A stretch of DNA of 64,000 bases from Natrinema salaciae (GTDB taxonomy: Archaea; Halobacteriota; Halobacteria; Halobacteriales; Natrialbaceae). The translations under genes and the position numbers were made by a program. The stretch lies in the NCBI RefSeq assembly GCF_900110865.1, contig NZ_FOFD01000006.1:186001-250000 (forward strand). The letters run 5' to 3'. Below the pieces are notes generated by a model. That model made no database searches. It had not been told where the DNA came from and saw only the letters and a program-made list of their open reading frames with translations. Position 1 is the first letter of the stretch. Each line of letters opens with the position of its first letter. Below are positions 1 through 64,000 of the stretch, one piece after another.

Positions 1-554
1 GCGAGATCGACCGGATGGCCTCCGCGCTGGGTCTGCCGACGAACGTCCGCGAGACGGCCAGCGTCATCTACCGCCGTGCGCTCGACGAGGATCTCCTGCC
101 GGGCCGCTCGATCGAAGGCGTCTCGACGGCCTGCGTCTACGCCGCCGCCCGCCAGGCCGGCGTCCCGCGGAGTCTCGACGAGATCGCCGACGTCTCCCGC
201 GTCGAGAAAAACGAGATCGCCCGCACCTACCGCTACGTGGTCCGCGAACTCGGACTCGAGGTCCAGCCGGCCGACCCCGAGAGCTACGTCCCCCGCTTCG
301 CTTCGGGTCTCGAGCTCTCCGACGAGGCCGAGCACCGCGCGCGCTCGCTCCTCCAGAACGCCAAGGAGAAGGGCGTGCACAGCGGCAAGTCGCCGGTCGG
401 CCTCGCCGCGGCAGCGGTGTACGCCGCCGCCCTGCTGACCAACGAGAAGACCACGCAGGCCGCCGTCTCCGACGTCGCCGACATCTCCGAAGTGACGATC
501 CGGAACCGCTACCACGAGCTCCTCGAGGCCGAGGAGACCATCGGGATGGCGTAA
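1..554 (+). CDS. tfb: Transcription initiation factor TFB (TFIIB), C-terminal part
   Basis: General archaeal transcription factor that bridges TATA-bound TBP and RNA polymerase. The 5' end lies outside the window: the frame is open from base 3, reads EIDRMASALGLP and ends with a TAA at 552-554. About 183 residues are visible, covering both cyclin-like repeats (roughly visible residues 5-95 and 100-183) with the typical RSIEGVSTACVYAAAR and KSPVGLAAAAVYAAAL helices. The N-terminal zinc ribbon and B-finger are missing only because of the window edge. Haloarchaea carry several TFB paralogs, and which one this is cannot be told from the part visible. The frame has the usual high GC3 of its neighbours. 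Confidence 0.96.
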   Translation, partial: EIDRMASALGLPTNVRETASVIYRRALDEDLLPGRSIEGVSTACVYAAARQAGVPRSLDEIADVSRVEKNEIARTYRYVVRELGLEVQPADPESYVPRFASGLELSDEAEHRARSLLQNAKEKGVHSGKSPVGLAAAAVYAAALLTNEKTTQAAVSDVADISEVTIRNRYHELLEAEETIGMA

Positions 555-611
555 CGCCGGAACTCGCCGGAACGATACCGTTTTTGCCGTTCTCGTTCGC
601 ATTGACTAGCG

Positions 612-1286
612 ATGGGACTACGTTTCGACTCGTTCGTGCTCGCAGCGGCGACCGCCGATCTCTCGGACGAACCCGCGGCCCGCGAACACGCCGACGCGAT
701 CGAATTTCGAATGGACCTGGCCGACGAGCCGCTGGCAGCGCTCGAGGCGTACGACGGCGACCTGCCGATTCTCGCGACGAATCGAGCCGACTGGGAGGGC
801 GGTGACGCGGACGACGACGGCCGGCTCGAGGCGTTGTCCGCGGCGACCGCCGTCGAGAGCGTCGACGCGATCGATATCGAACTCGAGTCGATTCTGGACG
901 GTGCGGCCGCGGGGCTGCTCGAGACGGCCCGCGACCGCGGCGTCTCGATCGTCGCGTCGACACACGACTTCGAGGGGACGCCGCCCCGGAAAGAGATGGT
1001 GCGGACGCTGACGGAAGCAGGGAAGTACGCGGACGTGGCGAAGCTGGCAGTGACAGCGGAATCGAAGGCGGACACGCTCGCGTTGCTGTCCGCGACGGAG
1101 CAGCTGACGGCCCACGGCGATTCCGTCGCGACGATGGCGATGGGCGAAGTCGGGAGTCACACCCGAGCGGTGGCTCCCGTGTACGGGTCGAAAATCGGGT
1201 ACGCTCCCGTGGATCCCGACGAGGCGACTGCGCCGGGGCAGTACGACCTCGAGACGCTCGCGAAACTCGTGGCCCGTCTCACGTGA
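612..1286 (+). CDS. aroD: 3-dehydroquinate dehydratase, type I
   Basis: Converts 3-dehydroquinate to 3-dehydroshikimate in the shikimate pathway (cytosolic). The 224-residue length is normal for the class I enzyme. The catalytic His is His118 in VASTHDFEGTP; the Schiff-base Lys is Lys144 in VAKLAVTA; the MGEVGSHTR segment near residues 177-185 is the substrate-binding region. ATG start at 612 follows the TFB gene by 57 bp on the same strand. In this window it belongs functionally with aroB' (3.7 kb), aroA' (9.9 kb) and aroE (50.6 kb), although these are not adjacent. Confidence 0.96.
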   Translation: MGLRFDSFVLAAATADLSDEPAAREHADAIEFRMDLADEPLAALEAYDGDLPILATNRADWEGGDADDDGRLEALSAATAVESVDAIDIELESILDGAAAGLLETARDRGVSIVASTHDFEGTPPRKEMVRTLTEAGKYADVAKLAVTAESKADTLALLSATEQLTAHGDSVATMAMGEVGSHTRAVAPVYGSKIGYAPVDPDEATAPGQYDLETLAKLVARLT

Positions 1287-1346
1287 CCTGAAAACAATCG
1301 AAATCGGAATGTTAAGGGCAGGGGTCCCCTACCATCCACATAGACA

Positions 1347-1784
1347 ATGACATGGCTCCGTGCGCTTCTCGCCGCCGGCCTGTCGGTGATCATGCCCGGT
1401 GCGGGACACGTTCTCGTCCGTGACTGGCTCCGGGCCGTCCTGTTCGCCGGTCTCTTCCTCTCGGCGAGTGCCCTCTTTCTCCCGTTGGACCAGCTCGCGG
1501 CCGCCGGTGCGATAACCAGCTACGACGAGGTCCGCGAGCAGGCGACGATCATGGCGGAGGGAACCGACGCGGTGGCGCAGTTCTTCCTCTCGTTTATCGC
1601 CCTGTTCGCCGCGATCGACGCGACGTTCCGCGCGCTCGGCTACCCGTCCGGCGGAACCGACGACGCGGCGGGGGCGACCTGTCCCGAGTGCGGGAAGGAA
1701 ATCGACGAGGACCTCGCGTTCTGTCACTGGTGTACGACGCGGCTCGAGCCCGAGGGGGCCGACGAAGAACCGATACACTCCTAG
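1347..1784 (+). CDS. Small membrane protein with C-terminal zinc ribbon
   Basis: Protein of 145 residues. Hydrophobic segments lie near residues 5-48 and again near 78-97, so it is probably anchored in the membrane by two or three helices. The C-terminal tail carries two Cys pairs in CPECGKEIDEDLAFCHWC, a four-Cys zinc-ribbon knuckle likely on the cytoplasmic side. The arrangement is a common haloarchaeal one (membrane segment plus zinc ribbon) of unknown function. An 11-nt palindrome (AGGGGTCCCCT, 1320-1330) lies just ahead of the start and could sit in the leader or promoter. No function is assigned. Confidence 0.8.
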   Translation: MTWLRALLAAGLSVIMPGAGHVLVRDWLRAVLFAGLFLSASALFLPLDQLAAAGAITSYDEVREQATIMAEGTDAVAQFFLSFIALFAAIDATFRALGYPSGGTDDAAGATCPECGKEIDEDLAFCHWCTTRLEPEGADEEPIHS

Positions 1785-1966
1785 ACGCGCGACGGGCGAC
1801 CACCGCTATGGTTCGTTCCCGTTGCCGCTCGGTGCCGTCGAGTGTCGCGGGATCGTCGTCGGAATATAACCACACTAGTAGTGATTCAACGGTGCCCTTA
1901 TCCCCGTTCGTCGGATACCGAGGCCACCCTCGTCGGTCGCGGATGCGGTCGGCGGAAGTGATTCGA

Positions 1967-2128
1967 ATGCGAACGGACAGAATTCAACGCGACGAACGGA
2001 TCGTCACGACGGACCTCGACATCGAGCAGTACGTGAGCTACGCGGACGGCGACGGAACGATTATCGCTGACCGACGGAACCCGTCCGCGTGGGTTCGCTC
2101 GACGGACGTCCGACCGTGCGTCCGCTAG
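1967..2128 (+). CDS. DUF7331-like haloarchaeal microprotein
   Basis: A 53-residue acidic protein read from the ATG at 1967 (an in-frame ATG at 1943 would add eight residues). The core IEQYVSYADGDGTIIADRRN followed by PSAWVRS matches my memory of the small haloarchaeal family labelled DUF7331, whose members share the IE.Y.SYEDGD...D..NP.AW.S pattern. No membrane segment and no cysteine other than one near the C terminus. A TATA-like ATATAA lies at 1864-1869, about 100 bp upstream. Function unknown. The pattern match is from memory, not a search. Confidence 0.65.
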   Translation: MRTDRIQRDERIVTTDLDIEQYVSYADGDGTIIADRRNPSAWVRSTDVRPCVR

Positions 2129-2244
2129 TCTGCGGAGCCGCCACCCGAATCGAGCGCGGTTTCTCACCCGGAGACGGACCGAACCGGCGTGCCGGCCCAC
2201 ACGAGGCCGGTCGCGTCGCGAGTGCCGACCGCCGAACGGCGACG

Positions 2245-3501
2245 TCAGCGACAGTCGCGACAGACGAATTCGCCGGGATCCTCGGTCTCGAGTTCCGGCT
2301 CCGGGAGGTACCGGCCGCACTCGGTACACCAGGTCCAGTAGATGCGGTGCGGGTCGGCCGCGTCCGCGGCGTCGGCGCCGACCGCTCCCGTCGCCGCGTC
2401 GTCGATCCGTTCGATCGTGATGGACCGCTCGTCGACGCCGGTGACCGTCCCGTCGATCGGGGCGTGCTGGGCGACGCTGGTACCGTCGGCCGGCCGGGCG
2501 ATCATCTCGCCCGACTCGATCTCGTCGCCCGACCGAACGATCGGTTCGCTCGGCGTTACCACCCCCTCGAAGTCGGGGTTCGTGATCAGCGGCACCTCGA
2601 CGCGGTCCGGTGCGAGCGTCGCCGTCGGCTCCGTCTCGTGGTTCGAGTGCTTCCACGCCGCCGACGAGAGGACGTTGATCCGGCCGCCGCTCCCGAGACG
2701 GTTCTCGTCGACGACCGATTCCTCCATCACGAGCAGACAGTTGGTGCGCTTGCGAACGCCGAACGTCTCCGCCGACTGATCGATCTCGAAACACCACCCC
2801 GGTCCGCCGTCCAGGAGGATCTCGTTTTCGCCGATACCCTCGGATCGACCCGCCGCCTCGAGGAGTGCCGTCGCGGGCGTCCCGATCGGGACCTCGAGAA
2901 ACCGGTGGGTCGGGACGCGGCCGTCGACGTGGACGAACTTCTCGGTCGTCGGCTCGTCGTCGACGAGCGCGCGGTAGACGTTGGACAGCGTCTCCGTGTT
3001 CTGAACGACCCAGCCGTGATCCATCGGCAACTCCTCGCCCTGCATGACGACGTCCGCGACGATCCGCATGAGAACGGTCTCCATGCCGTACTCGTACTTG
3101 TCCGCCGTGTAGGCGACGACGAGTCCCGTCTCGTCGCCGTCGATCGGGAGTTCGGTCGGCTCGTAGACAGTCGCGTCGGTCGCGGTCTCGAAGGTATTCA
3201 GCCACTCGTCTCGGTCGGTCCACTTGGCACTGATGACGATCCGGTCGAACGCGCGGTCGAGCAGTCCGTCGAACAGCGCCGCCAACTCGTCGGTCCGCTC
3301 TCGGATCAGCCACTTGTCCATGTAGTAGTTCGGCTCGCTCTCCTGTTGGTTCACCAGCAACGAGTCGACCTCCTCGAGGCGTTCCCACTTGGCGTAGGTC
3401 GGGAACCCGGCTCCGCCCGCCCCCGCCAGCCCGGCGTTGCGCAGCGTCACCGCGAACTCCGGCGGTTCGACCGCTCGGACTTTCTCTCGAGTTACGCTCA
3501 T
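2245..3501 (-). CDS. RnfC / complex I 51-kDa-like protein with C-terminal zinc ribbon
   Basis: A 418-residue soluble protein with the signature LAGAGGAGFPTYAKW (about residues 25-39) of the RnfC/NuoF/PduS superfamily, whose members bind FMN and NADH. NQQESEPNYYMDKWL follows, equivalent to the N..ECEP.L..D motif, with QESEP instead of the usual ECEP-type Cys. A SLBB/barrel-sandwich region occupies the second half (residues ~290-370). The end carries CTECGRYLPEPE...FVCRDCR, a four-Cys zinc-ribbon-like element in place of the 4Fe-4S ferredoxin domain of true RnfC. The role is inferred only as flavin- or quinone-linked redox; no other Rnf or Nuo subunits are nearby. A perfect inverted repeat at 3536-3560 lies ahead of the start. 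Confidence 0.8.
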   Translation of the reverse strand: MSVTREKVRAVEPPEFAVTLRNAGLAGAGGAGFPTYAKWERLEEVDSLLVNQQESEPNYYMDKWLIRERTDELAALFDGLLDRAFDRIVISAKWTDRDEWLNTFETATDATVYEPTELPIDGDETGLVVAYTADKYEYGMETVLMRIVADVVMQGEELPMDHGWVVQNTETLSNVYRALVDDEPTTEKFVHVDGRVPTHRFLEVPIGTPATALLEAAGRSEGIGENEILLDGGPGWCFEIDQSAETFGVRKRTNCLLVMEESVVDENRLGSGGRINVLSSAAWKHSNHETEPTATLAPDRVEVPLITNPDFEGVVTPSEPIVRSGDEIESGEMIARPADGTSVAQHAPIDGTVTGVDERSITIERIDDAATGAVGADAADAADPHRIYWTWCTECGRYLPEPELETEDPGEFVCRDCR

Positions 3502-3535
3502 GGTACGATTGGTGCCACGGTAGCAATCACCATAG

Positions 3536-3560
3536 ATTTTGGCCGCTTTCGGGCCAAAAT
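3536..3560 (-). promoter_or_regulatory. Perfect inverted repeat in the RnfC-like gene promoter
   Basis: ATTTTGGCC (3536-3544) and GGCCAAAAT (3552-3560) are perfect 9-bp inverted arms around a 7-bp spacer, 35-59 bp upstream of the ATG at 3501. On the minus strand an AT-rich TTAAAAT element at about 3570-3576 would place the start of transcription inside or beside this repeat, so an operator for a dimeric repressor is the natural reading. It could also be a hairpin in the leader, but there is no T run and no upstream gene end close by. The regulator is not identified. Confidence 0.5.
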
Positions 3561-3718
3561 AATGAAAAAGTTGAATTTTAATCCCGATATCGGTGTACGA
3601 ATACGGGACTGATCACGGAGCAGAGAACCGATTTCCGCCGTTCGACCGACCGGGGAGCTGGCCGTGTGGTATGATCACAATTCCCGCTGTTAGCAGGCGG
3701 AGGGGTCGAGGAAATCAG

Positions 3719-4918
3719 CTATTTCTCGATAATACTCTCCTCGACGGTCTCGCCGAAGTGCCGCGCCGTGTCCTCGTAGTAGAGCAGGATCTCGTCGCCG
3801 ACCTCAAGGTCCGTCACCGCCTTTCGCCCCTCGGCGGCGGCGACCTTGATCGTCTCGGCGTTCTGGAGCAGGGTCTCGACGCGGTCGCCGCTCTCGGTCT
3901 CGAGGGCGATCCGGAACATCGGCCGCTGTTCGATCTTGACCCGACCGACGATGGCCTCGCGCGTGTTGCCGTCGGTATCGACCACCTGGACCTCGTCGCC
4001 GCTGCGGAGCTCCGAGAGGTATTTCGTGCCGCCGTCCGGGGTGCGGACGTAGGCGTGGACCGCGCCCGCGTTGACCCGGAAGGGGCGCGAGGCGACGTAC
4101 GGCGATTCGGCCGTTTCGCCGTGGACGAAGACCAGCCCGCGACTCATCGAACCGACGAGCATTCCCTCGTCGTGCTCGAGCAGGTTGCCGGTGTCGACGC
4201 AGACTCGGTCGGCACTGCCGGCCCGTTCGACGTCGAGGATCTCGGCGTACTCGAGTTCGAGGCGCTCACGCGCGGCCTCGTCGCGCACTTCGACGGTCTT
4301 TCGGATCTCGTCGGGGTCGTCGGAGTCGAGCAACACGGCATCCGAGCCGATCTCGAGGGTTTCGAAGGCCGTCTTGGCCTCCTCGGCGCTGGTGACGCCC
4401 GCGACGAGGTCGGTCTCCTCGCCGATGCGGGCGATCAGGTTCTCGAGGGGGATGATCGTCCAGTCCTCGCCGATGACGATCGTGTAGTCGGCTTCCTCGG
4501 CGGCGGTCTCGGCGAAGCGTTCGTACTCCGTGCCCAGGATCCGGACGTACGCGCCGCGGTCGAACTCGCCGTCCCGGCGCAACGTCGAGAGATCCGCCGA
4601 ACCCGAGAAGTCCTCGGGGAGGTCGATCGTGGCGTCACCCTCCCCGTCTTTCCCGACGACGACCGCGTCCGCCTGCGCGGCCGGATCGTCGTCGCTCTCG
4701 TCGGACTCGGCGGCGTCGATGTCGTCGACCAGGGTCACGTCCCCGTCGGTCCGAAACGCCGCGACGTTGATATCGCCGAGTTCGCGGACGCGTTCGACGT
4801 CCTCCTCGTCGACCAGTACCCAGTCTACACCCGCCTCGAGCGCGGCGGTGATCCGCGCCCGGCGGTCGTCCCAGTCGCCGACGGTGTCGTCGGCTTTTAC
4901 CCAGACAGATCGCGTCAT
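3719..4918 (-). CDS. aroB': 3-dehydroquinate synthase II (archaeal AroB')
   Basis: The archaeal replacement for AroB: NAD-dependent oxidative deamination and cyclisation of 2-amino-3,7-dideoxy-D-threo-hept-6-ulosonate to 3-dehydroquinate. A 399-residue protein starting MTRSVWVKADD; this ATG at 4918 is preferred over an upstream in-frame codon at 4990 because MTRSVWVKA is the family's usual start. Recognisable blocks include EAGVDWVLVDEEDVERVREL, VGSMSRGLVFVH and FRVNAGAVHAYV. Its partner enzyme AroA' is encoded at 9906-10700. Divergent from the cyclin-fold gene at 5163, with 244 bp between them. Confidence 0.95.
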   Translation of the reverse strand: MTRSVWVKADDTVGDWDDRRARITAALEAGVDWVLVDEEDVERVRELGDINVAAFRTDGDVTLVDDIDAAESDESDDDPAAQADAVVVGKDGEGDATIDLPEDFSGSADLSTLRRDGEFDRGAYVRILGTEYERFAETAAEEADYTIVIGEDWTIIPLENLIARIGEETDLVAGVTSAEEAKTAFETLEIGSDAVLLDSDDPDEIRKTVEVRDEAARERLELEYAEILDVERAGSADRVCVDTGNLLEHDEGMLVGSMSRGLVFVHGETAESPYVASRPFRVNAGAVHAYVRTPDGGTKYLSELRSGDEVQVVDTDGNTREAIVGRVKIEQRPMFRIALETESGDRVETLLQNAETIKVAAAEGRKAVTDLEVGDEILLYYEDTARHFGETVEESIIEK

Positions 4919-5094
4919 GAATCGACCGTCGAAGGGAACCGGCTTGAACGTGGCGAATCGGGCAGGGGCGACGGCCCGGTCGGCACCCACGCGAACCGAT
5001 CGGGGTCCGCTCGCCGGTTTCCGAACTCGTCGTTACTGTCTCTACTGAATAGATTATGTCAACACCCTCGCCAGTAGCAAAAGGGCCGACAGTC

Positions 5095-5142
5095 ACGAAA
5101 GTAACGAAAGTACTGATACCTTCTCAGAAGTTGATAATATAG
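5095..5142 (+). promoter_or_regulatory. Promoter of the TFB-like gene with 9-bp tandem repeat
   Basis: ACGAAAGTA is repeated head to tail at 5095-5103 and 5104-5112, followed by an AT-rich TATA-like GATAATATA around 5133-5141. The ATG at 5163 is 22-30 bp further on, so the transcript is likely leaderless or nearly so. The direct repeat sits about 20-40 bp upstream of the TATA box, where haloarchaeal activators bind; that role is inference. Confidence 0.4.
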
Positions 5143-5162
5143 GGCCGGGCGATCGTTCGCAT

Positions 5163-5747
5163 ATGGGTCAGCGCCACCTCGAGACGGACGCCGAACTGTC
5201 GATCGACTGCGCCGCCTCCCGGCTCGAGATGGATCCCGCGGCCGACATCGCCCGGGCGGCGTTCGAGCACGCGGGCGAGCTGGCGGCCCTCGAGTACGGC
5301 CGGTCGGCGGCCGTGCTGGGAGCCCTCCGGCTCGCCGCTCGCCGCACCGACGTCCGCGCCCTCGACCACGACCGGCTCGCGGACGCGTTCGACGTCGATC
5401 CGGAACGGGTCGTCGCCGCCCACGAGTTGCTGGCACGGCACCTGACGCCGCCCGCGGACGCCGACGAGATCCGCTCGCTGCGGCGGACGCTCATCGTGGC
5501 CCAGGAGGTCCTGGCCGCGATCGAGCGCGGCCGCGCCGCTGGCCCCGAGCTTCCGGGCTCGCACCTCGCTGACGCCGCGCCCTTCCTGCTCGCTCGCGCG
5601 AGCAGCCACCTCGACTCCCGAACCGACCGCGAGTTCCCGGGGCTCGACGCGGCGGCGCTTCGCGCCCACATCGACCGGCTCGAGGCCGACCTCGAGCTGG
5701 CTCGGCTGGGAACGAAACTGTACGCCCTGGTCCACGACGGGGACTGA
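5163..5747 (+). CDS. Divergent TFB-like single-cyclin-fold protein
   Basis: A 194-residue alpha-helical protein I do not recognise by name. Residues ~13-92 follow the TFIIB cyclin-repeat pattern: CAASRLEMDPAADIARAAFE, then a small-residue helix GRSAAVLGALRLAARRT, then LDHDRLADAFDVDPERVVAA, as in TFB where the segment reads G.S...V..A.LY.A.R...... The N-terminal zinc ribbon and a clear second cyclin repeat are absent. The C-terminal half is helical and acidic. It may modulate transcription or simply reuse the fold; TFB function should not be assumed. It stands alone, divergent from aroB' and convergent with the CARF-like regulator. Confidence 0.6.
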   Translation: MGQRHLETDAELSIDCAASRLEMDPAADIARAAFEHAGELAALEYGRSAAVLGALRLAARRTDVRALDHDRLADAFDVDPERVVAAHELLARHLTPPADADEIRSLRRTLIVAQEVLAAIERGRAAGPELPGSHLADAAPFLLARASSHLDSRTDREFPGLDAAALRAHIDRLEADLELARLGTKLYALVHDGD

Positions 5748-5754
5748 TCCGTCT

Positions 5755-5803
5755 TCGGCCCTCCACCTGCCGCACTCGGCCCTCCACCTGCCGCACTCGG
5801 CCC
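5755..5803. repeat. Short tandem repeat, 21-bp unit
   Basis: The unit TCGGCCCTCCACCTGCCGCA plus a following C occurs at 5755-5775 and 5776-5796, with the start of a third copy at 5797-5803. It fills the gap between the convergent genes ending at 5747 and 5823. No obvious hairpin or function. Confidence 0.75.
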
Positions 5804-5822
5804 GAACCGCACCGGTCCCGCC

Positions 5823-6710
5823 CTATCGCATCTCGCTGGTCTCGTCGATGAGCTTGTGTCTGAACGCCCGGTAGGCGTTTTCGCCCCGCTCGGTCAGTTC
5901 GACCACGCGACGGCGACCGACCGACTCGATCGTGACATAGCCGTCCTCGGCGAGCGGCTCGAGGACGTGGGTATCGAGCACTCGAAACGCGCCCTTGTCC
6001 TCCCCGGTGTGTTCGTCGGGCGAGCGGCGATCGGCCATGAAGGAGAGTTCGCGATCCCTGGCGTACTCGATGAGATCCTTCTTCTTCGGCGGTGCCGTCC
6101 GATCGTCGTGGAACCCGTCCCACGCGCCGGGGTCGGAGAGAAACTCCATGATCGCGACCTGCTCGCGCGTCGGCGACTCGATCGGATAGGTCGGGACCTC
6201 CTCGATCTCGTCGACGCCGGCTGAAATCGGCTCGGTCGTCCCCTCGTGGGCGTACGTTCTGGGTTCGACGTAGTAGGCGTGAGCGTCCGTCGAGACGTCC
6301 ATGCACGCGATCGTCGCGCCGATCGCCGGGATCGTGCCGGCCCCGGAGACGTTGACGTACACCTGATCGTCCGCGTGCACGTCGGCGATCGTCGTCACCT
6401 CGCCGAGGACGGCGTAGACGTCCGTCAGATCGCACTCCCTGGTCCGAACCTCGGGGACGATCGACTCGAGTTCGTCGCACAACTCGTCGTGGTACGCGGC
6501 CCTCGCCGTCGCGTTCCGCTCGGTGCTTCGACCGTCGGGCTCGCCCCGCTCGTCGCCGTCCGGTTCCTCCGGTTCCGCCGACTCCTCGCCGGCGGCGCGC
6601 TCGTCCTCGAGGAGATAGACCAGATCGGCCCGCTGGTTCCGTATCGGCTCGAGGATCCGATCGAACTCGTACCCCAGCGGCGTGACGTGAACTCGCTTGA
6701 CGACCTCCAT
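5823..6710 (-). CDS. HFX_2341-family regulator: CARF-like domain plus winged helix
   Basis: A 295-residue cytoplasmic protein. Residues ~1-175 begin KRVHVTPLGYEFDRILEPIR and contain a second conserved strand-loop YVNVSGAGTIPAIGATIAC, the pattern of the DUF6293/CARF-like nucleotide-sensing fold. Residues ~45-70 are an acidic low-complexity insertion. Residues ~180-295 form a winged helix, ending in LEPLAEDGYVTIESVGRRR followed by VVELTERGENAYRAF. The family is annotated as HFX_2341 transcriptional regulator; CARF domains bind cyclic oligoadenylates or other nucleotides in CRISPR contexts, but no CRISPR locus is seen here, so the ligand is open. Divergent from a HAD hydrolase gene; a TTATTTTTA element upstream could be the TATA box. 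Confidence 0.82.
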   Translation of the reverse strand: MEVVKRVHVTPLGYEFDRILEPIRNQRADLVYLLEDERAAGEESAEPEEPDGDERGEPDGRSTERNATARAAYHDELCDELESIVPEVRTRECDLTDVYAVLGEVTTIADVHADDQVYVNVSGAGTIPAIGATIACMDVSTDAHAYYVEPRTYAHEGTTEPISAGVDEIEEVPTYPIESPTREQVAIMEFLSDPGAWDGFHDDRTAPPKKKDLIEYARDRELSFMADRRSPDEHTGEDKGAFRVLDTHVLEPLAEDGYVTIESVGRRRVVELTERGENAYRAFRHKLIDETSEMR

Positions 6711-6886
6711 ACACCGAGAGGCGTGTCAGTAAAAATAACTGCTGCGGAATCGCCGGTCCGGCTCGAACCGGATCACCGGCTCGAGGGTCGCGGTGCCCCG
6801 GGGGGCCGGCAGTCACGCCGACGCTCGGCGGAGCGGTCTCGGCTCGGCGAAACGTTGACCACGCCGGCTCCGCTAGAAGGGGACAG

Positions 6887-7561
6887 ATGGCCGCCTACGA
6901 CGCGATCTGTTTCGATCTCGATGCGACCCTCTGCGAGTCGACCCAGGACGCCGGGACGGTGCTCGAGTCGGCGTTCGAGCACGCCGGTTGCGAGCCGTTC
7001 TGTACGCCGGCGGATCTGCGTGCCGCCGTGCCCGAGCTGCCGACCGCGGAGACGGACCGCGAGTTCTACGACCACCTCTTTACCGAAGTCGCACGCCGTG
7101 CCGGCGCGGACCCCGCGACCGCGCCCCCGCTCGCCGCGGCGTACCTCGAGTCGCGGGATCCGACCGCCGTCGCGTTTCGTCCGGGAGCGAAAGCCGCGCT
7201 CGAGCGCGCCCGCGATCTGGCCCGTGTCGGCCTCATCACGAACGGCGGACGGGAGACGCAGACGCGGAAACTCCGGGCGCTGGAGATCGAGGACGCGTTC
7301 GACGCCCGGGTCTTCACGGAGCCGAGCGCCGGCATTTTCCCGAAGCCGGACGCGGCACCGTTCGAGCGCGCGCTCGCCGAACTCGAGGCCGCGCCGGACG
7401 CGTCGATCCACGTCGGCGACTCGCTCCACGCCGACGTCGCCGGTGCCAACGCGATGGGACTCGATTCGGCCTGGCTCGATCCCGGCCGCGACGACGGGCC
7501 CCGCGGGCACGAACCGACCTACGAACTCGCCTCGCTCGAGGCGTTCGAGACGATCGTCTAG
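6887..7561 (+). CDS. HAD-superfamily hydrolase
   Basis: A 224-residue phosphatase-fold protein with all four HAD motifs: I, FDLDATL with nucleophile Asp10 and acid/base Asp12; II, LITNGG; III, the Lys in FPKPDAAPF; IV, GDSLHADVAGA. A helical cap sits between motifs I and II (residues ~18-100). This is the class I layout of phosphoglycolate phosphatase-like and haloacid-dehalogenase-like enzymes; substrate cannot be read from sequence. AAGGGGACAG just before the ATG may act as a weak ribosome-binding site. Transcribed alone; the next gene converges on it. Confidence 0.9.
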   Translation: MAAYDAICFDLDATLCESTQDAGTVLESAFEHAGCEPFCTPADLRAAVPELPTAETDREFYDHLFTEVARRAGADPATAPPLAAAYLESRDPTAVAFRPGAKAALERARDLARVGLITNGGRETQTRKLRALEIEDAFDARVFTEPSAGIFPKPDAAPFERALAELEAAPDASIHVGDSLHADVAGANAMGLDSAWLDPGRDDGPRGHEPTYELASLEAFETIV

Positions 7562-7572
7562 CCGTCCCGCTC

Positions 7573-8112
7573 CTATTGGTCCGGCAAGAGATCCGTGTGG
7601 ACCACGGCACGATACTGGGTGTCGGTTCCTTCCTCGAGTCGCTTGAGCAGCGCCGCCGCGTTCGGGAAGCTCTCGGGGAGCTCGAACGCGTCGGCCTCGT
7701 CGTCGTCGCGTTGCTTGCAGAGTTTGACGAACGCCACCAGCGCGTCGTAGGTCTCCTCGCGGGCGTACACCACGCCGATATCCCGCTCGAGGTCCTCGCG
7801 CCAGCGTTCGATGATGGGTTCGGTCGCGCGACGCGGTCGCCGCATCCGCTCGGCCAGTTCCTCAGTGTCGATATCGAGATTCCCGTCTCCCGTTACGCCC
7901 TCGAATGCCGCCTGCAGGTCGTCGGACTCCGCCTTAAGCGGCGGGGCGTCCGCTTCCGCCTCGAGCAACGCAGCGACGGCGTCGACTTCCTCGCGGCGGA
8001 CCGCGACGGGATAGACGAAGTCGTGCGTCTCCTTCGGCAGCGTGTACGACTTCGCCGCGACGCCCTGCTCGCCGGGACCGGACGACCCCAGCATTAGATC
8101 GAGTATTCCCAT
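7573..8112 (-). CDS. Conserved haloarchaeal protein of unknown function
   Basis: A 179-residue acidic, apparently soluble protein starting MGILDLMLGSSGPGEQ. The ATG at 8112 is chosen over an upstream one because the extra N-terminal stretch is Arg-rich and unlike haloarchaeal protein. Most of the protein is predicted helical by eye (EEVDAVAALLEAEADAPPLK; ATEPIIERWREDLERDIG). There are no catalytic motifs and only one Cys. It ends 12 bp from the convergent HAD gene and follows the SprT-like gene on the same strand by 58 bp, so the two may be co-transcribed. Confidence 0.75.
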   Translation of the reverse strand: MGILDLMLGSSGPGEQGVAAKSYTLPKETHDFVYPVAVRREEVDAVAALLEAEADAPPLKAESDDLQAAFEGVTGDGNLDIDTEELAERMRRPRRATEPIIERWREDLERDIGVVYAREETYDALVAFVKLCKQRDDDEADAFELPESFPNAAALLKRLEEGTDTQYRAVVHTDLLPDQ

Positions 8113-8170
8113 ACCCGAAACAGGTATCGTGAGTCGAATAAGCCTTCCGCGCGAGCCTCGACGTCCCGCG

Positions 8171-8743
8171 TCACCACTTCTCGCCGAGGGCCGCCTTCGC
8201 GCCGCCGTAGCCGCTCGCGTCCGTCCACGTCCGTCCGCTCTCGACGTGTTCGACCTCGTAGACGCCGCCGCAGTCCCCACAGCGGTACCGATCGGGCGAC
8301 TTCACCGGCTTCGACGCGCGGTGGCGGTTCGCCTGCCAGTCGCAGCCGGTCGCCCGACACCGGAGGACGTACCGCGGCTCCGCGAACGCCTCGCAGTGGC
8401 GCGGGGCCTCGAGCGCCGCGGCACGCTCGCGAAACCGGTCGCCGTGGCCGGACTCGCCGAACCGCTGGAACTCCCAGGCGTGGACGAGTTCGTGGCGGAC
8501 GATTCCCGCGAACGCCGGCCAGTCGTACCGCTCGTACGCGCGCCGGGCGAGGACGATCGTCGCCACGTCGCGGTCCGCGTCCCACCGGCAGCAGCCCGCC
8601 CGCCGGCGCGCCCGCGACGAGACCGCCCATTCGACGGCCCCGAGGTCGACCGGAAGCCGGTCGTCCGCGACGACCTCGCGGGCGTGAATCCGCGCCCGAG
8701 CGACGATCTCGTCCGCGAGCGTGAGTTCGTCTCGGTCGGTCAC
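8171..8743 (-). CDS. SprT-like zinc metalloprotease-fold protein
   Basis: A 190-residue protein with GTG start. The zinc site is complete: HELVH at residues 84-88 and a third His at 100 in GESGHGDRF. A C-terminal zinc ribbon follows (CRATGC ... CGDC, residues ~127-155). This is the SprT/Spartan N-terminal architecture, which in eukaryotes cleaves DNA-protein crosslinks. A similar repair role in haloarchaea is inference; family members are usually annotated only as SprT-like. Same strand as, and 58 bp ahead of, the unknown gene at 7573. Confidence 0.88.
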   Translation of the reverse strand: MTDRDELTLADEIVARARIHAREVVADDRLPVDLGAVEWAVSSRARRRAGCCRWDADRDVATIVLARRAYERYDWPAFAGIVRHELVHAWEFQRFGESGHGDRFRERAAALEAPRHCEAFAEPRYVLRCRATGCDWQANRHRASKPVKSPDRYRCGDCGGVYEVEHVESGRTWTDASGYGGAKAALGEKW

Positions 8744-8871
8744 GGACTCGAGATGGGGGACGGACCCCGAATTTCTTCCGGTCGCTCGACCGGCGGGAAC
8801 CGCGGTCGGTTTATTAACTCTCGACCGGATTTTTGCTACAGTTAATACAGAAAACCCCGTGTTATAGCAGT

Positions 8872-8883
8872 CGAATTAATAAG
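8872..8883 (+). promoter_or_regulatory. TATA box of the CDF exporter gene
   Basis: The AT-rich CGAATTAATAAG ends 25 bp before the ATG at 8909, the spacing expected for a leaderless haloarchaeal mRNA. No clear metal-regulator operator is visible around it. Confidence 0.5.
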
Positions 8884-8908
8884 TACGAGCTCTCGAGTTC
8901 GACGTACG

Positions 8909-9850
8909 ATGAGTCGTTCCGAGTCAGCGAACGCGCACGACGATCACGGCCACGGTCACGGCCACAGCCACGGTGGGGAGTCGACCAGCAGCCGCAAGCT
9001 CGCTGCCGTCTCGCTCATCAATATCGTCGGCTTCCTCGTCGAACTCGGGGGCGGGCTGCTGTTCGGCTCGGTCGCGCTGATCAGCGACGCCGTCCACATG
9101 CTGTTCGACGCGCTCGCGTACGTGATGGCCTTCGCTGCCGCCCACGTCGCGGAACGCTACGGCGACGGCGACCGCTGGTCGTACGGCCTCCACCGCCTCG
9201 AGCCATTCGCCGCCTTCCTCAACGGGCTGTTGCTCCTGCCGATGGTCGGCTTCATCCTCTGGGAGTCCTATCAGCGGTTTCTGGACCCCGTCGCTATCGG
9301 GACCGGTCCGACGATCGCCATCGCGACGGGCGGCTTGCTGGTCAACCTCGGCTCGGTCTTCGTCCTCCACGGCGACGCGATGAGTCTGAACGAGAAGGGC
9401 GCGTTCTACCACCTGCTCGGCGACGCCGGCGGTTCGGTCGCCGTCATCGTCTCCGTGATCGCCATCGAACTCACCGGCGTCCGCGCCATCGATCCGCTCG
9501 CCGCGGCGCTGATCGCCGCCGTCGTGACCTGGTCGGCGATCGCGGTCCTCCGCGGCAGCGGCGAGATTTTCTTCCTCAAGACGCCGCTCGAGAGCGAGGT
9601 CATCCGGTCGCACATCGCCGAGATAGCGGGCGTCGACCGAGTGGACGACTTCCACGCCTGGCAGATCTGCAGCCAGATTACGGTCGCGACGGTCCACGTC
9701 GAAACGGGCGTCGAGACGATGGCGGACGCCGAGGCCGTCGTCGGTCGCGTCCACGACGAACTCGCCCACCACGGCGTCGATCACGCCACCGTCGAGCTGT
9801 CTCCCCACTACGCCGACCGCGACGTGTACCTCGATACGCATTGCCACTGA
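8909..9850 (+). CDS. Cation diffusion facilitator, probable zinc exporter
   Basis: A 313-residue inner-membrane antiporter of the CDF family exporting Zn2+ or related ions. A His-rich N terminus (HGHGHGHSHGG, about residues 14-26) precedes six membrane helices. Two metal-site motifs are visible: H-x3-D in AVHMLFDALAY (TM2) and H-x3-D in FYHLLGDAGG (TM5); this HD-HD pair is typical of zinc-preferring members. The C-terminal cytoplasmic metallochaperone-like domain (residues ~215-313) begins IRSHIAEIAGVDRVDDFHAW. It stands alone and converges on aroA'. Confidence 0.94.
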   Translation: MSRSESANAHDDHGHGHGHSHGGESTSSRKLAAVSLINIVGFLVELGGGLLFGSVALISDAVHMLFDALAYVMAFAAAHVAERYGDGDRWSYGLHRLEPFAAFLNGLLLLPMVGFILWESYQRFLDPVAIGTGPTIAIATGGLLVNLGSVFVLHGDAMSLNEKGAFYHLLGDAGGSVAVIVSVIAIELTGVRAIDPLAAALIAAVVTWSAIAVLRGSGEIFFLKTPLESEVIRSHIAEIAGVDRVDDFHAWQICSQITVATVHVETGVETMADAEAVVGRVHDELAHHGVDHATVELSPHYADRDVYLDTHCH

Positions 9851-9905
9851 GGGCGGAAGCCGACGGCTCTCGGGCGGTCGAACGCTGCGGGAGGGAAACC
9901 GAGAA

Positions 9906-10700
9906 TTAGGCCTCGAGCGCCAGCCCCGCTTCGGCCAGCGCCTCGTCGGTCGAGAGATCCTCGTGGACGACGCCGGCGACCGCTCGCGCGATGGCTTCGG
10001 GGTTCTCGTGCTGGAAGATCGAACGGCCCATGGAGACGCCCGCACCGCCGGCGTCCATGACGCCGCGGACCATTTCGATCGTCTCGCGGTCGGACCCCTT
10101 CGAGCCGCCCGCGATGACGACCGGGAGCCGGGTCGACTCGACGACGTGCTGGAAGCTCTCCGCGTCGCCGCTGTAGCCGGTCTTCACGATGTCGGCACCC
10201 AGTTCCTCGGCGAGCCGGACCGCGTGGCCGAGCGACTCGGCGTCCTCGGAATCGACGCCGGGGCCGCGAGCGTAGGCCATCGCGAGCACCGGAATCCCGA
10301 ACCGCTTGGCCCGTTCGGTGACCTCCGAGAGCTGGCTGATCTGGCCGGGTTCGTGATCCGAGCCGACGTTGATGTGGAAGGAGACGGCGTCGGCACCGAC
10401 CCGGATGGCCTCCTCGACGCTCCCGGTCATTCGCTTGTCCTGCTCGTCCGGGCCGATCGTGGTCGAGCCGTTGAGGTGGACGATGTAACCCTTCCCGTTC
10501 TTGTTCTCGTGGACGCGGGGTGCGACGCCCTTCTGCGTGAGAACCGCGTCCGCACCACCGCTGGTCACGCCGTCGATCGTCGCTTCGATGTCTTTCAGCC
10601 CCTGGACGGCACCCATCGTGATGCCGTGGTCCATGGGGACGATTACGTACGATCCGTCTGTCCCGATTCGTTCGAGTCGTGCGTCAATTCCTGTGGTCAT
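9906..10700 (-). CDS. aroA': 2-amino-3,7-dideoxy-D-threo-hept-6-ulosonate synthase (AroA')
   Basis: First step of the archaeal shikimate pathway: aldolase-type condensation that makes the substrate for AroB'. A 264-residue (beta/alpha)8 protein of the DhnA/FbaB family. Active-site groups are visible: Asp24-His25 in VPMDHGITMG, Tyr143 in MAYARGPG and the Schiff-base Lys173 in DIVKTGYSGD. Phosphate loops are IAGGSKGSD and GVSMGRSIFQ. Its ATG is 24 bp after the trpA stop, so it is most simply the last gene of the trpC-trpB-trpA operon and would be controlled with tryptophan synthesis. Confidence 0.95.
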   Translation of the reverse strand: MTTGIDARLERIGTDGSYVIVPMDHGITMGAVQGLKDIEATIDGVTSGGADAVLTQKGVAPRVHENKNGKGYIVHLNGSTTIGPDEQDKRMTGSVEEAIRVGADAVSFHINVGSDHEPGQISQLSEVTERAKRFGIPVLAMAYARGPGVDSEDAESLGHAVRLAEELGADIVKTGYSGDAESFQHVVESTRLPVVIAGGSKGSDRETIEMVRGVMDAGGAGVSMGRSIFQHENPEAIARAVAGVVHEDLSTDEALAEAGLALEA

Positions 10701-10724
10701 TGCGGGAGTGTAGCAAGCTTGCAG

Positions 10725-11606
10725 TTATGGCTGTTCTGGTTCCGGTGCATCTTCCGGATCGACCGTTACGGTCTCCGCACCGCGGCGTGCGCCCCGTTTG
10801 AGCTCGCGGGCTTTGGCCTCGAGTCGGTCGACCGCCGCGTCCGGCGTCTCGCTCGAGGCGATGATGTCGACGAGCGCGCTGCCGACGATGACGCCGTCGG
10901 CGCCCGCTTCGACGATTTCGGCCGCGTGGTCGCCCTCGCTGACGCCGAAGCCGACGGCCTTGGGCACGTCGTACGTCGACAGCCGCTCGAGGCTGTCGTG
11001 GGTCGCCGTCGAGACGTTCGCTCGCGCACCGGTCGTCCCGAGGCGAGCCTGGACGTACGCGAACCCGGACACCTGCGACATGATGGCGTCCAGCCGCTCG
11101 CCCTCGGTCGTCGGCGCGACGATGAAGACGAGATCGAGCCCGTGGGCGTCGCAGGCCTCGCGCAGCGGGGCCGCCTCCTCGGCGGGCAGGTCGGGAACGA
11201 TGATCCCCGAGAGGCCGGCCTCGGCGGCGCGCTCGACGAACGGCCGTACGTCCGGCTCCGAACCGTACTGCAGGATCATGTTGTAGTACGTCATCACCAG
11301 CAGCGGCGCCTCGGTCTCGAGGCCGTCGACCAGCTCGAAGAAGCCCTCGGGGGTCGTCCCGGCCTCGAGCGCGCGGTTGATCGCGGCCTGGATCGTCTGC
11401 CCCTCGGCGATCGGCTCCGAGAACGGCAGCCCGAGTTCGATCAGGTCCGAGCCGCCACGGTCGAGGGCCTCGACGTACGCCTTCGTGTCCTCGAGCGACG
11501 GATCGCCCGCGGTGATGTAGGTGATCAGCGCCGGGCGGTCCTCGCGGATGGCGGCTTCGACGTCGCTGCCGTGCTCCTCGCTCTCCGCTCGACTCTCGCG
11601 GGTCAT
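10725..11606 (-). CDS. trpA: Tryptophan synthase alpha chain
   Basis: Cleaves indole-3-glycerol phosphate and passes indole to TrpB. A 293-residue TIM-barrel protein with a ~20-residue charged C-terminal extension. The catalytic Glu is Glu57 ([11 protein letters not shown]). The position of the second acid (Asp60 in Salmonella, in the motif SDPLADG) reads SEPIAEG, so Asp is replaced by Glu68; from memory this is usual in haloarchaea. Phosphate-binding loops include [10 protein letters not shown] and [10 protein letters not shown]. Overlaps the trpB stop by 4 bp, a sign of coupled translation. Confidence 0.96.
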
Positions 11607-12919
11607 CCGTCGAACACCTCCACGTCCGGCGCGGCCTCGAGATCGCGTTTTTCGGTCTCCTCGAGCACGGTCTCCAGGTCCTTGTCGCCGCGTCCGGAGA
11701 CGTTGACGACGACGAGGTCGCCGAGGTCGTCGTCAACGTCTCGCGGGGTTTGTCCGCTCGACGTTTCCGCGACGGGTCCCGCCGCGCGCTCGAGATAGCC
11801 CAGCGCGTGACTCGACTCGAGCGCGGGAATGATCCCCTCGAGTCGCGAGAGCCGGTGGAAGCCGTCGAGCGCGGCCTCGTCGTCGACGCTCGCGGGCGTG
11901 ACCCGCCCCGTCTCGACGAGGTGCGAGAGCTCCGGGCCGACGCCGGCGTAGTCCAGCCCTGCGCTGACGCTGTGTGACTCCATGATCTGGCCGTCCTCGC
12001 TCTGGAGGAGCTTCGTCATCGCGCCGTGGAGGACGCCGTCGGTGCCCGTCGAGAGCGTCGCGGAGTTGGGTGCGAGGCCCGCCGTTTCGTCGATCTCGAG
12101 GCTCGAGCCGCCGGCCTCGACGGCGTAGAGGTCCACCTCCTCGTCCGGCACGAACGCGTGGAAAGTGCCCATCGTGTTCGAGCCGCCGCCGGCGCAGGCG
12201 ACCACGCTGTCGGGGAGCCGTCCGGCCGTCGCCTGGATCTGCTCGCGGATTTCGTCGCCGATGACCGACTGGAAGTCCCGGACCATCTTCGGGAACGGGT
12301 GCGGGCCGACGACCGAGCCGATCACGTAGTGGGTTCGCTCGACGGTGGTCGCCCAGTCGCGCATCGTCTCGTTGATCGCCTCCTTCAGGGTGCCGCTGCC
12401 GGCCTCGACGGGATTCACCTCGGCCCCGTTCATCCGCATGCGGTAGACGTTGGGGCGCTGGCGGTTGACGTCCGTCCGGCCCATGTAGATCTCGCAGGGC
12501 ATGTCGAGGTGGGCCGCGGCCATCGCCGTCGCGGTGCCGTGTTGCCCGGCACCGGTCTCGGCGATGATCCGCTCTTTGCCCATGTACTTGGCCAGCAGTA
12601 CCTGTCCGAGTGCATTGTTCAGCTTGTGGGCACCGCCGTGGAGGAGGTCCTCGCGCTTGAGGTAGATCTCGCGGTCGTAGCGCTCGCTCAGCCGGTCCGC
12701 GCGCTGGAGCGGCGTCGGCCGCCCGCCGAAGTCTCGCATCCGCTCGTGGAACTCGTCCAGGAATCCGTCCTCGTTCTCGAGGACGTACCGCTCGTAGGCG
12801 TCCTCGAGTTCCTGCAGGGCCGGCATCAGCGCCTCGGGGACGTACTGGCCGCCGTAGTCGCCGAACGTGCCCGTCCGTTCGGAGTCGTGCTCGTCGCCGC
12901 GTTCGTGTTCCGTGCTCAT
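11603..12919 (-). CDS. trpB: Tryptophan synthase beta chain
   Basis: PLP enzyme that joins indole and serine to form tryptophan. A 438-residue protein of the normal TrpB1 type, with N-terminal [20 protein letters not shown] Lys99 in [13 protein letters not shown] and the phosphate-binding loop [25 protein letters not shown] contains the catalytic Glu of the E-TGAGQ motif. Second gene of trpC-trpB-trpA-aroA'; starts 25 bp after the trpC stop and overlaps trpA by 4 bp. Confidence 0.97.
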
Positions 12920-12944
12920 GTCTTGGAGTCTCCGTCGTACTCGC

Positions 12945-13745
12945 TCATGTCGTTTCCTCCGTCGTCGATTCGGCCGATTCCGCTCGCGTGAGCCGTCGCG
13001 TGTTCTCGGTCACGTCGCTGTCGCCCGCGCCGTGGTCCATGACGGCGCTCCCGACCAGGAGGGCGTCGGCACCCGCCTTGCGCATCCGTCGCACGTCGGC
13101 CGGCGACGACACCCCGCTCTCGGCGATCAGCGTCACGTCGGCCGGAGCGTGGGGGGCGACGGACTCGAACGTTTCGAGGTCGACCTCGAGTCGCGCCAGA
13201 TCGCGGTTGTTCACCCCGATGATCTCCGCGCCCGCCGCGAGCGCGGCCTCGAGTTCCGCGCGGTCGTGCACTTCCACGAGGGGTTGAAAGCCGCGCTCGC
13301 GGGCCGCGGCGACGAGCGCCTCGAGGTCGTCGACGAACCTGACGATCACCAGCAACAGGTCCGCCGCGACGACATCCATCCCCGGTTCGTCGAGGACGAA
13401 GTCCTTGCGCAGGACCGGCACGTCGACGGCCTCCCGGATGCGGGTCAGCGCGTCCGGCGACCCGCCGAAGTGGGTCGGCTCCGTGAGCACCGAAATCGCC
13501 GCCGCGCCGCCGTCGACCATCGCCCGCGCGAGTTCGACCGGATCGTCGTCTCGAGTCCCCTCGGCCGTCGGACTCGTCGGTTTCACCTCCGCGATCACTG
13601 GGACTCGTCCCTCGGCCTCCGCGTCGGCCAACGCGTCGGACAGCGAGCGCGCGTCGACGTCGATGACGGCGTCACCGCCCGAGCGCTCCCGGGCCGCCTC
13701 GAGGATCGACCGCACCGCGGGCGCGAGCTCCGTATCGGAGTTCAT
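12945..13745 (-). CDS. trpC: Indole-3-glycerol phosphate synthase
   Basis: Ring-closing decarboxylation to indole-3-glycerol phosphate. A 266-residue TIM barrel with the family sequences [11 protein letters not shown] (substrate Lys in EVKP), [10 protein letters not shown] (KDF motif), [14 protein letters not shown] and [12 protein letters not shown]. First gene of the operon continuing into trpB, trpA and aroA'. trpD, trpF and a trpE-trpG pair are not adjacent. The promoter carries three phased GTAC repeats described separately. A short CDS overlap is not seen; trpB follows after 25 bp. Confidence 0.96.
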
Positions 13746-13748
13746 TAT

Positions 13749-13782
13749 TGTACATCGACGTACTCATATGTACATAAGGCTT
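13749..13782 (-). promoter_or_regulatory. trpC operon promoter/operator: three GTAC palindromes at 10-bp spacing
   Basis: GTAC occurs at 13750-13753, 13760-13763 and 13770-13773, exactly one helical turn apart, and the outer two are TGTACA hexamers (13749-13754, 13769-13774). Read on the minus strand the element CCTTATGTA overlaps the outer hexamer and lies about 30 bp before the trpC ATG, so it is the probable TATA box, and the inner hexamer would overlap the transcription start. TGTACA is the consensus of the TRP box bound by the repressor TrpY in Methanothermobacter; use of the same box here is inference. Confidence 0.65.
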
Positions 13783-13863
13783 GCGTCCTGGAGACACACG
13801 GACCGACGGCCGTCGAGCGCGCGGACCGGCGGCTATTCAAGCCCGGCCCGCCTACGGCGGCCT

Positions 13864-14334
13864 ATGGTCGACGTTACGGACGCCGGAATTTACGCGCGCG
13901 AGTCGAACTACCTCGATCGGTACGTTCAGCTCGGAGCCGCCAGCGGGCGGGTCCTGAGCGTCTCCTTCCCCGAGATTCCCGACGACGACGTCGAGGACGA
14001 GCACCCGTTCCTGGATCGAATCTTCGAATACCTCGACGGCCTCGAGCCGGTCACCTTCGAGGACGTCCAGATCGCGATGACCATGCCGACCGACCAGCGG
14101 GCGGTCCTCGAGGGCGTTCGGGAGATCCCCTACGGGGATCAGGTCACCGTCGAGACGCTCGCCCGGATGACCTCCGGGCTCGACCACGAGGACGACGACG
14201 ACATCATCCTCGTCCGGACCGCGCTGGACGAGAACCCCGCCCCGCTGCTGATCCCGGACCACCGCGTGCGCGACGGTCCCAGCGCCGCGCCGCCGGACGT
14301 CGAACAGAAGCTGCGGTCGCTCGAGGGGTTGTAA
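13864..14334 (+). CDS. MGMT/alkyltransferase-like protein lacking the active-site Cys
   Basis: A 156-residue protein with the DNA-binding domain of O6-alkylguanine-DNA alkyltransferase: FEDVQIAMTMPTDQRAVLEG, the recognition-helix region IPYGDQVTVETLARM, then ALDENPAPLLIPDHRV. The last motif corresponds to NP.P..IPCHRV, but Asp132 stands where the alkyl-accepting Cys should be, so suicidal alkyl transfer is impossible. Alkyltransferase-like (ATL) proteins usually have Trp there and flag lesions for excision repair; an analogous role is inference. Short N-terminal domain. Stands alone, with trpC divergent upstream. Confidence 0.85.
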   Translation: MVDVTDAGIYARESNYLDRYVQLGAASGRVLSVSFPEIPDDDVEDEHPFLDRIFEYLDGLEPVTFEDVQIAMTMPTDQRAVLEGVREIPYGDQVTVETLARMTSGLDHEDDDDIILVRTALDENPAPLLIPDHRVRDGPSAAPPDVEQKLRSLEGL

Positions 14335-14504
14335 CCGCGACGACTGCCGCGGTCCGTTCCCGACCGGCCGATCGCTACTGGTGTGGGTTCGGTAGCCGTC
14401 CTGCGAGCGGAACGAAGTGATACATCGATCGCGCCTTCGCGCAGTAACACGATGGACCGGCCGGTACACGTCCGACGATCTCGAGCGGATCTGATCGCCG
14501 ATCG

Positions 14505-15098
14505 CTAGAAATCCGACCGATCGACCTTCTCGGGCGCTTCGAAATCCGTCGCCAGCTCGAGCAACTGCACCAGAATCCGACCGGTCGCGCCCCAGACGGT
14601 GTAGCCGTTCACGTGGAAGTAGTGGATGACGATCTCGCCGTAGTAGGGGTGCGATCGACGCTCGTACTCGTAGTTGTCGGGGTCGAGCAGCCCCGATAGC
14701 GGGAGGACGACGATCTCGGCGACCTCGCTCTCCTCGCGGCGGTACGCCCGATCGGGGACGTGGGCGACGAACGGCGTCACGGCGTACTCGGTCACCGTCC
14801 GAATGTCGTCGAGCTGGCCGACGACCTCGGCCTCGCTGCGCTCGAGGCCGATCTCCTCGTTGGCCTCCCGGAGCGCGGTCTCGAGGATGCTCTCGTCTTT
14901 GGGTTCGGCCCCGCCGCCGGGGAAACTCATCTGGCCGGGGTGTTCGCCGAGGTGGTCCGCCCGGCGGGTGAACAGCAGGTGATCCTCGCCGTCGCGGTCG
15001 ACGATCGGTGCGAGGACGGCCGCGTCGTACTCCTGATCGTCGATCTCGGTCGGATCGTAGTTCGCGACCGGCTCGAGGGTCAGTCGTCGCGCCGTCAT
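14505..15098 (-). CDS. Nudix hydrolase, CoA pyrophosphatase type
   Basis: A 197-residue Nudix protein. The box GGGAEPKDESILETALREAN followed by EEIGL matches G-x5-E-x7-R-E-U-x-E-E-x-G-U. The preceding LLFTRRADHLGEHPGQMSFPG is the extra motif of the NudL/CoA-diphosphatase subgroup, so CoA or related dinucleotide pyrophosphates are the likely substrates. The start MTARRLTLEP at 15098 is chosen because it overlaps the upstream gene's stop by 4 bp, a normal coupled arrangement; longer in-frame versions would run deep into that gene. Confidence 0.92.
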   Translation of the reverse strand: MTARRLTLEPVANYDPTEIDDQEYDAAVLAPIVDRDGEDHLLFTRRADHLGEHPGQMSFPGGGAEPKDESILETALREANEEIGLERSEAEVVGQLDDIRTVTEYAVTPFVAHVPDRAYRREESEVAEIVVLPLSGLLDPDNYEYERRSHPYYGEIVIHYFHVNGYTVWGATGRILVQLLELATDFEAPEKVDRSDF

Positions 15099-15592
15099 TC
15101 CTCGAGCGCGTCCTCCAGCCGCGTCCGTTCGTCGGTGAGATCCACCGGTGCCCACGCCTCGACGTCGTAGCTGACGTCGATCAGGGTCCGAATCCGCTCG
15201 GCGTCGGCGGTCTCGACGGCCTCCCCGGCGGCCTCGATCACGCGTTCGCGGGCGGTCCTCCCCAGCGCCTCGCGATCGAGCCGTCGCCGCTCGACGTCGA
15301 GAATGTGGGGAACGTCCTCCGCGTGGTCCGGTACCGCGGGAAAGGCCGTCGGGCCGGCGACCAGCAGCGGGTCGCCGTCCGCGGTCGACGGCGAGTCCTC
15401 GTCGCCGGAATCGTACCGAACGAGCGCGAACGACTCGACTGCGTCGTCGATGGCCGCCTCGAGGGCCCCGTCGTCGACTGACTGCCCGTCGGCCCGGTAG
15501 GCGGCCTCGGCGAGCGCCCGCTCGAGTTCCGCGCGGGTCAACCCCCCGAAGAGGTCGACCACGCCGGCCAGTTCGTCGGCGGTCGCATCCAT
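15095..15592 (-). CDS. Haloarchaeal DUF7109-like protein
   Basis: A 165-residue acidic soluble protein starting MDATADELAGVVDLFGGLTR. Predicted helical N terminus (AELERALAEAAYRADGQSV) resembles a small helix-turn-helix or J-like bundle. A central segment LLVAGPTAFPAVPDHAEDVP is followed by a helical C terminus. From memory it matches a haloarchaea-only family labelled DUF7109, always next to a Nudix CoA pyrophosphatase gene; that linkage is seen here as a 4-bp overlap. No function known. Confidence 0.75.
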   Translation of the reverse strand: MDATADELAGVVDLFGGLTRAELERALAEAAYRADGQSVDDGALEAAIDDAVESFALVRYDSGDEDSPSTADGDPLLVAGPTAFPAVPDHAEDVPHILDVERRRLDREALGRTARERVIEAAGEAVETADAERIRTLIDVSYDVEAWAPVDLTDERTRLEDALEE

Positions 15593-15632
15593 ACGGAGTC
15601 CAACGGCGGGTGATGGGATTAGTCTTTAGTCT

Positions 15633-16778
15633 TTAGCCTTGGGAGCGCGAGCCGAGTCGCCGGTCCCGCCACGGCCGGGCGGCCGCGAGCACGTCGCTCG
15701 GGGCGAACGGGGCATCGATCCACCGCGGCAGTCGCGTATCCGGCCCCGGCGGGGCGATCGATTCGGCGTAGCGGGCCACCTGATCCCGTTCGGCCGCCGG
15801 CTCGTACTCGAGCCCGTTGAACGCCGCGTCGGCGTGATACTGGTCGATCAGCTCCGCACCGACGGCCCGGTACCGCTCGGGGAGCGTCGCGTACTCGAGG
15901 GCGACGCCGTGTTCCTCGAGGACGCGAAGGAGCGCGGCGGCGACTTCGCGACTCATTCCCTCGAGGCCGGCGTCGCCGGCGACCGCGCGGTGGTCGTGTT
16001 CGTGGCGGCCGAGGTCAACCTGTGCGGTCCCCTCGAAGCCGGCGAGCGCGTAGGCGTCGCCGAGCGTTCCGACCTCGAGCCCCCACGCGCGCGGTGCACG
16101 AAGCCGCCGCGCGAGACGGGCAGTCGCGGCGAACTCGCCAGCCAGCGCGTACCGGAACGCGCCGAGGTAGTCCACGATCGGCGCGTCGTGGGCGTCCGCG
16201 AGCGCCCGGAGCAGCGGTTCGTAGAACAGGCGGAAGAGTCGGCCGTAGAGCCGGCCCCGCTCGACGCGGGCGTAGTACCCCTTCGAAAACTCGAAGTCCA
16301 TCGTCAGCGGCGCGAGGAGGCGGCGGACGTGTGCGGCCTCGTAACTGCGCGCGTCGGCGTCGTGGACGACGACGGCGTCGGCGACGGCGGCGGCGGGGCC
16401 GAGCGCCAGCCAGACGTCTCGGCCCTTGCCGAACTGGCCTCCCAGTCCCGCCTCGGCGAGCAAGGCGTCGACGGCGGGCGCGTTACACCAGAGGACGCGC
16501 GTCGGCAGGGCGAAGGTGTCGAGCCAGTCCCGGAACGGACCGATGCGGTCGGGATCGGCGCGGACGGGGACGAAGACCGCGGCCGGCGCTGGCTCGAGAC
16601 GCTCGAGTTCCTCGAGGACGCGCTCGGCCGCGGGGCTCTCGTACTCGCGGCCGGTCATCGGGACGACGACGGCCGTCTCGGCGACCGCGCGGGCGGCGTC
16701 GTGGGCGAGGCCGCCCCTCGTCCTCCCGTCGCCGCCGAACTCGTGGAGCGTCGCGATCCGCTCCTGGACGTACTCCAT
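15633..16778 (-). CDS. Family GT81-like glycosyltransferase (GpgS type)
   Basis: A 381-residue GT-A-fold enzyme resembling glucosyl-3-phosphoglycerate synthase. The metal/sugar-nucleotide motif is VVHDADARSYE (D-x-D), followed by DFEFSKGYYARVERGRLYG, the acceptor region characteristic of GpgS/MpgS relatives. GLGGQFGKGRDVWLALG precedes it. The ATG at 16778 (MEYVQERIATLHEFGG) is preferred to one 36 bp upstream by family start. Glucosylglycerate-type compatible solutes or glycolipid headgroups are possible products; substrate is unproven. An MFS gene on the same strand lies 50 bp upstream. Confidence 0.85.
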   Translation of the reverse strand: MEYVQERIATLHEFGGDGRTRGGLAHDAARAVAETAVVVPMTGREYESPAAERVLEELERLEPAPAAVFVPVRADPDRIGPFRDWLDTFALPTRVLWCNAPAVDALLAEAGLGGQFGKGRDVWLALGPAAAVADAVVVHDADARSYEAAHVRRLLAPLTMDFEFSKGYYARVERGRLYGRLFRLFYEPLLRALADAHDAPIVDYLGAFRYALAGEFAATARLARRLRAPRAWGLEVGTLGDAYALAGFEGTAQVDLGRHEHDHRAVAGDAGLEGMSREVAAALLRVLEEHGVALEYATLPERYRAVGAELIDQYHADAAFNGLEYEPAAERDQVARYAESIAPPGPDTRLPRWIDAPFAPSDVLAAARPWRDRRLGSRSQG

Positions 16779-16828
16779 CGGTGTGGTGTTCGAGCGGACC
16801 GGTAAAACGGCCACGGATGCGGCCAGAT

Positions 16829-18061
16829 CTACTGTCGGCGGTTACCGTTCGCGCCCGTCGGAAGGCGGCCCGCAGCGGTGAGGACGACCAGGACGACCAA
16901 CACCGCGCCGATGCCGGCGGCGAGGAGCCGAAAGGAGTTGTCGAAGGAGATGCCGGCGTCGATCATCGCTCCCAGGATCGCGCTCCCGGTGGCCTGGATC
17001 GGCATCATCACGCCGCTGAACAGCGCGTACGCGCTCGCGCGGTTCTCGTCCGGGACGGACGCGAGGATGTACGTGTCGGAGGCGGGGAAGATACTGTGGA
17101 TGATGTATCCCATGAGCACCGTCACGGCGAGGATCGCCGCCGTTCCCTCGACGATCGTCAGTGCGAGGACGGCACAGAGGAACGCGCCGACGATCGCGAG
17201 CAGGAGCGGGAGGAACCGAACCCGGTCGGCGATCCAGCCGGTAACGGCGAACGCGGGGACGCCGGCCAGAAAGAGCAGCGTCAGGACCGCTCGGGAACCC
17301 CCCTCGGAGAACCCCTTGACTTCGACGAGGTAGGTCACGTAGAAGTTGAAGACACCGTTCCAGACCAGCGTCGCCGCGCCGACGACGGCGACGCCCGTCG
17401 CGACGATCGGCCACTGGCGACGGACGGCACCGAGGAGATCCCGATCCCGTTTCCCGGCGTCCGGCAGGGTCGCCCGTTTCGCGACGACGAAGAGGACGAC
17501 CGTCGACGCGACCGCCGCGACTGCGATCGCGAGAAAGAGCGCGCGCCAGGCCGCGATCGGCCACGCGACCGCGAAGAACGCCCCGACCAGCAGCGGGGCG
17601 ACCACCGCGGCCGTCTGGCTCGCGGTTCCGTGGACGCCGATCGCGCGCCCGATCCGCGACGGGTACAGTTCGCTGACGAGCGGGTTCGCCGCCACGAAGT
17701 ATGCGCTGCTGGCGATCCCCATACAGAGCGCGCCGACGTAGAGCACCTCGAGACTCCGCGCGGTGGCCGCGAACGCCGATCCGGCGGCCAACAGCCCGCC
17801 TGACGCGAGGATCAGCCAGTGGCGGGGCAGCCGCGTGAGGAGATAGCCCGTCGGAATCTGGAGCGCCGCGGCTCCGAGCCAGGCCAGCGTCGCCAGCAGG
17901 CCGACGGCGGCCGCGCTCGCGCCGAACGTCGTCCGGAACGGCTCCAGCAGCGGTGCGTAGATCACGCGGCCGAGGTTGACCAGAAAGACCATCGCACACA
18001 GCGTCCCGAAAACGCCCGTTCGACCGGTGTGCCGTCGTCGCCCGCTCGCCCTCTCGTTCAC
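16829..18061 (-). CDS. MFS transporter
   Basis: A 410-residue protein with about twelve hydrophobic segments and a central cytoplasmic loop (KRATLPDAGKRDRDLLGAVR, residues ~190-212). The MFS motif A-like loop between TM2 and TM3 reads GYLLTRLPRHW, which is degenerate. The N terminus has an Arg-rich cytoplasmic tail. Substrate is unknown. The GT81-like gene follows 50 bp downstream on the same strand, so the two may be co-transcribed, but no functional link is evident. Confidence 0.88.
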   Translation of the reverse strand: MNERASGRRRHTGRTGVFGTLCAMVFLVNLGRVIYAPLLEPFRTTFGASAAAVGLLATLAWLGAAALQIPTGYLLTRLPRHWLILASGGLLAAGSAFAATARSLEVLYVGALCMGIASSAYFVAANPLVSELYPSRIGRAIGVHGTASQTAAVVAPLLVGAFFAVAWPIAAWRALFLAIAVAAVASTVVLFVVAKRATLPDAGKRDRDLLGAVRRQWPIVATGVAVVGAATLVWNGVFNFYVTYLVEVKGFSEGGSRAVLTLLFLAGVPAFAVTGWIADRVRFLPLLLAIVGAFLCAVLALTIVEGTAAILAVTVLMGYIIHSIFPASDTYILASVPDENRASAYALFSGVMMPIQATGSAILGAMIDAGISFDNSFRLLAAGIGAVLVVLVVLTAAGRLPTGANGNRRQ

Positions 18062-18200
18062 AGTGTCGCTGTCTCGGCGACCGTTTCAACCCTTCCGAAT
18101 TCCGTCGAGCGGCTACGTGATAGTCGTACGATATGTACGCCCGACGCGAAATTCGAAAAAGCACCGGTCTTTTTCTTCCCCTCCTTCTTACAGGGTGAAC

Positions 18201-18371
18201 ATGAAATCAGTCCGGAAGGCACTCCGCAACGGCGAACTCGAGAAGGACACGTACGACCGACTCGTCTGTGGTGAGTGCGAGAAGCCGCTGAAGACCGAAA
18301 ACGACCCGGACGAGATCAAGACGGTCCGGATCTGTCCGGACTGCGCGTCCGAGTGGAAGGAGATTCGCTAG
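18201..18371 (+). CDS. HVO_0758-type zinc-finger microprotein
   Basis: A 56-residue protein with two CPxCG-type knuckles: CGEC at ~23-26 and CPDC at ~45-48. The full sequence begins MKSVRKALRNGELEKDTYDR and ends CPDCASEWKEIR. This matches from memory the conserved haloarchaeal zinc-finger protein HVO_0758, linked in Haloferax to motility and biofilm phenotypes. Longer in-frame starts exist but this ATG gives the family length. T-rich sequence (18169-18190) before the start may be part of the promoter. Confidence 0.85.
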   Translation: MKSVRKALRNGELEKDTYDRLVCGECEKPLKTENDPDEIKTVRICPDCASEWKEIR

Positions 18372-18485
18372 ACGGATCGTCGGGTTCGCCGGGTGGATCG
18401 TCGGTGTCGGTGTCGGTGTCGAGGTCCCGCCTCGAGCCGTCGTGCCAGCCGTTACTTTTTCCCGACGAACGTCGCAGTCCGGAGC

Positions 18486-19559
18486 GTGAGTTACGACGAC
18501 CTCCGCGACCGGCTCGACGACCTCGAGAGCGGCGACGACCGACGGATCGTCTCGTTCCCCGACGGGAGCATCGACCGCTGGTACGCGCTCACGGGACGGG
18601 GCGGCGACCGCCTCGAGACGGCCGACGGGTTCGCCGCGCAGCTCGCCGACGGCGGGCGGTCGTTCTCGCTCGAGCCGCTCGAGGAGCGCCCGGGCGGACA
18701 GGCGGTCAACGCGGCCGTCCAGGTCCACGCCCTCGGCGACGCGGCGACGCTCGTCGGCCACCTCGACCATCCAGTGCTGTCCGAGGTCCCCGTCGAGACG
18801 CGTTCGATGGGGGAGCCGAGGACGGTCCGCGTCGTCGCGTTCGCCGCCGACGAACTGCTGTTTGCGGAACCCGGGCCGGCGGACGGCTGGGGGGTCGAGG
18901 ACCTGCTGGCGGTCGTCGACTGGGAGCGAGTCGTCGGTGCGGACGCGCTCTGCTGTGCGAACTGGGTCTCGTTCCGCGGACTCGAGTCCGTCTTCGAACG
19001 GCTGGCGTCGGACCCGCCCGAGAAGCGGCACCCGGTCGTGGTCGATCCCGGTCCGATCGACACCGTCGATCCCGCGGCGCTCGAGGGACTGTTCGATGGG
19101 CTGTCGAACGCCGACTCGGCCGCTCCCGCGACCGAGATCGTTCTGAGCGTGAATCCGGCGGAGCTCGACGCGGCGGCCGCGGTCGTCGGGAGCGGGGCCG
19201 GGGTCGCTGGCGGAACCGGGAACGGACCCGCCGATCGGGACCGGGACCGGGACCGAGACCGAGTCGCCGCGCTCCGCTCGGCGCTCGACATCACCGGCGT
19301 CGTCTGCCACGGCCCGGACGCGGCCGTCGGGGCGACGAGAGACGAAACGCGCTCGCTCGGCATGGTTTCGGTCGGCGAGCCCCAGCGCACGACCGGTGCC
19401 GGCGACCGGTTCTCCGGCGGGCTGGCCTGCGGGGTAGTCCGCGACTGGCCGCTCGAGACGGCGCTCGCGCTCGGCAACGCCTGCGCGGCGCGGTTCGTCG
19501 GAACCGGCGTGACCGCCGATCCGGCGGCGGTACGGTCGGTGCTCGAGCCGGAGCCCTAG
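18486..19559 (+). CDS. PfkB-family carbohydrate kinase
   Basis: A 357-residue ribokinase-fold protein with GTG start; upstream in-frame codons encode an Arg/Cys-rich stretch unlike protein. Visible motifs are the N-terminal glycine-rich ERPGGQAVNAAV (substrate/PfkB signature 1), the central VVVDPGP and the ATP/anion-hole motif TTGAGDRFSGGLACG with catalytic Asp. A strange DRDRDRDRDR tract (residues ~250-260), encoded by a GGGACC-type microsatellite at 19228-19263, sits in a variable loop. Substrate is unknown; haloarchaeal PfkB proteins phosphorylate sugars such as ketodeoxygluconate or ribose. The gene's stop touches the convergent DHH gene. Confidence 0.88.
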   Translation: MSYDDLRDRLDDLESGDDRRIVSFPDGSIDRWYALTGRGGDRLETADGFAAQLADGGRSFSLEPLEERPGGQAVNAAVQVHALGDAATLVGHLDHPVLSEVPVETRSMGEPRTVRVVAFAADELLFAEPGPADGWGVEDLLAVVDWERVVGADALCCANWVSFRGLESVFERLASDPPEKRHPVVVDPGPIDTVDPAALEGLFDGLSNADSAAPATEIVLSVNPAELDAAAAVVGSGAGVAGGTGNGPADRDRDRDRDRVAALRSALDITGVVCHGPDAAVGATRDETRSLGMVSVGEPQRTTGAGDRFSGGLACGVVRDWPLETALALGNACAARFVGTGVTADPAAVRSVLEPEP

Positions 19560-20746
19560 CGTTCGCCCGACATCGCCGAAAAGAGCCGTTCCTCGAACTC
19601 CGCCCGGCTGATCCCGTCGGAGGGGCCGATCCCCTTCATGTGATCGACCGAGAGCTGGCCGCCGCCCATCCGCGCGTGGCCGCCCGCGCTGGCCATCGGA
19701 ATGTCGCTGATGGCGTGGCGGAGCGTCTCACCCATGTGAACCCGGTCGTCGCGGGACCGTCCCGAGAGGTGGAGCGTCCCCTCGTGTTCGCCGTAGACCA
19801 CGACGGCGGTGACGCCCTCGAGGTGCATGAGTTCGTCCGCAGCCTGGGGAATCGCGTCGACGTTGCCGACCTCGCCGACGTCGCAGACGGCGAACGGGCC
19901 TTCGACTCGCTTCTCGGTGATCGCCGTCGCCTTGACCTGCAACACGTCGTCGCTGACCTGCGGGTTGGCGATCCGGTCGAGCAGGTCCTCGTCGATCCCG
20001 GAGAAGAGCGCGGCGCAGGCGTCGAACTCGGCCCGCGAACAGCCGTTCGTCAGGTGGTTCGTGTCCGACTGGATGCCGTAGAGCAGCCCCGTCGCGAGCT
20101 CCGGCGACACCTGGAAGCCGGCCGAGTCGTCCTCGTCGGCCATCGTCGCGCCGATGTCTTTCAGGTACTCGACGATGATCGTCGACGCCGCACCGTAATC
20201 GGTCCGCACGTCGGTGAACTTCGTGCCGGCCCCGTTCCCGGGGTGGTGGTCGACGACGGCGATCGGCTCGACGGTCTGCGCACCGGTAAAGCCCCGCGGG
20301 GTGTTGTGATCGACCAGGACGACCGGCCCCTCGCTGAGCTGCGAGCTCGCGTCGATGGACTCGAGGTCCAGATCGAGGACGGTCCGGAACGCGCGGTTCT
20401 CCTGATGGCGGATCTCGCCGGAGAACTGCAGCGACGCGTCGGTGCCGACCGACTCCGCGATCGCCGCGATGCCCATCGCACAGGACATGGCGTCGGGGTC
20501 CGGATTCGGGTGCATCAACACCGCTACTTCGTCGTGATTGCCGAGCACGCGCTGGAGCCGAGCGCCCGGCGGACGCCGGAACCAGCGGAACACCCACCAC
20601 CCACCGAGGACGAGCCCGACGATCGCGAGAACGAGAAGGGAGAGGACGAGCGGATCCAGGGCGCGGATCGAGTCGCCGAGCGACTCGGTTACCAACGGGT
20701 TCGCCTCGACGACGGCACCGCCGGTCGAGGCGCTCCGATAGCTCAT
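19556..20746 (-). CDS. DHH/DHHA1 phosphoesterase with N-terminal membrane anchor
   Basis: A 396-residue protein. One hydrophobic segment (residues ~32-55, LVLSLLVLAIVGLVLGGWW) anchors it. The cytosolic catalytic part has DHH motifs MHPNPDPDAMSCA (D-x-D), VVLVDHN and VVDHHPGN, and a C-terminal DHHA1 domain with SAGGHARMGGGQL. This is the NrnA/RecJ-like layout of nanoRNases, pAp phosphatases and cyclic dinucleotide phosphodiesterases. A membrane-anchored member may degrade short oligonucleotides or cyclic di-AMP; inference. It overlaps the PfkB gene's end by 4 bp on the opposite strand. Confidence 0.9.
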   Translation of the reverse strand: MSYRSASTGGAVVEANPLVTESLGDSIRALDPLVLSLLVLAIVGLVLGGWWVFRWFRRPPGARLQRVLGNHDEVAVLMHPNPDPDAMSCAMGIAAIAESVGTDASLQFSGEIRHQENRAFRTVLDLDLESIDASSQLSEGPVVLVDHNTPRGFTGAQTVEPIAVVDHHPGNGAGTKFTDVRTDYGAASTIIVEYLKDIGATMADEDDSAGFQVSPELATGLLYGIQSDTNHLTNGCSRAEFDACAALFSGIDEDLLDRIANPQVSDDVLQVKATAITEKRVEGPFAVCDVGEVGNVDAIPQAADELMHLEGVTAVVVYGEHEGTLHLSGRSRDDRVHMGETLRHAISDIPMASAGGHARMGGGQLSVDHMKGIGPSDGISRAEFEERLFSAMSGER

Positions 20747-20813
20747 ATCGGGGAATCAAATCGAACCACCATCAAATTTCCCCCGATTTCACCCCGATAC
20801 GAGGGGGAAACAG

Positions 20814-21713
20814 TCAGTCCCCGGACCCGTTACGGCGGCTTTCGATCGCGTCGCGATACCCCTCCCGGAAGGTGGGGTAGTCGAGTTCGTAGCCGATCGC
20901 CCGCAGCTTCTCGTTCGAGCAGCGCTTGCTCGTCAGGATCCGCCGCCGCCCCGCTTCGGAGAGGTCGTCGTCCGCGAGCCGTTCCGCTTTCGTCCGTTTC
21001 GGCGGGTGGTCGACGCGACACTCGTCCGCCAGCCAGTCCGCGAACTCCCACTTCGAGGCGGGTTCGTCGTCGACCACCTGCACCACCTCGCCGCGCGCGA
21101 GGGCTTCCTCGAGCAGGTAGCGGACCGCACCGGCGGCGTCGTCTCGGTGGACCATGTTCAGGTACCCCGCCGTGACGGGACCGTCGAGGTAGCGCTCGAG
21201 TCGGTATCGATCGGGGCCGTACAGGCCGGCGTAGCGCGCGACGGTCCCGTCGAAGCCGTACGTCTCGGGGTGTTCGAGCGCGATTCGCTCGGCCTCGGCG
21301 AGCACCTCGGTCTTTTCGGTCGCGGGTTCGAGCGGCGTCGTCTCGTCGACCCAGTCGCCGTCGTGATCGCCGTGGACGCCCGTGGAGGACGTGTATACGA
21401 GTCTGTCGGGCGAGTTCTCGCGCTCACCGAACGCATCGATCGCCGTTCGCAACCCTTCGACGTAGACCTCGCGGGCGGCCCCGGCACCCCGCCCGCCGCT
21501 GCTCGCGGCGAAGACGATCGCGTCGACGTCCGGAACCGCCGCGAGTGCCTCGCCGTCGGTGACGTCCGCCCGAACCCCTTCGAAACCGGCGTCTTCGATC
21601 CGTTCGACGCCCGCAGCCGAGCGTCGGACGCCGATCGGTTCGTGACCGCGAGCCGAGAGCTGTCGGCCCAGTTCGACGCCGACGTAGCCGCAGCCGAGAA
21701 TTGCGACGTGCAT
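20814..21713 (-). CDS. NAD(P)-dependent epimerase/SDR-like protein
   Basis: A 299-residue extended-SDR-like protein. N-terminal dinucleotide loop is ILGCGYVGVELGRQL (G-x-G-x-x-G). LVYTSSTGVHGDHDGDW and YAGLYGPDRYRL match the YeeZ/SDR48-like nucleoside-diphosphate-sugar epimerase branch, where the SDR catalytic Tyr is not obvious. C-terminal helices begin ASKWEFADWLADECR. ATG at 21713 (MHVAILGCGYVG) fits the family start; eight residues upstream are unlikely. Substrate unknown. Monocistronic. Confidence 0.86.
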   Translation of the reverse strand: MHVAILGCGYVGVELGRQLSARGHEPIGVRRSAAGVERIEDAGFEGVRADVTDGEALAAVPDVDAIVFAASSGGRGAGAAREVYVEGLRTAIDAFGERENSPDRLVYTSSTGVHGDHDGDWVDETTPLEPATEKTEVLAEAERIALEHPETYGFDGTVARYAGLYGPDRYRLERYLDGPVTAGYLNMVHRDDAAGAVRYLLEEALARGEVVQVVDDEPASKWEFADWLADECRVDHPPKRTKAERLADDDLSEAGRRRILTSKRCSNEKLRAIGYELDYPTFREGYRDAIESRRNGSGD

Positions 21714-21871
21714 ACCCCGACTCGTGGTCGGCTGCACATAATTTCACCGCTCGAGACCACGATCCACGTCGTTCTCGCCGAATTATCGAACGAACCGGGT
21801 TCCGACCGGCCGACCGATCGCCGCGGCCGGCAGCGAATCCCCGCGTCGACTCGCGATCGGCGGGCGTCCGG

Positions 21872-22297
21872 TCAGGGAGCGCCGTCCGCGATCACGTGCT
21901 GTACGTGTACGAACTCCTCGAAGGACATCGGCGCTCGCCCCTCGATCTTCTGGTGGACCTCCTTGGCGTCGAGATCGATCTCGAGGTGGCTCTCGACCGC
22001 GTCGACGTCGAGTACCGCCGTGGACATCCCCAGCAGCAGGTGCTCGAGGGCCATCGTGACCATCGTCTCCGGATCCGGTTCGCCGTCCGCGAGCGACTGG
22101 ATCTGTGCCGCTTCCTCGAGCGTGAGCGCCGGCGAGTCCCCCGCCGTCAGGGCCTCGAGCACGTCCCGCTCGAGGCCCGTTTCGGCCGCGACGTCCGCGG
22201 ACCCGCGTCGTTCGACGATCGCTGCGAGGTCGTCCTCGTACTCGGCCCGGAGCTCGGCGGGCGAGTCGGGGACGGTCATCCGCTGTTCGTAGAACAT
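21872..22297 (-). CDS. DUF5791 family protein
   Basis: A 141-residue acidic soluble protein, MFYEQRMTVPDSPAELRAEY, with an N-terminal half that looks like a helix-turn-helix (ETGLERDVLEALTAGDSPAL followed by TLEEAAQIQSLAD). The C-terminal half reads MALEHLLLGMSTAVLDVDAV. This matches from memory the haloarchaeal DUF5791 family. No enzyme motif. It is divergent from cetZ with 165 bp between starts, so the two genes share a regulatory region. Confidence 0.78.
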   Translation of the reverse strand: MFYEQRMTVPDSPAELRAEYEDDLAAIVERRGSADVAAETGLERDVLEALTAGDSPALTLEEAAQIQSLADGEPDPETMVTMALEHLLLGMSTAVLDVDAVESHLEIDLDAKEVHQKIEGRAPMSFEEFVHVQHVIADGAP

Positions 22298-22431
22298 ACC
22301 CTGAGAGAGGGGAATGCGGCTGAAAGGTATTGTGACCTGTGCCGGTCCGGGCGGATCGGCCGTCGCGTTCGCCGCGCCATCCGGTCGAGCGGTCCGTCGC
22401 GGGGAAACGCGGCGTATCAGTCCACCGGAAC

Positions 22432-22438
22432 GTTAAAC
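22432..22438 (+). promoter_or_regulatory. TATA-like box of the cetZ gene
   Basis: GTTAAAC ends 24 bp before the ATG at 22463, the expected spacing for a leaderless transcript; this supports the chosen start. Confidence 0.4.
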
Positions 22439-22462
22439 AGGGCTCCATTACATGATCGTGGT

Positions 22463-23545
22463 ATGAAGGTAGCCCTGATCGGAGTCGGTCAGGCCGGCGG
22501 AAAGATCACTGAACGGCTCGCCCGGTTCGACGCGGACATGGGATTCGGAGCCGTCCAGGGTGCGCTGGCCATCAACTCCGCGGAACCCGACCTCCAGTCC
22601 CTCGAGTTCGTCGACACGAAGCTGATCGGTGCCGATCGCGTCAACGGCCACGGCGTCGGCGGCGACAACGAACTCGGGACGGAAGTGATGCAGTCCGACA
22701 TCCAGCAGGTGCTGGACGGACTCGACGGCCGCGTGACGTCGAAAGCCGAGGCCATTTTCGTCGTCGCCGGCCTCGGCGGCGGGACGGGAAGCGGCGGCGC
22801 GCCCGTGCTCGTCCACCACCTCCAGCAGATCTACGACATCCCCGTCTACGCGCTCGGCGTATTGCCGGGCCGCAACGAGGGGTCGCTCTATCAGGCCAAC
22901 GCCGGTCGCTCCCTGAAGACCCTCCTCCGGGAGGCCGATTCGACGCTGCTGATCGACAACGACGCCTGGCACGAACAGGGCGAGAGTGTCGAGGGGGCGT
23001 TCGAGACCATCAACCAGAAGATCGCCAAGCGGGTCGGCCTGCTCTTCGCCTCCGGCGAGGCCGTCGAGGGCGTCGGAGAGAGCGTCGTCGACTCGAGCGA
23101 GGTGATCAACACCCTCCGCGCGGGCGGCGTCGCGGCGCTGGGGTACGCCACCGAGATCGCGAGCGAGGACAGCGGCGAGAACATCACCACCGCCATGACC
23201 GTGTCGAGACAGGCGCTCCTGACGGGGACGAGCCTGCCGGACGCGACGACGGCCGATTCGGCGCTGCTGGTCATCGCGGGCCGGCCCGACGCGATTCCGC
23301 GGAAGGGCGTCGAGAAGGCCCGCCACTGGCTCGAGGACGAGACCGGCAGCATGCAGGTCCGGGGCGGCGACTTCCCGCTCGACAGCGACCGGCTCGGCGC
23401 ACTGGTACTGCTCGGTGGCGCGGAGCGGTCCGACCGAATTCAGGCGTTCATGGAGCGGGCTCGCGAAGCGAAGGAATCACAGGAGTCCGAATCGACGGAC
23501 CACGCCGACCAGTTCGCCGACGACCGACTCGAGAACTTGTTCTGA
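22463..23545 (+). CDS. cetZ: CetZ-type tubulin/FtsZ-superfamily GTPase
   Basis: A 360-residue cytoskeletal GTPase that in haloarchaea controls cell shape and motility. The tubulin signature is GGGTGSGG (residues 105-112) inside [21 protein letters not shown]-terminal GVGQAGGKI is the T1 loop. VNGHGVGGDNELGTEVM and LPGRNEGSLYQANAGRSLKT are typical CetZ, not FtsZ. The C-terminal tail is acidic and ends DRLENLF. Which CetZ paralog it is cannot be settled. The window also encodes FtsZ1 at 58.7 kb. Confidence 0.93.
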   Translation: MKVALIGVGQAGGKITERLARFDADMGFGAVQGALAINSAEPDLQSLEFVDTKLIGADRVNGHGVGGDNELGTEVMQSDIQQVLDGLDGRVTSKAEAIFVVAGLGGGTGSGGAPVLVHHLQQIYDIPVYALGVLPGRNEGSLYQANAGRSLKTLLREADSTLLIDNDAWHEQGESVEGAFETINQKIAKRVGLLFASGEAVEGVGESVVDSSEVINTLRAGGVAALGYATEIASEDSGENITTAMTVSRQALLTGTSLPDATTADSALLVIAGRPDAIPRKGVEKARHWLEDETGSMQVRGGDFPLDSDRLGALVLLGGAERSDRIQAFMERAREAKESQESESTDHADQFADDRLENLF

Positions 23546-23588
23546 AACGTCGGAAGGGCTTTTTACTTCCGGTTCACTGACGGAGACA

Positions 23589-25508
23589 ATGACCGACGAG
23601 TGGACCGGGGGGGTCGTCACGGACCGCGGCGGAGACGCCCCGCCGACCGTCGCGGAGTGGGAGCCTGTTTCGGTCCCCGGCCGACCGGCCGCGTTCGACG
23701 ACGAGGGACCGATCGCCTACCGAACGACGTTCGCGGATCCTCGAGCGGACGAGACCGAACGCGCGCTGCTCGACCTCCGCGGTGCGTACGACCGCGCGAC
23801 GGTCTGGATGAACGGCAGCCGGCTGGCGACGCACGAACCGTACTTCGTCCCGGCCCGCCTCGAGTTCGACCCCCGTCCGGAGAACGAACTGATCGTCCTC
23901 TGTGAACGACCCGATTCCGTCGCCGGCATCTACGGGACCGACGCGGTCCCCGACGGCGTCGGCACCCCCGGTATCTGGTGGGACGTCGCGGTCGAGTCGC
24001 GTCCTCGAACGTTCCTCCGGCGGTTCGAGGTCCGACCCCGGTTGGAAACGGGGACCGAATCGGACGCGACCGGGGACGCCGCCGCCTCGGCGACGAACGC
24101 GACGGCCGACGGTGCGGGTGCCGGACTCGACGTGACCCTCGAGGTCGACGCCGGCGCGGCGATCGACGACGCGGTGACGCTGTCGCTTCGACCGGAGGGG
24201 TTTCGCGGCGGCGCTGCGATGGAGCGCCTCCCGGTCGAAGCGGCCGCGGGTGAGCGCACGACGCTGTCGAAGACGATCTCGATCGAGGAGCCGTCGCTGT
24301 GGTGGCCTCGCGAGTACGGACCGCAGAACCGGTATTCGGTCCGGGCGAAACTGGGCGGCGACACCGTCGAGCGGACCGTCGGCCTTCGCCACGTCGAACG
24401 GGATGCGGACGGTCTCTTGCTCAACGGTCGGCGCGTCCGGGCCCGCGGCTTCACGCGATTGCCCGGCGGCGACCCGCGCGAGGACGTCCGCCGCGCCGTC
24501 GACGCGAACGCGACGTTGCTCCGTGCACGTGCGCACGTTCCACCGCCGGCGTTCTACGAGGCCTGCGACGAGGCCGGGATCCTCGTCTGGCAGGATCTGC
24601 CCGTTAGCGGCCCCGACCTCCCGATCGATCGGGGCCGGGAACTGGCGGCCGCACTCGACGAGACGTACGGCCGCCATCCCAGCCTCGCGATGTACGGCGT
24701 ACAGGATCAGCCCGCCGACCCGTACGCGGAGCCGCTCGGGGACGGCCTCCTCGCGAAACTCGCCGTTCGATACCGGGCGTGGCGGACCGCAGTCGATCAC
24801 GGCCCCGCTGCAGCCGTCGCCGACACCGTCGCCGACGAACTGCCGGTCGTCCCCGTGACGGGGCCGCCGGGAACCGATCCCGACGCGGCCCACCTGTTTC
24901 CCGGCTGGCAGTACCTCGCGGCCGCGGACATCGACTGGCTCCTCGAGACCTACCCGTCTCTCGGCGAGCTCGTCGGCGGATTCGGGGCCGGTTCGCTCGC
25001 GGCCGACAACGTGGAACCGGCGGCGATCCCCGGCCTCGGGTCGGGGATGCTCGAGGGGCGGGCCGCCGGTGCCGAGGAGTCACAGCGCGAGCAGGCGCGG
25101 ACGCTGAAGACGGTCGCAGAGTCGCTCCGCCGGCGGGAGTGCGGCGTTCTCGCGGCGTCGACGCTCCGGGATACCGCGCCGGACGGCGGCATGGGTGTCC
25201 ACACCGCCGAGGGCGAGCCCAAGCGGGCCGCCGAGGCGATCGCACAGTCGTACGAACCGGTACAGGCCGTCCTCGACGGGCCGGCCGCTCCCGGGACAGT
25301 CGGAATTACGCTCTGTAACGATACCCACGAGGCGCTCGAGCCGATCGTCGGCTGGCGGGTCGGCGACACCACGGAGATGGAACGGGTCAGCGTCGGCCCA
25401 CTCGAGACGACGGCGGTCGGAACGGTCCGCATTCCGCGGGGCACCGAGCGGGTCGATCTCGAGGTGGCGGTCGACGACACGACGATCCGTAACCGATATC
25501 ATTTATAA
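23589..25508 (+). CDS. GH2-fold glycosidase-like protein with both catalytic Glu missing
   Basis: A 639-residue soluble protein with the GH2 beta-mannosidase/galactosidase architecture: jelly-roll sugar-binding domain (residues ~25-145, TVWMNGSRLATHEPYF), immunoglobulin-like domain (~180-275), then a TIM barrel starting LLLNGRRVRARGF. The acid/base motif expected as HPS...W..GNE reads HPSLAMYGVQDQP, with Gln374 at the Glu position. The nucleophile motif SEFG.QS reads VGGFGAGS (residues 462-469), with Gly instead of Glu. By sequence it should not hydrolyse by the retaining mechanism; sugar binding is likely. ATG 23589 is preferred because upstream in-frame codons run into cetZ sequence. Confidence 0.82.
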   Translation: MTDEWTGGVVTDRGGDAPPTVAEWEPVSVPGRPAAFDDEGPIAYRTTFADPRADETERALLDLRGAYDRATVWMNGSRLATHEPYFVPARLEFDPRPENELIVLCERPDSVAGIYGTDAVPDGVGTPGIWWDVAVESRPRTFLRRFEVRPRLETGTESDATGDAAASATNATADGAGAGLDVTLEVDAGAAIDDAVTLSLRPEGFRGGAAMERLPVEAAAGERTTLSKTISIEEPSLWWPREYGPQNRYSVRAKLGGDTVERTVGLRHVERDADGLLLNGRRVRARGFTRLPGGDPREDVRRAVDANATLLRARAHVPPPAFYEACDEAGILVWQDLPVSGPDLPIDRGRELAAALDETYGRHPSLAMYGVQDQPADPYAEPLGDGLLAKLAVRYRAWRTAVDHGPAAAVADTVADELPVVPVTGPPGTDPDAAHLFPGWQYLAAADIDWLLETYPSLGELVGGFGAGSLAADNVEPAAIPGLGSGMLEGRAAGAEESQREQARTLKTVAESLRRRECGVLAASTLRDTAPDGGMGVHTAEGEPKRAAEAIAQSYEPVQAVLDGPAAPGTVGITLCNDTHEALEPIVGWRVGDTTEMERVSVGPLETTAVGTVRIPRGTERVDLEVAVDDTTIRNRYHL

Positions 25509-25819
25509 GCCGCTTCCGGACCATGTCACGCCCCAACACGGCCGAACGAGGCCCCTGCTAACGGTTTTCAGGGGTATTGTGACCGGTACATTTAAATTAG
25601 AGGCGACAATAGTATTGGATACCAGAACGCCACCGGGGCGCGTATCGCTCGACGATCGATGACAGGAAATCTTATTCACCGAGGTTTCGCAGATCGTGAG
25701 CAGCCGCTTCGAACGGCCGAATGGCCACTTTCGAGTCACTCGCCAACCCGTCGGCGACCGACTCGAGCGGCCGGCCGACCGTTTCTCCGGTGCGGGTATG
25801 GCACAGAGGTTTGACTAAC
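25509..25819. other. 311-bp intergenic region with hairpin and AT-rich elements
   Basis: CCCCTG (25552-25557) and CAGGGG (25569-25574) can form a 6-bp stem with an 11-nt loop about 45 bp after the upstream stop, perhaps part of its terminator though no T run follows. AT-rich TATA-like elements occur at about 25590-25597 (TTTAAATT) and 25670-25677 (TCTTATTC). The second would give a leader of roughly 120 nt ahead of the coiled-coil gene. An in-frame ATG at 25721 would extend that gene by 33 residues but the added sequence is not coiled coil. Confidence 0.4.
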
Positions 25820-26701
25820 ATGGTAGACGAATCGAAGAACATCGAACTGACAGAGGACGACCTAGAGAACAAATCGAAAGGACAGCTCATCAAGATGGCC
25901 GGTCAACTGCGAGACCGGCGAAACGAGCTGAACCAGATGGCTTCTGAGCGCGCTTCCAAGCGCGACGATCTCAACGCGAAGACCCGCGAGAAAGTCGACG
26001 AGGCCCAGGAGCACCGCGAGAAACGCGACGAGCTCAACGAGCAGGTCCAGGAACACAAGGAGAGCCGCAACGAGCTCAACGCCGAAGCCAACGAGCTGTT
26101 CGACAAGGTCGAGCAGCTCAAGTCGGACATGGAGCTCGACGAAGGCAAGGATCTCGAGGAGCTCGAGGAGGAGATCGAACAGCTCGAGTTCAAACAGCAG
26201 ACCGAGGTCCTCTCGAGCGAAGAGGAGAAGGAGCTCATCGAGAAGATCGAGAACAAGCGCGAGGAGTACGAGGAGCGCAAGCAGAAGCTCGATCAGAACG
26301 AGGATCTCGAGGAACTCGTCGAGGAAGCCGAGGAAGTACGATCGGAAGCCTCCCAGCACCACCAGAAGGTGACCGAGCTGGCGGACAAGGCCCAGGAACA
26401 CCACAACCAGATGATCGAGGCCTATCGCGAGGCCGACGACATCCGTGACGAGGCCGACGAGATGCACGAGAAGTTCGTCGAGGCCCAGGAGGCCGCCGAC
26501 CAGCACCACGAGGACTTCGTCCGCGTCCAGAAGCGCCTGCGCGAACTGGACAAGAAAGAAGAGGAAGAGCGCAAGTCCGAGCGCGACAAGAAGAAAGAGG
26601 AGGCCAAAGAGGAGGCCGAGGAGATCTATCAGAAGTTCAAGGAAGGCGAAACCCTCGACACCGAGGACCTGATGAAACTCCAGAAGACGGGACTGCTCTA
26701 A
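25820..26701 (+). CDS. Archaeal coiled-coil protein (COG1340 type)
   Basis: A 293-residue protein made almost entirely of charged heptad helices, from KSKGQLIKMAGQLRDRRNEL to the Lys/Glu-rich end KKEEAKEEAEEIYQKFKEG. The C-terminal LKTGLL-like end (DLMKLQKTGLL) is typical. It matches the widely conserved archaeal coiled-coil family COG1340, sometimes misannotated as phosphoserine phosphatase. A structural or chromosome-associated role has been suggested but is unproven. Lys/Glu-rich codons (gag, aag) make its base use differ from its neighbours. ATG at 25820 begins the conserved part. Confidence 0.85.
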   Translation: MVDESKNIELTEDDLENKSKGQLIKMAGQLRDRRNELNQMASERASKRDDLNAKTREKVDEAQEHREKRDELNEQVQEHKESRNELNAEANELFDKVEQLKSDMELDEGKDLEELEEEIEQLEFKQQTEVLSSEEEKELIEKIENKREEYEERKQKLDQNEDLEELVEEAEEVRSEASQHHQKVTELADKAQEHHNQMIEAYREADDIRDEADEMHEKFVEAQEAADQHHEDFVRVQKRLRELDKKEEEERKSERDKKKEEAKEEAEEIYQKFKEGETLDTEDLMKLQKTGLL

Positions 26702-27087
26702 TCCACGTTCGTCTACCGCGATTTTCTCCCCGAGTTTTCGGGTTTCTCGAGCGGGCGTGTAGCGACGGCACCATCTCGGGACGATCGACGCCGTCCTCGA
26801 GTGCGCGGTGAGACCGCTGGCGGAGCGAGCCGACGTGGACGAGACGGTGATCGTAACGGGTGCCTACCCCGGAACGGTCGATGAACGCGTCCTCGATATC
26901 GCGCTCGGCCGCGTATTCGACCGCCGAAACGGACGGAGACGGGAGCCGACGCTGTGATCGATATCTCGGACTCGAACGGCGCGTATTCGGTGCCTACTGT
27001 CGCGTATCCGGGGGTGAAGCGAACCGGCGCTCGACGGGACCCGTTATCCGATCTATAACAATGGAACGGGACCCCCACCCATCGGTC
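26702..27087. other. 386-bp intergenic region with a possible gene remnant
   Basis: No complete gene. One plus-strand frame opens after a TAG (26760-26762) and runs to TGA at about 26955-26957, encoding ~64 residues including TVIVTGAYPGTVDERVLDIA with typical haloarchaeal codon bias; the only start-like codons are internal GTGs. It could be the 3' remnant of a lost gene. Near the right end, TCTATAA (27052-27058) is a TATA-like box for the ATP-grasp gene. Confidence 0.35.
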
Positions 27088-28497
27088 ATGCAACGACACA
27101 GGGACGACGCGGGCGTGGTCGTGCCCGGCATCGACGCGCCGAGTACCGTCGCCTGTCTCCGCTCGCTCCGACCGCGCGGCGTCCGAACGGTCGTCGGCTC
27201 CGAGTCGCGGTCGACCCCGGCGGCGACCTCGGCGTACCGCGACGAGTTCGTCGATCTGCCGGACCCCGAGACGGATCTCGCCGCGTACGGGGACGCCTTG
27301 CTCTCGCTTGCCGAGCGACCGGCTGTCGAGACGATCGTCCCCGTCCGCGAGGAGGACGTCTACGTTCTCGCCAGGCGCAAAGGCGCGTTCGCCGACGAGG
27401 TCGCGACGCCGTGGCCGGACTTCGAGACCCTCCGCCGCGTTCAGGACCGGGTCGAACTCTTCGATGCCGCCGACGCCGCTGGCGTCGGTGCTCCCGAGAC
27501 CGAACTCCTGGACCAGTGGGACGACTGGGACCGCGAGACGATCGTGAAACCGCGGTACACCGTCGCCTCGCCCGCGTATCTCGGCGAACGGTTCGACAGC
27601 GCGTCGATCGGCTCGACGGAGTATCAGCGACCGGGCACGCGGCCGGATCCGCAGACGGCCACGGAAAGACGCGGCCACGTCCCGCTCGTCCAGGAACGGA
27701 TCCCCGACTCGCGGGAGTTCGGCTTCTTCGCGCTCTACGACCACGGCGACCCCGTCGCGACCTTTCAGCACTGCCAGCGCCGGGGCTGGAAGTACTGCGG
27801 CGGCCCCAGCGCCTACCGGGAGTCGGTCCACATCCCGGAGCTCGAGACCGCCGGCCGTGCCCTGTTGGACGAACTCGAGTGGCACGGGTTGGCGATGGTC
27901 GAGTTCCTGTGCGATCCCGCGGACGACGAGTTCAAGCTGATGGAGATCAACCCCCGATTCTGGTCGTCGCTGCCGTTTTCCGTCCGCGCGGGGGCCGACT
28001 TCCCGTACTATTACTGGCAACTGGCGATGGACGAGCCGATCACGTCGGAGCCGACCTACGAGGTCGGGATGGGCGGTCACCTGCTCCGCGGCGAACTCAG
28101 TTACCTCCACAGCGTCGCGACCGAGGAGTATCCGCTCGTCGAGCGGCCGTCGCTGGGGAGCGCCGCGCGCGAAGTCGCGACGTCGCTCGTTCGCCAGCCG
28201 CGGTTCGATTACGCGGTCGCAGACGACCCGGTCCCGTTCGTCCAGGACGGGATGAATCTCGTGCGAGCGTGGCTCGATAGCCGATCGGACGCGGATCCTC
28301 CGGCCGAGACCGAACCGGACGTCGAGCCCGGTACCGGGGTCGCCGGCGACGACGGTGAGGCTCCGACCGATACGAGCCAACCCCTGGACGGGGACGTGAC
28401 GCGGTCGGCACAGACGGACGGCGGTCCGATATCGCGGCGTTCGAGCCGACCGTCCGATCGTGACGGGAGCGACGACGCCGACTCCACGTCCCGGTAG
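27088..28497 (+). CDS. ATP-grasp protein (carboxylate-amine ligase-like)
   Basis: A 469-residue protein. The N-terminal domain begins DAGVVVPGIDAPSTVACLRS. The central ATP-grasp domain includes IVKPRYTVASPAY (ATP-binding Lys), LVQERIPDSREFGFFALYDH and the metal site EFKLMEINPRFWSSLPFSVR with Glu and Asn ligands. The last ~90 residues are disordered and acidic. The ATG at 27088 is chosen because a TATA-like TCTATAA at 27052-27058 is ~30 bp upstream; an in-frame ATG at 27061 lies too close to it. The family is often annotated as carbamoyl-phosphate synthase-like; the product is unknown. Confidence 0.82.
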   Translation: MQRHRDDAGVVVPGIDAPSTVACLRSLRPRGVRTVVGSESRSTPAATSAYRDEFVDLPDPETDLAAYGDALLSLAERPAVETIVPVREEDVYVLARRKGAFADEVATPWPDFETLRRVQDRVELFDAADAAGVGAPETELLDQWDDWDRETIVKPRYTVASPAYLGERFDSASIGSTEYQRPGTRPDPQTATERRGHVPLVQERIPDSREFGFFALYDHGDPVATFQHCQRRGWKYCGGPSAYRESVHIPELETAGRALLDELEWHGLAMVEFLCDPADDEFKLMEINPRFWSSLPFSVRAGADFPYYYWQLAMDEPITSEPTYEVGMGGHLLRGELSYLHSVATEEYPLVERPSLGSAAREVATSLVRQPRFDYAVADDPVPFVQDGMNLVRAWLDSRSDADPPAETEPDVEPGTGVAGDDGEAPTDTSQPLDGDVTRSAQTDGGPISRRSSRPSDRDGSDDADSTSR

Positions 28498-28596
28498 TTC
28501 CGACTCGAGCCTGAGACCGGGACGCCGTCTGCCGGCGGAGCGATCCGGTAACCGCCAACGATTAACGGAGTCCGCCCCCAGATATCGGTATGATTC

Positions 28597-28603
28597 GAGG
28601 TGA
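28597..28603 (+). promoter_or_regulatory. Shine-Dalgarno site deciding the sppA start
   Basis: GAGGTGA is complementary to the 16S rRNA 3' end and lies 5 nt before the ATG at 28609. It argues for that ATG over the GTG at 28600, which is inside the site. Confidence 0.55.
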
Positions 28604-28608
28604 CAGCC

Positions 28609-29604
28609 ATGATCGGTAGCGGGAACGTCGATCGACTCGCGACGGTCGTTCTCGGTGGGATCGCGTCTGCCGTCGTCGCAATCGCCCTGTTCGTCGTCTA
28701 TCCCGAGACGCTGACTGACCTGCTCGGGGTGTTGATCGCGATCGCGACCGTCCTCGTCGGCCTGCGGTTCGCGGGGAACGTCGCCGACTCGCTGTTTCCG
28801 GCGTACGACGTGGCCGAGGTCGCCGTCGAGGGCCCGATCAGTCGGGACGGCGGCGGCGGACCGCTGCCGACGAGCCCGGGTGCGACGCCGGCCGACGACG
28901 TGGTCGAACAGATCGACCGCGCGGACGACGACGACAACGTCCGGGCGCTCCTCCTGAAGCTGAACACGCCCGGCGGCGAGGTCGTCCCCAGCGACGACAT
29001 TCGACTGGCGGCCAAGCGGTTCGACGGACCGACGATCGCCTACGCGACCGACGTTTGCGCCAGCGGCGGCTACTGGATCGCCAGCGGGTGCGACGAGCTC
29101 TGGGCCCGCGATGGGTCGATCGTCGGCTCCATCGGCGTCATCGGCTCCCGGGTCAACGCCAGCGACCTCGCCGAGAAGGTCGGCCTCTCCTACGAGCGGT
29201 TCGCCGCCGGTGACTACAAGGACGCCGGCACCCCGCTGAAGGAACTCGAGGAGGAGGAACGCGAGTACCTGCAGAGCCTGATCGACGACTACTACGACAC
29301 CTTCGTCGAGCGGGTCAGCGACGGGCGGGACCTCGAGCCGGAGTTCATCCGGGACACCGAGGCACGGATCTACCTCGGTGAGGAGGCCTACGACATGGAG
29401 TTGGTCGATCACCTCGGCACTCGCCGGGAGATCGAAGACGAACTCGCAGACCAGCTCGACACCGACGAGGTGGTCGTCGAGGAGTTCGAGCCCGAACGGC
29501 CGCTGATGGCCCGCGTCGGTGCGGGAGCACAAAGCGTCGCGTACGCGCTCGGTGCCGGTATCGCCGGCGTCGCCGACGAGCGCGGGTTCCGACTCCGGAC
29601 CTGA
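28609..29604 (+). CDS. sppA: Signal peptide peptidase SppA-like protease (S49)
   Basis: A 331-residue membrane-bound serine protease degrading signal peptides or membrane protein remnants. Two hydrophobic helices lie near residues 8-55. The S49 catalytic Ser is in VCASGGYWIASGCDELWA and the catalytic Lys in AAGDYKDAGTPLKEL. LKLNTPGGEVVPSDDI is the strand-loop before the oxyanion site. EFIRDTEARIYLGEEA is the family C-terminal motif. Length suits the short archaeal form with a single catalytic repeat. Convergent with the large lyase gene downstream. Confidence 0.93.
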   Translation: MIGSGNVDRLATVVLGGIASAVVAIALFVVYPETLTDLLGVLIAIATVLVGLRFAGNVADSLFPAYDVAEVAVEGPISRDGGGGPLPTSPGATPADDVVEQIDRADDDDNVRALLLKLNTPGGEVVPSDDIRLAAKRFDGPTIAYATDVCASGGYWIASGCDELWARDGSIVGSIGVIGSRVNASDLAEKVGLSYERFAAGDYKDAGTPLKELEEEEREYLQSLIDDYYDTFVERVSDGRDLEPEFIRDTEARIYLGEEAYDMELVDHLGTRREIEDELADQLDTDEVVVEEFEPERPLMARVGAGAQSVAYALGAGIAGVADERGFRLRT

Positions 29605-29678
29605 CGACGGACCGGAATCGCGGAGACGAGACCGGTTCGGATCGGTCGTCCGTCTCTCGTCGACCCGTCTCCCGGCAC

Positions 29679-32600
29679 TCAGGGCGGGCTGGCACCCGGT
29701 TCCTCGACGGCCAGTGCCCACCCCTCGAGCCACTCGCGCAGGCCGGAATCGGGAACGGACAGCGAGTGGGTGTTCTCGGGGAGGTCCGGGTAGCCGCCGA
29801 CCGCGTCGGGAGTGGGGATCCAGTAGTCGTACGCCGAGTCGAGTCGGTCGTTGCCGGCTCGATTGGCGATCTCCCGGACGATCCGCTCGTCGTTTGCCGT
29901 CCGGTCGGCCGGCCGCGCGCCGGCGTAGCGGAGGTTGTGTTCCTCGACCTCGCTCGCGGACATCGTCTCGAGACCGTCGGGCCACAGCGGGGGCGACGAC
30001 AGTTCGTTCGAGGTGGCGAAGTCGGTGTCCGAATCGAGGGACGGATCGTACGTGACGTTGTCCTCGAGATACGCGTCGCCGCCCTCGAGGACGTTGTCGT
30101 CCGGTGCGATCGTGCCGAGGTAGGCGTTGCCGACGAAGCTGGTCTCCGTCGAGCCGTCCGCGATCCCCCCTTCGTCGAAGAAGTAACAGAGGTTGTTCGC
30201 GACGACGCTCCGCGTATCGCCCTTGAGACGGGGCATGCGGCTGCGACACTTCGCCCAGACGTTGCCCGCCAGCGTGACGTTGTCGGCACCGTTGCCGACG
30301 AGCGTGCCGTAGTTGTGATCCGAGCCGTCGCCGTAGGGGTCGTACAGCCCCTCGTAGATCAGGTTGTTCGTGTAGGTCGTCCGATTCGTATCGTAGCCGA
30401 CGGACATGCACTCGTCGGTCCCCCACGAGGCGGTCACGTGATCGACGACGTTGTTCGTCGTGTCGTCCTGGGTGTTGAACGAGTCGTTGCCCTGGATGTT
30501 GCCGTCGGAACCGGGACCGATTCGCGAACGGATGTGCTGGACGACACAGTCGTTGGCCCCGACCGCCACCATGCCGTTGATGAACGTAATTCCCGGCGAG
30601 GGGGCCGTTTGACCGGCGATCCAACACTTGTCCTCGGTGACTTCCAACCTGTCGCCCCCGAGGTCGATGACGCCGCTGGTCTCGAAGACGATCACGCGCG
30701 GCCCGCTCGCCTGGAACGGCCCTTCGACCGCGCGACGGGTCGCTTCCTGAATCCGATAGACGTCGACGGCTTCGTCCTCGAGCCACGGTGCAGGCGTAGT
30801 GAACCCGTCGGTGTAGTCGTAGTGTGCGCCGCCGTCGTTGTGAGCTTCCCCGGTCGTGAACGTCCCGATCTCGCCGGCATCGCCGTCGCCGTCGTCGGCC
30901 TCGACGACCGCGCGGTACTCGTAGTCGGTCTCGCTCGAGAGCCCGCGGACGTTCCCGCGGAACTCGCCGGGTTCCTCGAGCGTCTCGGTGCTCGAGCGGC
31001 TCCACTCCGCGTCGTCCTCGTCATCGTCGGCGACGGGACGGACCTCGAACGCGACGTCGGCCGTCGACGCCTGTCCACCGATCCGCTCGAGATGCCCGTT
31101 CAGCGTCGCCGACGTGGCGTCGATCTCCGACACCTCGCCGGTCGTGACGACTGGACCGGTGTCGGACTCGCCGGTTGTGAACGTGGCGACCGCGCCGGTA
31201 TCGGTATCGCCGTCGCTGGCCTCGACGACGGCGCGGAACTCGTAGTCGGTCTCCCTCGAGAGGTCGGTGATCTCGATATCGACCGAACCGGGGCCGGACA
31301 GCGTCCGGCCGTCCGTCGTCGTCCACGACTCGGCACCGACCGCACGGTACCCGAACGTGACCGTCGCCGAGGACGCCCGTCCCACCGAGTCGAGCCGTCC
31401 GGTGAGGGTCGCCGTCGTCGCGGACACGTCTGTCGCCGATCCCGTCGCGACCACCGGGTTCGTGTCGACGGGTGCACCGTCGTCCCCGGAGACGCTGCCG
31501 GCGACCTCGACGTCTCCGATGTCCCGGCTGTGGGTCGGCGAGACGCCGGTCAGCTCCGAGAATTCGGCGGCACAGAGGGTTCCCGCGTTGTGGCTCGTGA
31601 CTGCAAGCCCGAGGTAGCCGCTCTCCGCGAGGTCGATCGCGTCGCTCGAGAGATCGGCCACGAGTGTCCAGTCCTCGCCGTTCTCCGATGCGTACGCACG
31701 GAGCGTCTCACCGTTCCGGACGAGTCGCTGGTAGTCCGCGTCGATCGTCCCGCCCGACGTTTCGCGTTCGCTTCGGCCGGCGTCGGACGTCAGACTCGTC
31801 GACTCGCCGCCGGGTTCGGGACGCCACTGCACGGACGTGTCGTGGCCGGACGTCCGTCGAATCATGACGTTCTTTGCCTCCGGGTCGAGCGTCTCGCGGA
31901 CCATCAGGCCGGCCTTGGCGTACGGATCGGTGCCCTCGAGGCCGTCGACCGCGACGACGGCGTCGAAGTCGCCGCTGACGTCGGTAAAGTAGTAGTGACC
32001 CTCGTCGGACTCGTTCCAGATGTCGGTGCCAGCTCCCTCGACCACGACTCCGTCCGTCTCGTTGACCGCGGTCTCGACCGTATTGATCGATCCCCTGTCG
32101 CCGTCGCCATCGCTGGTCTCGAGGACCGCACGGAACTCGTAGGTCGTGTCGCTCGAGAGATCGCCGACCTGATAGCTGAACGTCCCACTCGAGGAGAGCG
32201 TCTGCGAGGCGGTCGTGGTCCACGACCGCGCGCCGCTCGGGCGGTACTCGAAGGAGACGACGGCCGAGTCGGCACCGCCCAGTTCGTCGACGGCACCGCC
32301 GAGACTGGCCGACGAGGCGGTGACGTTCGATGCCGACCCCGTCGAGACGACCGGGGCGGGATCGTCGCCGCCAGTGTCGCCGTCGGTGGTGGAGACGCTT
32401 CCGGACACCGCAACGTCGCCGATGTCGTCGTTGCTGGACGGTGACAGTCCCGACAGGTTCGAGAACGCCGCCGTACAGAGCGTCCCCTCGTTGCGGCTCG
32501 TCACCGCGAGCCCGACGTAGGCGCTGCCGGCGAAGTCGACCGTCCCGTTCGACGGCGAGAGCTCCGCGATGAGCGTCCAGTTCTCGCCGTCGTTGGAGCC

Positions 32601-33047
32601 ATACGCCCGAATTGTCTCCCCCTGCCGGACGAGGCGCTGCCACTCGGCCGTCATCGTTCCGCCCGGAACCCTGCGCAGGTCCTCGCCGCCGTCCGAGGTC
32701 GTACTCTCGGCCTCGTCCCCGCCGTCCGACCGCCACTGGACCGAGGTGTCGTTCCCGGGCGTCTTCCGGACCATCGCGTGCTCCTCGTCGGCCGCGAGCG
32801 ACTGTCGGACCATCAGGCCTGCCTTGGCCCACCCGTCCGTGTTCTCGAGTTCGTCGATCTTGACCGTGACGTCGAAGTCGCCGTCGACTTCCTCGTAGAA
32901 GTAGTGGAACGCGTCGGTGTCGCCCCAGATATCGTCGCCACCGCCATCGATCGTGATCGTCGTCGTTGCTGCCGCGGTTCCGATCGTCCCTAGCCCGATG
33001 CTCCCCGCACCGATCGTCTTTATCACCGTTCTGCGCGGTTGTTTCAT
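29679..33047 (-). CDS. Tat-exported polysaccharide lyase-like protein with DUF1349 and Fn3-like domains
   Basis: A 1,122-residue secreted protein. The twin-arginine signal is PRRTVIKTIGAGSIGLGTIG (Arg5-Arg6). Two DUF1349/concanavalin-like domains (about residues 30-205 and 325-510) each contain YAKAGLMVRE/WAKAGLMVRQ and DTSVQWR. Three Fn3-like repeats (~225-320, 525-620, 630-735) share SLSSDTTYEFRAV-type strands. The C-terminal parallel beta-helix (~745-1122) has NNVVDHVTASWGTDECMSVG and SRMPRLKGDTRS, the PL1/pectate-lyase-like active region including an Arg in RMPRLK. It probably binds and cleaves an acidic polysaccharide outside the cell; substrate unproven. A TATTTA/TTAAAT-rich promoter lies directly upstream. 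Confidence 0.88.
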   Translation of the reverse strand: MKQPRRTVIKTIGAGSIGLGTIGTAAATTTITIDGGGDDIWGDTDAFHYFYEEVDGDFDVTVKIDELENTDGWAKAGLMVRQSLAADEEHAMVRKTPGNDTSVQWRSDGGDEAESTTSDGGEDLRRVPGGTMTAEWQRLVRQGETIRAYGSNDGENWTLIAELSPSNGTVDFAGSAYVGLAVTSRNEGTLCTAAFSNLSGLSPSSNDDIGDVAVSGSVSTTDGDTGGDDPAPVVSTGSASNVTASSASLGGAVDELGGADSAVVSFEYRPSGARSWTTTASQTLSSSGTFSYQVGDLSSDTTYEFRAVLETSDGDGDRGSINTVETAVNETDGVVVEGAGTDIWNESDEGHYYFTDVSGDFDAVVAVDGLEGTDPYAKAGLMVRETLDPEAKNVMIRRTSGHDTSVQWRPEPGGESTSLTSDAGRSERETSGGTIDADYQRLVRNGETLRAYASENGEDWTLVADLSSDAIDLAESGYLGLAVTSHNAGTLCAAEFSELTGVSPTHSRDIGDVEVAGSVSGDDGAPVDTNPVVATGSATDVSATTATLTGRLDSVGRASSATVTFGYRAVGAESWTTTDGRTLSGPGSVDIEITDLSRETDYEFRAVVEASDGDTDTGAVATFTTGESDTGPVVTTGEVSEIDATSATLNGHLERIGGQASTADVAFEVRPVADDDEDDAEWSRSSTETLEEPGEFRGNVRGLSSETDYEYRAVVEADDGDGDAGEIGTFTTGEAHNDGGAHYDYTDGFTTPAPWLEDEAVDVYRIQEATRRAVEGPFQASGPRVIVFETSGVIDLGGDRLEVTEDKCWIAGQTAPSPGITFINGMVAVGANDCVVQHIRSRIGPGSDGNIQGNDSFNTQDDTTNNVVDHVTASWGTDECMSVGYDTNRTTYTNNLIYEGLYDPYGDGSDHNYGTLVGNGADNVTLAGNVWAKCRSRMPRLKGDTRSVVANNLCYFFDEGGIADGSTETSFVGNAYLGTIAPDDNVLEGGDAYLEDNVTYDPSLDSDTDFATSNELSSPPLWPDGLETMSASEVEEHNLRYAGARPADRTANDERIVREIANRAGNDRLDSAYDYWIPTPDAVGGYPDLPENTHSLSVPDSGLREWLEGWALAVEEPGASPP

Positions 33048-33188
33048 AGTCAGTGACTAATTTAATAATTGTACCCTTAGTAAATAAAAATTAGTGGTTA
33101 GCGATTTCTCGGCGGATCACGAGCCCGCCGACTCGACGGACCGGCGTGTGAGCGAGGGGACGAGGAGTCACCGTTTTCGAGTAAGTGG

Positions 33189-33195
33189 TTTTATC
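33189..33195 (+). promoter_or_regulatory. TATA box deciding the DUF373 GTG start
   Basis: TTTTATC ends 25 bp before the GTG at 33221, the leaderless spacing, which supports this GTG over the codon at 33185 that lies before the box. Confidence 0.5.
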
Positions 33196-33220
33196 GTTAC
33201 AGGGGACTCAACGCCTATCC

Positions 33221-34552
33221 GTGACAACGCTGGTCGTCTGCCTCGACCGAACCGACGACGTGGGCCGCAAGACCGGCCTCCGCTCGCCCGTCGTCGGCTG
33301 GGAGGCAGTCCGCGCGCTCGTGACCGACGTCGGCCTCGCGGATCCGGAGGACTCCGGTGTCAACACGTTACTCGAGTCGTTGCGGGTCGCCCAAAATCTG
33401 CGCGACGAGAACGAGGAGGTCGTCGTCGCGGTCGTCTCGGGGGATCACGAGTCGATGGTGTCGGCGGATCGAGCGGTCGCCGCCCAACTCGACGATCTCA
33501 TCGCGGACTACGATCCGGATTCGGCGGTCGTCGTGACCGACAGCGCGGAGGACGAGCGGCTGATCCCGATCGTGGAGAGCCGCGTCCGGGTCGACTCGGT
33601 CGACCGCGTCGTCGTCCGACAGGCCCGCGACATCGAGTCGACCTACTACCTGCTCAAGCAGTTTCTCGCGGACGAGGAACTCCGTCAGACCGTCCTCGTG
33701 CCGATCGGGTTGACCCTGCTCGTCTTCCCGCTGCTCGCGACTACCGTCGGTCCGGCCACGGGCGCGGCCGCGATCACCACCGTTATCGGCCTCTTCCTGC
33801 TCTACAAGGGGTTCAACGTCGACGAACTCCTGACCAGGTTCGCCCGCCAGACGCGGGAGTCGCTGTACTCGGGGCAGGTGTCGGTCGTCACCTACGTGGT
33901 CGCCGCCGGGCTGACGTTCGTCGGCCTGTTCGTCGGTGCGCTCGGCGTCTCGAACCTCGAGGACACGGCGGGCGTGGTGATCCCGACGACGCGGTTCGCC
34001 TTCGACAGCATCCCCTGGCTGGCGATGGCCGCGCTGACGGCCAGCGCCGGCCGACTGCTCGACGAGGCGATCGGCGACGATCCGATCCGAACGTCCTTTC
34101 TCAATCTCCCGTTTCTCGTCGTCGCCGTCAGCCTGGTCGTTCGCGGGTTCTCCGCCTACTTCCTCGAGCAACAGCACGTGATCGACCCCTTCGTCGTCCC
34201 AGCGTACGAACTCGGCATCCTCTCGAACGAGCGGTTCGTGATGGGGACCGGCGAGCGACTCGCCCTGTTCGTCGTCACCGCGATCGTGGTGAGTCTCGTC
34301 GGGGCCCAGTTCGCGTCGTCCGTCAGCGGCTCGAACGAGGGCGTCGATCGCCCCGACGGCGGAACGGACGGCGGTGCCGCGACCGGCGAGTCGGCGTCCG
34401 ACGCTGCTGTCGATCCCGACCCCGGGGACGGTCCCGACGCGGCCCCCGACGGCGAGGCCGGACCGGTCTCGGAGCGGCCGGATCCCGAACTCACCGACGG
34501 CGGGGCCGACGCGAACGCGAACCCGGACTCGTCCCGGACGCGAGACCGCTGA
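33221..34552 (+). CDS. DUF373 family membrane protein
   Basis: A 443-residue protein starting (GTG)TTLVVCLDRTDDVGRKTGL, the N terminus of archaeal DUF373. Residues ~1-150 form a soluble alpha/beta domain (VVVAVVSGDHESMVSADRAV; IVESRVRVDSVDRVVVRQAR). About six or seven membrane helices follow (residues ~155-370). The ~75-residue C-terminal tail is disordered and acidic. Function unknown; broadly conserved in archaea. Starts 50 bp before the dph6 gene start of the same strand ends? No: dph6 begins 49 bp after this stop, so co-transcription is possible. Confidence 0.88.
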   Translation: MTTLVVCLDRTDDVGRKTGLRSPVVGWEAVRALVTDVGLADPEDSGVNTLLESLRVAQNLRDENEEVVVAVVSGDHESMVSADRAVAAQLDDLIADYDPDSAVVVTDSAEDERLIPIVESRVRVDSVDRVVVRQARDIESTYYLLKQFLADEELRQTVLVPIGLTLLVFPLLATTVGPATGAAAITTVIGLFLLYKGFNVDELLTRFARQTRESLYSGQVSVVTYVVAAGLTFVGLFVGALGVSNLEDTAGVVIPTTRFAFDSIPWLAMAALTASAGRLLDEAIGDDPIRTSFLNLPFLVVAVSLVVRGFSAYFLEQQHVIDPFVVPAYELGILSNERFVMGTGERLALFVVTAIVVSLVGAQFASSVSGSNEGVDRPDGGTDGGAATGESASDAAVDPDPGDGPDAAPDGEAGPVSERPDPELTDGGADANANPDSSRTRDR

Positions 34553-34601
34553 CGCGGCTCGGACCCGGTACCCATTTATCCGCCCCTGCCGACTTCCGAC
34601 C

Positions 34602-35351
34602 ATGAGCGACGCAGACGGGGCCTGGGTGAGCCTCTTTTCCGGCGGCAAGGACTCGGCGTGGGCGCTGTACCGCGCCCTCGAGCGCGATCTACCGGTCGAA
34701 CGGCTCGTCACCGTCCACCCGGCGGGCGATTCGTACATGTACCACGTCCCCGCGACGGAGCTGGCCGCGCTGGCGGCCGAGAGCATCGGCATCGAGCTGG
34801 TCGACGTCGAACCCGACGACTTCGCGGCCGACGCGGCGACCGACTCGAGCGCGCAGGGCGACGACGAACTCGAGCCGCTCGAGGCCGCGCTCGCCACCCT
34901 CGACCGTGAGCTTCCGAACGGCGTCGCGGGCGTCACGGCGGGTGCCGTCGAGAGCGAGTACCAGACGAGCCGGATTCGGGGGATGTGCGACCGGCTCGAT
35001 TGCGAGCTGTTCGCCCCGCTCTGGCAGGAAGATCCCCGCGAACTGGCCGATGCGATGCTCGAGGCCGGGTTCGAAATCGAGATCGTGCAGGTCGCGGCGC
35101 ACGGATTGGACGAGTCGTGGCTCGGCCGCACCCTCGATCGGGCGGCGATCGCGGAACTCGAGGGGCTCAACGAGGAGTACGGCGTCCACATCCTGGGAGA
35201 AGGCGGCGAGTTCGAGACGCTGGTGGTCGACGGGCCGCACATGGACCGACGGATCGATCTGGAGTACGAGCCGGTGTGGGAGGGAACGCGTGGGCGATTG
35301 CGGATCTCGGACGCGCAGTTAGCGTCGTACCACCGCGAGCGAACGGCGTAA
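34602..35351 (+). CDS. dph6: Diphthine-ammonia ligase
   Basis: ATP-dependent amidation, the final step of diphthamide synthesis on elongation factor aEF2. A 249-residue PP-loop ATPase: SLFSGGKDSAWAL (SGGKDS at residues 13-18), then SEYQTSRIRGMCDRLDCELF, LWQEDPRELADAMLEAGF and HILGEGGEFETLVVDGPHM, all Dph6 signatures. A short acidic insertion (DSSAQGDDELEP) is halophile-typical. It follows the DUF373 gene by 49 bp. A 62-bp stretch of its 3' part is duplicated just downstream. Confidence 0.94.
   Translation: MSDADGAWVSLFSGGKDSAWALYRALERDLPVERLVTVHPAGDSYMYHVPATELAALAAESIGIELVDVEPDDFAADAATDSSAQGDDELEPLEAALATLDRELPNGVAGVTAGAVESEYQTSRIRGMCDRLDCELFAPLWQEDPRELADAMLEAGFEIEIVQVAAHGLDESWLGRTLDRAAIAELEGLNEEYGVHILGEGGEFETLVVDGPHMDRRIDLEYEPVWEGTRGRLRISDAQLASYHRERTA
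35213..35274 (+). repeat. Direct repeat, copy 1 (inside dph6)
   Basis: A 62-bp segment encoding ETLVVDGPHMDRRIDLEYEP of Dph6. It matches 35422-35483 at 61 of 62 positions. Confidence 0.9.
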
Positions 35352-35394
35352 GCGAGCGGCTTTTTGGCCCAGATTTTTGCGCGAGCGGTGAACG

Positions 35395-35554
35395 GAGAAC
35401 CCGGGCGGAAAAAGGAGGTTCCGAGACGCTTGTGGTCGACGGGCCGCACATGGACCGACGGATCGATCTGGAGTACGAGCCGGCCCGAACCGGCCCGAAA
35501 CCCCGTCTCGAGGAACGGTCTCGGGTCGCATCCGAATCGCCGAGTGATCGGTAG
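35395..35554 (+). pseudogene. Decayed partial duplicate of the dph6 3' region
   Basis: Bases 35422-35483 repeat 61 of 62 bp of dph6 35213-35274, in the same orientation and still in an open frame (SETLVVDGPHMDRRIDLEYE) that ends at 35554. The ~25 bp to the left (CCCGGGCGGAAAAAGGAGGTT) still resemble the dph6 counterpart but with an indel, while the right side is unrelated. No start codon or promoter is evident for it. It looks like a local segmental duplication in which one stretch has stayed, or been kept, nearly identical, possibly by gene conversion. Confidence 0.7.
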
Positions 35555-35618
35555 CGGGACTGTGCGGTCACGTTATCGGCCAGAGCTACTTTATGAGGAT
35601 GCTGAATATACTGACCGG

Positions 35619-36491
35619 ATGCAATCGAGACGTGACGTACTTCGGATGGGGGGCGGCGTTGCGGGTGTGGGAATCGTGGCGGGACTCGCCGGCTGTAGCG
35701 AGCTGCCGGTCGTGGGGAGTTACTTCGACGACGGCCTCGACTACGCCGCGTGGACGTACGATCCCGAGGCGGTCGGTTCGAATTCGATATCGACGACGCT
35801 CTTGAACGTGGCGGCGATCCTCGACGAGGAGGCGGTGTCCAACAAAAGCGACCTGCGCGACGAGGTTACGGGGACCTACGGCGAGGACCTCTCGGCGGAC
35901 GACGTCGAGTTCGTCCTCAGTGTCGGGTTCGCCGAGATACTCACGGGTTCGTTCGACGGGAGCGACGTCGTCGACGGCATGGGGGTGTCCGAGGAGGGGA
36001 GTTACGGGGACTTCGACCTGTACGCGGACGACGAGGCGGAGAACGCGATGGTCGCGACCGACGGGACGCATCTCATCAGGTCGAGTCCGTACGAGTACGC
36101 GGAGGTCGAGGCCACGGAGGAGCTCGAGCTCTTGATCGACACCTACAACGAGGACGCCGACCGGTTCGTCGACGTCAACGACGACTTCGATCTCGTTCGG
36201 CAGGAAGTGGACACGACCGTCTACGTCTCCCTCAACGGACAGACCGAGTCGAGCAGCGAAGACGCTGCCGACGATGCGGTCGTCACGACCGGCATTACCG
36301 CGGAGATCGACGGCGAGGAGATGCTGGGGACGTACCTCCTGTTGTACAAAACCGCGGACGGAATCGATCTCGACGAGACCGAATCGAACCTCGAGAACTC
36401 GCTCTCGGAGTCGGCGACGCTCGACGACGTTTCCCAGGACGACCGCCTCGTTACCGTCGACTTCACGATGCCGACCGACGAGTTCCAGTAG
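35619..36491 (+). CDS. Tat-dependent lipoprotein of unknown function
   Basis: A 290-residue secreted protein. N terminus MQSRRDVLRMGGGVAGVGIV has a twin-arginine motif and is followed by a lipobox LAGC (Cys27), so it is exported folded and lipid-anchored outside the membrane. The mature part is very acidic (VSEEGSYGDFDLYADDEAEN) with no catalytic motif. From memory, haloarchaea have several such lipoproteins of similar size. The ATG at 35619 is set by the signal sequence. Upstream lies the dph6 duplicate; downstream it converges on the HhH gene. Confidence 0.82.
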   Translation: MQSRRDVLRMGGGVAGVGIVAGLAGCSELPVVGSYFDDGLDYAAWTYDPEAVGSNSISTTLLNVAAILDEEAVSNKSDLRDEVTGTYGEDLSADDVEFVLSVGFAEILTGSFDGSDVVDGMGVSEEGSYGDFDLYADDEAENAMVATDGTHLIRSSPYEYAEVEATEELELLIDTYNEDADRFVDVNDDFDLVRQEVDTTVYVSLNGQTESSSEDAADDAVVTTGITAEIDGEEMLGTYLLLYKTADGIDLDETESNLENSLSESATLDDVSQDDRLVTVDFTMPTDEFQ

Positions 36492-36559
36492 CGTCGAGCG
36501 CGCGGACCGACTCGAGGGTCCCGCTCCGATCGACGGGTCGGTGCGCCACTCGAACGGCG

Positions 36560-37282
36560 TCAGTCTCGACTATCGGTACCGAGCGGCGTGTCGTGAATCT
36601 CGCGGATCGCCGCCCGCTCGTCCGCGTCGGTCGCCGTCCACCACGCGAGCCGGTCGAGCTCGAGCGCCGTGTACGACGAGCCGATCGCCAGCCACTCGCC
36701 GGACGCGATCGTTCGCAGGGCCGTTCCGGTGTCGAGCGGCGAGGGCTCGAGTTCCGCGTCGACGGCGTCGATCAGCTCCACGACCGCCGGGACCGGTCTG
36801 ATCGTTTCGATGCCGGCGAGCTGGCGCAGGTACTGGAAACTCGAGGGGCCGACGCCGGCGACCGAGCCGATCGGGTCCGTGTCGTAGCGGTAGTGGTCGG
36901 CGGCGCTCGCCCACTCGATCAGGGCGTCCAGATCGTCCGGTTCCGGCCGATCCGCGAGCACGCGGGCGGCCTCGCGGAGGACGTGTCGCTTCCGTCTGGC
37001 ACCGAAGACGGCCACCAGGTCGTCGTCGTCGCGCTCGAGCGCGGCGAGGTCCGCGAAGGAGTCGACGCGTCCGGTTGCGACGAACGCCTCGCGAAACCGG
37101 GAGACCGTCGGTTCGATACCGTCGACGAATCCCTGTCCGGTCGTCGCGGCGGCTGCTTCGGCGAGCAGCAACAGGGGGTCGTCGCCGGTCCAGCGTCGGT
37201 GCTCGCGGAAGTCGGCCGCGAGTTCCCCGCAGGGAACGCCGTCGGCGTGCCGGTCGAGGACCGACTGGACCGTCCGAGTCAT
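36560..37282 (-). CDS. Helix-hairpin-helix-containing protein, possible glycosylase relative
   Basis: A 240-residue soluble protein, mostly helical. The stretch DPIGSVAGVGPSSFQYLRQL contains a helix-hairpin-helix motif (VAGVGPSSF) like those of HhH-GPD DNA glycosylases, but I do not see the catalytic Asp context clearly, so DNA repair is only a suggestion. RRKRHVLREAARVL and the final ELDRLAWWTATDADERAAIR are family-like. A TATA-like TATAGG around 37313-37318 on the minus strand supports a start near 37282 rather than the ATG 15 bp upstream. Confidence 0.72.
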   Translation of the reverse strand: MTRTVQSVLDRHADGVPCGELAADFREHRRWTGDDPLLLLAEAAAATTGQGFVDGIEPTVSRFREAFVATGRVDSFADLAALERDDDDLVAVFGARRKRHVLREAARVLADRPEPDDLDALIEWASAADHYRYDTDPIGSVAGVGPSSFQYLRQLAGIETIRPVPAVVELIDAVDAELEPSPLDTGTALRTIASGEWLAIGSSYTALELDRLAWWTATDADERAAIREIHDTPLGTDSRD

Positions 37283-37387
37283 GGTCTTCGTCCGCACATA
37301 TCAGACGGGAGGCCTATAGCTGTGTCGCCCCGGGCAAGAGCGGTGAGACCGGTGAGGACAGTGCGCTCCGGTCGCGTCAGCGCGGGC

Positions 37388-38362
37388 TCACTGCGGCGAG
37401 CCGTTCGTAATCGTCGTGTGCGCGCCGATGAGCGCGCCGGCGAGATCCAGGTCCTCGATGTGGGTTCCCTGATCGATGATCGAGCGGCGGATATCGCCGT
37501 TCCGGACCGTCGCGCCCGGGAAGATGATCGTGTGCTCGAGCGCAGTCTCCTCGAGCGTCACGCCGTCCATGACGTGGACGTTCTCGCCGATGGTGGCGCC
37601 CTCGAGCGTCGCGGAGTCGGCGACGCGCGACTCGCCGTCGAGGTGCCAGGCGACGGCGTCGAGGTAGCTCTCGGGAGTGCCGATATCGAACCAGGCGTCT
37701 TCGAAGGTGTAGGCGTAGGTCGTCTCGCGGTTCTGGAGCCACTGGACGAACCAGCCCGGCTCGTCGGGGTTGTTGCCGTCCTCGAGGTAGGTCGGAAGGA
37801 GATCGAGCGACTCTCGGGGGAACGCGTAGCAGGCGATCGAGACGAGCGTGCTCTTGGGATCGTCGGGTTTCTCCTGAAAGTCGACGACGCGGTCGTCCTC
37901 GAGGTCGACGAGACCGTACGATTTGGCCTTCTCGCGGGAGCCGACGTCGTAGGCTGCGAGGGTAGGCGCGTCGCGTTCCTCGAAGTAATCGAGGAAGTCG
38001 GGAACGTCGAAACTGATCAGGTTATCGCCAGCGATGATCAGTAGGTCGTCGTCGACGTTTTCGCGGTCGATGAGTTGCGCGAGCGCGCCGACGACGCCGA
38101 ACTTGTCGTCTTCCTCGGTCGTCTCCTCGATCGAGAGGCGGGGCTTGTCGAACTCGCTGTCGGCGAGGTGGGCCTCGAAGTCGGGTGCGAACCGCTCGTT
38201 CGTGCTGACGTAGACCTCCTCGATCCGGTCGTCAGCCTCGAGCTCCGCGAAGATGCGATCGACGACGGTCGACTCGCCGATCGGGAGGAACATCTTGGGC
38301 CGATGTTTGGTAATCGGCCACATTCGCGTCGCATACCCGCCTGCAAGGACGACGGCCTTCAT
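37388..38362 (-). CDS. Sugar nucleotidyltransferase (NDP-sugar synthase)
   Basis: A 324-residue enzyme transferring NMP to a sugar 1-phosphate, feeding glycan or lipid synthesis. N-terminal signature LAGGYATRMWPITKHRPKMF (G-G-x-G-T-R-like loop and PK catalytic Lys). LLIIAGDNLISFDVPDFL has the metal-binding Asp and WFDIGTPESYLDAVAWHLDG is the second site. A left-handed beta-helix tail (ATLEGATIGENVHVMDGVTL) follows. It resembles AglF-type glucose-1-phosphate uridylyl/thymidylyltransferases. ATG 38362 is set by MKAVVLAGG. No glycosyltransferase cluster is adjacent. Confidence 0.93.
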   Translation of the reverse strand: MKAVVLAGGYATRMWPITKHRPKMFLPIGESTVVDRIFAELEADDRIEEVYVSTNERFAPDFEAHLADSEFDKPRLSIEETTEEDDKFGVVGALAQLIDRENVDDDLLIIAGDNLISFDVPDFLDYFEERDAPTLAAYDVGSREKAKSYGLVDLEDDRVVDFQEKPDDPKSTLVSIACYAFPRESLDLLPTYLEDGNNPDEPGWFVQWLQNRETTYAYTFEDAWFDIGTPESYLDAVAWHLDGESRVADSATLEGATIGENVHVMDGVTLEETALEHTIIFPGATVRNGDIRRSIIDQGTHIEDLDLAGALIGAHTTITNGSPQ

Positions 38363-38489
38363 GGACCGGTCTTCTCCTGCGGGGTCTAAGTTACTTGCCC
38401 TTTCACGAGATTTCGCGGGCGGCCGTCGATGGAGCGGCCGGAACGGTCGAAGAGCAAGACGGAAAAGCGTGCCGCTCGTGACCGGACGT

Positions 38490-38780
38490 ATGCGAGAGGC
38501 CGACGAAACGACGCGACAGCGACTCGCCGACGCCCTCAGGGCCGAACCGGCGACGCCCAGCGAGCTGGCCACGCAGCTCGATCTGCCCCCGCACGCGGTG
38601 GTCCGCCACGTCGAACACGTCTCCAAATCGGTCGCTGGAACCGACGAGCAGCTACTCGTCGCGCCGCCGACCTGTCGGGACTGCGGGTTCGACGACTACG
38701 ACGATCTGCTGAACCTTCCGTCGCGGTGCCCCGACTGCAAGAGCGAGTCGGTCGACGAGCCGACGTTCACGATCGAGTGA
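38490..38780 (+). CDS. Small HTH-zinc-ribbon transcriptional regulator (COG3357 type)
   Basis: A 96-residue protein: winged helix (residues ~5-50, ATPSELATQLDLPPHAVVRH) followed by a four-Cys zinc ribbon CRDCGFDDYDDLLNLPSRCP with a following DC. This matches the archaeal predicted regulator COG3357. Targets are unknown. Divergent from the nucleotidyltransferase gene with 127 bp between, so it may regulate that promoter, but that is only positional. Confidence 0.85.
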   Translation: MREADETTRQRLADALRAEPATPSELATQLDLPPHAVVRHVEHVSKSVAGTDEQLLVAPPTCRDCGFDDYDDLLNLPSRCPDCKSESVDEPTFTIE

Positions 38781-38970
38781 TCCCCCGACCAGTACCGATC
38801 GACGACTGTCAGTTTTGCTCACATATTCTCGGCCCGATTCGATACTAATATTTAGCGTGCAGGAGAGAACCTGATACGAACCCTCGAGCGAACGGCGGTG
38901 TCCGACCCCGTCGCGGTGATTGGCGTCCGTTTTCCGCGCGGCCGTTCGGCTCGAGTCCCACGGAGCACAC

Positions 38971-39339
38971 ATGACTTCCAGATCCCACGCGGAGCGTGAC
39001 TGCGTCGAGTTCGTGCAGACGGCGCTCGACTGGCTCGACGAACACGACGATTCCGATGCGTCGGCCGAGTCGCTCGACGACGCGTTCGCTCTCCTCGCCG
39101 ACCAGCGCCGTCGGCTCCTGTTGGTGGTCATGCGAAGCTACGGCGAGGAACTGACGCTTCCCGACGCCGCGGAGGAGGTCGCCGTTCGCGAAACGGGTCA
39201 CTCCGTGGCGAACATCTCTGCCGAACGAGTACAGGAGGTCTACCTCTCCCTGTACCACGATCACCTCCCGCGGCTGGTCGACGCCGGCCTCCTCGAGTAC
39301 GATCAGGAGCGGGACCTGGTGGCACCCGACGCGGTCTAG
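38971..39339 (+). CDS. DUF7344-type winged-helix regulator
   Basis: A 122-residue protein with the pattern AFALLADQRRRLLLVVMRSY (first helix) and YLSLYHDHLPRLVDAGLLEY (wing), which is the repeat also found twice in the regulator at 52.9 kb. Single domain, cytoplasmic, no sensor. ATG at 38971 (MTSRSHAERDCVEF). Target unknown. Converges on the Rieske gene, overlapping its end by 4 bp. Confidence 0.82.
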   Translation: MTSRSHAERDCVEFVQTALDWLDEHDDSDASAESLDDAFALLADQRRRLLLVVMRSYGEELTLPDAAEEVAVRETGHSVANISAERVQEVYLSLYHDHLPRLVDAGLLEYDQERDLVAPDAV

Positions 39340-39812
39340 AACTCGACGTTCGAGGTCGAAGTTCGATCGAGATCGTCGCCCTCGATCGGACCGCGGCCGA
39401 CGAACTCGTACGCCTCGTCGGTCAGGTAGACATCGCCGTCCGAGACGGTGACCTCGAGATCGGTGAGATAGGCACCCTCGCAGGGGCCGAACGTGCAGCG
39501 ACCGGAGTCGGCCTCGAAGTACGCGCCGTGGTTCGCACAGACGAGTTCGCCGTCTCGCATCGGCGCGCCCGAGCCCTTGTCCAGTTTGATGTGCGTGAGA
39601 TGCTGGCAGTAGTTCAGCCAGCAGGAGACGGCGTCCGCATCCCCATCCTCATCCGCCTCGTTCCCCGCCGCCGGTTCGCCGCCGTCCGTCGCCGCTGGGC
39701 CGCTGCTGACGAGAATCGCTTCCCGGACCTCGCCGGCGTCGTCGGTCACGCGAAAGCACAGCGTCGAGTCGTCGGGCACGTCCGAACGCGCCGCGATCCG
39801 TCCTGCGTCCAT
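39336..39812 (-). CDS. Rieske 2Fe-2S protein
   Basis: A 158-residue protein with both Rieske ligand boxes: CQH in WLNYCQHLTHIKLDKG (C-x-H) and CANHGAYF (C-x2-H). The spacing includes an acidic insertion upstream (GNEADEDGDADAVS). No membrane anchor or signal is evident, so it is a soluble ferredoxin-like Rieske protein, perhaps an electron carrier for an oxygenase. No partner gene is adjacent. Confidence 0.9.
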   Translation of the reverse strand: MDAGRIAARSDVPDDSTLCFRVTDDAGEVREAILVSSGPAATDGGEPAAGNEADEDGDADAVSCWLNYCQHLTHIKLDKGSGAPMRDGELVCANHGAYFEADSGRCTFGPCEGAYLTDLEVTVSDGDVYLTDEAYEFVGRGPIEGDDLDRTSTSNVEF

Positions 39813-39908
39813 TATCGCTCGATTACCGGTCGACCGCCCTGAACGTTACGACGACCGGCGAGCAAATGTCTGACGGAGTTTTAAACCCCTCTCCGACCAA
39901 CGCCGCCT

Positions 39909-41012
39909 ATGGACTCCCTTCTCATCTACGGCTCCTACGGCTATACGGGCCGGTTGATCGCGCGCGAGGCGGTCGCGCGCGGCGGTTCGCCCGTCGTCGC
40001 CGGCCGCGACGGGCGCGCGGTCGCCGACCAGGCCGACGAGCTCGGCGTCGAGGGCCGGACGTTCGGCCTCGCGGCGGCGGCCCTCGAGTCCCGCCTCGAG
40101 AGCTTCGACGCCGTGCTGAACTGTGCGGGTCCGTTCGTCGAAACCGCCGACCCGCTGGTCGAGGCCTGCCTCGAGACGAAGACGGACTATCTGGACATCA
40201 CGGGCGAATTCCCGGTGTTCGAGTGTCTCCGCCAGCGCGACCGCCGGGCACGCGAGACGGGTATCACGGTGCTCCCCGGCGTCGGCTTCGACGTCGTCCC
40301 GTCGGACTGTCTGGCGGCGTTTCTCGCCGAGCGACTCCCCGCCGCCGATCGGTTACATCTGGGTATCAAAGGCGGGAGCGGACTCTCGCGGGGGACCGCC
40401 AAGACGCTCGTCGAGCACCTCGGGAGCAGCGGCGTCGTTCGGCGGAACGGGCGGCTCCTGCAGGTCCCGACCGCGTTCCGAACGCGCGAGGTCGACTTCG
40501 GCGACGGCCCCGAGCACGCGGTTACGATCCCGTGGGGGGACGTCGTCACCGCGGCCCACAGCACCGGTATCGAGTCGATCGAGGTCTACGCCGCCGCGCC
40601 GCCGTGGGCGACGAAAGCCCTCTCGGCCGTCGATTCGCTGGGGTGGATGCTCGAGAATCGGGCGACCGAGCGGCTGCTGAAGCGGCTGATCGACGCCCGT
40701 CTCGACGGCCCGGACGAAACGCAGCTGGCGACCGGCGGCGCCGTCGTCTGGGGCGAAGTCGTCGACGAATCGACCGGTCGCCGGGCGCGGGCCCGGCTTC
40801 GAACGCCGAACCCCTACGCGCTCACGGCCGAGTCGGCGGTGACGGCCGCCGAGCGCGTGCTCGAGGGCGACGCCCCGGCCGGCTTCCAGACGCCGGCGTC
40901 GGCCTTCGGGAGCGGGTTCGCGCTCGAGTTGACGGGCACCGAGCGGGAACTGGTAGACGAACCTGCCGAGCCTGACGAGCCGAGTCCGTCGGCCGTCGAG
41001 TGCGACGACTGA
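39909..41012 (+). CDS. Saccharopine dehydrogenase / enoyl reductase-like NAD(P) protein
   Basis: A 367-residue protein with N-terminal Rossmann loop LLIYGSYGYTGRLIAREAVA and LNCAGPFVETADPLVEACLE, the saccharopine-dehydrogenase-like family pattern. CLAAFLAERLPAADRLHLGI is in the substrate domain. The same family includes trans-acting enoyl reductases of lipid synthesis in actinobacteria; function here is unproven. ATG 39909 is the family start. Converges on pabC. Confidence 0.88.
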   Translation: MDSLLIYGSYGYTGRLIAREAVARGGSPVVAGRDGRAVADQADELGVEGRTFGLAAAALESRLESFDAVLNCAGPFVETADPLVEACLETKTDYLDITGEFPVFECLRQRDRRARETGITVLPGVGFDVVPSDCLAAFLAERLPAADRLHLGIKGGSGLSRGTAKTLVEHLGSSGVVRRNGRLLQVPTAFRTREVDFGDGPEHAVTIPWGDVVTAAHSTGIESIEVYAAAPPWATKALSAVDSLGWMLENRATERLLKRLIDARLDGPDETQLATGGAVVWGEVVDESTGRRARARLRTPNPYALTAESAVTAAERVLEGDAPAGFQTPASAFGSGFALELTGTERELVDEPAEPDEPSPSAVECDD

Positions 41013-41117
41013 TCCGGGAGCCGGTACCGTCGCGGGCCACGCCCCCTCGAGTCGGCACCGTCCGTCGCCCCGCTCACGGGCGGCTGCCGATCCGGGCCCT
41101 GGCAGCCACTGCTCGCC

Positions 41118-41990
41118 CTAGCGATAACACGACTCCTCGACGCGGTCGTCGTACAGCGCCGACAGCCGATCCGTGACGGGGCCGCCGCCGATCGCGCGAC
41201 CGTCGAGCGACGCGACCGGACGAAGTTCCCAGGTTCGATTCGTGAGAAACGCCTCGTCGGCCGCGAGGACGTCGACCGGCTCGTACCGACCCTCGCGGAC
41301 CGATAGCCCGGCATCCTGCGCCAGTTCGCGGACGATATCCCGCGTGATCCCCGGGAGGACGGGACCGTCGGTCGTCGGCGTGTGTAACTCGCCGTCGCGG
41401 ACGAAAAACAGGTTGCTCGTCGCACCCTCCGCGATCCGCCCCTCGAGGTCGCACACGAGCGCCTCGTCGATCCCGGCCTCGAGTTCGGCGCGCGCGAGAA
41501 TCCCGTTCAGGTAGTTGTGGGTCTTGGCGGCGGCCGGAATCGCCTCGTCGGGGACCCGCCGCGTCTCGACCGTCTCGACCGTCGCCGGCCCGTCCCAGAC
41601 GGGGTCGCCCTCGAGCCCGCCTCGCGGGAGCGGCTTCACGTAGATCACGACCGTCGGATCGACCTCGGGCTGGGGCGTCAGTTTTCCCGGCTGGACGCCG
41701 CGGGTGATCGACAGCCGGACGTAGGCGTCCGCGAGGTCGTTCGCCGCGAGCGTCTCGTCGATCCGCGCGCGGAGGTCGCTCGCGTCGAGGCCGTGTGCGA
41801 GCGAGAGGGCCTCGCAGGTCCGCTCGAGCCGAGCCGCGTGGTCGTCCCACGCGAAGATCGTCCCGCCGTAGGCGCGCATCGTTTCGAAGGCCGCGTCGCC
41901 GTACCGGAAGCCCCGGTCGTCGACGCTGACGGTCGCCTCGCTCGCGGGCACGAGATCGCCGTCGACGTGGTAGATGTCGTCGTCGGTCAT
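41118..41990 (-). CDS. pabC: Aminodeoxychorismate lyase / class IV aminotransferase
   Basis: PLP-dependent enzyme of fold type IV, 290 residues. SVDDRGFRYGDAAFETMRAY is the N-terminal signature; the PLP Lys lies in IPAAAKTHNYLNGILARAEL; ATSNLFFVRDGELHTPTTDG and DEAFLTNRTWELRPV follow. Haloarchaeal members next to pabA-pabB are aminodeoxychorismate lyases giving p-aminobenzoate, and those two genes lie 5.4 kb away across the island, same strand. Branched-chain aminotransferase activity cannot be excluded. ATG 41990 is preferred: an AAATAA element at 42011-42016 lies at leaderless-promoter distance. Confidence 0.8.
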   Translation of the reverse strand: MTDDDIYHVDGDLVPASEATVSVDDRGFRYGDAAFETMRAYGGTIFAWDDHAARLERTCEALSLAHGLDASDLRARIDETLAANDLADAYVRLSITRGVQPGKLTPQPEVDPTVVIYVKPLPRGGLEGDPVWDGPATVETVETRRVPDEAIPAAAKTHNYLNGILARAELEAGIDEALVCDLEGRIAEGATSNLFFVRDGELHTPTTDGPVLPGITRDIVRELAQDAGLSVREGRYEPVDVLAADEAFLTNRTWELRPVASLDGRAIGGGPVTDRLSALYDDRVEESCYR

Positions 41991-42010
41991 GGCGGGGCGC
42001 TCGAGTCTGG

Positions 42011-42016
42011 TTATTT
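42011..42016 (-). promoter_or_regulatory. TATA-like box of pabC
   Basis: On the minus strand AAATAA is 21-26 bp before the ATG at 41990. It implies that pabC has its own promoter now that it is separated from pabA. Confidence 0.4.
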
Positions 42017-42115
42017 CGTCGTGGCACTCGGAGGAGTATGAACCCACTGCTCCTCGAAAGTGGCCGACCTCGTCACGACCGCCCTCGCGTTACATCTATT
42101 ACAGTCAGTTACATA

Positions 42116-42484
42116 ATGTCGGATGTGCCCATCGACATCGAACGGTTCGAGGATGATCCGGTGACGGAGCTTCGGGCGAACGGACGGACGAACGCGGAAG
42201 AAATGCTCTCGTTCCTCGCGTCATCGCCCGAACAGGCGTTCACGCCGCAGGAGATCCACGAGGCGACCGACGTTGCACGCGGGAGCGTCGGCGTCGTCCT
42301 CTCCCGGTTAGAAAACCGCGGTCTCGTCCGCCACCGTGGCGAGTACTGGGCGGTTGCCGACGACGAGGATCTCGAGACGACGCTCACCGCGTTGGCGACC
42401 GCTCGTGCGGCGACCGATCGACTCGGTCCGGAAGACCCCGCCGAGTGGGGTCCCGGTGTAGAGACGGACGGTGAGGACCAGTAG
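42116..42484 (+). CDS. Winged-helix antitoxin-like protein of a MazF-type TA pair
   Basis: A 122-residue protein. Residues ~25-85 form a MarR-like winged helix (PQEIHEATDVARGSVGVVLS then RLENRGLVRHRGEYWAV). The C-terminal ~40 residues are acidic and probably bind the toxin. Its stop is 3 bp before the start of the PemK/MazF-like gene, so the two form an operon. Antitoxin and autorepressor roles are inferred from this arrangement. TATA-like CATCTATTACAG is 20-30 bp upstream. Confidence 0.8.
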   Translation: MSDVPIDIERFEDDPVTELRANGRTNAEEMLSFLASSPEQAFTPQEIHEATDVARGSVGVVLSRLENRGLVRHRGEYWAVADDEDLETTLTALATARAATDRLGPEDPAEWGPGVETDGEDQ

Positions 42485-42487
42485 AAC

Positions 42488-42808
42488 ATGCAAGGAGAGG
42501 TCTGGTGGGGGCCAGCACCGCACAAATCCGATGCCGCGTATCGTCCGTGGCTCGTCGTAAGCGACACCTCACATCCGTTTGCAGCTGAGGAGTGTATCGT
42601 CGTCGGGATGACGACCCAGGATCATCCCGATGGCATCGCTGTTCCTGACGAGGCGTGGACTCGAGGTGGATCGAACACGGATGCATACGTTTCTCCGTGG
42701 TACGTGACGACGATCAAACACCGAGACCTCGACAACCAGCAAGGGAAACTAGCGGACGCACTCGTTGCGGACGCTATCGAAGCGCTTCACGACTACACGT
42801 CACTGTGA
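42488..42808 (+). CDS. PemK/MazF-family toxin-like protein
   Basis: A 106-residue protein beginning MQGEVWWGPAPHKSDAAYRP, the conserved G.VW......G..RP strand of MazF-like RNases, with WLVVSDTSHPF and TIKHRDLDNQQGKLADAL. Members cut mRNA in bacteria; activity here is not shown. Codons are less GC-rich than in core genes. Paired with the HTH protein 3 bp upstream. Confidence 0.82.
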   Translation: MQGEVWWGPAPHKSDAAYRPWLVVSDTSHPFAAEECIVVGMTTQDHPDGIAVPDEAWTRGGSNTDAYVSPWYVTTIKHRDLDNQQGKLADALVADAIEALHDYTSL

Positions 42809-43157
42809 CGAGCACCGACGGGCTTCTGCTCCGGAGTATCGTCTCACCGTCACCGTTGTCGACCGGGCAATGAACCCACGGTCCGACTGTCGTGAACACA
42901 GGCCGTTTGTTGCGGGTGTGTCTCGAGGACGCGCCGATCGATACTGGATACCGGAGTCGTGCCGAATACAAGGCGTACGTACAGCGCCGGGCACTCCCTC
43001 TCGGGGGTTGATCGAGTCGGCGCATACAGGGCGCAGATACTGTGCTCTCGGACACCAGTCCACGGACTCACAGACCATTTGAACTATCGATACGACCAGC
43101 CCGGTCAGACAAAGTACTTCGTCCCGATCGTCGTATCTGCTAGTGAGGTGTTGACAT
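42809..43157. other. 349-bp intergenic region with repeat-like fragments
   Basis: No gene is supported in this stretch. CCGAATACAAGGCG at 42960-42973 resembles the start of the C half of the island repeat, CTGAATACAAGGCGCG, and GCATACAGGGCGC lies about 60 bp further on. Towards the right end a GTTGACATATGG sequence precedes the SnoaL-like gene. Confidence 0.4.
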
Positions 43158-43568
43158 ATGGCAATGAAAGTAAACCAACGCAAAGAGCGGGTGCGGGAGT
43201 ACTTCGATGCGATAGAACAGCACGAAGACGGCCACATCGAGGAGTTGCCGGCGTTCGTGATCGACGACGTCGTCAATCACAACCCGGTCTCGAGCGAGGA
43301 CGTCGAGATCAGGGATACGCAGGGGAGAGAGGCGTACAAACGTCACCTGGAATCGCTCACGACGGCCTTTCCCAACCTGCGGTTGGAGATCGAGGACATG
43401 GTCGCGGAGGACGATCGAGTCGCGGTCCGCTTCACACTCAGAGGGACCCAGGAGGGACGGCTCATGGGTATCGAACCGACCGGGAGGGAACTCACGCTGT
43501 CCGTGATCGCCATCTATCGCTTCGAAGATGGAAAAATCGCCGAGCGATGGGGTGAGGCATCGCGGTAA
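43158..43568 (+). CDS. SnoaL-like ester-cyclase-fold protein
   Basis: A 136-residue NTF2/SnoaL-fold protein. Conserved elements are VREYFDAIEQHEDGHIEELP, FVIDDVVNHNPVSSEDVEI, FPNLRLEIEDMVAEDDRVAV and a C-terminal AIYRFEDGKIAERWGEA, the usual ester-cyclase pattern. Enzymatic role is unknown; such proteins are common accessory genes. Codon usage is closer to core than the next two island genes. Confidence 0.85.
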   Translation: MAMKVNQRKERVREYFDAIEQHEDGHIEELPAFVIDDVVNHNPVSSEDVEIRDTQGREAYKRHLESLTTAFPNLRLEIEDMVAEDDRVAVRFTLRGTQEGRLMGIEPTGRELTLSVIAIYRFEDGKIAERWGEASR

Positions 43569-43675
43569 CAAGACCAGCGTGGTCTTCCTCGAGCGTCTCT
43601 CTCGATGTCGAGGAAATGGGAGTCCGCCAGACGAGATCAGACGCGTTGTCGTCACGCCGTTGGAATAGAAACTGG

Positions 43676-43798
43676 CACCGTCGTGGTGCACTCGTCCGCT
43701 GTCTCTCGCATACGTTTCTGACCGAACTCCGGCAGGCGCGAATGTCGCACGAGATTCGGCTCGATGTCTGACGGTGGTGATCGCTCAGTACGGGGCAA
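43676..43798 (+). repeat. Island repeat, copy R1
   Basis: Degenerate copy of the composite repeat: CCGTCGTGGTGCACTCGTCC and, ~60 bp on, GGCGCGAATGTCGCACGAGA ... GGTGATCGCTCAGTACGG. It lies just before the small membrane protein gene. Confidence 0.5.
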
Positions 43799-43846
43799 GT
43801 AGTTAGGAAACAAGATATATGGTGGAATAGTTAAAACGCCCACACG

Positions 43847-44020
43847 ATGAACAATAAACCGGTCATCTTCCGCCTCAATCTGGTTATCGCGCTTTTGCTT
43901 AGCAACCTTGTGCTGCTGCTGATCTTCATGCTCCCTCTGGAATTGTTGCTTCTCGTCGGGGGTCTGATTTTATTCCTCGGTCCGATGGTGGCTCTGCTAA
44001 CAATCCGACTTCTTCGATAA
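43847..44020 (+). CDS. 57-residue small membrane protein
   Basis: Encodes MNNKPVIFRLNLVIALLLSN onward, with two hydrophobic helices (residues ~8-28 and ~31-53) and Arg at the end (TIRLLR). Codon use (aat, tta, ctt) is less GC-rich than in core genes. An AT-rich ATATATGG ... GTTAAAACG region upstream could supply the promoter. Its length and lack of homology leave it hypothetical, though the uninterrupted hydrophobic pattern favours a real protein. Confidence 0.5.
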   Translation: MNNKPVIFRLNLVIALLLSNLVLLLIFMLPLELLLLVGGLILFLGPMVALLTIRLLR

Positions 44021-44074
44021 GTTCGTATGTTTACTGAACGGCTGTTCATTGGCCTTGGGATGAAACAACCAACG

Positions 44075-44218
44075 TCGTCGTGCTGCATCCATTCTCTGTA
44101 TCGGTCACGCCAATTCTGACAGCTGCGAGGGAAATCAATTGCCGCCGCTGAATACACAGCGCGAATGTGGCACGAAACTAGGCCCGATTTGTGAAAGTGG
44201 CGATCGTTCAGTACAGAT
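44075..44218 (+). repeat. Island repeat, copy R2
   Basis: Composite copy: GTCGTCGTGCTGCATCCATT (44075 region) followed after ~50 bp by CGCTGAATACACAGCGCGAA and GTGGCGATCGTTCAGTACAG (44197-44218). Both halves match R3 in order and orientation. Confidence 0.6.
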
Positions 44219-44249
44219 AGGTGAAGTACACTCTAGTGATAAGGTATTT

Positions 44250-44642
44250 ATGATTACTATGTTAGTATTAGATGTGTATAGGCGCGGATTCCTTGGTGTG
44301 TCCATCGTATCCTTTTTCGGCGGCTGTCTGTTGTTCTCCTCTGAGGGAGGTGGACATATACGAATCAAGAATGAGACTGAAACGCCACACACGGTGGAAG
44401 TAACCCTTGTCCAGCAATCTTCGGAGGAGACAGTGCTAAATGAATCGTATTCCGTTGACGGGGACTCTCAGCTGGAAATCGAAGACGCATTCAACGGAGG
44501 GGTATTTGACGCCACAGTTTCACTAGATGACGGAACAACCGAGACGTTTGAGTTAGGCGTTGGTCGCTGTCCAGGTACTTACTTCACAATCACTGTTGAA
44601 CCAGGCGGACTCAGCCTCGAGGGGGGTGCCGGTTGTGACTGA
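44250..44642 (+). CDS. Putative Tat-type lipoprotein in the island
   Basis: A 130-residue protein starting MITMLVLDVYRRGFLGVSIV, then SFFGGC: RR-x-FLG twin-arginine-like signal and lipobox Cys, so probably exported and lipid-anchored. The mature part is beta-rich and acidic (ETVLNESYSVDGDSQLEIED). Its AT-rich codons (att, gta, ttc) differ from flanking core genes and point to transfer. Upstream in-frame extension to 44139 runs into repeat R2, so the inner ATG is chosen. Confidence 0.6.
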   Translation: MITMLVLDVYRRGFLGVSIVSFFGGCLLFSSEGGGHIRIKNETETPHTVEVTLVQQSSEETVLNESYSVDGDSQLEIEDAFNGGVFDATVSLDDGTTETFELGVGRCPGTYFTITVEPGGLSLEGGAGCD

Positions 44643-44750
44643 AACGGTCTTGCATGTTATACCCGTGCGTGTTGTAAACAAATCGCAACTTCTCAGTTTC
44701 GTACCAGATTCTGAATGGAACCGTGTTCCTGCTTTCGGCTTGAAACAAAC

Positions 44751-44880
44751 AGGGTCGTGCTGCACTAATCCTCTATATTCAGCAGGTCGCTTCTGCCGGA
44801 AATCTGTTAGTCCAGTCAGACACTGCTGAATACAAGGCGCGAATCGGTCACGGGACGAAGCTGGGTTCGGCGTTCAGTGT
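44751..44880 (+). repeat. Island repeat, copy R3, with internal inverted repeat
   Basis: The most complete copy: GGTCGTGCTGCACTAATCCT ... TATTCAGCAG (44776-44785) ... CTGCTGAATA (44823-44832) ... AAGGCGCGAATCGGTCACGG. The two 10-bp arms are perfect inverses around 37 nt, so the unit can fold as a hairpin and resembles a non-autonomous mobile element end. Confidence 0.6.
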
Positions 44881-45011
44881 AGAGAATTCACGCCTCTGAT
44901 GGAAGCGGCCCCGCGAACTTGTCGTTACGTGCGTCGTTCACAACCTGGAGCACAGCCTCGCCATTTCAAACGAGGAAGGTAAATGTCGGTGATTCTGAGA
45001 GGAACGGACTG

Positions 45012-45055
45012 CTGAATACAGAGGATCAGTGCAGCACGACGACTTCGTTTGTTTC
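45012..45055 (-). repeat. Island repeat, partial copy R4, inverted
   Basis: TGCTGAATACAGAGGATCAG followed by TGCAGCACGACGAC is the reverse complement of the left half of R2 and R3 (GTCGTCGTGCTGCA ... TCCTCTGTATTCAGCA). The right half is missing. Confidence 0.55.
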
Positions 45056-45184
45056 ACGTCAAAAGCAGTGACCAGCCGCTCACTGCAAGTGCGACTCTAA
45101 CGCTAGTACATCCGTCAGCTATTGGGAATGTTAGCAAGGTGGCGCTGAATAGCTCGTGCGTGTTCAGTAGCGTGATCTCACGAG

Positions 45185-46435
45185 TTAGATGACGACCGAC
45201 ACGATACCGACAGCTGAAACTGCACCGAGGATACCCGTGACGAGTTTGCCGAGCTGATGCGTTCCGAGAACCCACACAAGTGCAACTTTCACGACCGTGT
45301 TCGCGATAGCTCCGATGACGATGCCCGTCGTCGCAACCCCAGGAGAGATTGCCCCCTCCGCTTCGAGTGCGCTCAGTGTGATCGTTATTGCATCGACGTC
45401 GGCGAGACCGGAGAGGAATGCAGTTGCGTACACGCCTGATACTCCAAACCACGTGCTGGCCGACTCAGAGATGAGAAGCACCACCGCAAAGATCGCTCCG
45501 AAGACCAGTGCTGTCTGGAGACGGAATGGATTCCTGATCTCTGTCTCGACGATGCTCTCACCGGTCGAACGCCAGTAAAGGAGGGCTGCAAGAAGTGCAC
45601 CGACGATCGTCATTGCACCTAAGGGAACGACCACCCGTGGAAGAAGTGACGGATTGACGAACGCAATCTCGATTAATGCCCGCGGGAACATGATTGTCGA
45701 AGCAACGACTACCGAGACGGTTGACACAGGGTAGAGTGACGGTGTGTCCGCTGTCCGCTCGGCCATCGACACCGTGGTTGCTGTCGACGAGACGAACCCT
45801 CCCACGATACCGGTTAGCGCGACCCCCCGTTTTGGACCAATAATCTGGCTCAGGATGTAGGCCGCGAAACTCACCCCTGTGACAAAGACGACCATGAGCC
45901 AGACGAACTGGGGATTGAGGCCGGCCAGCACGTCGAGTTCACGGTCTGGCAAAAGCGGGAAGATGACAACGGCCACCAGAACAAACTTGCTCGTTGCCCG
46001 GCGTTCGTCTTCTCCGATTCGATCGACGAAGTCATGAATCAATCCTTTGGAGGAAAGAAGGATTGTGACCGCCCCGCCGACGATGACGGCCAGTTCTGCC
46101 CCCTGTGCTGAATGCGTCGTTAACGCTCCGAGGATAACAGTGAGCATTGCAGCCGTCAGGGTCGTAAGTCCAAGGTCACGTTCGATCCAGAGTCTCCCAG
46201 CGTAGGCGACAGTCAGCGGGACTGCGAGAGCACCTACTGCAACGGGCAATAGCGCAGGGAAGAACGCGTAAACGAGTGCACCGAAAATTGCAAACAGGGG
46301 AAATGTACGGCTGCCTGCAAACGAGCCACCAGACTCAGCCTGTTCTCGCTCGAGGCCGATGAGTGCGCCGATAGCAAACGCAATGAAGACACGGAACGAG
46401 AGTGTTAAGAGCGAGTCGGTAGCTGGCTCAACCAT
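45185..46435 (-). CDS. MgtC/SapB-family membrane protein with DUF4010
   Basis: A 416-residue polytopic membrane protein. The N-terminal MgtC-like part has FIAFAIGALIGLEREQAESG, the GLERE motif of the MgtC/SapB family, and AYAGRLWIERDLGLTTLTAA. The DUF4010 half begins VFPLLPDRELDVLAGLNPQF and carries GGFVSSTATTVSMAERTADT. An ATG at 46435 fits better than an upstream TTG. Magnesium or stress transport is suggested by the family; unproven. Lower GC3 than core genes and flanking repeats mark it as island-borne. Confidence 0.85.
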   Translation of the reverse strand: MVEPATDSLLTLSFRVFIAFAIGALIGLEREQAESGGSFAGSRTFPLFAIFGALVYAFFPALLPVAVGALAVPLTVAYAGRLWIERDLGLTTLTAAMLTVILGALTTHSAQGAELAVIVGGAVTILLSSKGLIHDFVDRIGEDERRATSKFVLVAVVIFPLLPDRELDVLAGLNPQFVWLMVVFVTGVSFAAYILSQIIGPKRGVALTGIVGGFVSSTATTVSMAERTADTPSLYPVSTVSVVVASTIMFPRALIEIAFVNPSLLPRVVVPLGAMTIVGALLAALLYWRSTGESIVETEIRNPFRLQTALVFGAIFAVVLLISESASTWFGVSGVYATAFLSGLADVDAITITLSALEAEGAISPGVATTGIVIGAIANTVVKVALVWVLGTHQLGKLVTGILGAVSAVGIVSVVI

Positions 46436-46537
46436 TCCGTTCAAAATTCACTGGTTCATGTTGTCAAGCTTTGGGGGAGAAGATCTTGACAACTAACGAT
46501 GATAGCGACGGTTACTGCGATAACTACACCTCCTGTA

Positions 46538-46605
46538 TCGAGCGATCACCACCTTCACGAATCGGGCATGATCCCGTGCAAGATTCGCGCCATATATCCA
46601 GCACG
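46538..46605 (-). repeat. Island repeat, partial copy R5, inverted
   Basis: Reverse complement gives GGCGCGAATCTTGCACGGGA and GGTGGTGATCGCTCGATACA, matching the right half of R1 and R2. It marks the right end of the repeat-bearing stretch. Confidence 0.5.
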
Positions 46606-46763
46606 GTCGCTGAAACCTATCATCGATTGAGGGTTTCAAGACGGCCGTTTTTACATATAGAAGGGACGAAACGTGGCCGTAGCCCCGTTTCTCGGAGCAC
46701 CACCGAGGGTTCTAACCGGTCAGTATCCTAACGCTTTTTACGGTAGATTGCGTACCGCACGGA

Positions 46764-46841
46764 TGCGCACGAAAGTGCGCAGAGCCGGAGTGCATGGTTG
46801 GAGCCCACACTCCGGCTCACACATCGCCCCCGCGTCGCGGG
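46764..46841 (+). ncRNA. Candidate structured RNA: three consecutive stem-loops
   Basis: Hairpin 1 (46764-46781): TGCGCAC-GAAA-GTGCGCA, a 7-bp stem with a GNRA-type loop in the plus-strand reading. Hairpin 2 (46782-46818): GAGCCGGAGTG pairs perfectly with CACTCCGGCTC, 11 bp, 15-nt loop. Hairpin 3 (46829-46841): CCCGC-GTC-GCGGG. They abut with few or no bases between 1 and 2 and ten bases between 2 and 3. They lie ~120 bp ahead of the zinc-ribbon/HalOD1 genes, so they could be a small RNA or part of that leader. GAAA loop favours the plus strand; inference. Confidence 0.45.
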
Positions 46842-46962
46842 AGCAATCCACCATTGACGTTGGCGAAATAAAGATGTGCCGACGTCCGCCGACCAGTCGC
46901 TCCTGTCGCCGACTCGCTCGCTGGGTTGCGTACCGCCGCGTCGGGGCCACACAGAACGACTC

Positions 46963-47142
46963 ATGGTCTCGAGAATCACCATCCACTGCGACTGTGGTAC
47001 CGACATCCGTATCGCACCGACCGACGATCCGGTCACGTGTCCGGACTGCGAAACGACGTTCGCGACGACGGTCTACGAACTCCCCGACGATCACGATGCA
47101 CCCAGCACTCGCCACGGCACTCGCACGTATCGCGGCCCGTGA
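46963..47142 (+). CDS. Small zinc-ribbon protein overlapping a HalOD1 gene
   Basis: A 59-residue protein: residues 1-40 read MVSRITIHCDCGTDIRIAPT and CPDCETTFATTVYEL, with C-x-C and C-x-x-C pairs that would bind one zinc. The tail is polar. ATG at 46963 is chosen because it starts the zinc ribbon; an upstream ATG at 46876 adds unlikely sequence. Its last 47 bp overlap the start of the next gene in another frame, so translation may be coupled. Function unknown. Confidence 0.6.
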   Translation: MVSRITIHCDCGTDIRIAPTDDPVTCPDCETTFATTVYELPDDHDAPSTRHGTRTYRGP

Positions 47143-47320
47143 GGGCTGTGCTCCGACGGCCTTGCCACCGCTGTCCGAGGCCGAGGCCGTCGACCCCGAG
47201 GCCCTCACCGCGATCCTCGAGTCGAATCCGACCGTCACCGTCCGCTTCGAGTACGCGGGCTACCGCATCGTGCTCGGTCCCGGACCCGACGCGGTAACGG
47301 TGATCGATCGGGATCGGTGA
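47096..47320 (+). CDS. HalOD1-like output-domain protein
   Basis: A 74-residue protein whose sequence RIAAREGCAPTALPPLSEAE and VTVRFEYAGYRIVLGPG fits the haloarchaeal output domain HalOD1: a helix with the D/A-P..LPPL pattern, then V.F.Y.GY.V strands. HalOD1 usually ends signalling proteins; here it is free-standing, as also happens in many haloarchaea. ATG at 47096 lies inside the zinc-ribbon gene. Convergent with pabA. Confidence 0.75.
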   Translation: MHPALATALARIAAREGCAPTALPPLSEAEAVDPEALTAILESNPTVTVRFEYAGYRIVLGPGPDAVTVIDRDR

Positions 47321-47329
47321 CGGGCCGCC

Positions 47330-47367
47330 GATCGGCCCGCCCGAGCGACGAGTCGGGCGGCCCGATC
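47330..47367. terminator. Strong hairpin between convergent genes
   Basis: GATCGGCCCGCCCGA (47330-47344) and TCGGGCGGCCCGATC (47353-47367) pair at 14 of 15 positions with an 8-nt loop. It lies between the HalOD1 stop and the pabA stop, overlapping the latter. Position suggests a bidirectional terminator or RNA end; archaeal termination usually relies on T runs, which are absent. Confidence 0.35.
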
Positions 47368-48016
47368 ACGCGTCGACTCGAGCGGCGAACCGACAGAAGT
47401 TCGCGATCATCCGCTTGCCGACCGACAGCGAGATGCCGTCGCCGTCCGCGGCGTCCTCGTGCTCGCGCGTGAGAATGCTCTCGGGGTGGAACTGGACGCC
47501 GACGTGGGGCTTCTCGCGGTGTCGAACCGCCATCAGGACGCCGCGCTCGTCGGCCGTCCGCGCGGTCTCCTCGAGGACGGCGGGCAGATCCGCCCGGTCG
47601 ACCGTCAGCGAGTGGTAGCGGCCGACCTGAAACGCGTCGGGGAGCCCCTCGAACAGTCCCGTGCCGTCGTGGCCGATCGTCGAGGGCTTCCCGTGGACCA
47701 CCTCGGGCGCGTGGACGACCGGCGCGCCGTTGGCCGCGCACAGCGCCTGATGACCGAGACAGACCCCCAGAATCGGGAGTTCGGTCTCCGCGAACAGCGG
47801 GATCGAGATCCCCGCCGCCTGGGGCGTTCCCGGCCCCGGCGAGACGACGATGCCGGTCGGCTCGAGGTCGCGAACGCCCGCGAGGTCGAGCTCGTCGTTG
47901 CGCCGGACGAGCACCTCGTCCGCGAGTTCCCCCACGTACTGGACGAGGTTGTACGCGAACGAGTCGTAGTTGTCCACGACGAGCATTCGGGTGTCCGTCT
48001 CAGTCACCGGATTCAC
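47366..48016 (-). CDS. pabA: Aminodeoxychorismate/anthranilate synthase glutamine amidotransferase
   Basis: Supplies ammonia from glutamine to the chorismate-binding partner. A 216-residue class I amidotransferase: [35 protein letters not shown], nucleophile Cys in [13 protein letters not shown], and the His-Glu pair in [12 protein letters not shown]. It starts with GTG inside the end of the synthase component I gene (17-bp overlap); an ATG at 47986 would be an alternative. Called pabA rather than trpG from the neighbouring pabB-like gene and pabC across the island; trpG is the alternative. Confidence 0.82.
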
Positions 48017-49604
48017 CCCCGTCGGCCCGCTCCGACTTCACTTCGGCGTCCGACTCGAGCCCCAGGTCGGCCCGCTCGCCGAGCGCGTCGTCGACCGCCG
48101 CGATGAGGGCGCGGGCCTTGTCGAGGGTCTCGTCGTACTCGCGGGCGGGGTCGGAGTCGTGGACGATCCCCGCGCCGACCCGCAGGTGGTACTCGTCGGC
48201 GTGACGGACGAGCGTCCGGATGACGATGTTGAGGGTGGCCCGGCCGTCGAACCCGAAGATGCCGACGCTGCCCGTGTAGGGACCGCGGCGGGTCGCCTCG
48301 AGTTCGTCGATGATCTCCATCGTCCGCGGCTTCGGCGCGCCGGTGATCGTGCCGCCGGGGAAGACCGCGGCGACGGCGTCGGAGAGCGTCGCATCCGGTC
48401 GAAGCCGCCCGGTGACGTTCGACACGAGGTGCATGACCTCGGAGTAGCGGTCGATCCGCCGGTACTCGTCGACGGTGACCGAGCCGTACTCGCAGACTTT
48501 CCCGAGATCGTTGCGCTCTAGGTCGACCAGCATCGCGTGCTCGGCGCGTTCCTTCTCGTCGGTGAGCAGGTCGTCCTCGAGCGCGGCGTCCGCCGCGGGC
48601 GTCTCGCCGCGCGGGCGAGTGCCCGCGATCGGTTCCGTCCGAACGAACTCGCCGTCGCGCTCCAACAGCAGTTCCGGACTGGCGCTCACCAGGTCCGCCG
48701 CACGGAACTCGAGCAGACACGAGTACGGTGCCGGGTTGACCCGCCGGAGGGCGTCGTAGGCGGCGACCGGGTGGACCGCGGCGGGCGCGACCAGTCGCTG
48801 GGAGACGTTCGCCTGAAAGGTGTCCCCCTCGCGGACGTACTCCTTGACTCGACGCACCCGGTCGGCGAACGCCGCCCGCCCGCACTCGCTCTCGAACGTC
48901 GCCGCCGGAGTCGAGACGGGCGGCTCGCCGCCCTCGGGGTCCCGGTCCCCGTCGAGGACGGCCCCGGCGAGCTCGAGCGCCCGCTCGCGGCCGCGCTCGT
49001 AGGCGGCTTCGAGGTCCGCGTCGGTCGGCTCCGTCCCGCCGCCGACCCGCGGACAGGCCGTGACCCGCACCGTCACGTCGCCGTCGGTCGGCTCCGTCCA
49101 GGCGACGAGCCGGTCGTAGACCGCGACCTCGAGTCGGGGTAGCCCGCGATCGTCGACGGCCGAGTCGGGCAGCGTCTCGAGTTCGCGCGCGACGTCGTAG
49201 GAGAGCCAGCCGACGGCCCCGCAGGGGTAGGGCACGTCACAGTCGCCGCGCGCGAGCCGGTCGCCCGCGAGCAGCCCCTCGAGTGCGGCCAGCGTCGGCG
49301 AGCGGTCGTCGCCACGGTCCCGTCGGACCGCGTCGGGACCGACGGTGAGCCGATCGACGGGGTTGACGCCGAAGTAGCCCCAGCCGGGCTGGCCGCCGGT
49401 CGTCTCGAGAAAAGCGGTACCGTCGCCGTCGCCGCGCACCCGTCGATAGGCGAGGAAGGGATCGTCGACGGTCGCGCGGGCTTCGACGGGAACCCGGAGC
49501 CCGCGCGTCGACGCGGCGGGCTCCGCGTCGGGCCCGCCCCGCTCGCGATCGCGAGCGGCGGCGCGAAACGAGTCCAGCGTCGTCACGACGCGGGGATCGC
49601 TCAT
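48000..49604 (-). CDS. pabB: Aminodeoxychorismate synthase component I (or anthranilate synthase TrpE)
   Basis: Chorismate-binding enzyme of 534 residues. The C-terminal domain has [71 protein letters not shown] and [25 protein letters not shown] is found in anthranilate synthases and in one subgroup of PabB. The N-terminal LLES feedback motif of TrpE is not clear (FLETTGG). With the class IV lyase pabC on the same strand nearby and no trpD or trpF, PabB is favoured. ATG at 49604 chosen over GTG 12 bp upstream. Confidence 0.78.
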
Positions 49605-49769
49605 GGTCGTCGACACGGACCGGGCGAGTAATCCTCTTGCGATTCCCGGTTCGACGGGGTCGCCGGTCGAGAAACAGGAGAGAACGCCGTCGGGCGAGTG
49701 ACGAAGCGGGTCGACGTCGGGTGTCGGGACTCGAGTGGCGAGTGACAGTGGCGTCAGTCCGAGGGTGCG

Positions 49770-50552
49770 CTATCGGACTTCGGCGCGGTCGATCCAGCCC
49801 TGGATGCGCTTCTCGGAGATATCGGTCTGGTCGGCCAGTTCGGCGGCCTCCGCGGCGGCCAGTTCGCCGACGGTGTCGACGCCCGCAGCGGCGAGCCGGT
49901 CGGCGTAGGCCGGGCCGATTCCCTTGATCGAGTCGACCGGTTCCTGGTTGGTCTCGTCGGCCTCGTCCGCGGATTCGGGTTCGGTGGCCGCGGCCTCGGA
50001 GTCGTCGACCGCCTCGCGCGCTTCGGACTCGTCCGTCGGCTCCTCGCTATCGGATTCATCGGTGGCCGAATCGGTGTCGACCGACTCCGACTCGGGTTCG
50101 GGCTCCGACTCCGACTCGGGCTCGGATTCCGACTCGGGCTCGGGCTCCGACTCGGTCGCCGCGTCGGCGTCCGCTTCGGCCTCGTCGACGGACACGTCCG
50201 CTGCCGGCCGATCGGGCGTCTTCTCCGCCGTCGGCGCGGCGTCTTCGGTATCCGGTCCGGCCGCTTCCGCCGGCTCGGCGGCCGCTTCCGGAGTGTCAGT
50301 CGGCTCCGTCATCGACTCCGTCGACCCCGCGGCGCTCGTGCCGCTCGCGGCCGACTGCGGCGGCTCGGCAGCGCTGCCGGCTCCGGCGGGGTCGCTCCCG
50401 TGGTTCGTCTCGTCTCGGTCGGACTCGACGTCGGCTCCCTCGTCCGTCGAGCCTTCCCGTTCGACCGTTACCCCGACCTCTCGAGCGCCCCCGCGCTCGG
50501 AGTCCGACCCGCCGAACCCCAACAGGGACTTCAGCTTCTGGAGGATTGCCAT
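49770..50552 (-). CDS. Helix-hairpin-helix protein with long acidic linker
   Basis: A 260-residue protein. N-terminal MAILQKLKSLLGFGGSDSER may touch the membrane or a partner. Residues ~30-200 are disordered, rich in Glu, Asp, Ser, Pro, with a repeated ESEPE/ESESEPE tract encoded by a near-hexanucleotide microsatellite at about 50075-50160. The C terminus (residues ~205-260) has a helix-hairpin-helix DSIKGIGPAYADRLAAAGVD and ISEKRIQGWIDRAEVR, similar to DUF4332/topoisomerase-like nucleic acid binding. Role unknown; the linker is extreme even for a haloarchaeon. Confidence 0.82.
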   Translation of the reverse strand: MAILQKLKSLLGFGGSDSERGGAREVGVTVEREGSTDEGADVESDRDETNHGSDPAGAGSAAEPPQSAASGTSAAGSTESMTEPTDTPEAAAEPAEAAGPDTEDAAPTAEKTPDRPAADVSVDEAEADADAATESEPEPESESEPESESEPEPESESVDTDSATDESDSEEPTDESEAREAVDDSEAAATEPESADEADETNQEPVDSIKGIGPAYADRLAAAGVDTVGELAAAEAAELADQTDISEKRIQGWIDRAEVR

Positions 50553-50632
50553 TAGCGCGATGTAGTCGTCTCCAACACTTAAATTCGCCTGATACTGATG
50601 GGGGGATCAGTGAACGCGTTCGAGTCGAGCGC

Positions 50633-51436
50633 TCACAGGCGAGATCGGAGCGCCTCGTTCATGACGCCGACCGGCGCGTCCCGACCGGTCCAGATCTCGA
50701 ACGCCTCGACGCCCTGATAGAGGAGCATCCACGCGCCGTCGACGGTCGTCGCCCCCGCGTCGGCGGCGTCGCGCAACAGCCGCGTCTCGAGCGGTCGGTA
50801 GACCGCGTCCAGGACGGCCAGCTCGCCGTGGAGCGCGTCGGCCGGAACCGGCGTCGCGTCCTCTTCCATGCCCACGCTGGTCGCGTTGACCAGCACGTCG
50901 GCGTTGCCCACCAGCTCCTCGAGGTCCGCGAGGCCGTGTCCGGTCGCCCGGGGGACCTCGTCGGCGAGGGCGCGGGCTTTTTGCTCGGTTCGGTTGGCGA
51001 TCGCGACCGTCGCGCCGGCGTCCGCGAGGCCGAACGCGATCGCGCGGCCGGCACCGCCGGCTCCGACGACGACCGCGTGCGCACCCTCGACGTCGACCTC
51101 GTGGTCGCGCAGCGCGCGCAATGCGCCGACGGCGTCGGTGTTGTACCCCGTCGGCGGCCCCGAGCCCGAGAAGTCGATCGTGTTGACCGCGCCGATCCGG
51201 GTCGCCAGATCCTCGGGCGCGACGATCTCGAGGGCCGCTTGCTTGAACGGGATCGTCACGTTCAACCCCGCGATCCCGAGCGCGTCGGCGCCGCCGATCG
51301 CGTCCGTGAGGTCGTCTTCGTCGGGCTCGAAGGTCACGTAGCGCGCCTCGAGTCCGAGTTCGTCGTAGGCCGCCTCGTGCATCGGCGGCGACAGCGAGTG
51401 GCCGACCGGGTTGCCGAGCAGACCGTATACGTCCAT
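50633..51436 (-). CDS. aroE: Shikimate dehydrogenase
   Basis: NADP-dependent reduction of 3-dehydroshikimate to shikimate. A 267-residue protein starting [20 protein letters not shown]. Catalytic Lys is in [13 protein letters not shown] and the matching Asp in [14 protein letters not shown]; the dinucleotide loop is [20 protein letters not shown]. Terminal NEAL-like sequence [11 protein letters not shown]. The ATG at 51436 fits the family start; another six bases upstream adds two residues. Monocistronic but functionally linked to aroD, aroA' and aroB'. Confidence 0.95.
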
Positions 51437-51619
51437 AGCCATCGATGGCTCTCACTCGGTGCGGCGGGACTATAATCGATCTGGCTTCGGCGGGTTCGGC
51501 GTCGGCCGGCGGACGGGCGGTTCCGACGCGCGTCTCGCGGCGATCGCGACGATGCGATCCCGTCGCACGGCCGACACGCTTTCGCGTCGTTTTTACGCCC
51601 CTCCTGAGTAGCCGCCGCC

Positions 51620-52561
51620 ATGCTCTCCGGAACGCCGCTGTTTCTCCTCCTGCTTGCGGGCGGGATCGTCGCCCTCTACGGTGGTGCCGAGCTGCTGGTC
51701 GCGGGCGCGGGACGGTTGGCGCTCGGAATCGGACTCCGGGCGGCGACCGTCGGCGTGACGGTGATCGCGTTCGCGACGACCGCTCCGGAACTGTTCGTCT
51801 CGACGATCGGCGCGCTGAACGTCTCGAGCGACATCGGACTGGGAACGATCGTCGGCTCGAACATCGCGAACATCGGGCTGGTCCTCGGCGTTTCCGCGCT
51901 GATCAAACCGCTGCCGATCAGCGACCGGGTCATGCGCCGGCACGTTCCTGTGATGATCCTCGCCGCGATCCTCCTCGTCGCGCTGGGTGCGAACGGTCGC
52001 ATCGGCCGCCTCGAGGGGGCGATCTTTCTGGTGGTGCTCGCCGCCTTCACGGCCTTCCTGCTCTACTACGTCAACGCGGATTCCGCGCCGGTCGTCGACG
52101 ATCCCGACGCCGGCTCGGGTGCGTCGGTGCGGGACGTCGCGCTCGTGGTCGGTGGCCTCATCGCGCTCGTCGTGGGCTCGCGGTGGCTCGTCGCCGGCGG
52201 TACGGGACTGCTGTCGGCGCTCGGCGTGTCGGACCTCGTCATCGGGCTGACGGTGCTCGCGCTGGGGACGTCGCTGCCGGAACTGGCGGCCTCGGTCGTC
52301 GGTGCCATCCGCGGCGAGACCGCGTTCGCCATCGGTAACGTCGTCGGCTCGAACATCTACAACGTCCTCGCGGTGCTGGGGGTCGTCGCCCTGATCACGC
52401 CGATCGAGATCACGACGAGCACGCTCCGGTTCGAACTGCCGGTCATGATCGCCTTTACCGTCCTGCTGGTCGCGATGATGGGGCACGGCCGCCGGCTGAC
52501 GCGACTCGACGGTGCGGGACTCGTCGTCGGCTACGCCGTCTTCGTTTACCTGTTGGTCTAG
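51620..52561 (+). CDS. CaCA-family sodium/calcium exchanger
   Basis: A 313-residue membrane antiporter with about ten helices. The two internal repeats carry the conserved ion-binding motifs: FATTAPELFVSTIGAL with VGSNIANIGLVLG in the first half and LGTSLPELAASVVGAI with VGSNIYNVLAVLG in the second. It resembles bacterial YrbG. Likely exports Ca2+ in exchange for Na+ or H+. Divergent from aroE with about 180 bp between. Confidence 0.93.
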   Translation: MLSGTPLFLLLLAGGIVALYGGAELLVAGAGRLALGIGLRAATVGVTVIAFATTAPELFVSTIGALNVSSDIGLGTIVGSNIANIGLVLGVSALIKPLPISDRVMRRHVPVMILAAILLVALGANGRIGRLEGAIFLVVLAAFTAFLLYYVNADSAPVVDDPDAGSGASVRDVALVVGGLIALVVGSRWLVAGGTGLLSALGVSDLVIGLTVLALGTSLPELAASVVGAIRGETAFAIGNVVGSNIYNVLAVLGVVALITPIEITTSTLRFELPVMIAFTVLLVAMMGHGRRLTRLDGAGLVVGYAVFVYLLV

Positions 52562-52913
52562 TAACTCTGGGGACGATCGACCGTTCGCTCCTTCGAACCG
52601 CCGTCGGCACTTCCTCTCACCACCCAGTAACATCCGGCCACAGACGTCGGGGCGGGCGAGCCGTTGGCTGATCTCCCGATCGAGCCCCGGTAGCCGGTTC
52701 TCGACGACGGGGTGCTGTACGCACTCGCCGGTGGGGACGACGAGACGGTGCTCGTCTCCGACGACTGGTCGTCGGTGACGGAACGCTGTTCGGTATCTCG
52801 TACCCGACCGTGAGACCGATTTCGGCCGGCAGCCACGTCTCGCGGCCGCCGGCTTCGTCTCCGTCCCGTTTCCGTGATCGGGCCGCGTCGAACGCGCACC
52901 GCGCTCCGGCGGT
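52562..52913. other. 352-bp intergenic region with a possible gene fragment
   Basis: No complete gene. A plus-strand frame just after a TAG (52691-52693) encodes PVLDDGVLYALAGGDDETVL and VSDDWSSVTERC before a TGA at about 52812, with coding-like acidic bias and no start codon; it looks like a leftover of a beta-propeller-type or other exported protein. No promoter for it is seen. Confidence 0.3.
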
Positions 52914-54248
52914 TCAGATTTGCAGGGGCGTTTCGTCTCGAGCGTCGTGTTCGGCCGTGAGCCGGTCGAGGCGCGGTCCCATGTGTTCGCGGACGAGCGA
53001 GACCAGCGCGTTCTCCCGTCCGTGACCGGTGATCGCACCCACTCGCGGCTCGCCGTTCTCGTCCGAGCGGGAGTCGTCGACCGTCACGAGCATGGCCGTC
53101 TCCCGATCGGCGAAGAAGACGCGCCCGTGATTCCCCCGTTCGATCGGCAGGTTGAGCCAGTCGAGTTGCGGTTCACAGACCGTCGCGCTCGGAATCGCCG
53201 ATCGGACGGTGTCGCGAACCCGCGGCGAGTCCGACCCGACGTACACGTCGACCCCCCGGTCGGCCGCGTCGCGCCAGCGCTCGAGACACGTCCGTTGGAG
53301 CAACTCCGCGTCGGGAATCGTCAGGAACAGTTCCTCGTCGGCGCTGTCGGCGATGTCGTGTCCCGCGGCGATGACGGTTTCCCGACCCTCGATCGTCCGA
53401 CAGGGCCCGGTGGATGTCGCTTCCGCCTCCCGTCTCTCGTTGGCAGCCGGTGCGTCCGCCCCCGTCTCGTTTCGAATCGACTCGTCGGGACGTTCCCGAA
53501 ACTCGCGAGCGGGAACGAGATCGCCGACGGCCGCGAGCGGTCCATCGAGCACCCAGTCGGCCTGCCACTGCGGCGCATCGGTCGCGAGTTCGACCCGGTT
53601 TTCCGCGTCGTCGTGCGCCACGAGACCCGCGCTCGCGAGCGCGGGGAGGTGCTTGTGGACGAGCGTCGTGGCGACGGACGCGCAGTCTGTCTCGGTGACG
53701 TCGACCAGTCCCGTCCCGTCGCCGCTCTCCCGCTCGACGACCATCGCCGCGAGATCGCGGACGTCGACCGCGCCGCGCTGCGTCGCGAGCGCGGTACAGA
53801 CGGTCCGGCGTCGAGCGTCGGAAAGTGCCTCGAGCGTCCGGTTCAGCGTCGCTTCGTCGGCGGCGAACCCCTCGCCGGTCGGGTCCGCGAGGAGCGTCCG
53901 GACCCAGTCGGCGGCCAGCATCGGGTGGTCGCGGAGTGTGACCGTCGTCGCGTCTCCGTCGGTGTCACGGCGCAACACGCCGATGTCGACCAGCCGCGGG
54001 ATGTGGTTGTGGACCAGCGTGATGTGGATCTCCTCACACTGGTCGTCGGTAACGATCGGGCGGTCACACTCCGCGGTGGCGACCTCCGTCGCGAGCGTCG
54101 CGACCGACACCGGCCGCGCGGTCGGCGGGGGACCGGACGATGGCGCGCCCTCGCGGTCGAGCAGCGTCGCGAGCAGGTATCGCCGCCGCGGTTCCGCGAG
54201 GACGTCCGCCGCAATCGTTGTCGTCTCGGTGTCCGGGGGTGAACTCAT
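52914..54248 (-). CDS. Double DUF7344 winged-helix regulator with TrmB-like C-terminal domain
   Basis: A 444-residue cytoplasmic regulator. Two related winged-helix units occupy residues ~10-105 (LAEPRRRYLLATLLDREG; LVHNHIPRLVDIGVLRRD) and ~125-215 (LSDARRRTVCTALATQRG; LVHKHLPALASAGLVAHD). The C-terminal ~170 residues resemble the TrmB-type PLD-like effector domain (AADRGVDVYVGSDSPRVRD; GRVFFADRETAMLVTVDD). It probably binds DNA and senses a small ligand. It lies 72 bp downstream of the Bat-like gene on the same strand; the gap holds a perfect inverted repeat. Confidence 0.85.
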   Translation of the reverse strand: MSSPPDTETTTIAADVLAEPRRRYLLATLLDREGAPSSGPPPTARPVSVATLATEVATAECDRPIVTDDQCEEIHITLVHNHIPRLVDIGVLRRDTDGDATTVTLRDHPMLAADWVRTLLADPTGEGFAADEATLNRTLEALSDARRRTVCTALATQRGAVDVRDLAAMVVERESGDGTGLVDVTETDCASVATTLVHKHLPALASAGLVAHDDAENRVELATDAPQWQADWVLDGPLAAVGDLVPAREFRERPDESIRNETGADAPAANERREAEATSTGPCRTIEGRETVIAAGHDIADSADEELFLTIPDAELLQRTCLERWRDAADRGVDVYVGSDSPRVRDTVRSAIPSATVCEPQLDWLNLPIERGNHGRVFFADRETAMLVTVDDSRSDENGEPRVGAITGHGRENALVSLVREHMGPRLDRLTAEHDARDETPLQI

Positions 54249-54283
54249 TGCCGGATAGAGTCCGCGAGCAGGGGAAAGAAGTG

Positions 54284-54301
54284 TACCAGCATGCTCTGGT
54301 A
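54284..54301 (-). promoter_or_regulatory. Perfect inverted repeat upstream of the double-wHTH gene
   Basis: TACCAG (54284-54289), CATGCT, CTGGTA (54296-54301) form an 18-bp palindrome-like element 36-53 bp before the ATG at 54248. It could be the operator for this regulator itself or for the upstream PAS protein. The spacer is a palindrome-like CATGCT. Confidence 0.45.
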
Positions 54302-54320
54302 TCCCTGAGTGGTACGCTGA

Positions 54321-56762
54321 TCACTCGCTCGCTTCGAAGTACGCCGACAGGAGCTTCCCCTGTGCGACGCGGAGATGCTGGTGGAAGGTCTGCCGGGCGA
54401 TTCCGAGTCGATCGGCGATCTCGCTCGCGTCGCTGTTTCGCGTCGGCCACTCGAAGTAGCCGCCGTGGTAGGCTGCCTCGAGCGCCAGCCGCTGTTTCTC
54501 GGTCATCATCGACTCGACGGTGCGCCGGAAGTCGCCGCGCGTCTCGACCGACCGATCGACGGTCTGCTTCGAGACGAGGCGGGTATCGGGGTAGGCCGAC
54601 GTGATCGCGCCGACGAGTTCGCGGAGGTCCACGTCGGGATTCACCTGCACCGTGAGCTCCGCGACGCCTTCGTGGACGTTTTTCGAGTGCAACCGCGCGC
54701 CGTACTCCCCGAGCAGTTCGGTGATCGTCGAGCCGCGGACGACGACTTCCCAGTAACTCTCCGCACCGTCGGCGTCGATGAGCCGGAGTTCGGTGACGGC
54801 CGGGTCGTCGCCGGCGACGTCGCGAATCGTCTCCGGATCGGCGCCGGAGACGGTGAGGTAGTAGACGAACACCTCGTCGGTCAGCGGCAGCACGTGGTCG
54901 ACCGACAGATCGCAGCCGGCGTCCGCGGAGAGATCGATACAGACGTCGCCGCGGTCGCTCGACTCGAACTCGAGTTCGACGACGGTGTCCAGATAGAGGA
55001 GTCGCCGGACCGCCATCGCGTTGATCGCGTGTCCGATCGTCCCGCCGAACTCCTGTAACACTTCCCGCTCGCGGTCGGTGAACGCCGACGGCTCGGCGGC
55101 ACCGATCACGAGCGCGCCGAACGACCGGTCGCTCGCGGTGACCGGGACGACCGCGACCGAGCGGTACCCGCGCTCTCGGGCGTCGGCCGCCCACTCGTCG
55201 ACGGCGCTCTCGCGGAGTGACTGGTACCGCTGGACGGTTCGCGTCTCGAGCGGCGACGCTACGGACGCGTCGGCAGGCGGATCGACGAACGACGAGAGCA
55301 CCGCCTCGGACGCCGCTGCGTCGATTCCGGCCCACGTCACGGGAGTCCACGAGTATCCCTCGCCCGTGGTGGCGGGTTCGGCGCGCCCGATGACCGCGAA
55401 TCGATAGGCATCGGCGTCCGCGAACGCCTCGACGATCGCGGTCTCGATCTCGTCGCGGGTCTCGGCAGCGACGACCGTCTCGTCGATCGTCCGAACGATC
55501 CCGTTGAGCCGCTCGAGGCGCTCGAGTTCACGCTCGCGGGCCTTTCGCTCGCTGATGTCGCGGCCGACGCCGGTGAACCCCAGCACGGTTCCGTCGTCGT
55601 CGGTGATCCGGGCGCTGTTGAACTCGTACGGGATGCGCTCCCCCTCTCTGGTGAGCACCCGTCCCTCGACCGTCACGCGCTCGCCCTCCTCGAAGATGCG
55701 ATTGATCGCCTCGTCGATGTGAGCGCGGTCCGCCGGCACGATGAACTGCAGCGGGTCCATCCCGGTGAGTTCCGCCGAGTCGTAGCCGGCCACGCGCTCG
55801 AACTGGTCGTTCCACTGGATCAGGCGCTCCTCGGTATCGTACGCGTAGATGATGTCCGGTTGCGCCTCGAGGATACTCTCCGTGAACGCCTTCTCCTCTC
55901 GGAGCTCACGCTCGCGGGCCTTTCGCTCGCTGATGTCGCGGCCGACGCCGGTGAACCCCAGCACGGTCCCGTCGTCGTCGGTGATCCGAGCGCTGTTGAA
56001 CTCGTAGGGAATTCGACGCCCGTCTTTCGTGCGGAGGTCCGCCTCGAGAGTGACGTACTCGTCCTCGCCGAGGACCCGTCGGATCGCCTCGGCGGTTCGA
56101 TCCCGGTGGTCCGGGGCGACGAACTCGAGGGGGGCCATCTCGGCCAGTTCCGCGTCGGTATATCCCGTGACTTCCGGCACGCGATCGTTCCACTCGAGAT
56201 AGTTCTCGTCGGCGTCGAAGGCGTAGACGACGTCGGGTTGTGCATCGAAGACGCTCTCGGCGAAGGCCTTCTCCTCCCGGAGTTTCCGCTCGCGTTCGCG
56301 ATCCTCGGTTCGGTCGTAGACGAACCAGACGTAGCCCGCCAACTCGTCGGCTCGATCGGCGGGCGTCCCGATCGCGCCGCCCTCCCGGATCGGCGCGATC
56401 AGTTCGTGGACCCAGAACCGACTGCCGTCGCTCCTGACGCGCCGACCGTCGGTTTCGACTGCCCCCTCCGATCGCGCTCGCTCGAGCAGCCGGCTCGGCC
56501 GATCGGTGTCGCGAGCGGCCGCCGGAAAGAACGTTCGGTAGTGCGATCCCACGATCTCGTCCGCGTCGTATCCCGTGAGGTCGCGCGCCCCGTCGTTCCA
56601 TGCGGTGATCCGTCCGTCCCGGTCGAACACCGTTCCGGCGTAGGTATCCACGAGTTCGCTCAGCTCACCGATATCGAGACAGTCGATCGCTTCTTCACAG
56701 TTCTCTGCGTGACGATTCACGTCGTTTGGCGAATCTATTCGATCCGACGAGTTGTCGCTCAT
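54321..56762 (-). CDS. PAS-PAS-PAS-GAF-Bat HTH sensory regulator
   Basis: An 813-residue cytoplasmic protein with no membrane segments. PAS 1 spans ~30-155 (GTVFDRDGRITAWNDGARDL); PAS 2 and PAS 3 are ~165-285 and ~290-410 and share IPYEFNSARITDDDGTVLGF plus the following TGVGRDISERKARER exactly. GAF-like domain ~420-590, bacterioopsin-activator (Bat) domain ~600-730, and C-terminal HTH-10 (~755-813, MMTEKQRLALEAAYHGGYFE; IADRLGIARQTFHQHLRVAQ). No histidine kinase part, so PAS/GAF input directly controls DNA binding. Light, redox or oxygen sensing is typical. A GGAGG site lies 5 nt before the ATG. Confidence 0.92.
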   Translation of the reverse strand: MSDNSSDRIDSPNDVNRHAENCEEAIDCLDIGELSELVDTYAGTVFDRDGRITAWNDGARDLTGYDADEIVGSHYRTFFPAAARDTDRPSRLLERARSEGAVETDGRRVRSDGSRFWVHELIAPIREGGAIGTPADRADELAGYVWFVYDRTEDRERERKLREEKAFAESVFDAQPDVVYAFDADENYLEWNDRVPEVTGYTDAELAEMAPLEFVAPDHRDRTAEAIRRVLGEDEYVTLEADLRTKDGRRIPYEFNSARITDDDGTVLGFTGVGRDISERKARERELREEKAFTESILEAQPDIIYAYDTEERLIQWNDQFERVAGYDSAELTGMDPLQFIVPADRAHIDEAINRIFEEGERVTVEGRVLTREGERIPYEFNSARITDDDGTVLGFTGVGRDISERKARERELERLERLNGIVRTIDETVVAAETRDEIETAIVEAFADADAYRFAVIGRAEPATTGEGYSWTPVTWAGIDAAASEAVLSSFVDPPADASVASPLETRTVQRYQSLRESAVDEWAADARERGYRSVAVVPVTASDRSFGALVIGAAEPSAFTDREREVLQEFGGTIGHAINAMAVRRLLYLDTVVELEFESSDRGDVCIDLSADAGCDLSVDHVLPLTDEVFVYYLTVSGADPETIRDVAGDDPAVTELRLIDADGAESYWEVVVRGSTITELLGEYGARLHSKNVHEGVAELTVQVNPDVDLRELVGAITSAYPDTRLVSKQTVDRSVETRGDFRRTVESMMTEKQRLALEAAYHGGYFEWPTRNSDASEIADRLGIARQTFHQHLRVAQGKLLSAYFEASE
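55524..55628. repeat. PAS-linker duplication, copy 1
   Basis: A 105-bp segment within the PAS sensor gene matching 55912-56016 at 102 of 105 positions; it encodes the end of PAS 3 and the ERKARERELERL linker. Confidence 0.85.
55912..56016. repeat. PAS-linker duplication, copy 2
   Basis: Partner of 55524-55628, 388 bp apart; encodes the end of PAS 2 and its linker ERKARERELREEKAF. Confidence 0.85.
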
Positions 56763-56767
56763 TTCAG

Positions 56768-56772
56768 CCTCC
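56768..56772 (-). promoter_or_regulatory. Shine-Dalgarno site of the Bat-like regulator gene
   Basis: On the minus strand GGAGG sits five bases before the ATG at 56762, unusual in a window where most transcripts look leaderless, and it confirms this start. Confidence 0.55.
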
Positions 56773-57179
56773 TAACTACAGTGTTCAATGTTAGCTGTCC
56801 ACAACCGAAAAACCACTGGTGGCTCGTGCCACGGGCGTTCGATCGACGGGTGAAATCGACGACGGATCTGTCGGTTTCACCGAACCGTCGGCGAACCGAC
56901 CGGTTCACCGAGCGTGGAGACGAGCAGTCCCTGCGCCAATCGATCGTCCCACCGGCCGGTCCACGACTCCTATCCGAGCTGCCAGTTCGTACGAGCGGTC
57001 GCCGAGCGGACGGCACAGTTCTATCGAAAGGACGCGAAGGCGTTTATTTATCAACTGTGATGACCGAACCGGAGGTGGTGTGGCCCCGCTGCGGCGACGT
57101 CGGTCGTGCCGGCGGCCACCTCGAGGCCGTCCGCGTCGAAAGCGCAGCCTATTCGTCTCCCCGGAACCGACTGCGCCTC
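56773..57179. other. Intergenic region between the Bat-like and D-aminoacyl-tRNA deacylase genes
   Basis: Divergent upstream regions. A TTTATTTA element at 57043-57050 is a TATA-like box for the rightward gene; transcription starting ~25 bp later would begin near 57073, downstream of the ATG at 57061, which argues against that ATG. In-frame GTG codons at 57076, 57079 and 57180 remain possible starts. No other gene is apparent. Confidence 0.4.
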
Positions 57180-58550
57180 GTGATCGCGATCCTCGAGAGC
57201 CGCGCCGACCGCGCCTCGGAGCACATCTGTGACCGCCTCCGCGAGCGCGCCGACTGGACGGAGCGAACCGACGACGTCCGTCCGGCCGCCGACGGCGGCG
57301 GGACGTACTACCGGACCGAGGGTGCCGAACTACGCTCGTTCGACGACCTCCACATCGAACTCGAGCGACCCGCCGACGCGTTCGACGGCGACCCCGACCT
57401 GCTCGTCTTCGCCTCGCGCCACTCCGGCGACACCGGGGCGCTCCTGACGGGCCACTTCACGGGCAACTTCGGCGCCGCCGAGTTCGGGGGCGAACCCGAC
57501 GCGCTGGCCGAGGCCGCACCCGACGCCCTGGCCCGCCTGCTCGCGGCCTTCGACGAGTACGCGCCCGAGGGCTACGAGGTCGGCATGGAGGGGACCCACC
57601 ACGGCCCGACCGACGTCGGCTGCCCGTCGCTGTTCGCCGAACTCGGCAGCGGGGACGAGCAGTGGGACGACCCCGCCGGGGCCGACGCCGTCGCCCGCGC
57701 CATCCTCGACCTTCGCGGCGTCGACCCCCACCGCGACAGACAGGTCGTCGGCTTCGGCGGCAACCACTACGCCCCCCGGTTCGAACGGATCGTCCGCGAG
57801 ACCGGGTGGGCGGTCGGCCACGTCGCACCCGACTGGGCGCTCGAGGCGATGGGCCACCCGACGGCCCACCGCGCGGTTCTCGAGCGCGCGTTCGAGGCCA
57901 GCGAGGCGGAAATCGCGCTGCTCGACGGCGAGTGGCCGGTGCTCGAAGAGACGCTCACGGACCTCGACTGCCGGATCGTGAGCGAGACCTGGCTGCGCGA
58001 GGTCGACGAGCGGCCGCTCGAGCTGGTCGACGCGGTCGAGTCGGCCCTCGGAACCGTCGACGACGGGATTCGGTTCGGCGATCGGCTCGCGGCGTCGGTC
58101 GCCGTCGTCGAGTTGCCGGCCGAACTCGTGGGGACCGCCCAGGGGATCGATCCGGATCGGGTGCGGTCGATCGTCGAGGAACACACCGTGGCCTTCGCGA
58201 CCGAAAACGGCGGCAGCAGGGTGGGTTCGCGGGCGGCGATTCCCGTCGCCGACGACGACGTGGTCGAGAGCGAGACGACCGAGCGCGGAATCGGCTCGAG
58301 TGAGTCGCGGACGGCGATCGTCGAGGCGCTGGCGGACGTGCTCGAATCGAAGTACGAGACGGTACGGGTCGACGACGACGCCGTCGTCGCCGAAGAGACG
58401 GCCTTCGACCCCGCGCTCGCACGACAGATCGGCGTTCCCGAGGGGCCGAAGTTCGGCACGCTCGCCGACGGCGACCCGGTCACCGTCGACGGGGAAACGG
58501 TCAGTCCCGAGAGGGTTCGGACCGAGCGGACGCGTCGGTTCCCGATCTGA
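57180..58550 (+). CDS. dtdA: D-aminoacyl-tRNA deacylase (DTD2/GEK1 type)
   Basis: Hydrolyses mischarged D-aminoacyl-tRNA. A 456-residue protein from the GTG at 57180, giving VIAILESRADRASEHICDRL, which matches the family start; a longer start is open to 57061. Family motifs are LLVFASRHSGDTGALLTGHF, VGMEGTHHGPTDVGCPSLFA and VVGFGGNHYAPRFERIVRET. The C-terminal ~170 residues are an archaeal extension with alternating acidic loops and end in SPERVRTERTRRFPI. Just upstream of ftsZ1, a common neighbour in haloarchaea from memory. Confidence 0.9.
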   Translation: MIAILESRADRASEHICDRLRERADWTERTDDVRPAADGGGTYYRTEGAELRSFDDLHIELERPADAFDGDPDLLVFASRHSGDTGALLTGHFTGNFGAAEFGGEPDALAEAAPDALARLLAAFDEYAPEGYEVGMEGTHHGPTDVGCPSLFAELGSGDEQWDDPAGADAVARAILDLRGVDPHRDRQVVGFGGNHYAPRFERIVRETGWAVGHVAPDWALEAMGHPTAHRAVLERAFEASEAEIALLDGEWPVLEETLTDLDCRIVSETWLREVDERPLELVDAVESALGTVDDGIRFGDRLAASVAVVELPAELVGTAQGIDPDRVRSIVEEHTVAFATENGGSRVGSRAAIPVADDDVVESETTERGIGSSESRTAIVEALADVLESKYETVRVDDDAVVAEETAFDPALARQIGVPEGPKFGTLADGDPVTVDGETVSPERVRTERTRRFPI

Positions 58551-58675
58551 TCGGATTGCCGATCGACAGTAATTAGATATTACTCGGCCCCATCCTGCGA
58601 ATCCGACGTATATTCCTCCATACACATAAGAATCTATTAACGTGTCAGACAGGCGGCTGACGTGTAGGGGAAAGG

Positions 58676-58682
58676 TAATTAT
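58676..58682 (+). promoter_or_regulatory. TATA-like box of ftsZ1
   Basis: TAATTAT ends 26 bp before the ATG at 58709, matching leaderless spacing and favouring this ATG over the one at 58700. Confidence 0.45.
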
Positions 58683-58708
58683 GCTCCATCTTATAGACAA
58701 TGCCAAGA

Positions 58709-59878
58709 ATGGACTCCATAATCGACGACGCAATCGACGAGGCCGAAGACGGGGAGGCCGTGGTCCCCGACGACGCCGCGCCACGGGGCGGGCGGTCCTC
58801 CAGCGGCAACGGATCGGGCGGCCGGCAGACGGGGACGATGACCGACGACGAACTGGAAGACGTCCTGCAGGACCTCCAGACCGACATCACGGTCGTCGGC
58901 TGCGGCGGCGCCGGCGGAAACACGATCAACCGGATGCACGAGGAGGGGATTCACGGCGCGAAGCTCGTCGCCGCCAACACCGACGTCCAGCACCTCGTCG
59001 AGATCGACGCCGACACCAAGATCCTCATGGGCGAGGAGAAGACCGGCGGGCGCGGGGCCGGTTCGCTCCCGCAGGTCGGCGAGGAAGCCGCCCTCGAGAG
59101 CCAACAGGACATCTACGACGCCATCGACGGCTCCGACATGGTCTTCGTCACGGCCGGGCTCGGCGGCGGCACCGGGACCGGTTCCGCTCCCGTCGTCGCC
59201 AAGGCCGCCCGCGAGGCCGGCGCGCTGACGATTTCGATCGTCACGACGCCGTTCACCGCGGAGGGCGAGGTCCGCCGGACCAACGCGGAGGCTGGCCTCG
59301 AGCGCCTGCGCGACGTCTCCGACACCGTCATCGTCGTCCCCAACGACCGCCTGCTCGATTCGGTGGGCAAGCTGCCCGTCCGGCAGGCGTTCAAGGTCAG
59401 CGACGAGGTGCTGATGCGGAGCGTCAAGGGGATCACGGAACTCATCACGAAGCCCGGTCTCGTCAACCTGGACTTCGCCGACGTCCGCACCGTCATGGAG
59501 CGGGGCGGCGTCGCCATGATCGGCCTCGGCGAAGCCGACTCCGAAGCCAAAGCCGAGGACTCGGTCAAGACGGCACTCCGCTCGCCGCTGCTGGACGTCG
59601 ACATCTCCGGTGCGAGCTCCGCGCTCGTCAACGTCACCGGCGGCAACGACATGGCCATCGAGGAGGCCGAAGGCGTCGTCGAGGAGATCTACGACCGGAT
59701 TGACCCCGACGCTCGCATCATCTGGGGGACCTCGATCGACGAGAGTCTCGAGGGCAGCATGCGGACGATGATCGTCGTCACGGGCGTCCAGTCGCCCCAG
59801 ATCTACGGCCGGCCCGACGGCGAGGCAACCGTCCAGCCCGAACCCACACAGGGCGAGGACATCGACTTCGTCGAGTGA
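58709..59878 (+). CDS. ftsZ1: Cell division protein FtsZ1
   Basis: GTPase forming the division ring scaffold. A 389-residue protein. N-terminal [20 protein letters not shown] and [20 protein letters not shown] are FtsZ1-type; in FtsZ2 the equivalent reads IVIVGAGGAGNN. Tubulin signature GGGTGTG at residues 152-158 in [21 protein letters not shown]7 loop [15 protein letters not shown] with its catalytic Asp. C-terminal tail is short and acidic ([10 protein letters not shown]). The ATG at 58709 starts the conserved sequence. The usual downstream secE-nusG neighbours of ftsZ1 are not found here. Confidence 0.96.
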
Positions 59879-60151
59879 GCCGACGGACCGACGTACCCGA
59901 TCCGCGGTCACGCGGCTCCGGTCGCCGGGCGCTCCCGGCTCTTACGCGTCCGCGGCTCGTCGGTTCCGGCGGCACCGGCGTCGACAGTCCATTCTTCATC
60001 GCCGAGGCCCGTCGGAACGGGACGTAGCGGTCGCTCTCGTCGAGGGGACTCGCTCGAGCGAGATCGTCCCGTCCGCGCTTCGGGGGCCGTTCACGGCGTG
60101 AATTTTCCTCACGGAGTGAGTACAAGGCGGTCTCCGCCCAACGGCTACTGG

Positions 60152-60838
60152 ATGCATTCACGTGCGACGAGGCGGCCCTCGAGACGGCGGCTGCTCTGTG
60201 CGATCGGGCTCGCATCGATCGGATCACTGAGCGGTTGCGTCGGCGATACCACGACCGGCGAGCCGGCCGCCGACCGCGGAGACGGTGCCCGTGATGGTGA
60301 CGGTAACACAGATACCGCCGACGCGATCTGGAACCCGTTCGAGTTCGACCGGCCGGTCACGTACACGTACGAGATCTACTCGACCGACGACGGGTCGGGG
60401 ACGCTCGTCTGGGACGTGACGGACGTGACCGACGACGGCGCGACGGTCGCCCTGCAGTACGATACCGCGGAAACGCAGTTCGAAACGACGGTGACCGGGT
60501 CGAAAGACGATCTGCAGGGGCAGTTGCTCATGACGCCAGCAGGCCCGTTCATCGTCGCGACGATCTTTTCGCCGACGATGGCCCGGTACGAGGGGCAGAC
60601 CCTCACGGTCGGGAACGAATGGTCGTACTCGTCACCGGACGGATCGATGCGGTTCGCGATCACGGAGCGGGACACGATCGCAGGCGTCGACTGTTACGCG
60701 TCCGTGACCGAAGTCGACGGATCGACAGTCCACGAAGGCTGCTTTTCGCCCGAACTCGAGCTGGCACCGTACACCGTCTACTACGACGACGACGGCACGC
60801 GCTCGGTCGAGATGCGGCTCGTCTCGATCGAGGAGTGA
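60152..60838 (+). CDS. Tat-type lipoprotein of unknown function
   Basis: A 228-residue exported protein. Signal MHSRATRRPSRRRLLCAIGL has a twin-arginine-like SRRRLL core, and the lipobox SLSGC puts the lipidated Cys near residue 33. The mature part is acidic, with a linker (GDGARDGDGNTDTADAIW) and a beta-rich domain (TVTGSKDDLQGQLLMTPAGP; TVGNEWSYSSPDGSMRFAIT) of the kind found in many haloarchaeal surface lipoproteins. No known ligand. Confidence 0.8.
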   Translation: MHSRATRRPSRRRLLCAIGLASIGSLSGCVGDTTTGEPAADRGDGARDGDGNTDTADAIWNPFEFDRPVTYTYEIYSTDDGSGTLVWDVTDVTDDGATVALQYDTAETQFETTVTGSKDDLQGQLLMTPAGPFIVATIFSPTMARYEGQTLTVGNEWSYSSPDGSMRFAITERDTIAGVDCYASVTEVDGSTVHEGCFSPELELAPYTVYYDDDGTRSVEMRLVSIEE

Positions 60839-60864
60839 GCCGGCGGGACGATCGACGCGACCGG

Positions 60865-61650
60865 TCAGACGATCCGGTCGGCAGTCGACCGATACTGTTC
60901 GAACAGCTGTTCGCCCCACGCGTACGCGTCGGGGTCGCCCGTGTCGACGAAGACCGAGAGGATTCCGACCGACGGATCGTACCCGCCGACCCCGACCCGA
61001 TCGTCGAACAGCGCCAGCCCGAACGGGAGGTCGTCGCGGGCCCAGAGCCGGAGGTTGTCGCGCTCGAAGGCCTCCGCGGTCAGGTCGTCGTACTCCGATA
61101 CGAGACGGTCGATCACCGGCGGCTCGAAGACGATTTCCACCGACATGCCCTCGAGGATACGGTCGTGAACGTCGTCGACGTAGGTGGGTGCGACAGACGT
61201 CGTGTCGCACCCGCGGAGCGAATCGGTGTCCGCGAGAAGGTCGATAAATCGGTTCAACGGCTGGTAGGGGTCGTGCTGGTCGACCACCGTGACGGTCGCG
61301 TCGGCGAACCAGTCGGCGTCGGCGGGAGCTGGTAGCGTGGACGCCGAGAGCAAATCGTACAGCGGTGCCAGCCGCCGCGTCTCGACGACGGCGGACCGGT
61401 AGGCGTCTACCGCCTGCCCCAACCGTTTCCCCACTGGCGTCAACGCGTATCCGCCGTCCGTCCGCGTGATCCAGGCGTTCTCACGAAACGACGCGATGAT
61501 CCGGTGTGCCGTCGCCGGCGATACCTCGATCGCCGCGGCCAGTTCGGGTTTCTCGAGCGCGTCGTCGGCCAGGACCTCGAAAACTCCGTGACGCCGGACC
61601 AGTTCCAGGAGGTCGTCTTCGAGTTCGCTCCCGGACCGGTCAGCGTTCAT
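60865..61650 (-). CDS. Winged-helix regulator with FilR1-like middle domain
   Basis: A 261-residue regulator. Residues ~8-75 form an N-terminal winged helix with the IclR/ArsR-like AIEVSPATAHRIIASFREN. The remaining ~185 residues (LEGMSVEIVFEPPVIDRLVS; LRLWARDDLPFGLALFDDRV) match the FilR1/DUF1724-type sensor found in archaeal regulators. ATG 61650 is chosen over a far upstream one that overlaps the divergent gene. Divergent from the exported beta-helix gene with 94 bp between starts, suggesting control of that gene. Confidence 0.85.
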   Translation of the reverse strand: MNADRSGSELEDDLLELVRRHGVFEVLADDALEKPELAAAIEVSPATAHRIIASFRENAWITRTDGGYALTPVGKRLGQAVDAYRSAVVETRRLAPLYDLLSASTLPAPADADWFADATVTVVDQHDPYQPLNRFIDLLADTDSLRGCDTTSVAPTYVDDVHDRILEGMSVEIVFEPPVIDRLVSEYDDLTAEAFERDNLRLWARDDLPFGLALFDDRVGVGGYDPSVGILSVFVDTGDPDAYAWGEQLFEQYRSTADRIV

Positions 61651-61744
61651 TGCACCCTCATGGTATGTTCCAGCCAAAAACCTTTTCATGAGTTGAATTC
61701 CGTGCAGCGGATGAGTATAGATACGGTTGCTTCGATGTTCCGCC

Positions 61745-64000
61745 ATGCAACGACGGTTTGGGGTGGGAATCGGTGTACTGGGCGCGTTACTCGTCGTCCT
61801 GATCGGAGCCGTGGGAGGCGTCTCGGCGGCAGACTCGTGTGCGGAGATTTCGGGGCCGGCCGTGATCGATCAATCCGGCTGTTACGTGATCAACGAGAGC
61901 GCCGCGGACAGTTCGGCCGATGTCCACGTCGAAATTCGATCGAGCAACGTGATTCTCGAGGGGGCGGGCCACACGATCGACGGGAGTGACGGCTCCGGTA
62001 CGATTGGCGTGTACGTCAACGGCTCGGCCGCCGCACGTCTGCGCAACGTCACGGTGAGGAACCTCACCGTGACCGACTGGGAGACTGGTCTCTACTACGA
62101 CGCCAGCGACGACGGTGCCGTCGTGAACGTGACTGCGATTTCGAACACAGAGTACGGCCTCCACTTCGATGGCGTCACCACCGTCGCCGTGGAGGAGGCC
62201 ACGACCGACGGTCAGTCCGGACTATACGACGCCGGGACCCGGATCGATGGCGGGTCCGGGGTCGAGGTGTCCGGCCTCGAAAGTACGAACGACGACTACG
62301 GCATCTACATCTACCAGGGTTCCGGTCACACGATTCGGGACAGCACGTTCACCGGCGACGCGGGCGTGATCGTGATCGACGCCCAGCAGGTCACCGTCCG
62401 TGACAGTTTCTTCGAGGAGACGGCCCCGTCCGTCGACATCGACGACAGCGGCGACGTTCTCGTCGACAACAACACCGTCGTCGACGGCTCGCTCGGCGTC
62501 CTCTCCGGGTCGAACGGGCCGATGAACCGGATCACGAACAACGAGATCGACGAGAGCTCCCGGTACGCCACCGGCGCGGACTGTTACGGGATGTCGATCG
62601 ACGGTGCCGCTGACGACCTCGTCGCCAACAACACCTGGACGCAGTGCAACTCGGGGGTCCACATCGACGACTCCGAACGGATCGAGTTCGGGAACAACAC
62701 GATCACCGGAACCGACGGCGGGAACTCGGACTACGGGCTCTGGGTGAGCGGCGGTGCCGACAACGAAATCATCGACAACGAGATCGAAGGAAACGGCGTC
62801 TACCCCCGACGGGCCGGGATTCTCCTCGGAACCCACAAGGCCACCCTCTCGGGGAATACCCTGGCGGGGAACGGATTCAACCTCGAGATCGGCACCGGTG
62901 GGAACTGGAGTAGCATCTCGCACACCATCGACGCGACCAACACTGTCGAGGGACGCCCCGTCGCCTACCACGTCAACGAAACCGACGTGACGGTCGACCC
63001 CAACGCAGGGTGGGTCGGCCTCGTCGGCACCCAGAACGCGGTCATCGACGACGTGGCCTTCGCCCAGAACAATCGCCGGGACGTCATGATGCGGTACGCC
63101 GACGACACGGTGATCCGGAACGTCGATGCGACGCCCAGCTGGGTTGCGGTCTCTACCCGAGACGGCAGCGACCGCACCCGGATCGCGGACAGTCGCTTCG
63201 ACGGCGGAGAGGGACTGTCGCTTCGCGAGGGGACGGGTGCGACGGTCGTGAACACTACCGTCACGAACTCGGACGGCCACGGCTTCCTCCTCAGCGAGGC
63301 CCCGGATACGACCTTCGAGAACGTCACGGTCACGGGGAACGACTGGTACGGCATCCGCGTCCGGAACGGCGAGTTCGGAACTGTGCGTGTCACCGTCGCG
63401 AACTCGAGGATCGCGGACAACAACTGGGGCGGCATCGACCTCTATCGGGCGGCACAGAGCGTCGTCCGCGACAGCGTCGTCCGGAACAACGACGGTCCCG
63501 GTCTCCGCGCCCAGCGGTACTTCGATGACGCCGTGATCGCGGGCAACGAGATTACGGGCAACAACGGCGACGGCGTGACGATCGACAACGAGGCGGAAGA
63601 CACGCTCATCGTCGACAACACCATCACGGATAACGCCCAGAACGGCATCGAACTGGGCTGGAACGGATTCAACGGGACGATTCACGGGAACGTGCTCACG
63701 GGCAACGACGTCGGTATCGACCTGCCCGATCCGTACGACAACCTCTCCGTGTCCGACAACCACTTCGACAACACCCGGAACGTCGTCTTCGACGATCCGG
63801 CGGGCGTGACGAACGCCACCTGGAACGCGTCCGCCACCGCGGGGACGAACGTCGTCGGCGGCGCCACGATCGGCGGGAACTACTGGGCGAACCAGAGCGG
63901 CACCGGCTTCAGCGAGACGTGTACCGACCGCGGTGACGGTATCTGTACCGCTGCGTACACGTTCGAGACCGGCCACGTCGATCAGTTGCCGCTGGTAGCA
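61745..64000 (+). CDS. Exported NosD-like parallel beta-helix protein (3' end beyond window)
   Basis: Frame open from the ATG at 61745 to the window end (752 codons, no stop). Sec-type signal peptide MQRRFGVGIGVLGALLVVLI ends about ALA/SAADSC. The rest consists of right-handed beta-helix rungs with NosD/carbohydrate-binding-like periodic Asn-x-x repeats (GNEITGNNGDGVTIDNEAED; VDNTITDNAQNGIELGWNGF). A binding or lyase role on polysaccharides is possible; no catalytic site can be confirmed. Asn-x-Ser/Thr sites are abundant, consistent with N-glycosylation outside the cell. Likely regulated by the divergent winged-helix gene. Confidence 0.85.
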   Translation, partial: MQRRFGVGIGVLGALLVVLIGAVGGVSAADSCAEISGPAVIDQSGCYVINESAADSSADVHVEIRSSNVILEGAGHTIDGSDGSGTIGVYVNGSAAARLRNVTVRNLTVTDWETGLYYDASDDGAVVNVTAISNTEYGLHFDGVTTVAVEEATTDGQSGLYDAGTRIDGGSGVEVSGLESTNDDYGIYIYQGSGHTIRDSTFTGDAGVIVIDAQQVTVRDSFFEETAPSVDIDDSGDVLVDNNTVVDGSLGVLSGSNGPMNRITNNEIDESSRYATGADCYGMSIDGAADDLVANNTWTQCNSGVHIDDSERIEFGNNTITGTDGGNSDYGLWVSGGADNEIIDNEIEGNGVYPRRAGILLGTHKATLSGNTLAGNGFNLEIGTGGNWSSISHTIDATNTVEGRPVAYHVNETDVTVDPNAGWVGLVGTQNAVIDDVAFAQNNRRDVMMRYADDTVIRNVDATPSWVAVSTRDGSDRTRIADSRFDGGEGLSLREGTGATVVNTTVTNSDGHGFLLSEAPDTTFENVTVTGNDWYGIRVRNGEFGTVRVTVANSRIADNNWGGIDLYRAAQSVVRDSVVRNNDGPGLRAQRYFDDAVIAGNEITGNNGDGVTIDNEAEDTLIVDNTITDNAQNGIELGWNGFNGTIHGNVLTGNDVGIDLPDPYDNLSVSDNHFDNTRNVVFDDPAGVTNATWNASATAGTNVVGGATIGGNYWANQSGTGFSETCTDRGDGICTAAYTFETGHVDQLPLVA

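Follow-up and report, generated by a model that had tools for sequence, protein, structure and literature searches.

The nearest described counterpart of the system considered here is that of Methanothermobacter, where the prototype TrpY is autoregulated and uses the amino acid as corepressor, and where TGTACA is reportedly the consensus of the TRP boxes (as Xie and Reeve are said to have found in 2005). Archaeal control of tryptophan (Trp) synthesis is little known, with the Methanothermobacter TrpY named as the exception in a study that also cites its TRP boxes, reports that trp is not under the control of TrpY in Thermococcus kodakarensis, and holds that the function of the haloarchaeal and related TrpY branches cannot be estimated (PMC6737238). 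The same study describes Tar (TK0271) of T. kodakarensis as the aromatic regulator of the trp and aro operons, an activator acting from the site TGGACA-N8-TGTCCA upstream of BRE/TATA (PMC6737238). Among haloarchaea, Halobacterium salinarum induces trpCBA-OE1472F (the last being the aroA' gene) and trpD1FE1G1 together without aromatic amino acids, in a medium lacking Trp, Tyr and Phe all at once; induced under the same condition are three Na+-dependent transporters and LrpA2 (OE2776F), which rises 14.9-fold and is the regulator proposed by the authors (PMC4162585). Within the literature covered, mostly that outside subscription papers, no TGTACA site is described for archaeal trp genes and no role is described for TrpY in haloarchaea.

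The window (the whole stretch of 64,000 nucleotides that was analyzed) contains a trpCBA-aroA' operon whose promoter can be set beside each of these systems. It resembles that of Methanothermobacter thermautotrophicus in having TGTACA boxes, of what is said to be the consensus sequence, in a trp promoter, in the presence of an encoded TrpY-family protein with HTH and ACT domains, and in having Trp-synthesis genes as the targets. Unlike in Methanothermobacter, trpY is here unlinked and has its own promoter without a phased array, the targets are two split operons plus aroA', and three or four half-sites stand in strict 10-bp phase. With Tar it shares the link to a trp operon and a palindromic half-site of the TGNNCA type, but the spacer is N14 (or N4) rather than the N8 of Tar, and the sites overlap or follow the TATA element. 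The haloarchaeal Lrp/AsnC protein LrpA2/trh1 shares the strong response to aromatic amino acids seen in H. salinarum (PMC4162585), and has no known GTAC operator.

The coordinates of the features are collected in Table 1. Three GTAC sequences occur at strict 10-bp steps (13750-13753, 13760-13763 and 13770-13773), the outer two extended to TGTACA (13749-13754 and 13769-13774) and the middle one a plain GTAC, which confirms the reading at 13750, 13760 and 13770 given in the initial annotation. Read on the minus strand, the array extends from the TATA-like TTATGTAC, some 30 nt ahead of trpC, as far as the ATG (13745), and the coding strand reads GCAAGCC-TTATGTACATATGAGTACGTCGATGTACAATA-ATGAAC, that is, the TATA-like element, the three GTAC, the ATG and a possible fourth half-site, GAAC. 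The columns of this last element are kept in the alignment of trpC promoters, a conservation that is confounded by the Asn codon. The annotation had also stated that the array spans both the TATA-like element and the probable start site of trpC; the first part is borne out by the overlap of TTATGTAC with the first TGTACA, and the second, the probable transcription start, would follow from TATA spacing.

Table 1. Features at and around the trpC promoter (window coordinates).
Feature	Position	Strand	Basis
Predicted operator TGTACA-N14-TGTACA with central third GTAC	13749..13774	-	Sequence reading and conservation across trpC promoters
Possible fourth phased half-site, GTTC (coding strand GAAC, GNNC)	13740..13743	-	One mismatch, same 10-bp register; over trpC codons 1-2
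BRE-like CGCAAG (13780-13785) with TATA-like TTATGTAC (13770-13777), forming the putative core promoter	13770..13785	-	CGCAAGnCTTWTG almost invariant in 81 promoters
trpC, indole-3-glycerol phosphate synthase	12945..13745	-	Pfam IGPS, E 8e-70
trpB, tryptophan synthase beta	11603..12919	-	Pfam PALP
trpA, tryptophan synthase alpha	10725..11606	-	Pfam Trp_syntA
aroA', DeoC/LacD-family aldolase, first aromatic-pathway step	9906..10700	-	Begins 24 bp downstream of trpA; terminal operon gene
Divergent neighbor, 6-O-methylguanine-DNA methyltransferase-type DNA-binding domain; outside the system	13864..14334	+	Pfam DNA_binding_1

The exact pair TGTACA-N14-TGTACA is present in a single copy in the window and in a single copy in the 4.86-Mb genome, and the number of window matches with at most two mismatches (two) was reached by no shuffle. 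A chance origin of the array is ruled out by these window shuffles and the uniqueness in the genome, together with the counts for control patterns and random windows. The search for further TGTACA pairs 20 bp apart, which the annotation had suggested, returned trpC as the one exact pair in this genome, and mostly trpC among the 30 loci read across the class. Near matches in the same genome were in little excess over the control (39 vs. 25), and a 30-column motif model that could have revealed a wider regulon in this genome matched only trpC. Two other sites were considered and rejected. The only further genomic copy of exact GTAC-N6-GTAC-N6-GTAC (C1:139180) belongs to four GTAC at 10-bp steps in an intergenic AGTACYCGA repeat behind the S-layer glycoprotein gene (L085:4181-4217 of genome G000) and has no link to trp, and the sequence at C1:157736 (TGTACT..TGTACA) precedes an unrelated membrane-protein gene.

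The conservation of the array was assessed in 80 trpC loci from named haloarchaeal genomes, with promoter counts taken over 81; the closest trpC matches among the fetched loci are from Natrinema, at 89% protein identity. TGTACA-N14-TGTACA is found with at most one mismatch in 74/81 promoters and with at most two in 79/81, compared to 0.25% and 0.31%, respectively, of random windows from the same loci. Pairs of GTAC across these promoters are spaced by 10 bp 105 times and by 20 bp 60 times, and by any other distance only twice. The promoter block is near-identical throughout the Natrialbaceae and still recognizable in Haloferax (where the middle site is GTGC), Halorussus (TGTACA..TGCACA), Halogeometricum, Halobellus and others, and at many haloarchaeal trpC genes the conserved footprint reaches from BRE/TATA to the ATG, with the DNA upstream of the BRE unconserved. 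The exact pair has matches in 78 of 194 genomes of the class (none for the reversed-pattern control), and 27 of the 30 loci that were read are trpC, with one trpD. The phased GTAC array is therefore a conserved property of orthologous trpC promoters, whose alignment had been proposed as a check on the annotation; its absence from them, named there as a refutation, is not what the alignment shows, and from these comparisons the array is almost certainly a real operator of trpCBA-aroA'.

The gene order trpC-trpB-trpA-aroA' is kept in 79/80 haloarchaeal loci, in agreement with the earlier statement that the operator covers aroA' too. Since aroA' is the last gene of this operon, the first step of the aromatic pathway would be controlled jointly with the Trp branch. 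The remaining Trp genes form a second operon, trpDFEG, on a different contig (the two operons lie on C6 and C1). A second trpE/trpG-like pair lies on the minus strand of the window at 47366-49616, where the TrpE model scores 357 bits, below its cut-off; it probably encodes aminodeoxychorismate synthase, and among the matches listed there is no phased GTAC at this pair.

The trpD promoters of 30 haloarchaea carry an array of their own, with GTAC at position 0, GTAC or GNNC at 10 and GTAC at 30, placed immediately behind the TATA-like CTTAAG. The corresponding pair TGTACA-N4-TGTACA is matched in 39 of the 194 class genomes (the reversed-pattern control gave 4 hits), and trpD promoters account for about 25 of the 30 loci that were read. 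Because the loci read for the N4 and N14 pairs are almost all trpD or trpC, the paired box appears to mark almost only the two Trp operons in the haloarchaeal genomes searched.

Phased GTAC sites were also seen directly before an SNF-family Na+ symporter gene in three genomes belonging to a single haloarchaeal genus (L119, L120, L326-L328), in two of them as TGTACA-N4-TGTACA, and this symporter is possibly a Trp transporter belonging to the regulon. A general extension of the regulon to SNF symporters was not adopted, as phased GTAC is confined to these three genomes, and a fourth lineage shows a weak TGTCCA-N4-TGTGCA; the closest SNF symporter homolog of the genome under study has no phased GTAC. 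In another observation, the 16-mer TGTACAGGGTTGTACA precedes a TFB gene by approximately 130-150 bp in one haloarchaeal genus (L140, L225, L226) and recurs in several genomes of that same genus.

Outside the haloarchaea, Trp operons of other Halobacteriota, methanogens included, have different gene orders and also show phased sites after the TATA element. A GTAC pair within 5-35 bp is present at 12 of 42 such loci, and every one of these 12 is spaced by exactly 10, 20 or 30 bp, as are 1% of control windows. Examples are TATAAATA-TGTACA-N14-TGTACA before trpE (L216), GATGTACTAATTTAGTCATCAAAGTACATTAATC before trpD (L220), which resembles the haloarchaeal trpD sequence, and TGTACA-N4-TGTACA before trpD (L377). 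No GTAC was present at three loci from genomes with no TrpY-family match above the cut-off (families f19 and f25), and several families with TrpY likewise have none at their trp loci.

A separate observation concerns 13 methanogen genomes (L215, L216, L217, L218, L221, L223, L362-L366, L410, L411) in which a short ORF reading ...MP[VL][DE]W... (ggtgATGCCGGTGGA[A/C]TGG; VTIPVW in the variant of L215) lies upstream of trpE. The long trpE frame is the -1 frame of this ORF, entered at the Trp codon, and the entry point is CTG rather than ATG in 8/13 genomes; the exact block occurs only at trpE within 0.70 Mb of methanogen and related sequence. Either a leader peptide with Trp-dependent frameshift or re-initiation, or an unusual region of initiation, could explain it.

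A search for ACT-domain proteins in the genome under study gave one full-length TrpY-family protein (166 aa, HTH and ACT), matching the NCBIfam model TrpY_fam (NF053754.1) over residues 1-163 with 240.6 bits against a cut-off of 180, so the TrpY homolog for which the annotation had recommended a search is indeed present. The family was found in 194/194 haloarchaea sampled, with a single match in each except one genome with two, and Haloferax volcanii, the control row of this search, encodes it as well; in the phylum sample, 112/120 genomes are above the cut-off. In an alignment of representatives, haloarchaea and the sampled families f12, f18, f21, f26, f27 and f29, all of them with phased GTAC, have in common the HTH segment IEIPxTxIAxxxxxDRRVVDxT, which reads IELVPTKIAxxxxVDRKVVV in f14 and f17, where trp lacks a GTAC pair; the comparison is a small sample in which other DRRVVD families have no visible GTAC pair and f11 (phased at 20) is outside the alignment. 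This match between HTH type and operator is consistent with this helix recognizing GTAC.

The gene itself lies on contig C3, apart from both trp operons, and trpY is unlinked to trp in haloarchaea generally. Divergent adjacency of trpY and trp was found only in family f17 (L317, L318, L319), where trpC comes first, the HTH is of the DRKVVV type and no GTAC boxes are visible; the layout recalls the divergent trpY/trpE arrangement described in PMC6737238. No TrpY-like gene was found beside trp in Methanosarcinaceae or Archaeoglobi. Autoregulation of the haloarchaeal TrpY was set aside, as no conserved phased array is present among the readable haloarchaeal trpY upstream regions. Two nearly complete genomes (G307 and G314) have a TrpY-family gene and no TrpE match, and the family may accordingly serve functions other than trp control.

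Starting from the site, its phasing, its conservation and its restriction to the Trp operons, and from the TrpY-family protein and the operon structure, all of which are observed here, we consider it probable that a TrpY-family repressor acts on phased GTAC sites at both Trp operons and thereby on aroA'. A dimeric or oligomeric regulator with an N-terminal HTH domain and a C-terminal ACT domain sensing tryptophan or another aromatic amino acid would bind the GTAC-centered half-sites, which follow one another at 10 bp along one side of the helix in the region separating the TATA box from the start codon. With the amino acid plentiful the array would be occupied and TBP/TFB and RNA polymerase blocked, and with the amino acid scarce the promoter would open; the same regulator would act on trpDFEG via the second array of equal phasing. 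Since the array opens with a TGTACA that overlaps the TATA-like element and closes with one that stops immediately short of the ATG, a protein filling one face of these 26-36 bp would exclude TBP/TFB and polymerase; this geometry over the stretch from TATA to ATG leads us to infer repression, in which the amino acid would serve as corepressor in the way reported for TrpY. The joint induction of both operons in H. salinarum without aromatic amino acids (PMC4162585) speaks for this reading, as does the divergent TrpY-family gene beside the trp operon of f17. The identity of the regulator and the repression are likely, and the separate propositions that the TrpY-family protein binds the array and that tryptophan is the specific ligand seem, respectively, probable and somewhat favored. 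The initial proposal of an equivalent Trp-responsive repressor thus gains a conserved trpCBA-aroA' operator, a matching trpD array and a TrpY-family protein, with repressor binding and the Trp signal as its conditional part.

The main alternative is that the Trp operator is bound by a different protein, either of the Lrp/AsnC type, such as LrpA2, or another HTH protein, which we regard as unlikely overall. Helically phased sites suit Lrp-type octamers, and LrpA2 has in its favor the strong induction and the authors' proposal already mentioned. Several facts also speak against TrpY itself: the unlinked haloarchaeal trpY and the lack of a conserved array in its readable promoters, the Thermococcus TrpY that does not act on trp, the retention of the family without TrpE in G307 and G314, and the absence of a GTAC array in f17, where trpY stands beside trp. 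In contrast, the TGTACA sequence is reportedly the TRP-box consensus of TrpY itself, the TrpY family is universal in the haloarchaea sampled, and its HTH segment tracks the presence of the operator in the sampled lineages, all of which argues for TrpY over LrpA2.

It is also important to consider that the conserved block might comprise only a core promoter and a leaderless translation start, the GTAC spacing being a by-product of TATA-to-ATG geometry. The array does sit exactly between TATA and ATG, with the BRE, TATA and ATG inside the conserved block, but the columns between TATA and ATG are conserved as strongly as BRE/TATA themselves, the same phased sites are placed differently relative to TATA and ATG at trpD and in relatives, and TGTACA pairs (30 loci read per pattern) point almost only to trpC and trpD, as does the motif model that selects trpC alone in its own genome; this explanation is thus very improbable. 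Activation instead of repression would follow the precedent of Tar, which regulates aromatic genes in an archaeon, has a similar half-site and acts as an activator (PMC6737238). The Tar sites, however, are upstream of BRE/TATA, whereas those described here overlap or follow the TATA element, where a bound protein should block initiation, and activation accordingly seems most doubtful. A TrpY-family repressor remains the preferred reading.

TrpY and its boxes are already known from Methanothermobacter; the distribution over the whole phylum, the phasing at strictly 10 bp, the regulon of two operons plus aroA' and the unlinked universal trpY are new. We lean slightly toward the view that the single-copy haloarchaeal protein is the ancestral Trp repressor of Halobacteriota, and that control of Trp genes by phased GTAC (in haloarchaea along with the first aromatic step) predates the split of haloarchaea and methanogens and survived repeated rearrangement of the operons. 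For the haloarchaeal and related TrpY branches, these results supply a candidate operator together with two target operons, at the scale of a phylum. This is an unusually well conserved archaeal operator, useful for the study of cooperative, helically phased binding, for which Haloferax volcanii is a tractable model, and if the proposed regulation is true, the first step of the aromatic pathway would be tied to end-product supply in haloarchaea.
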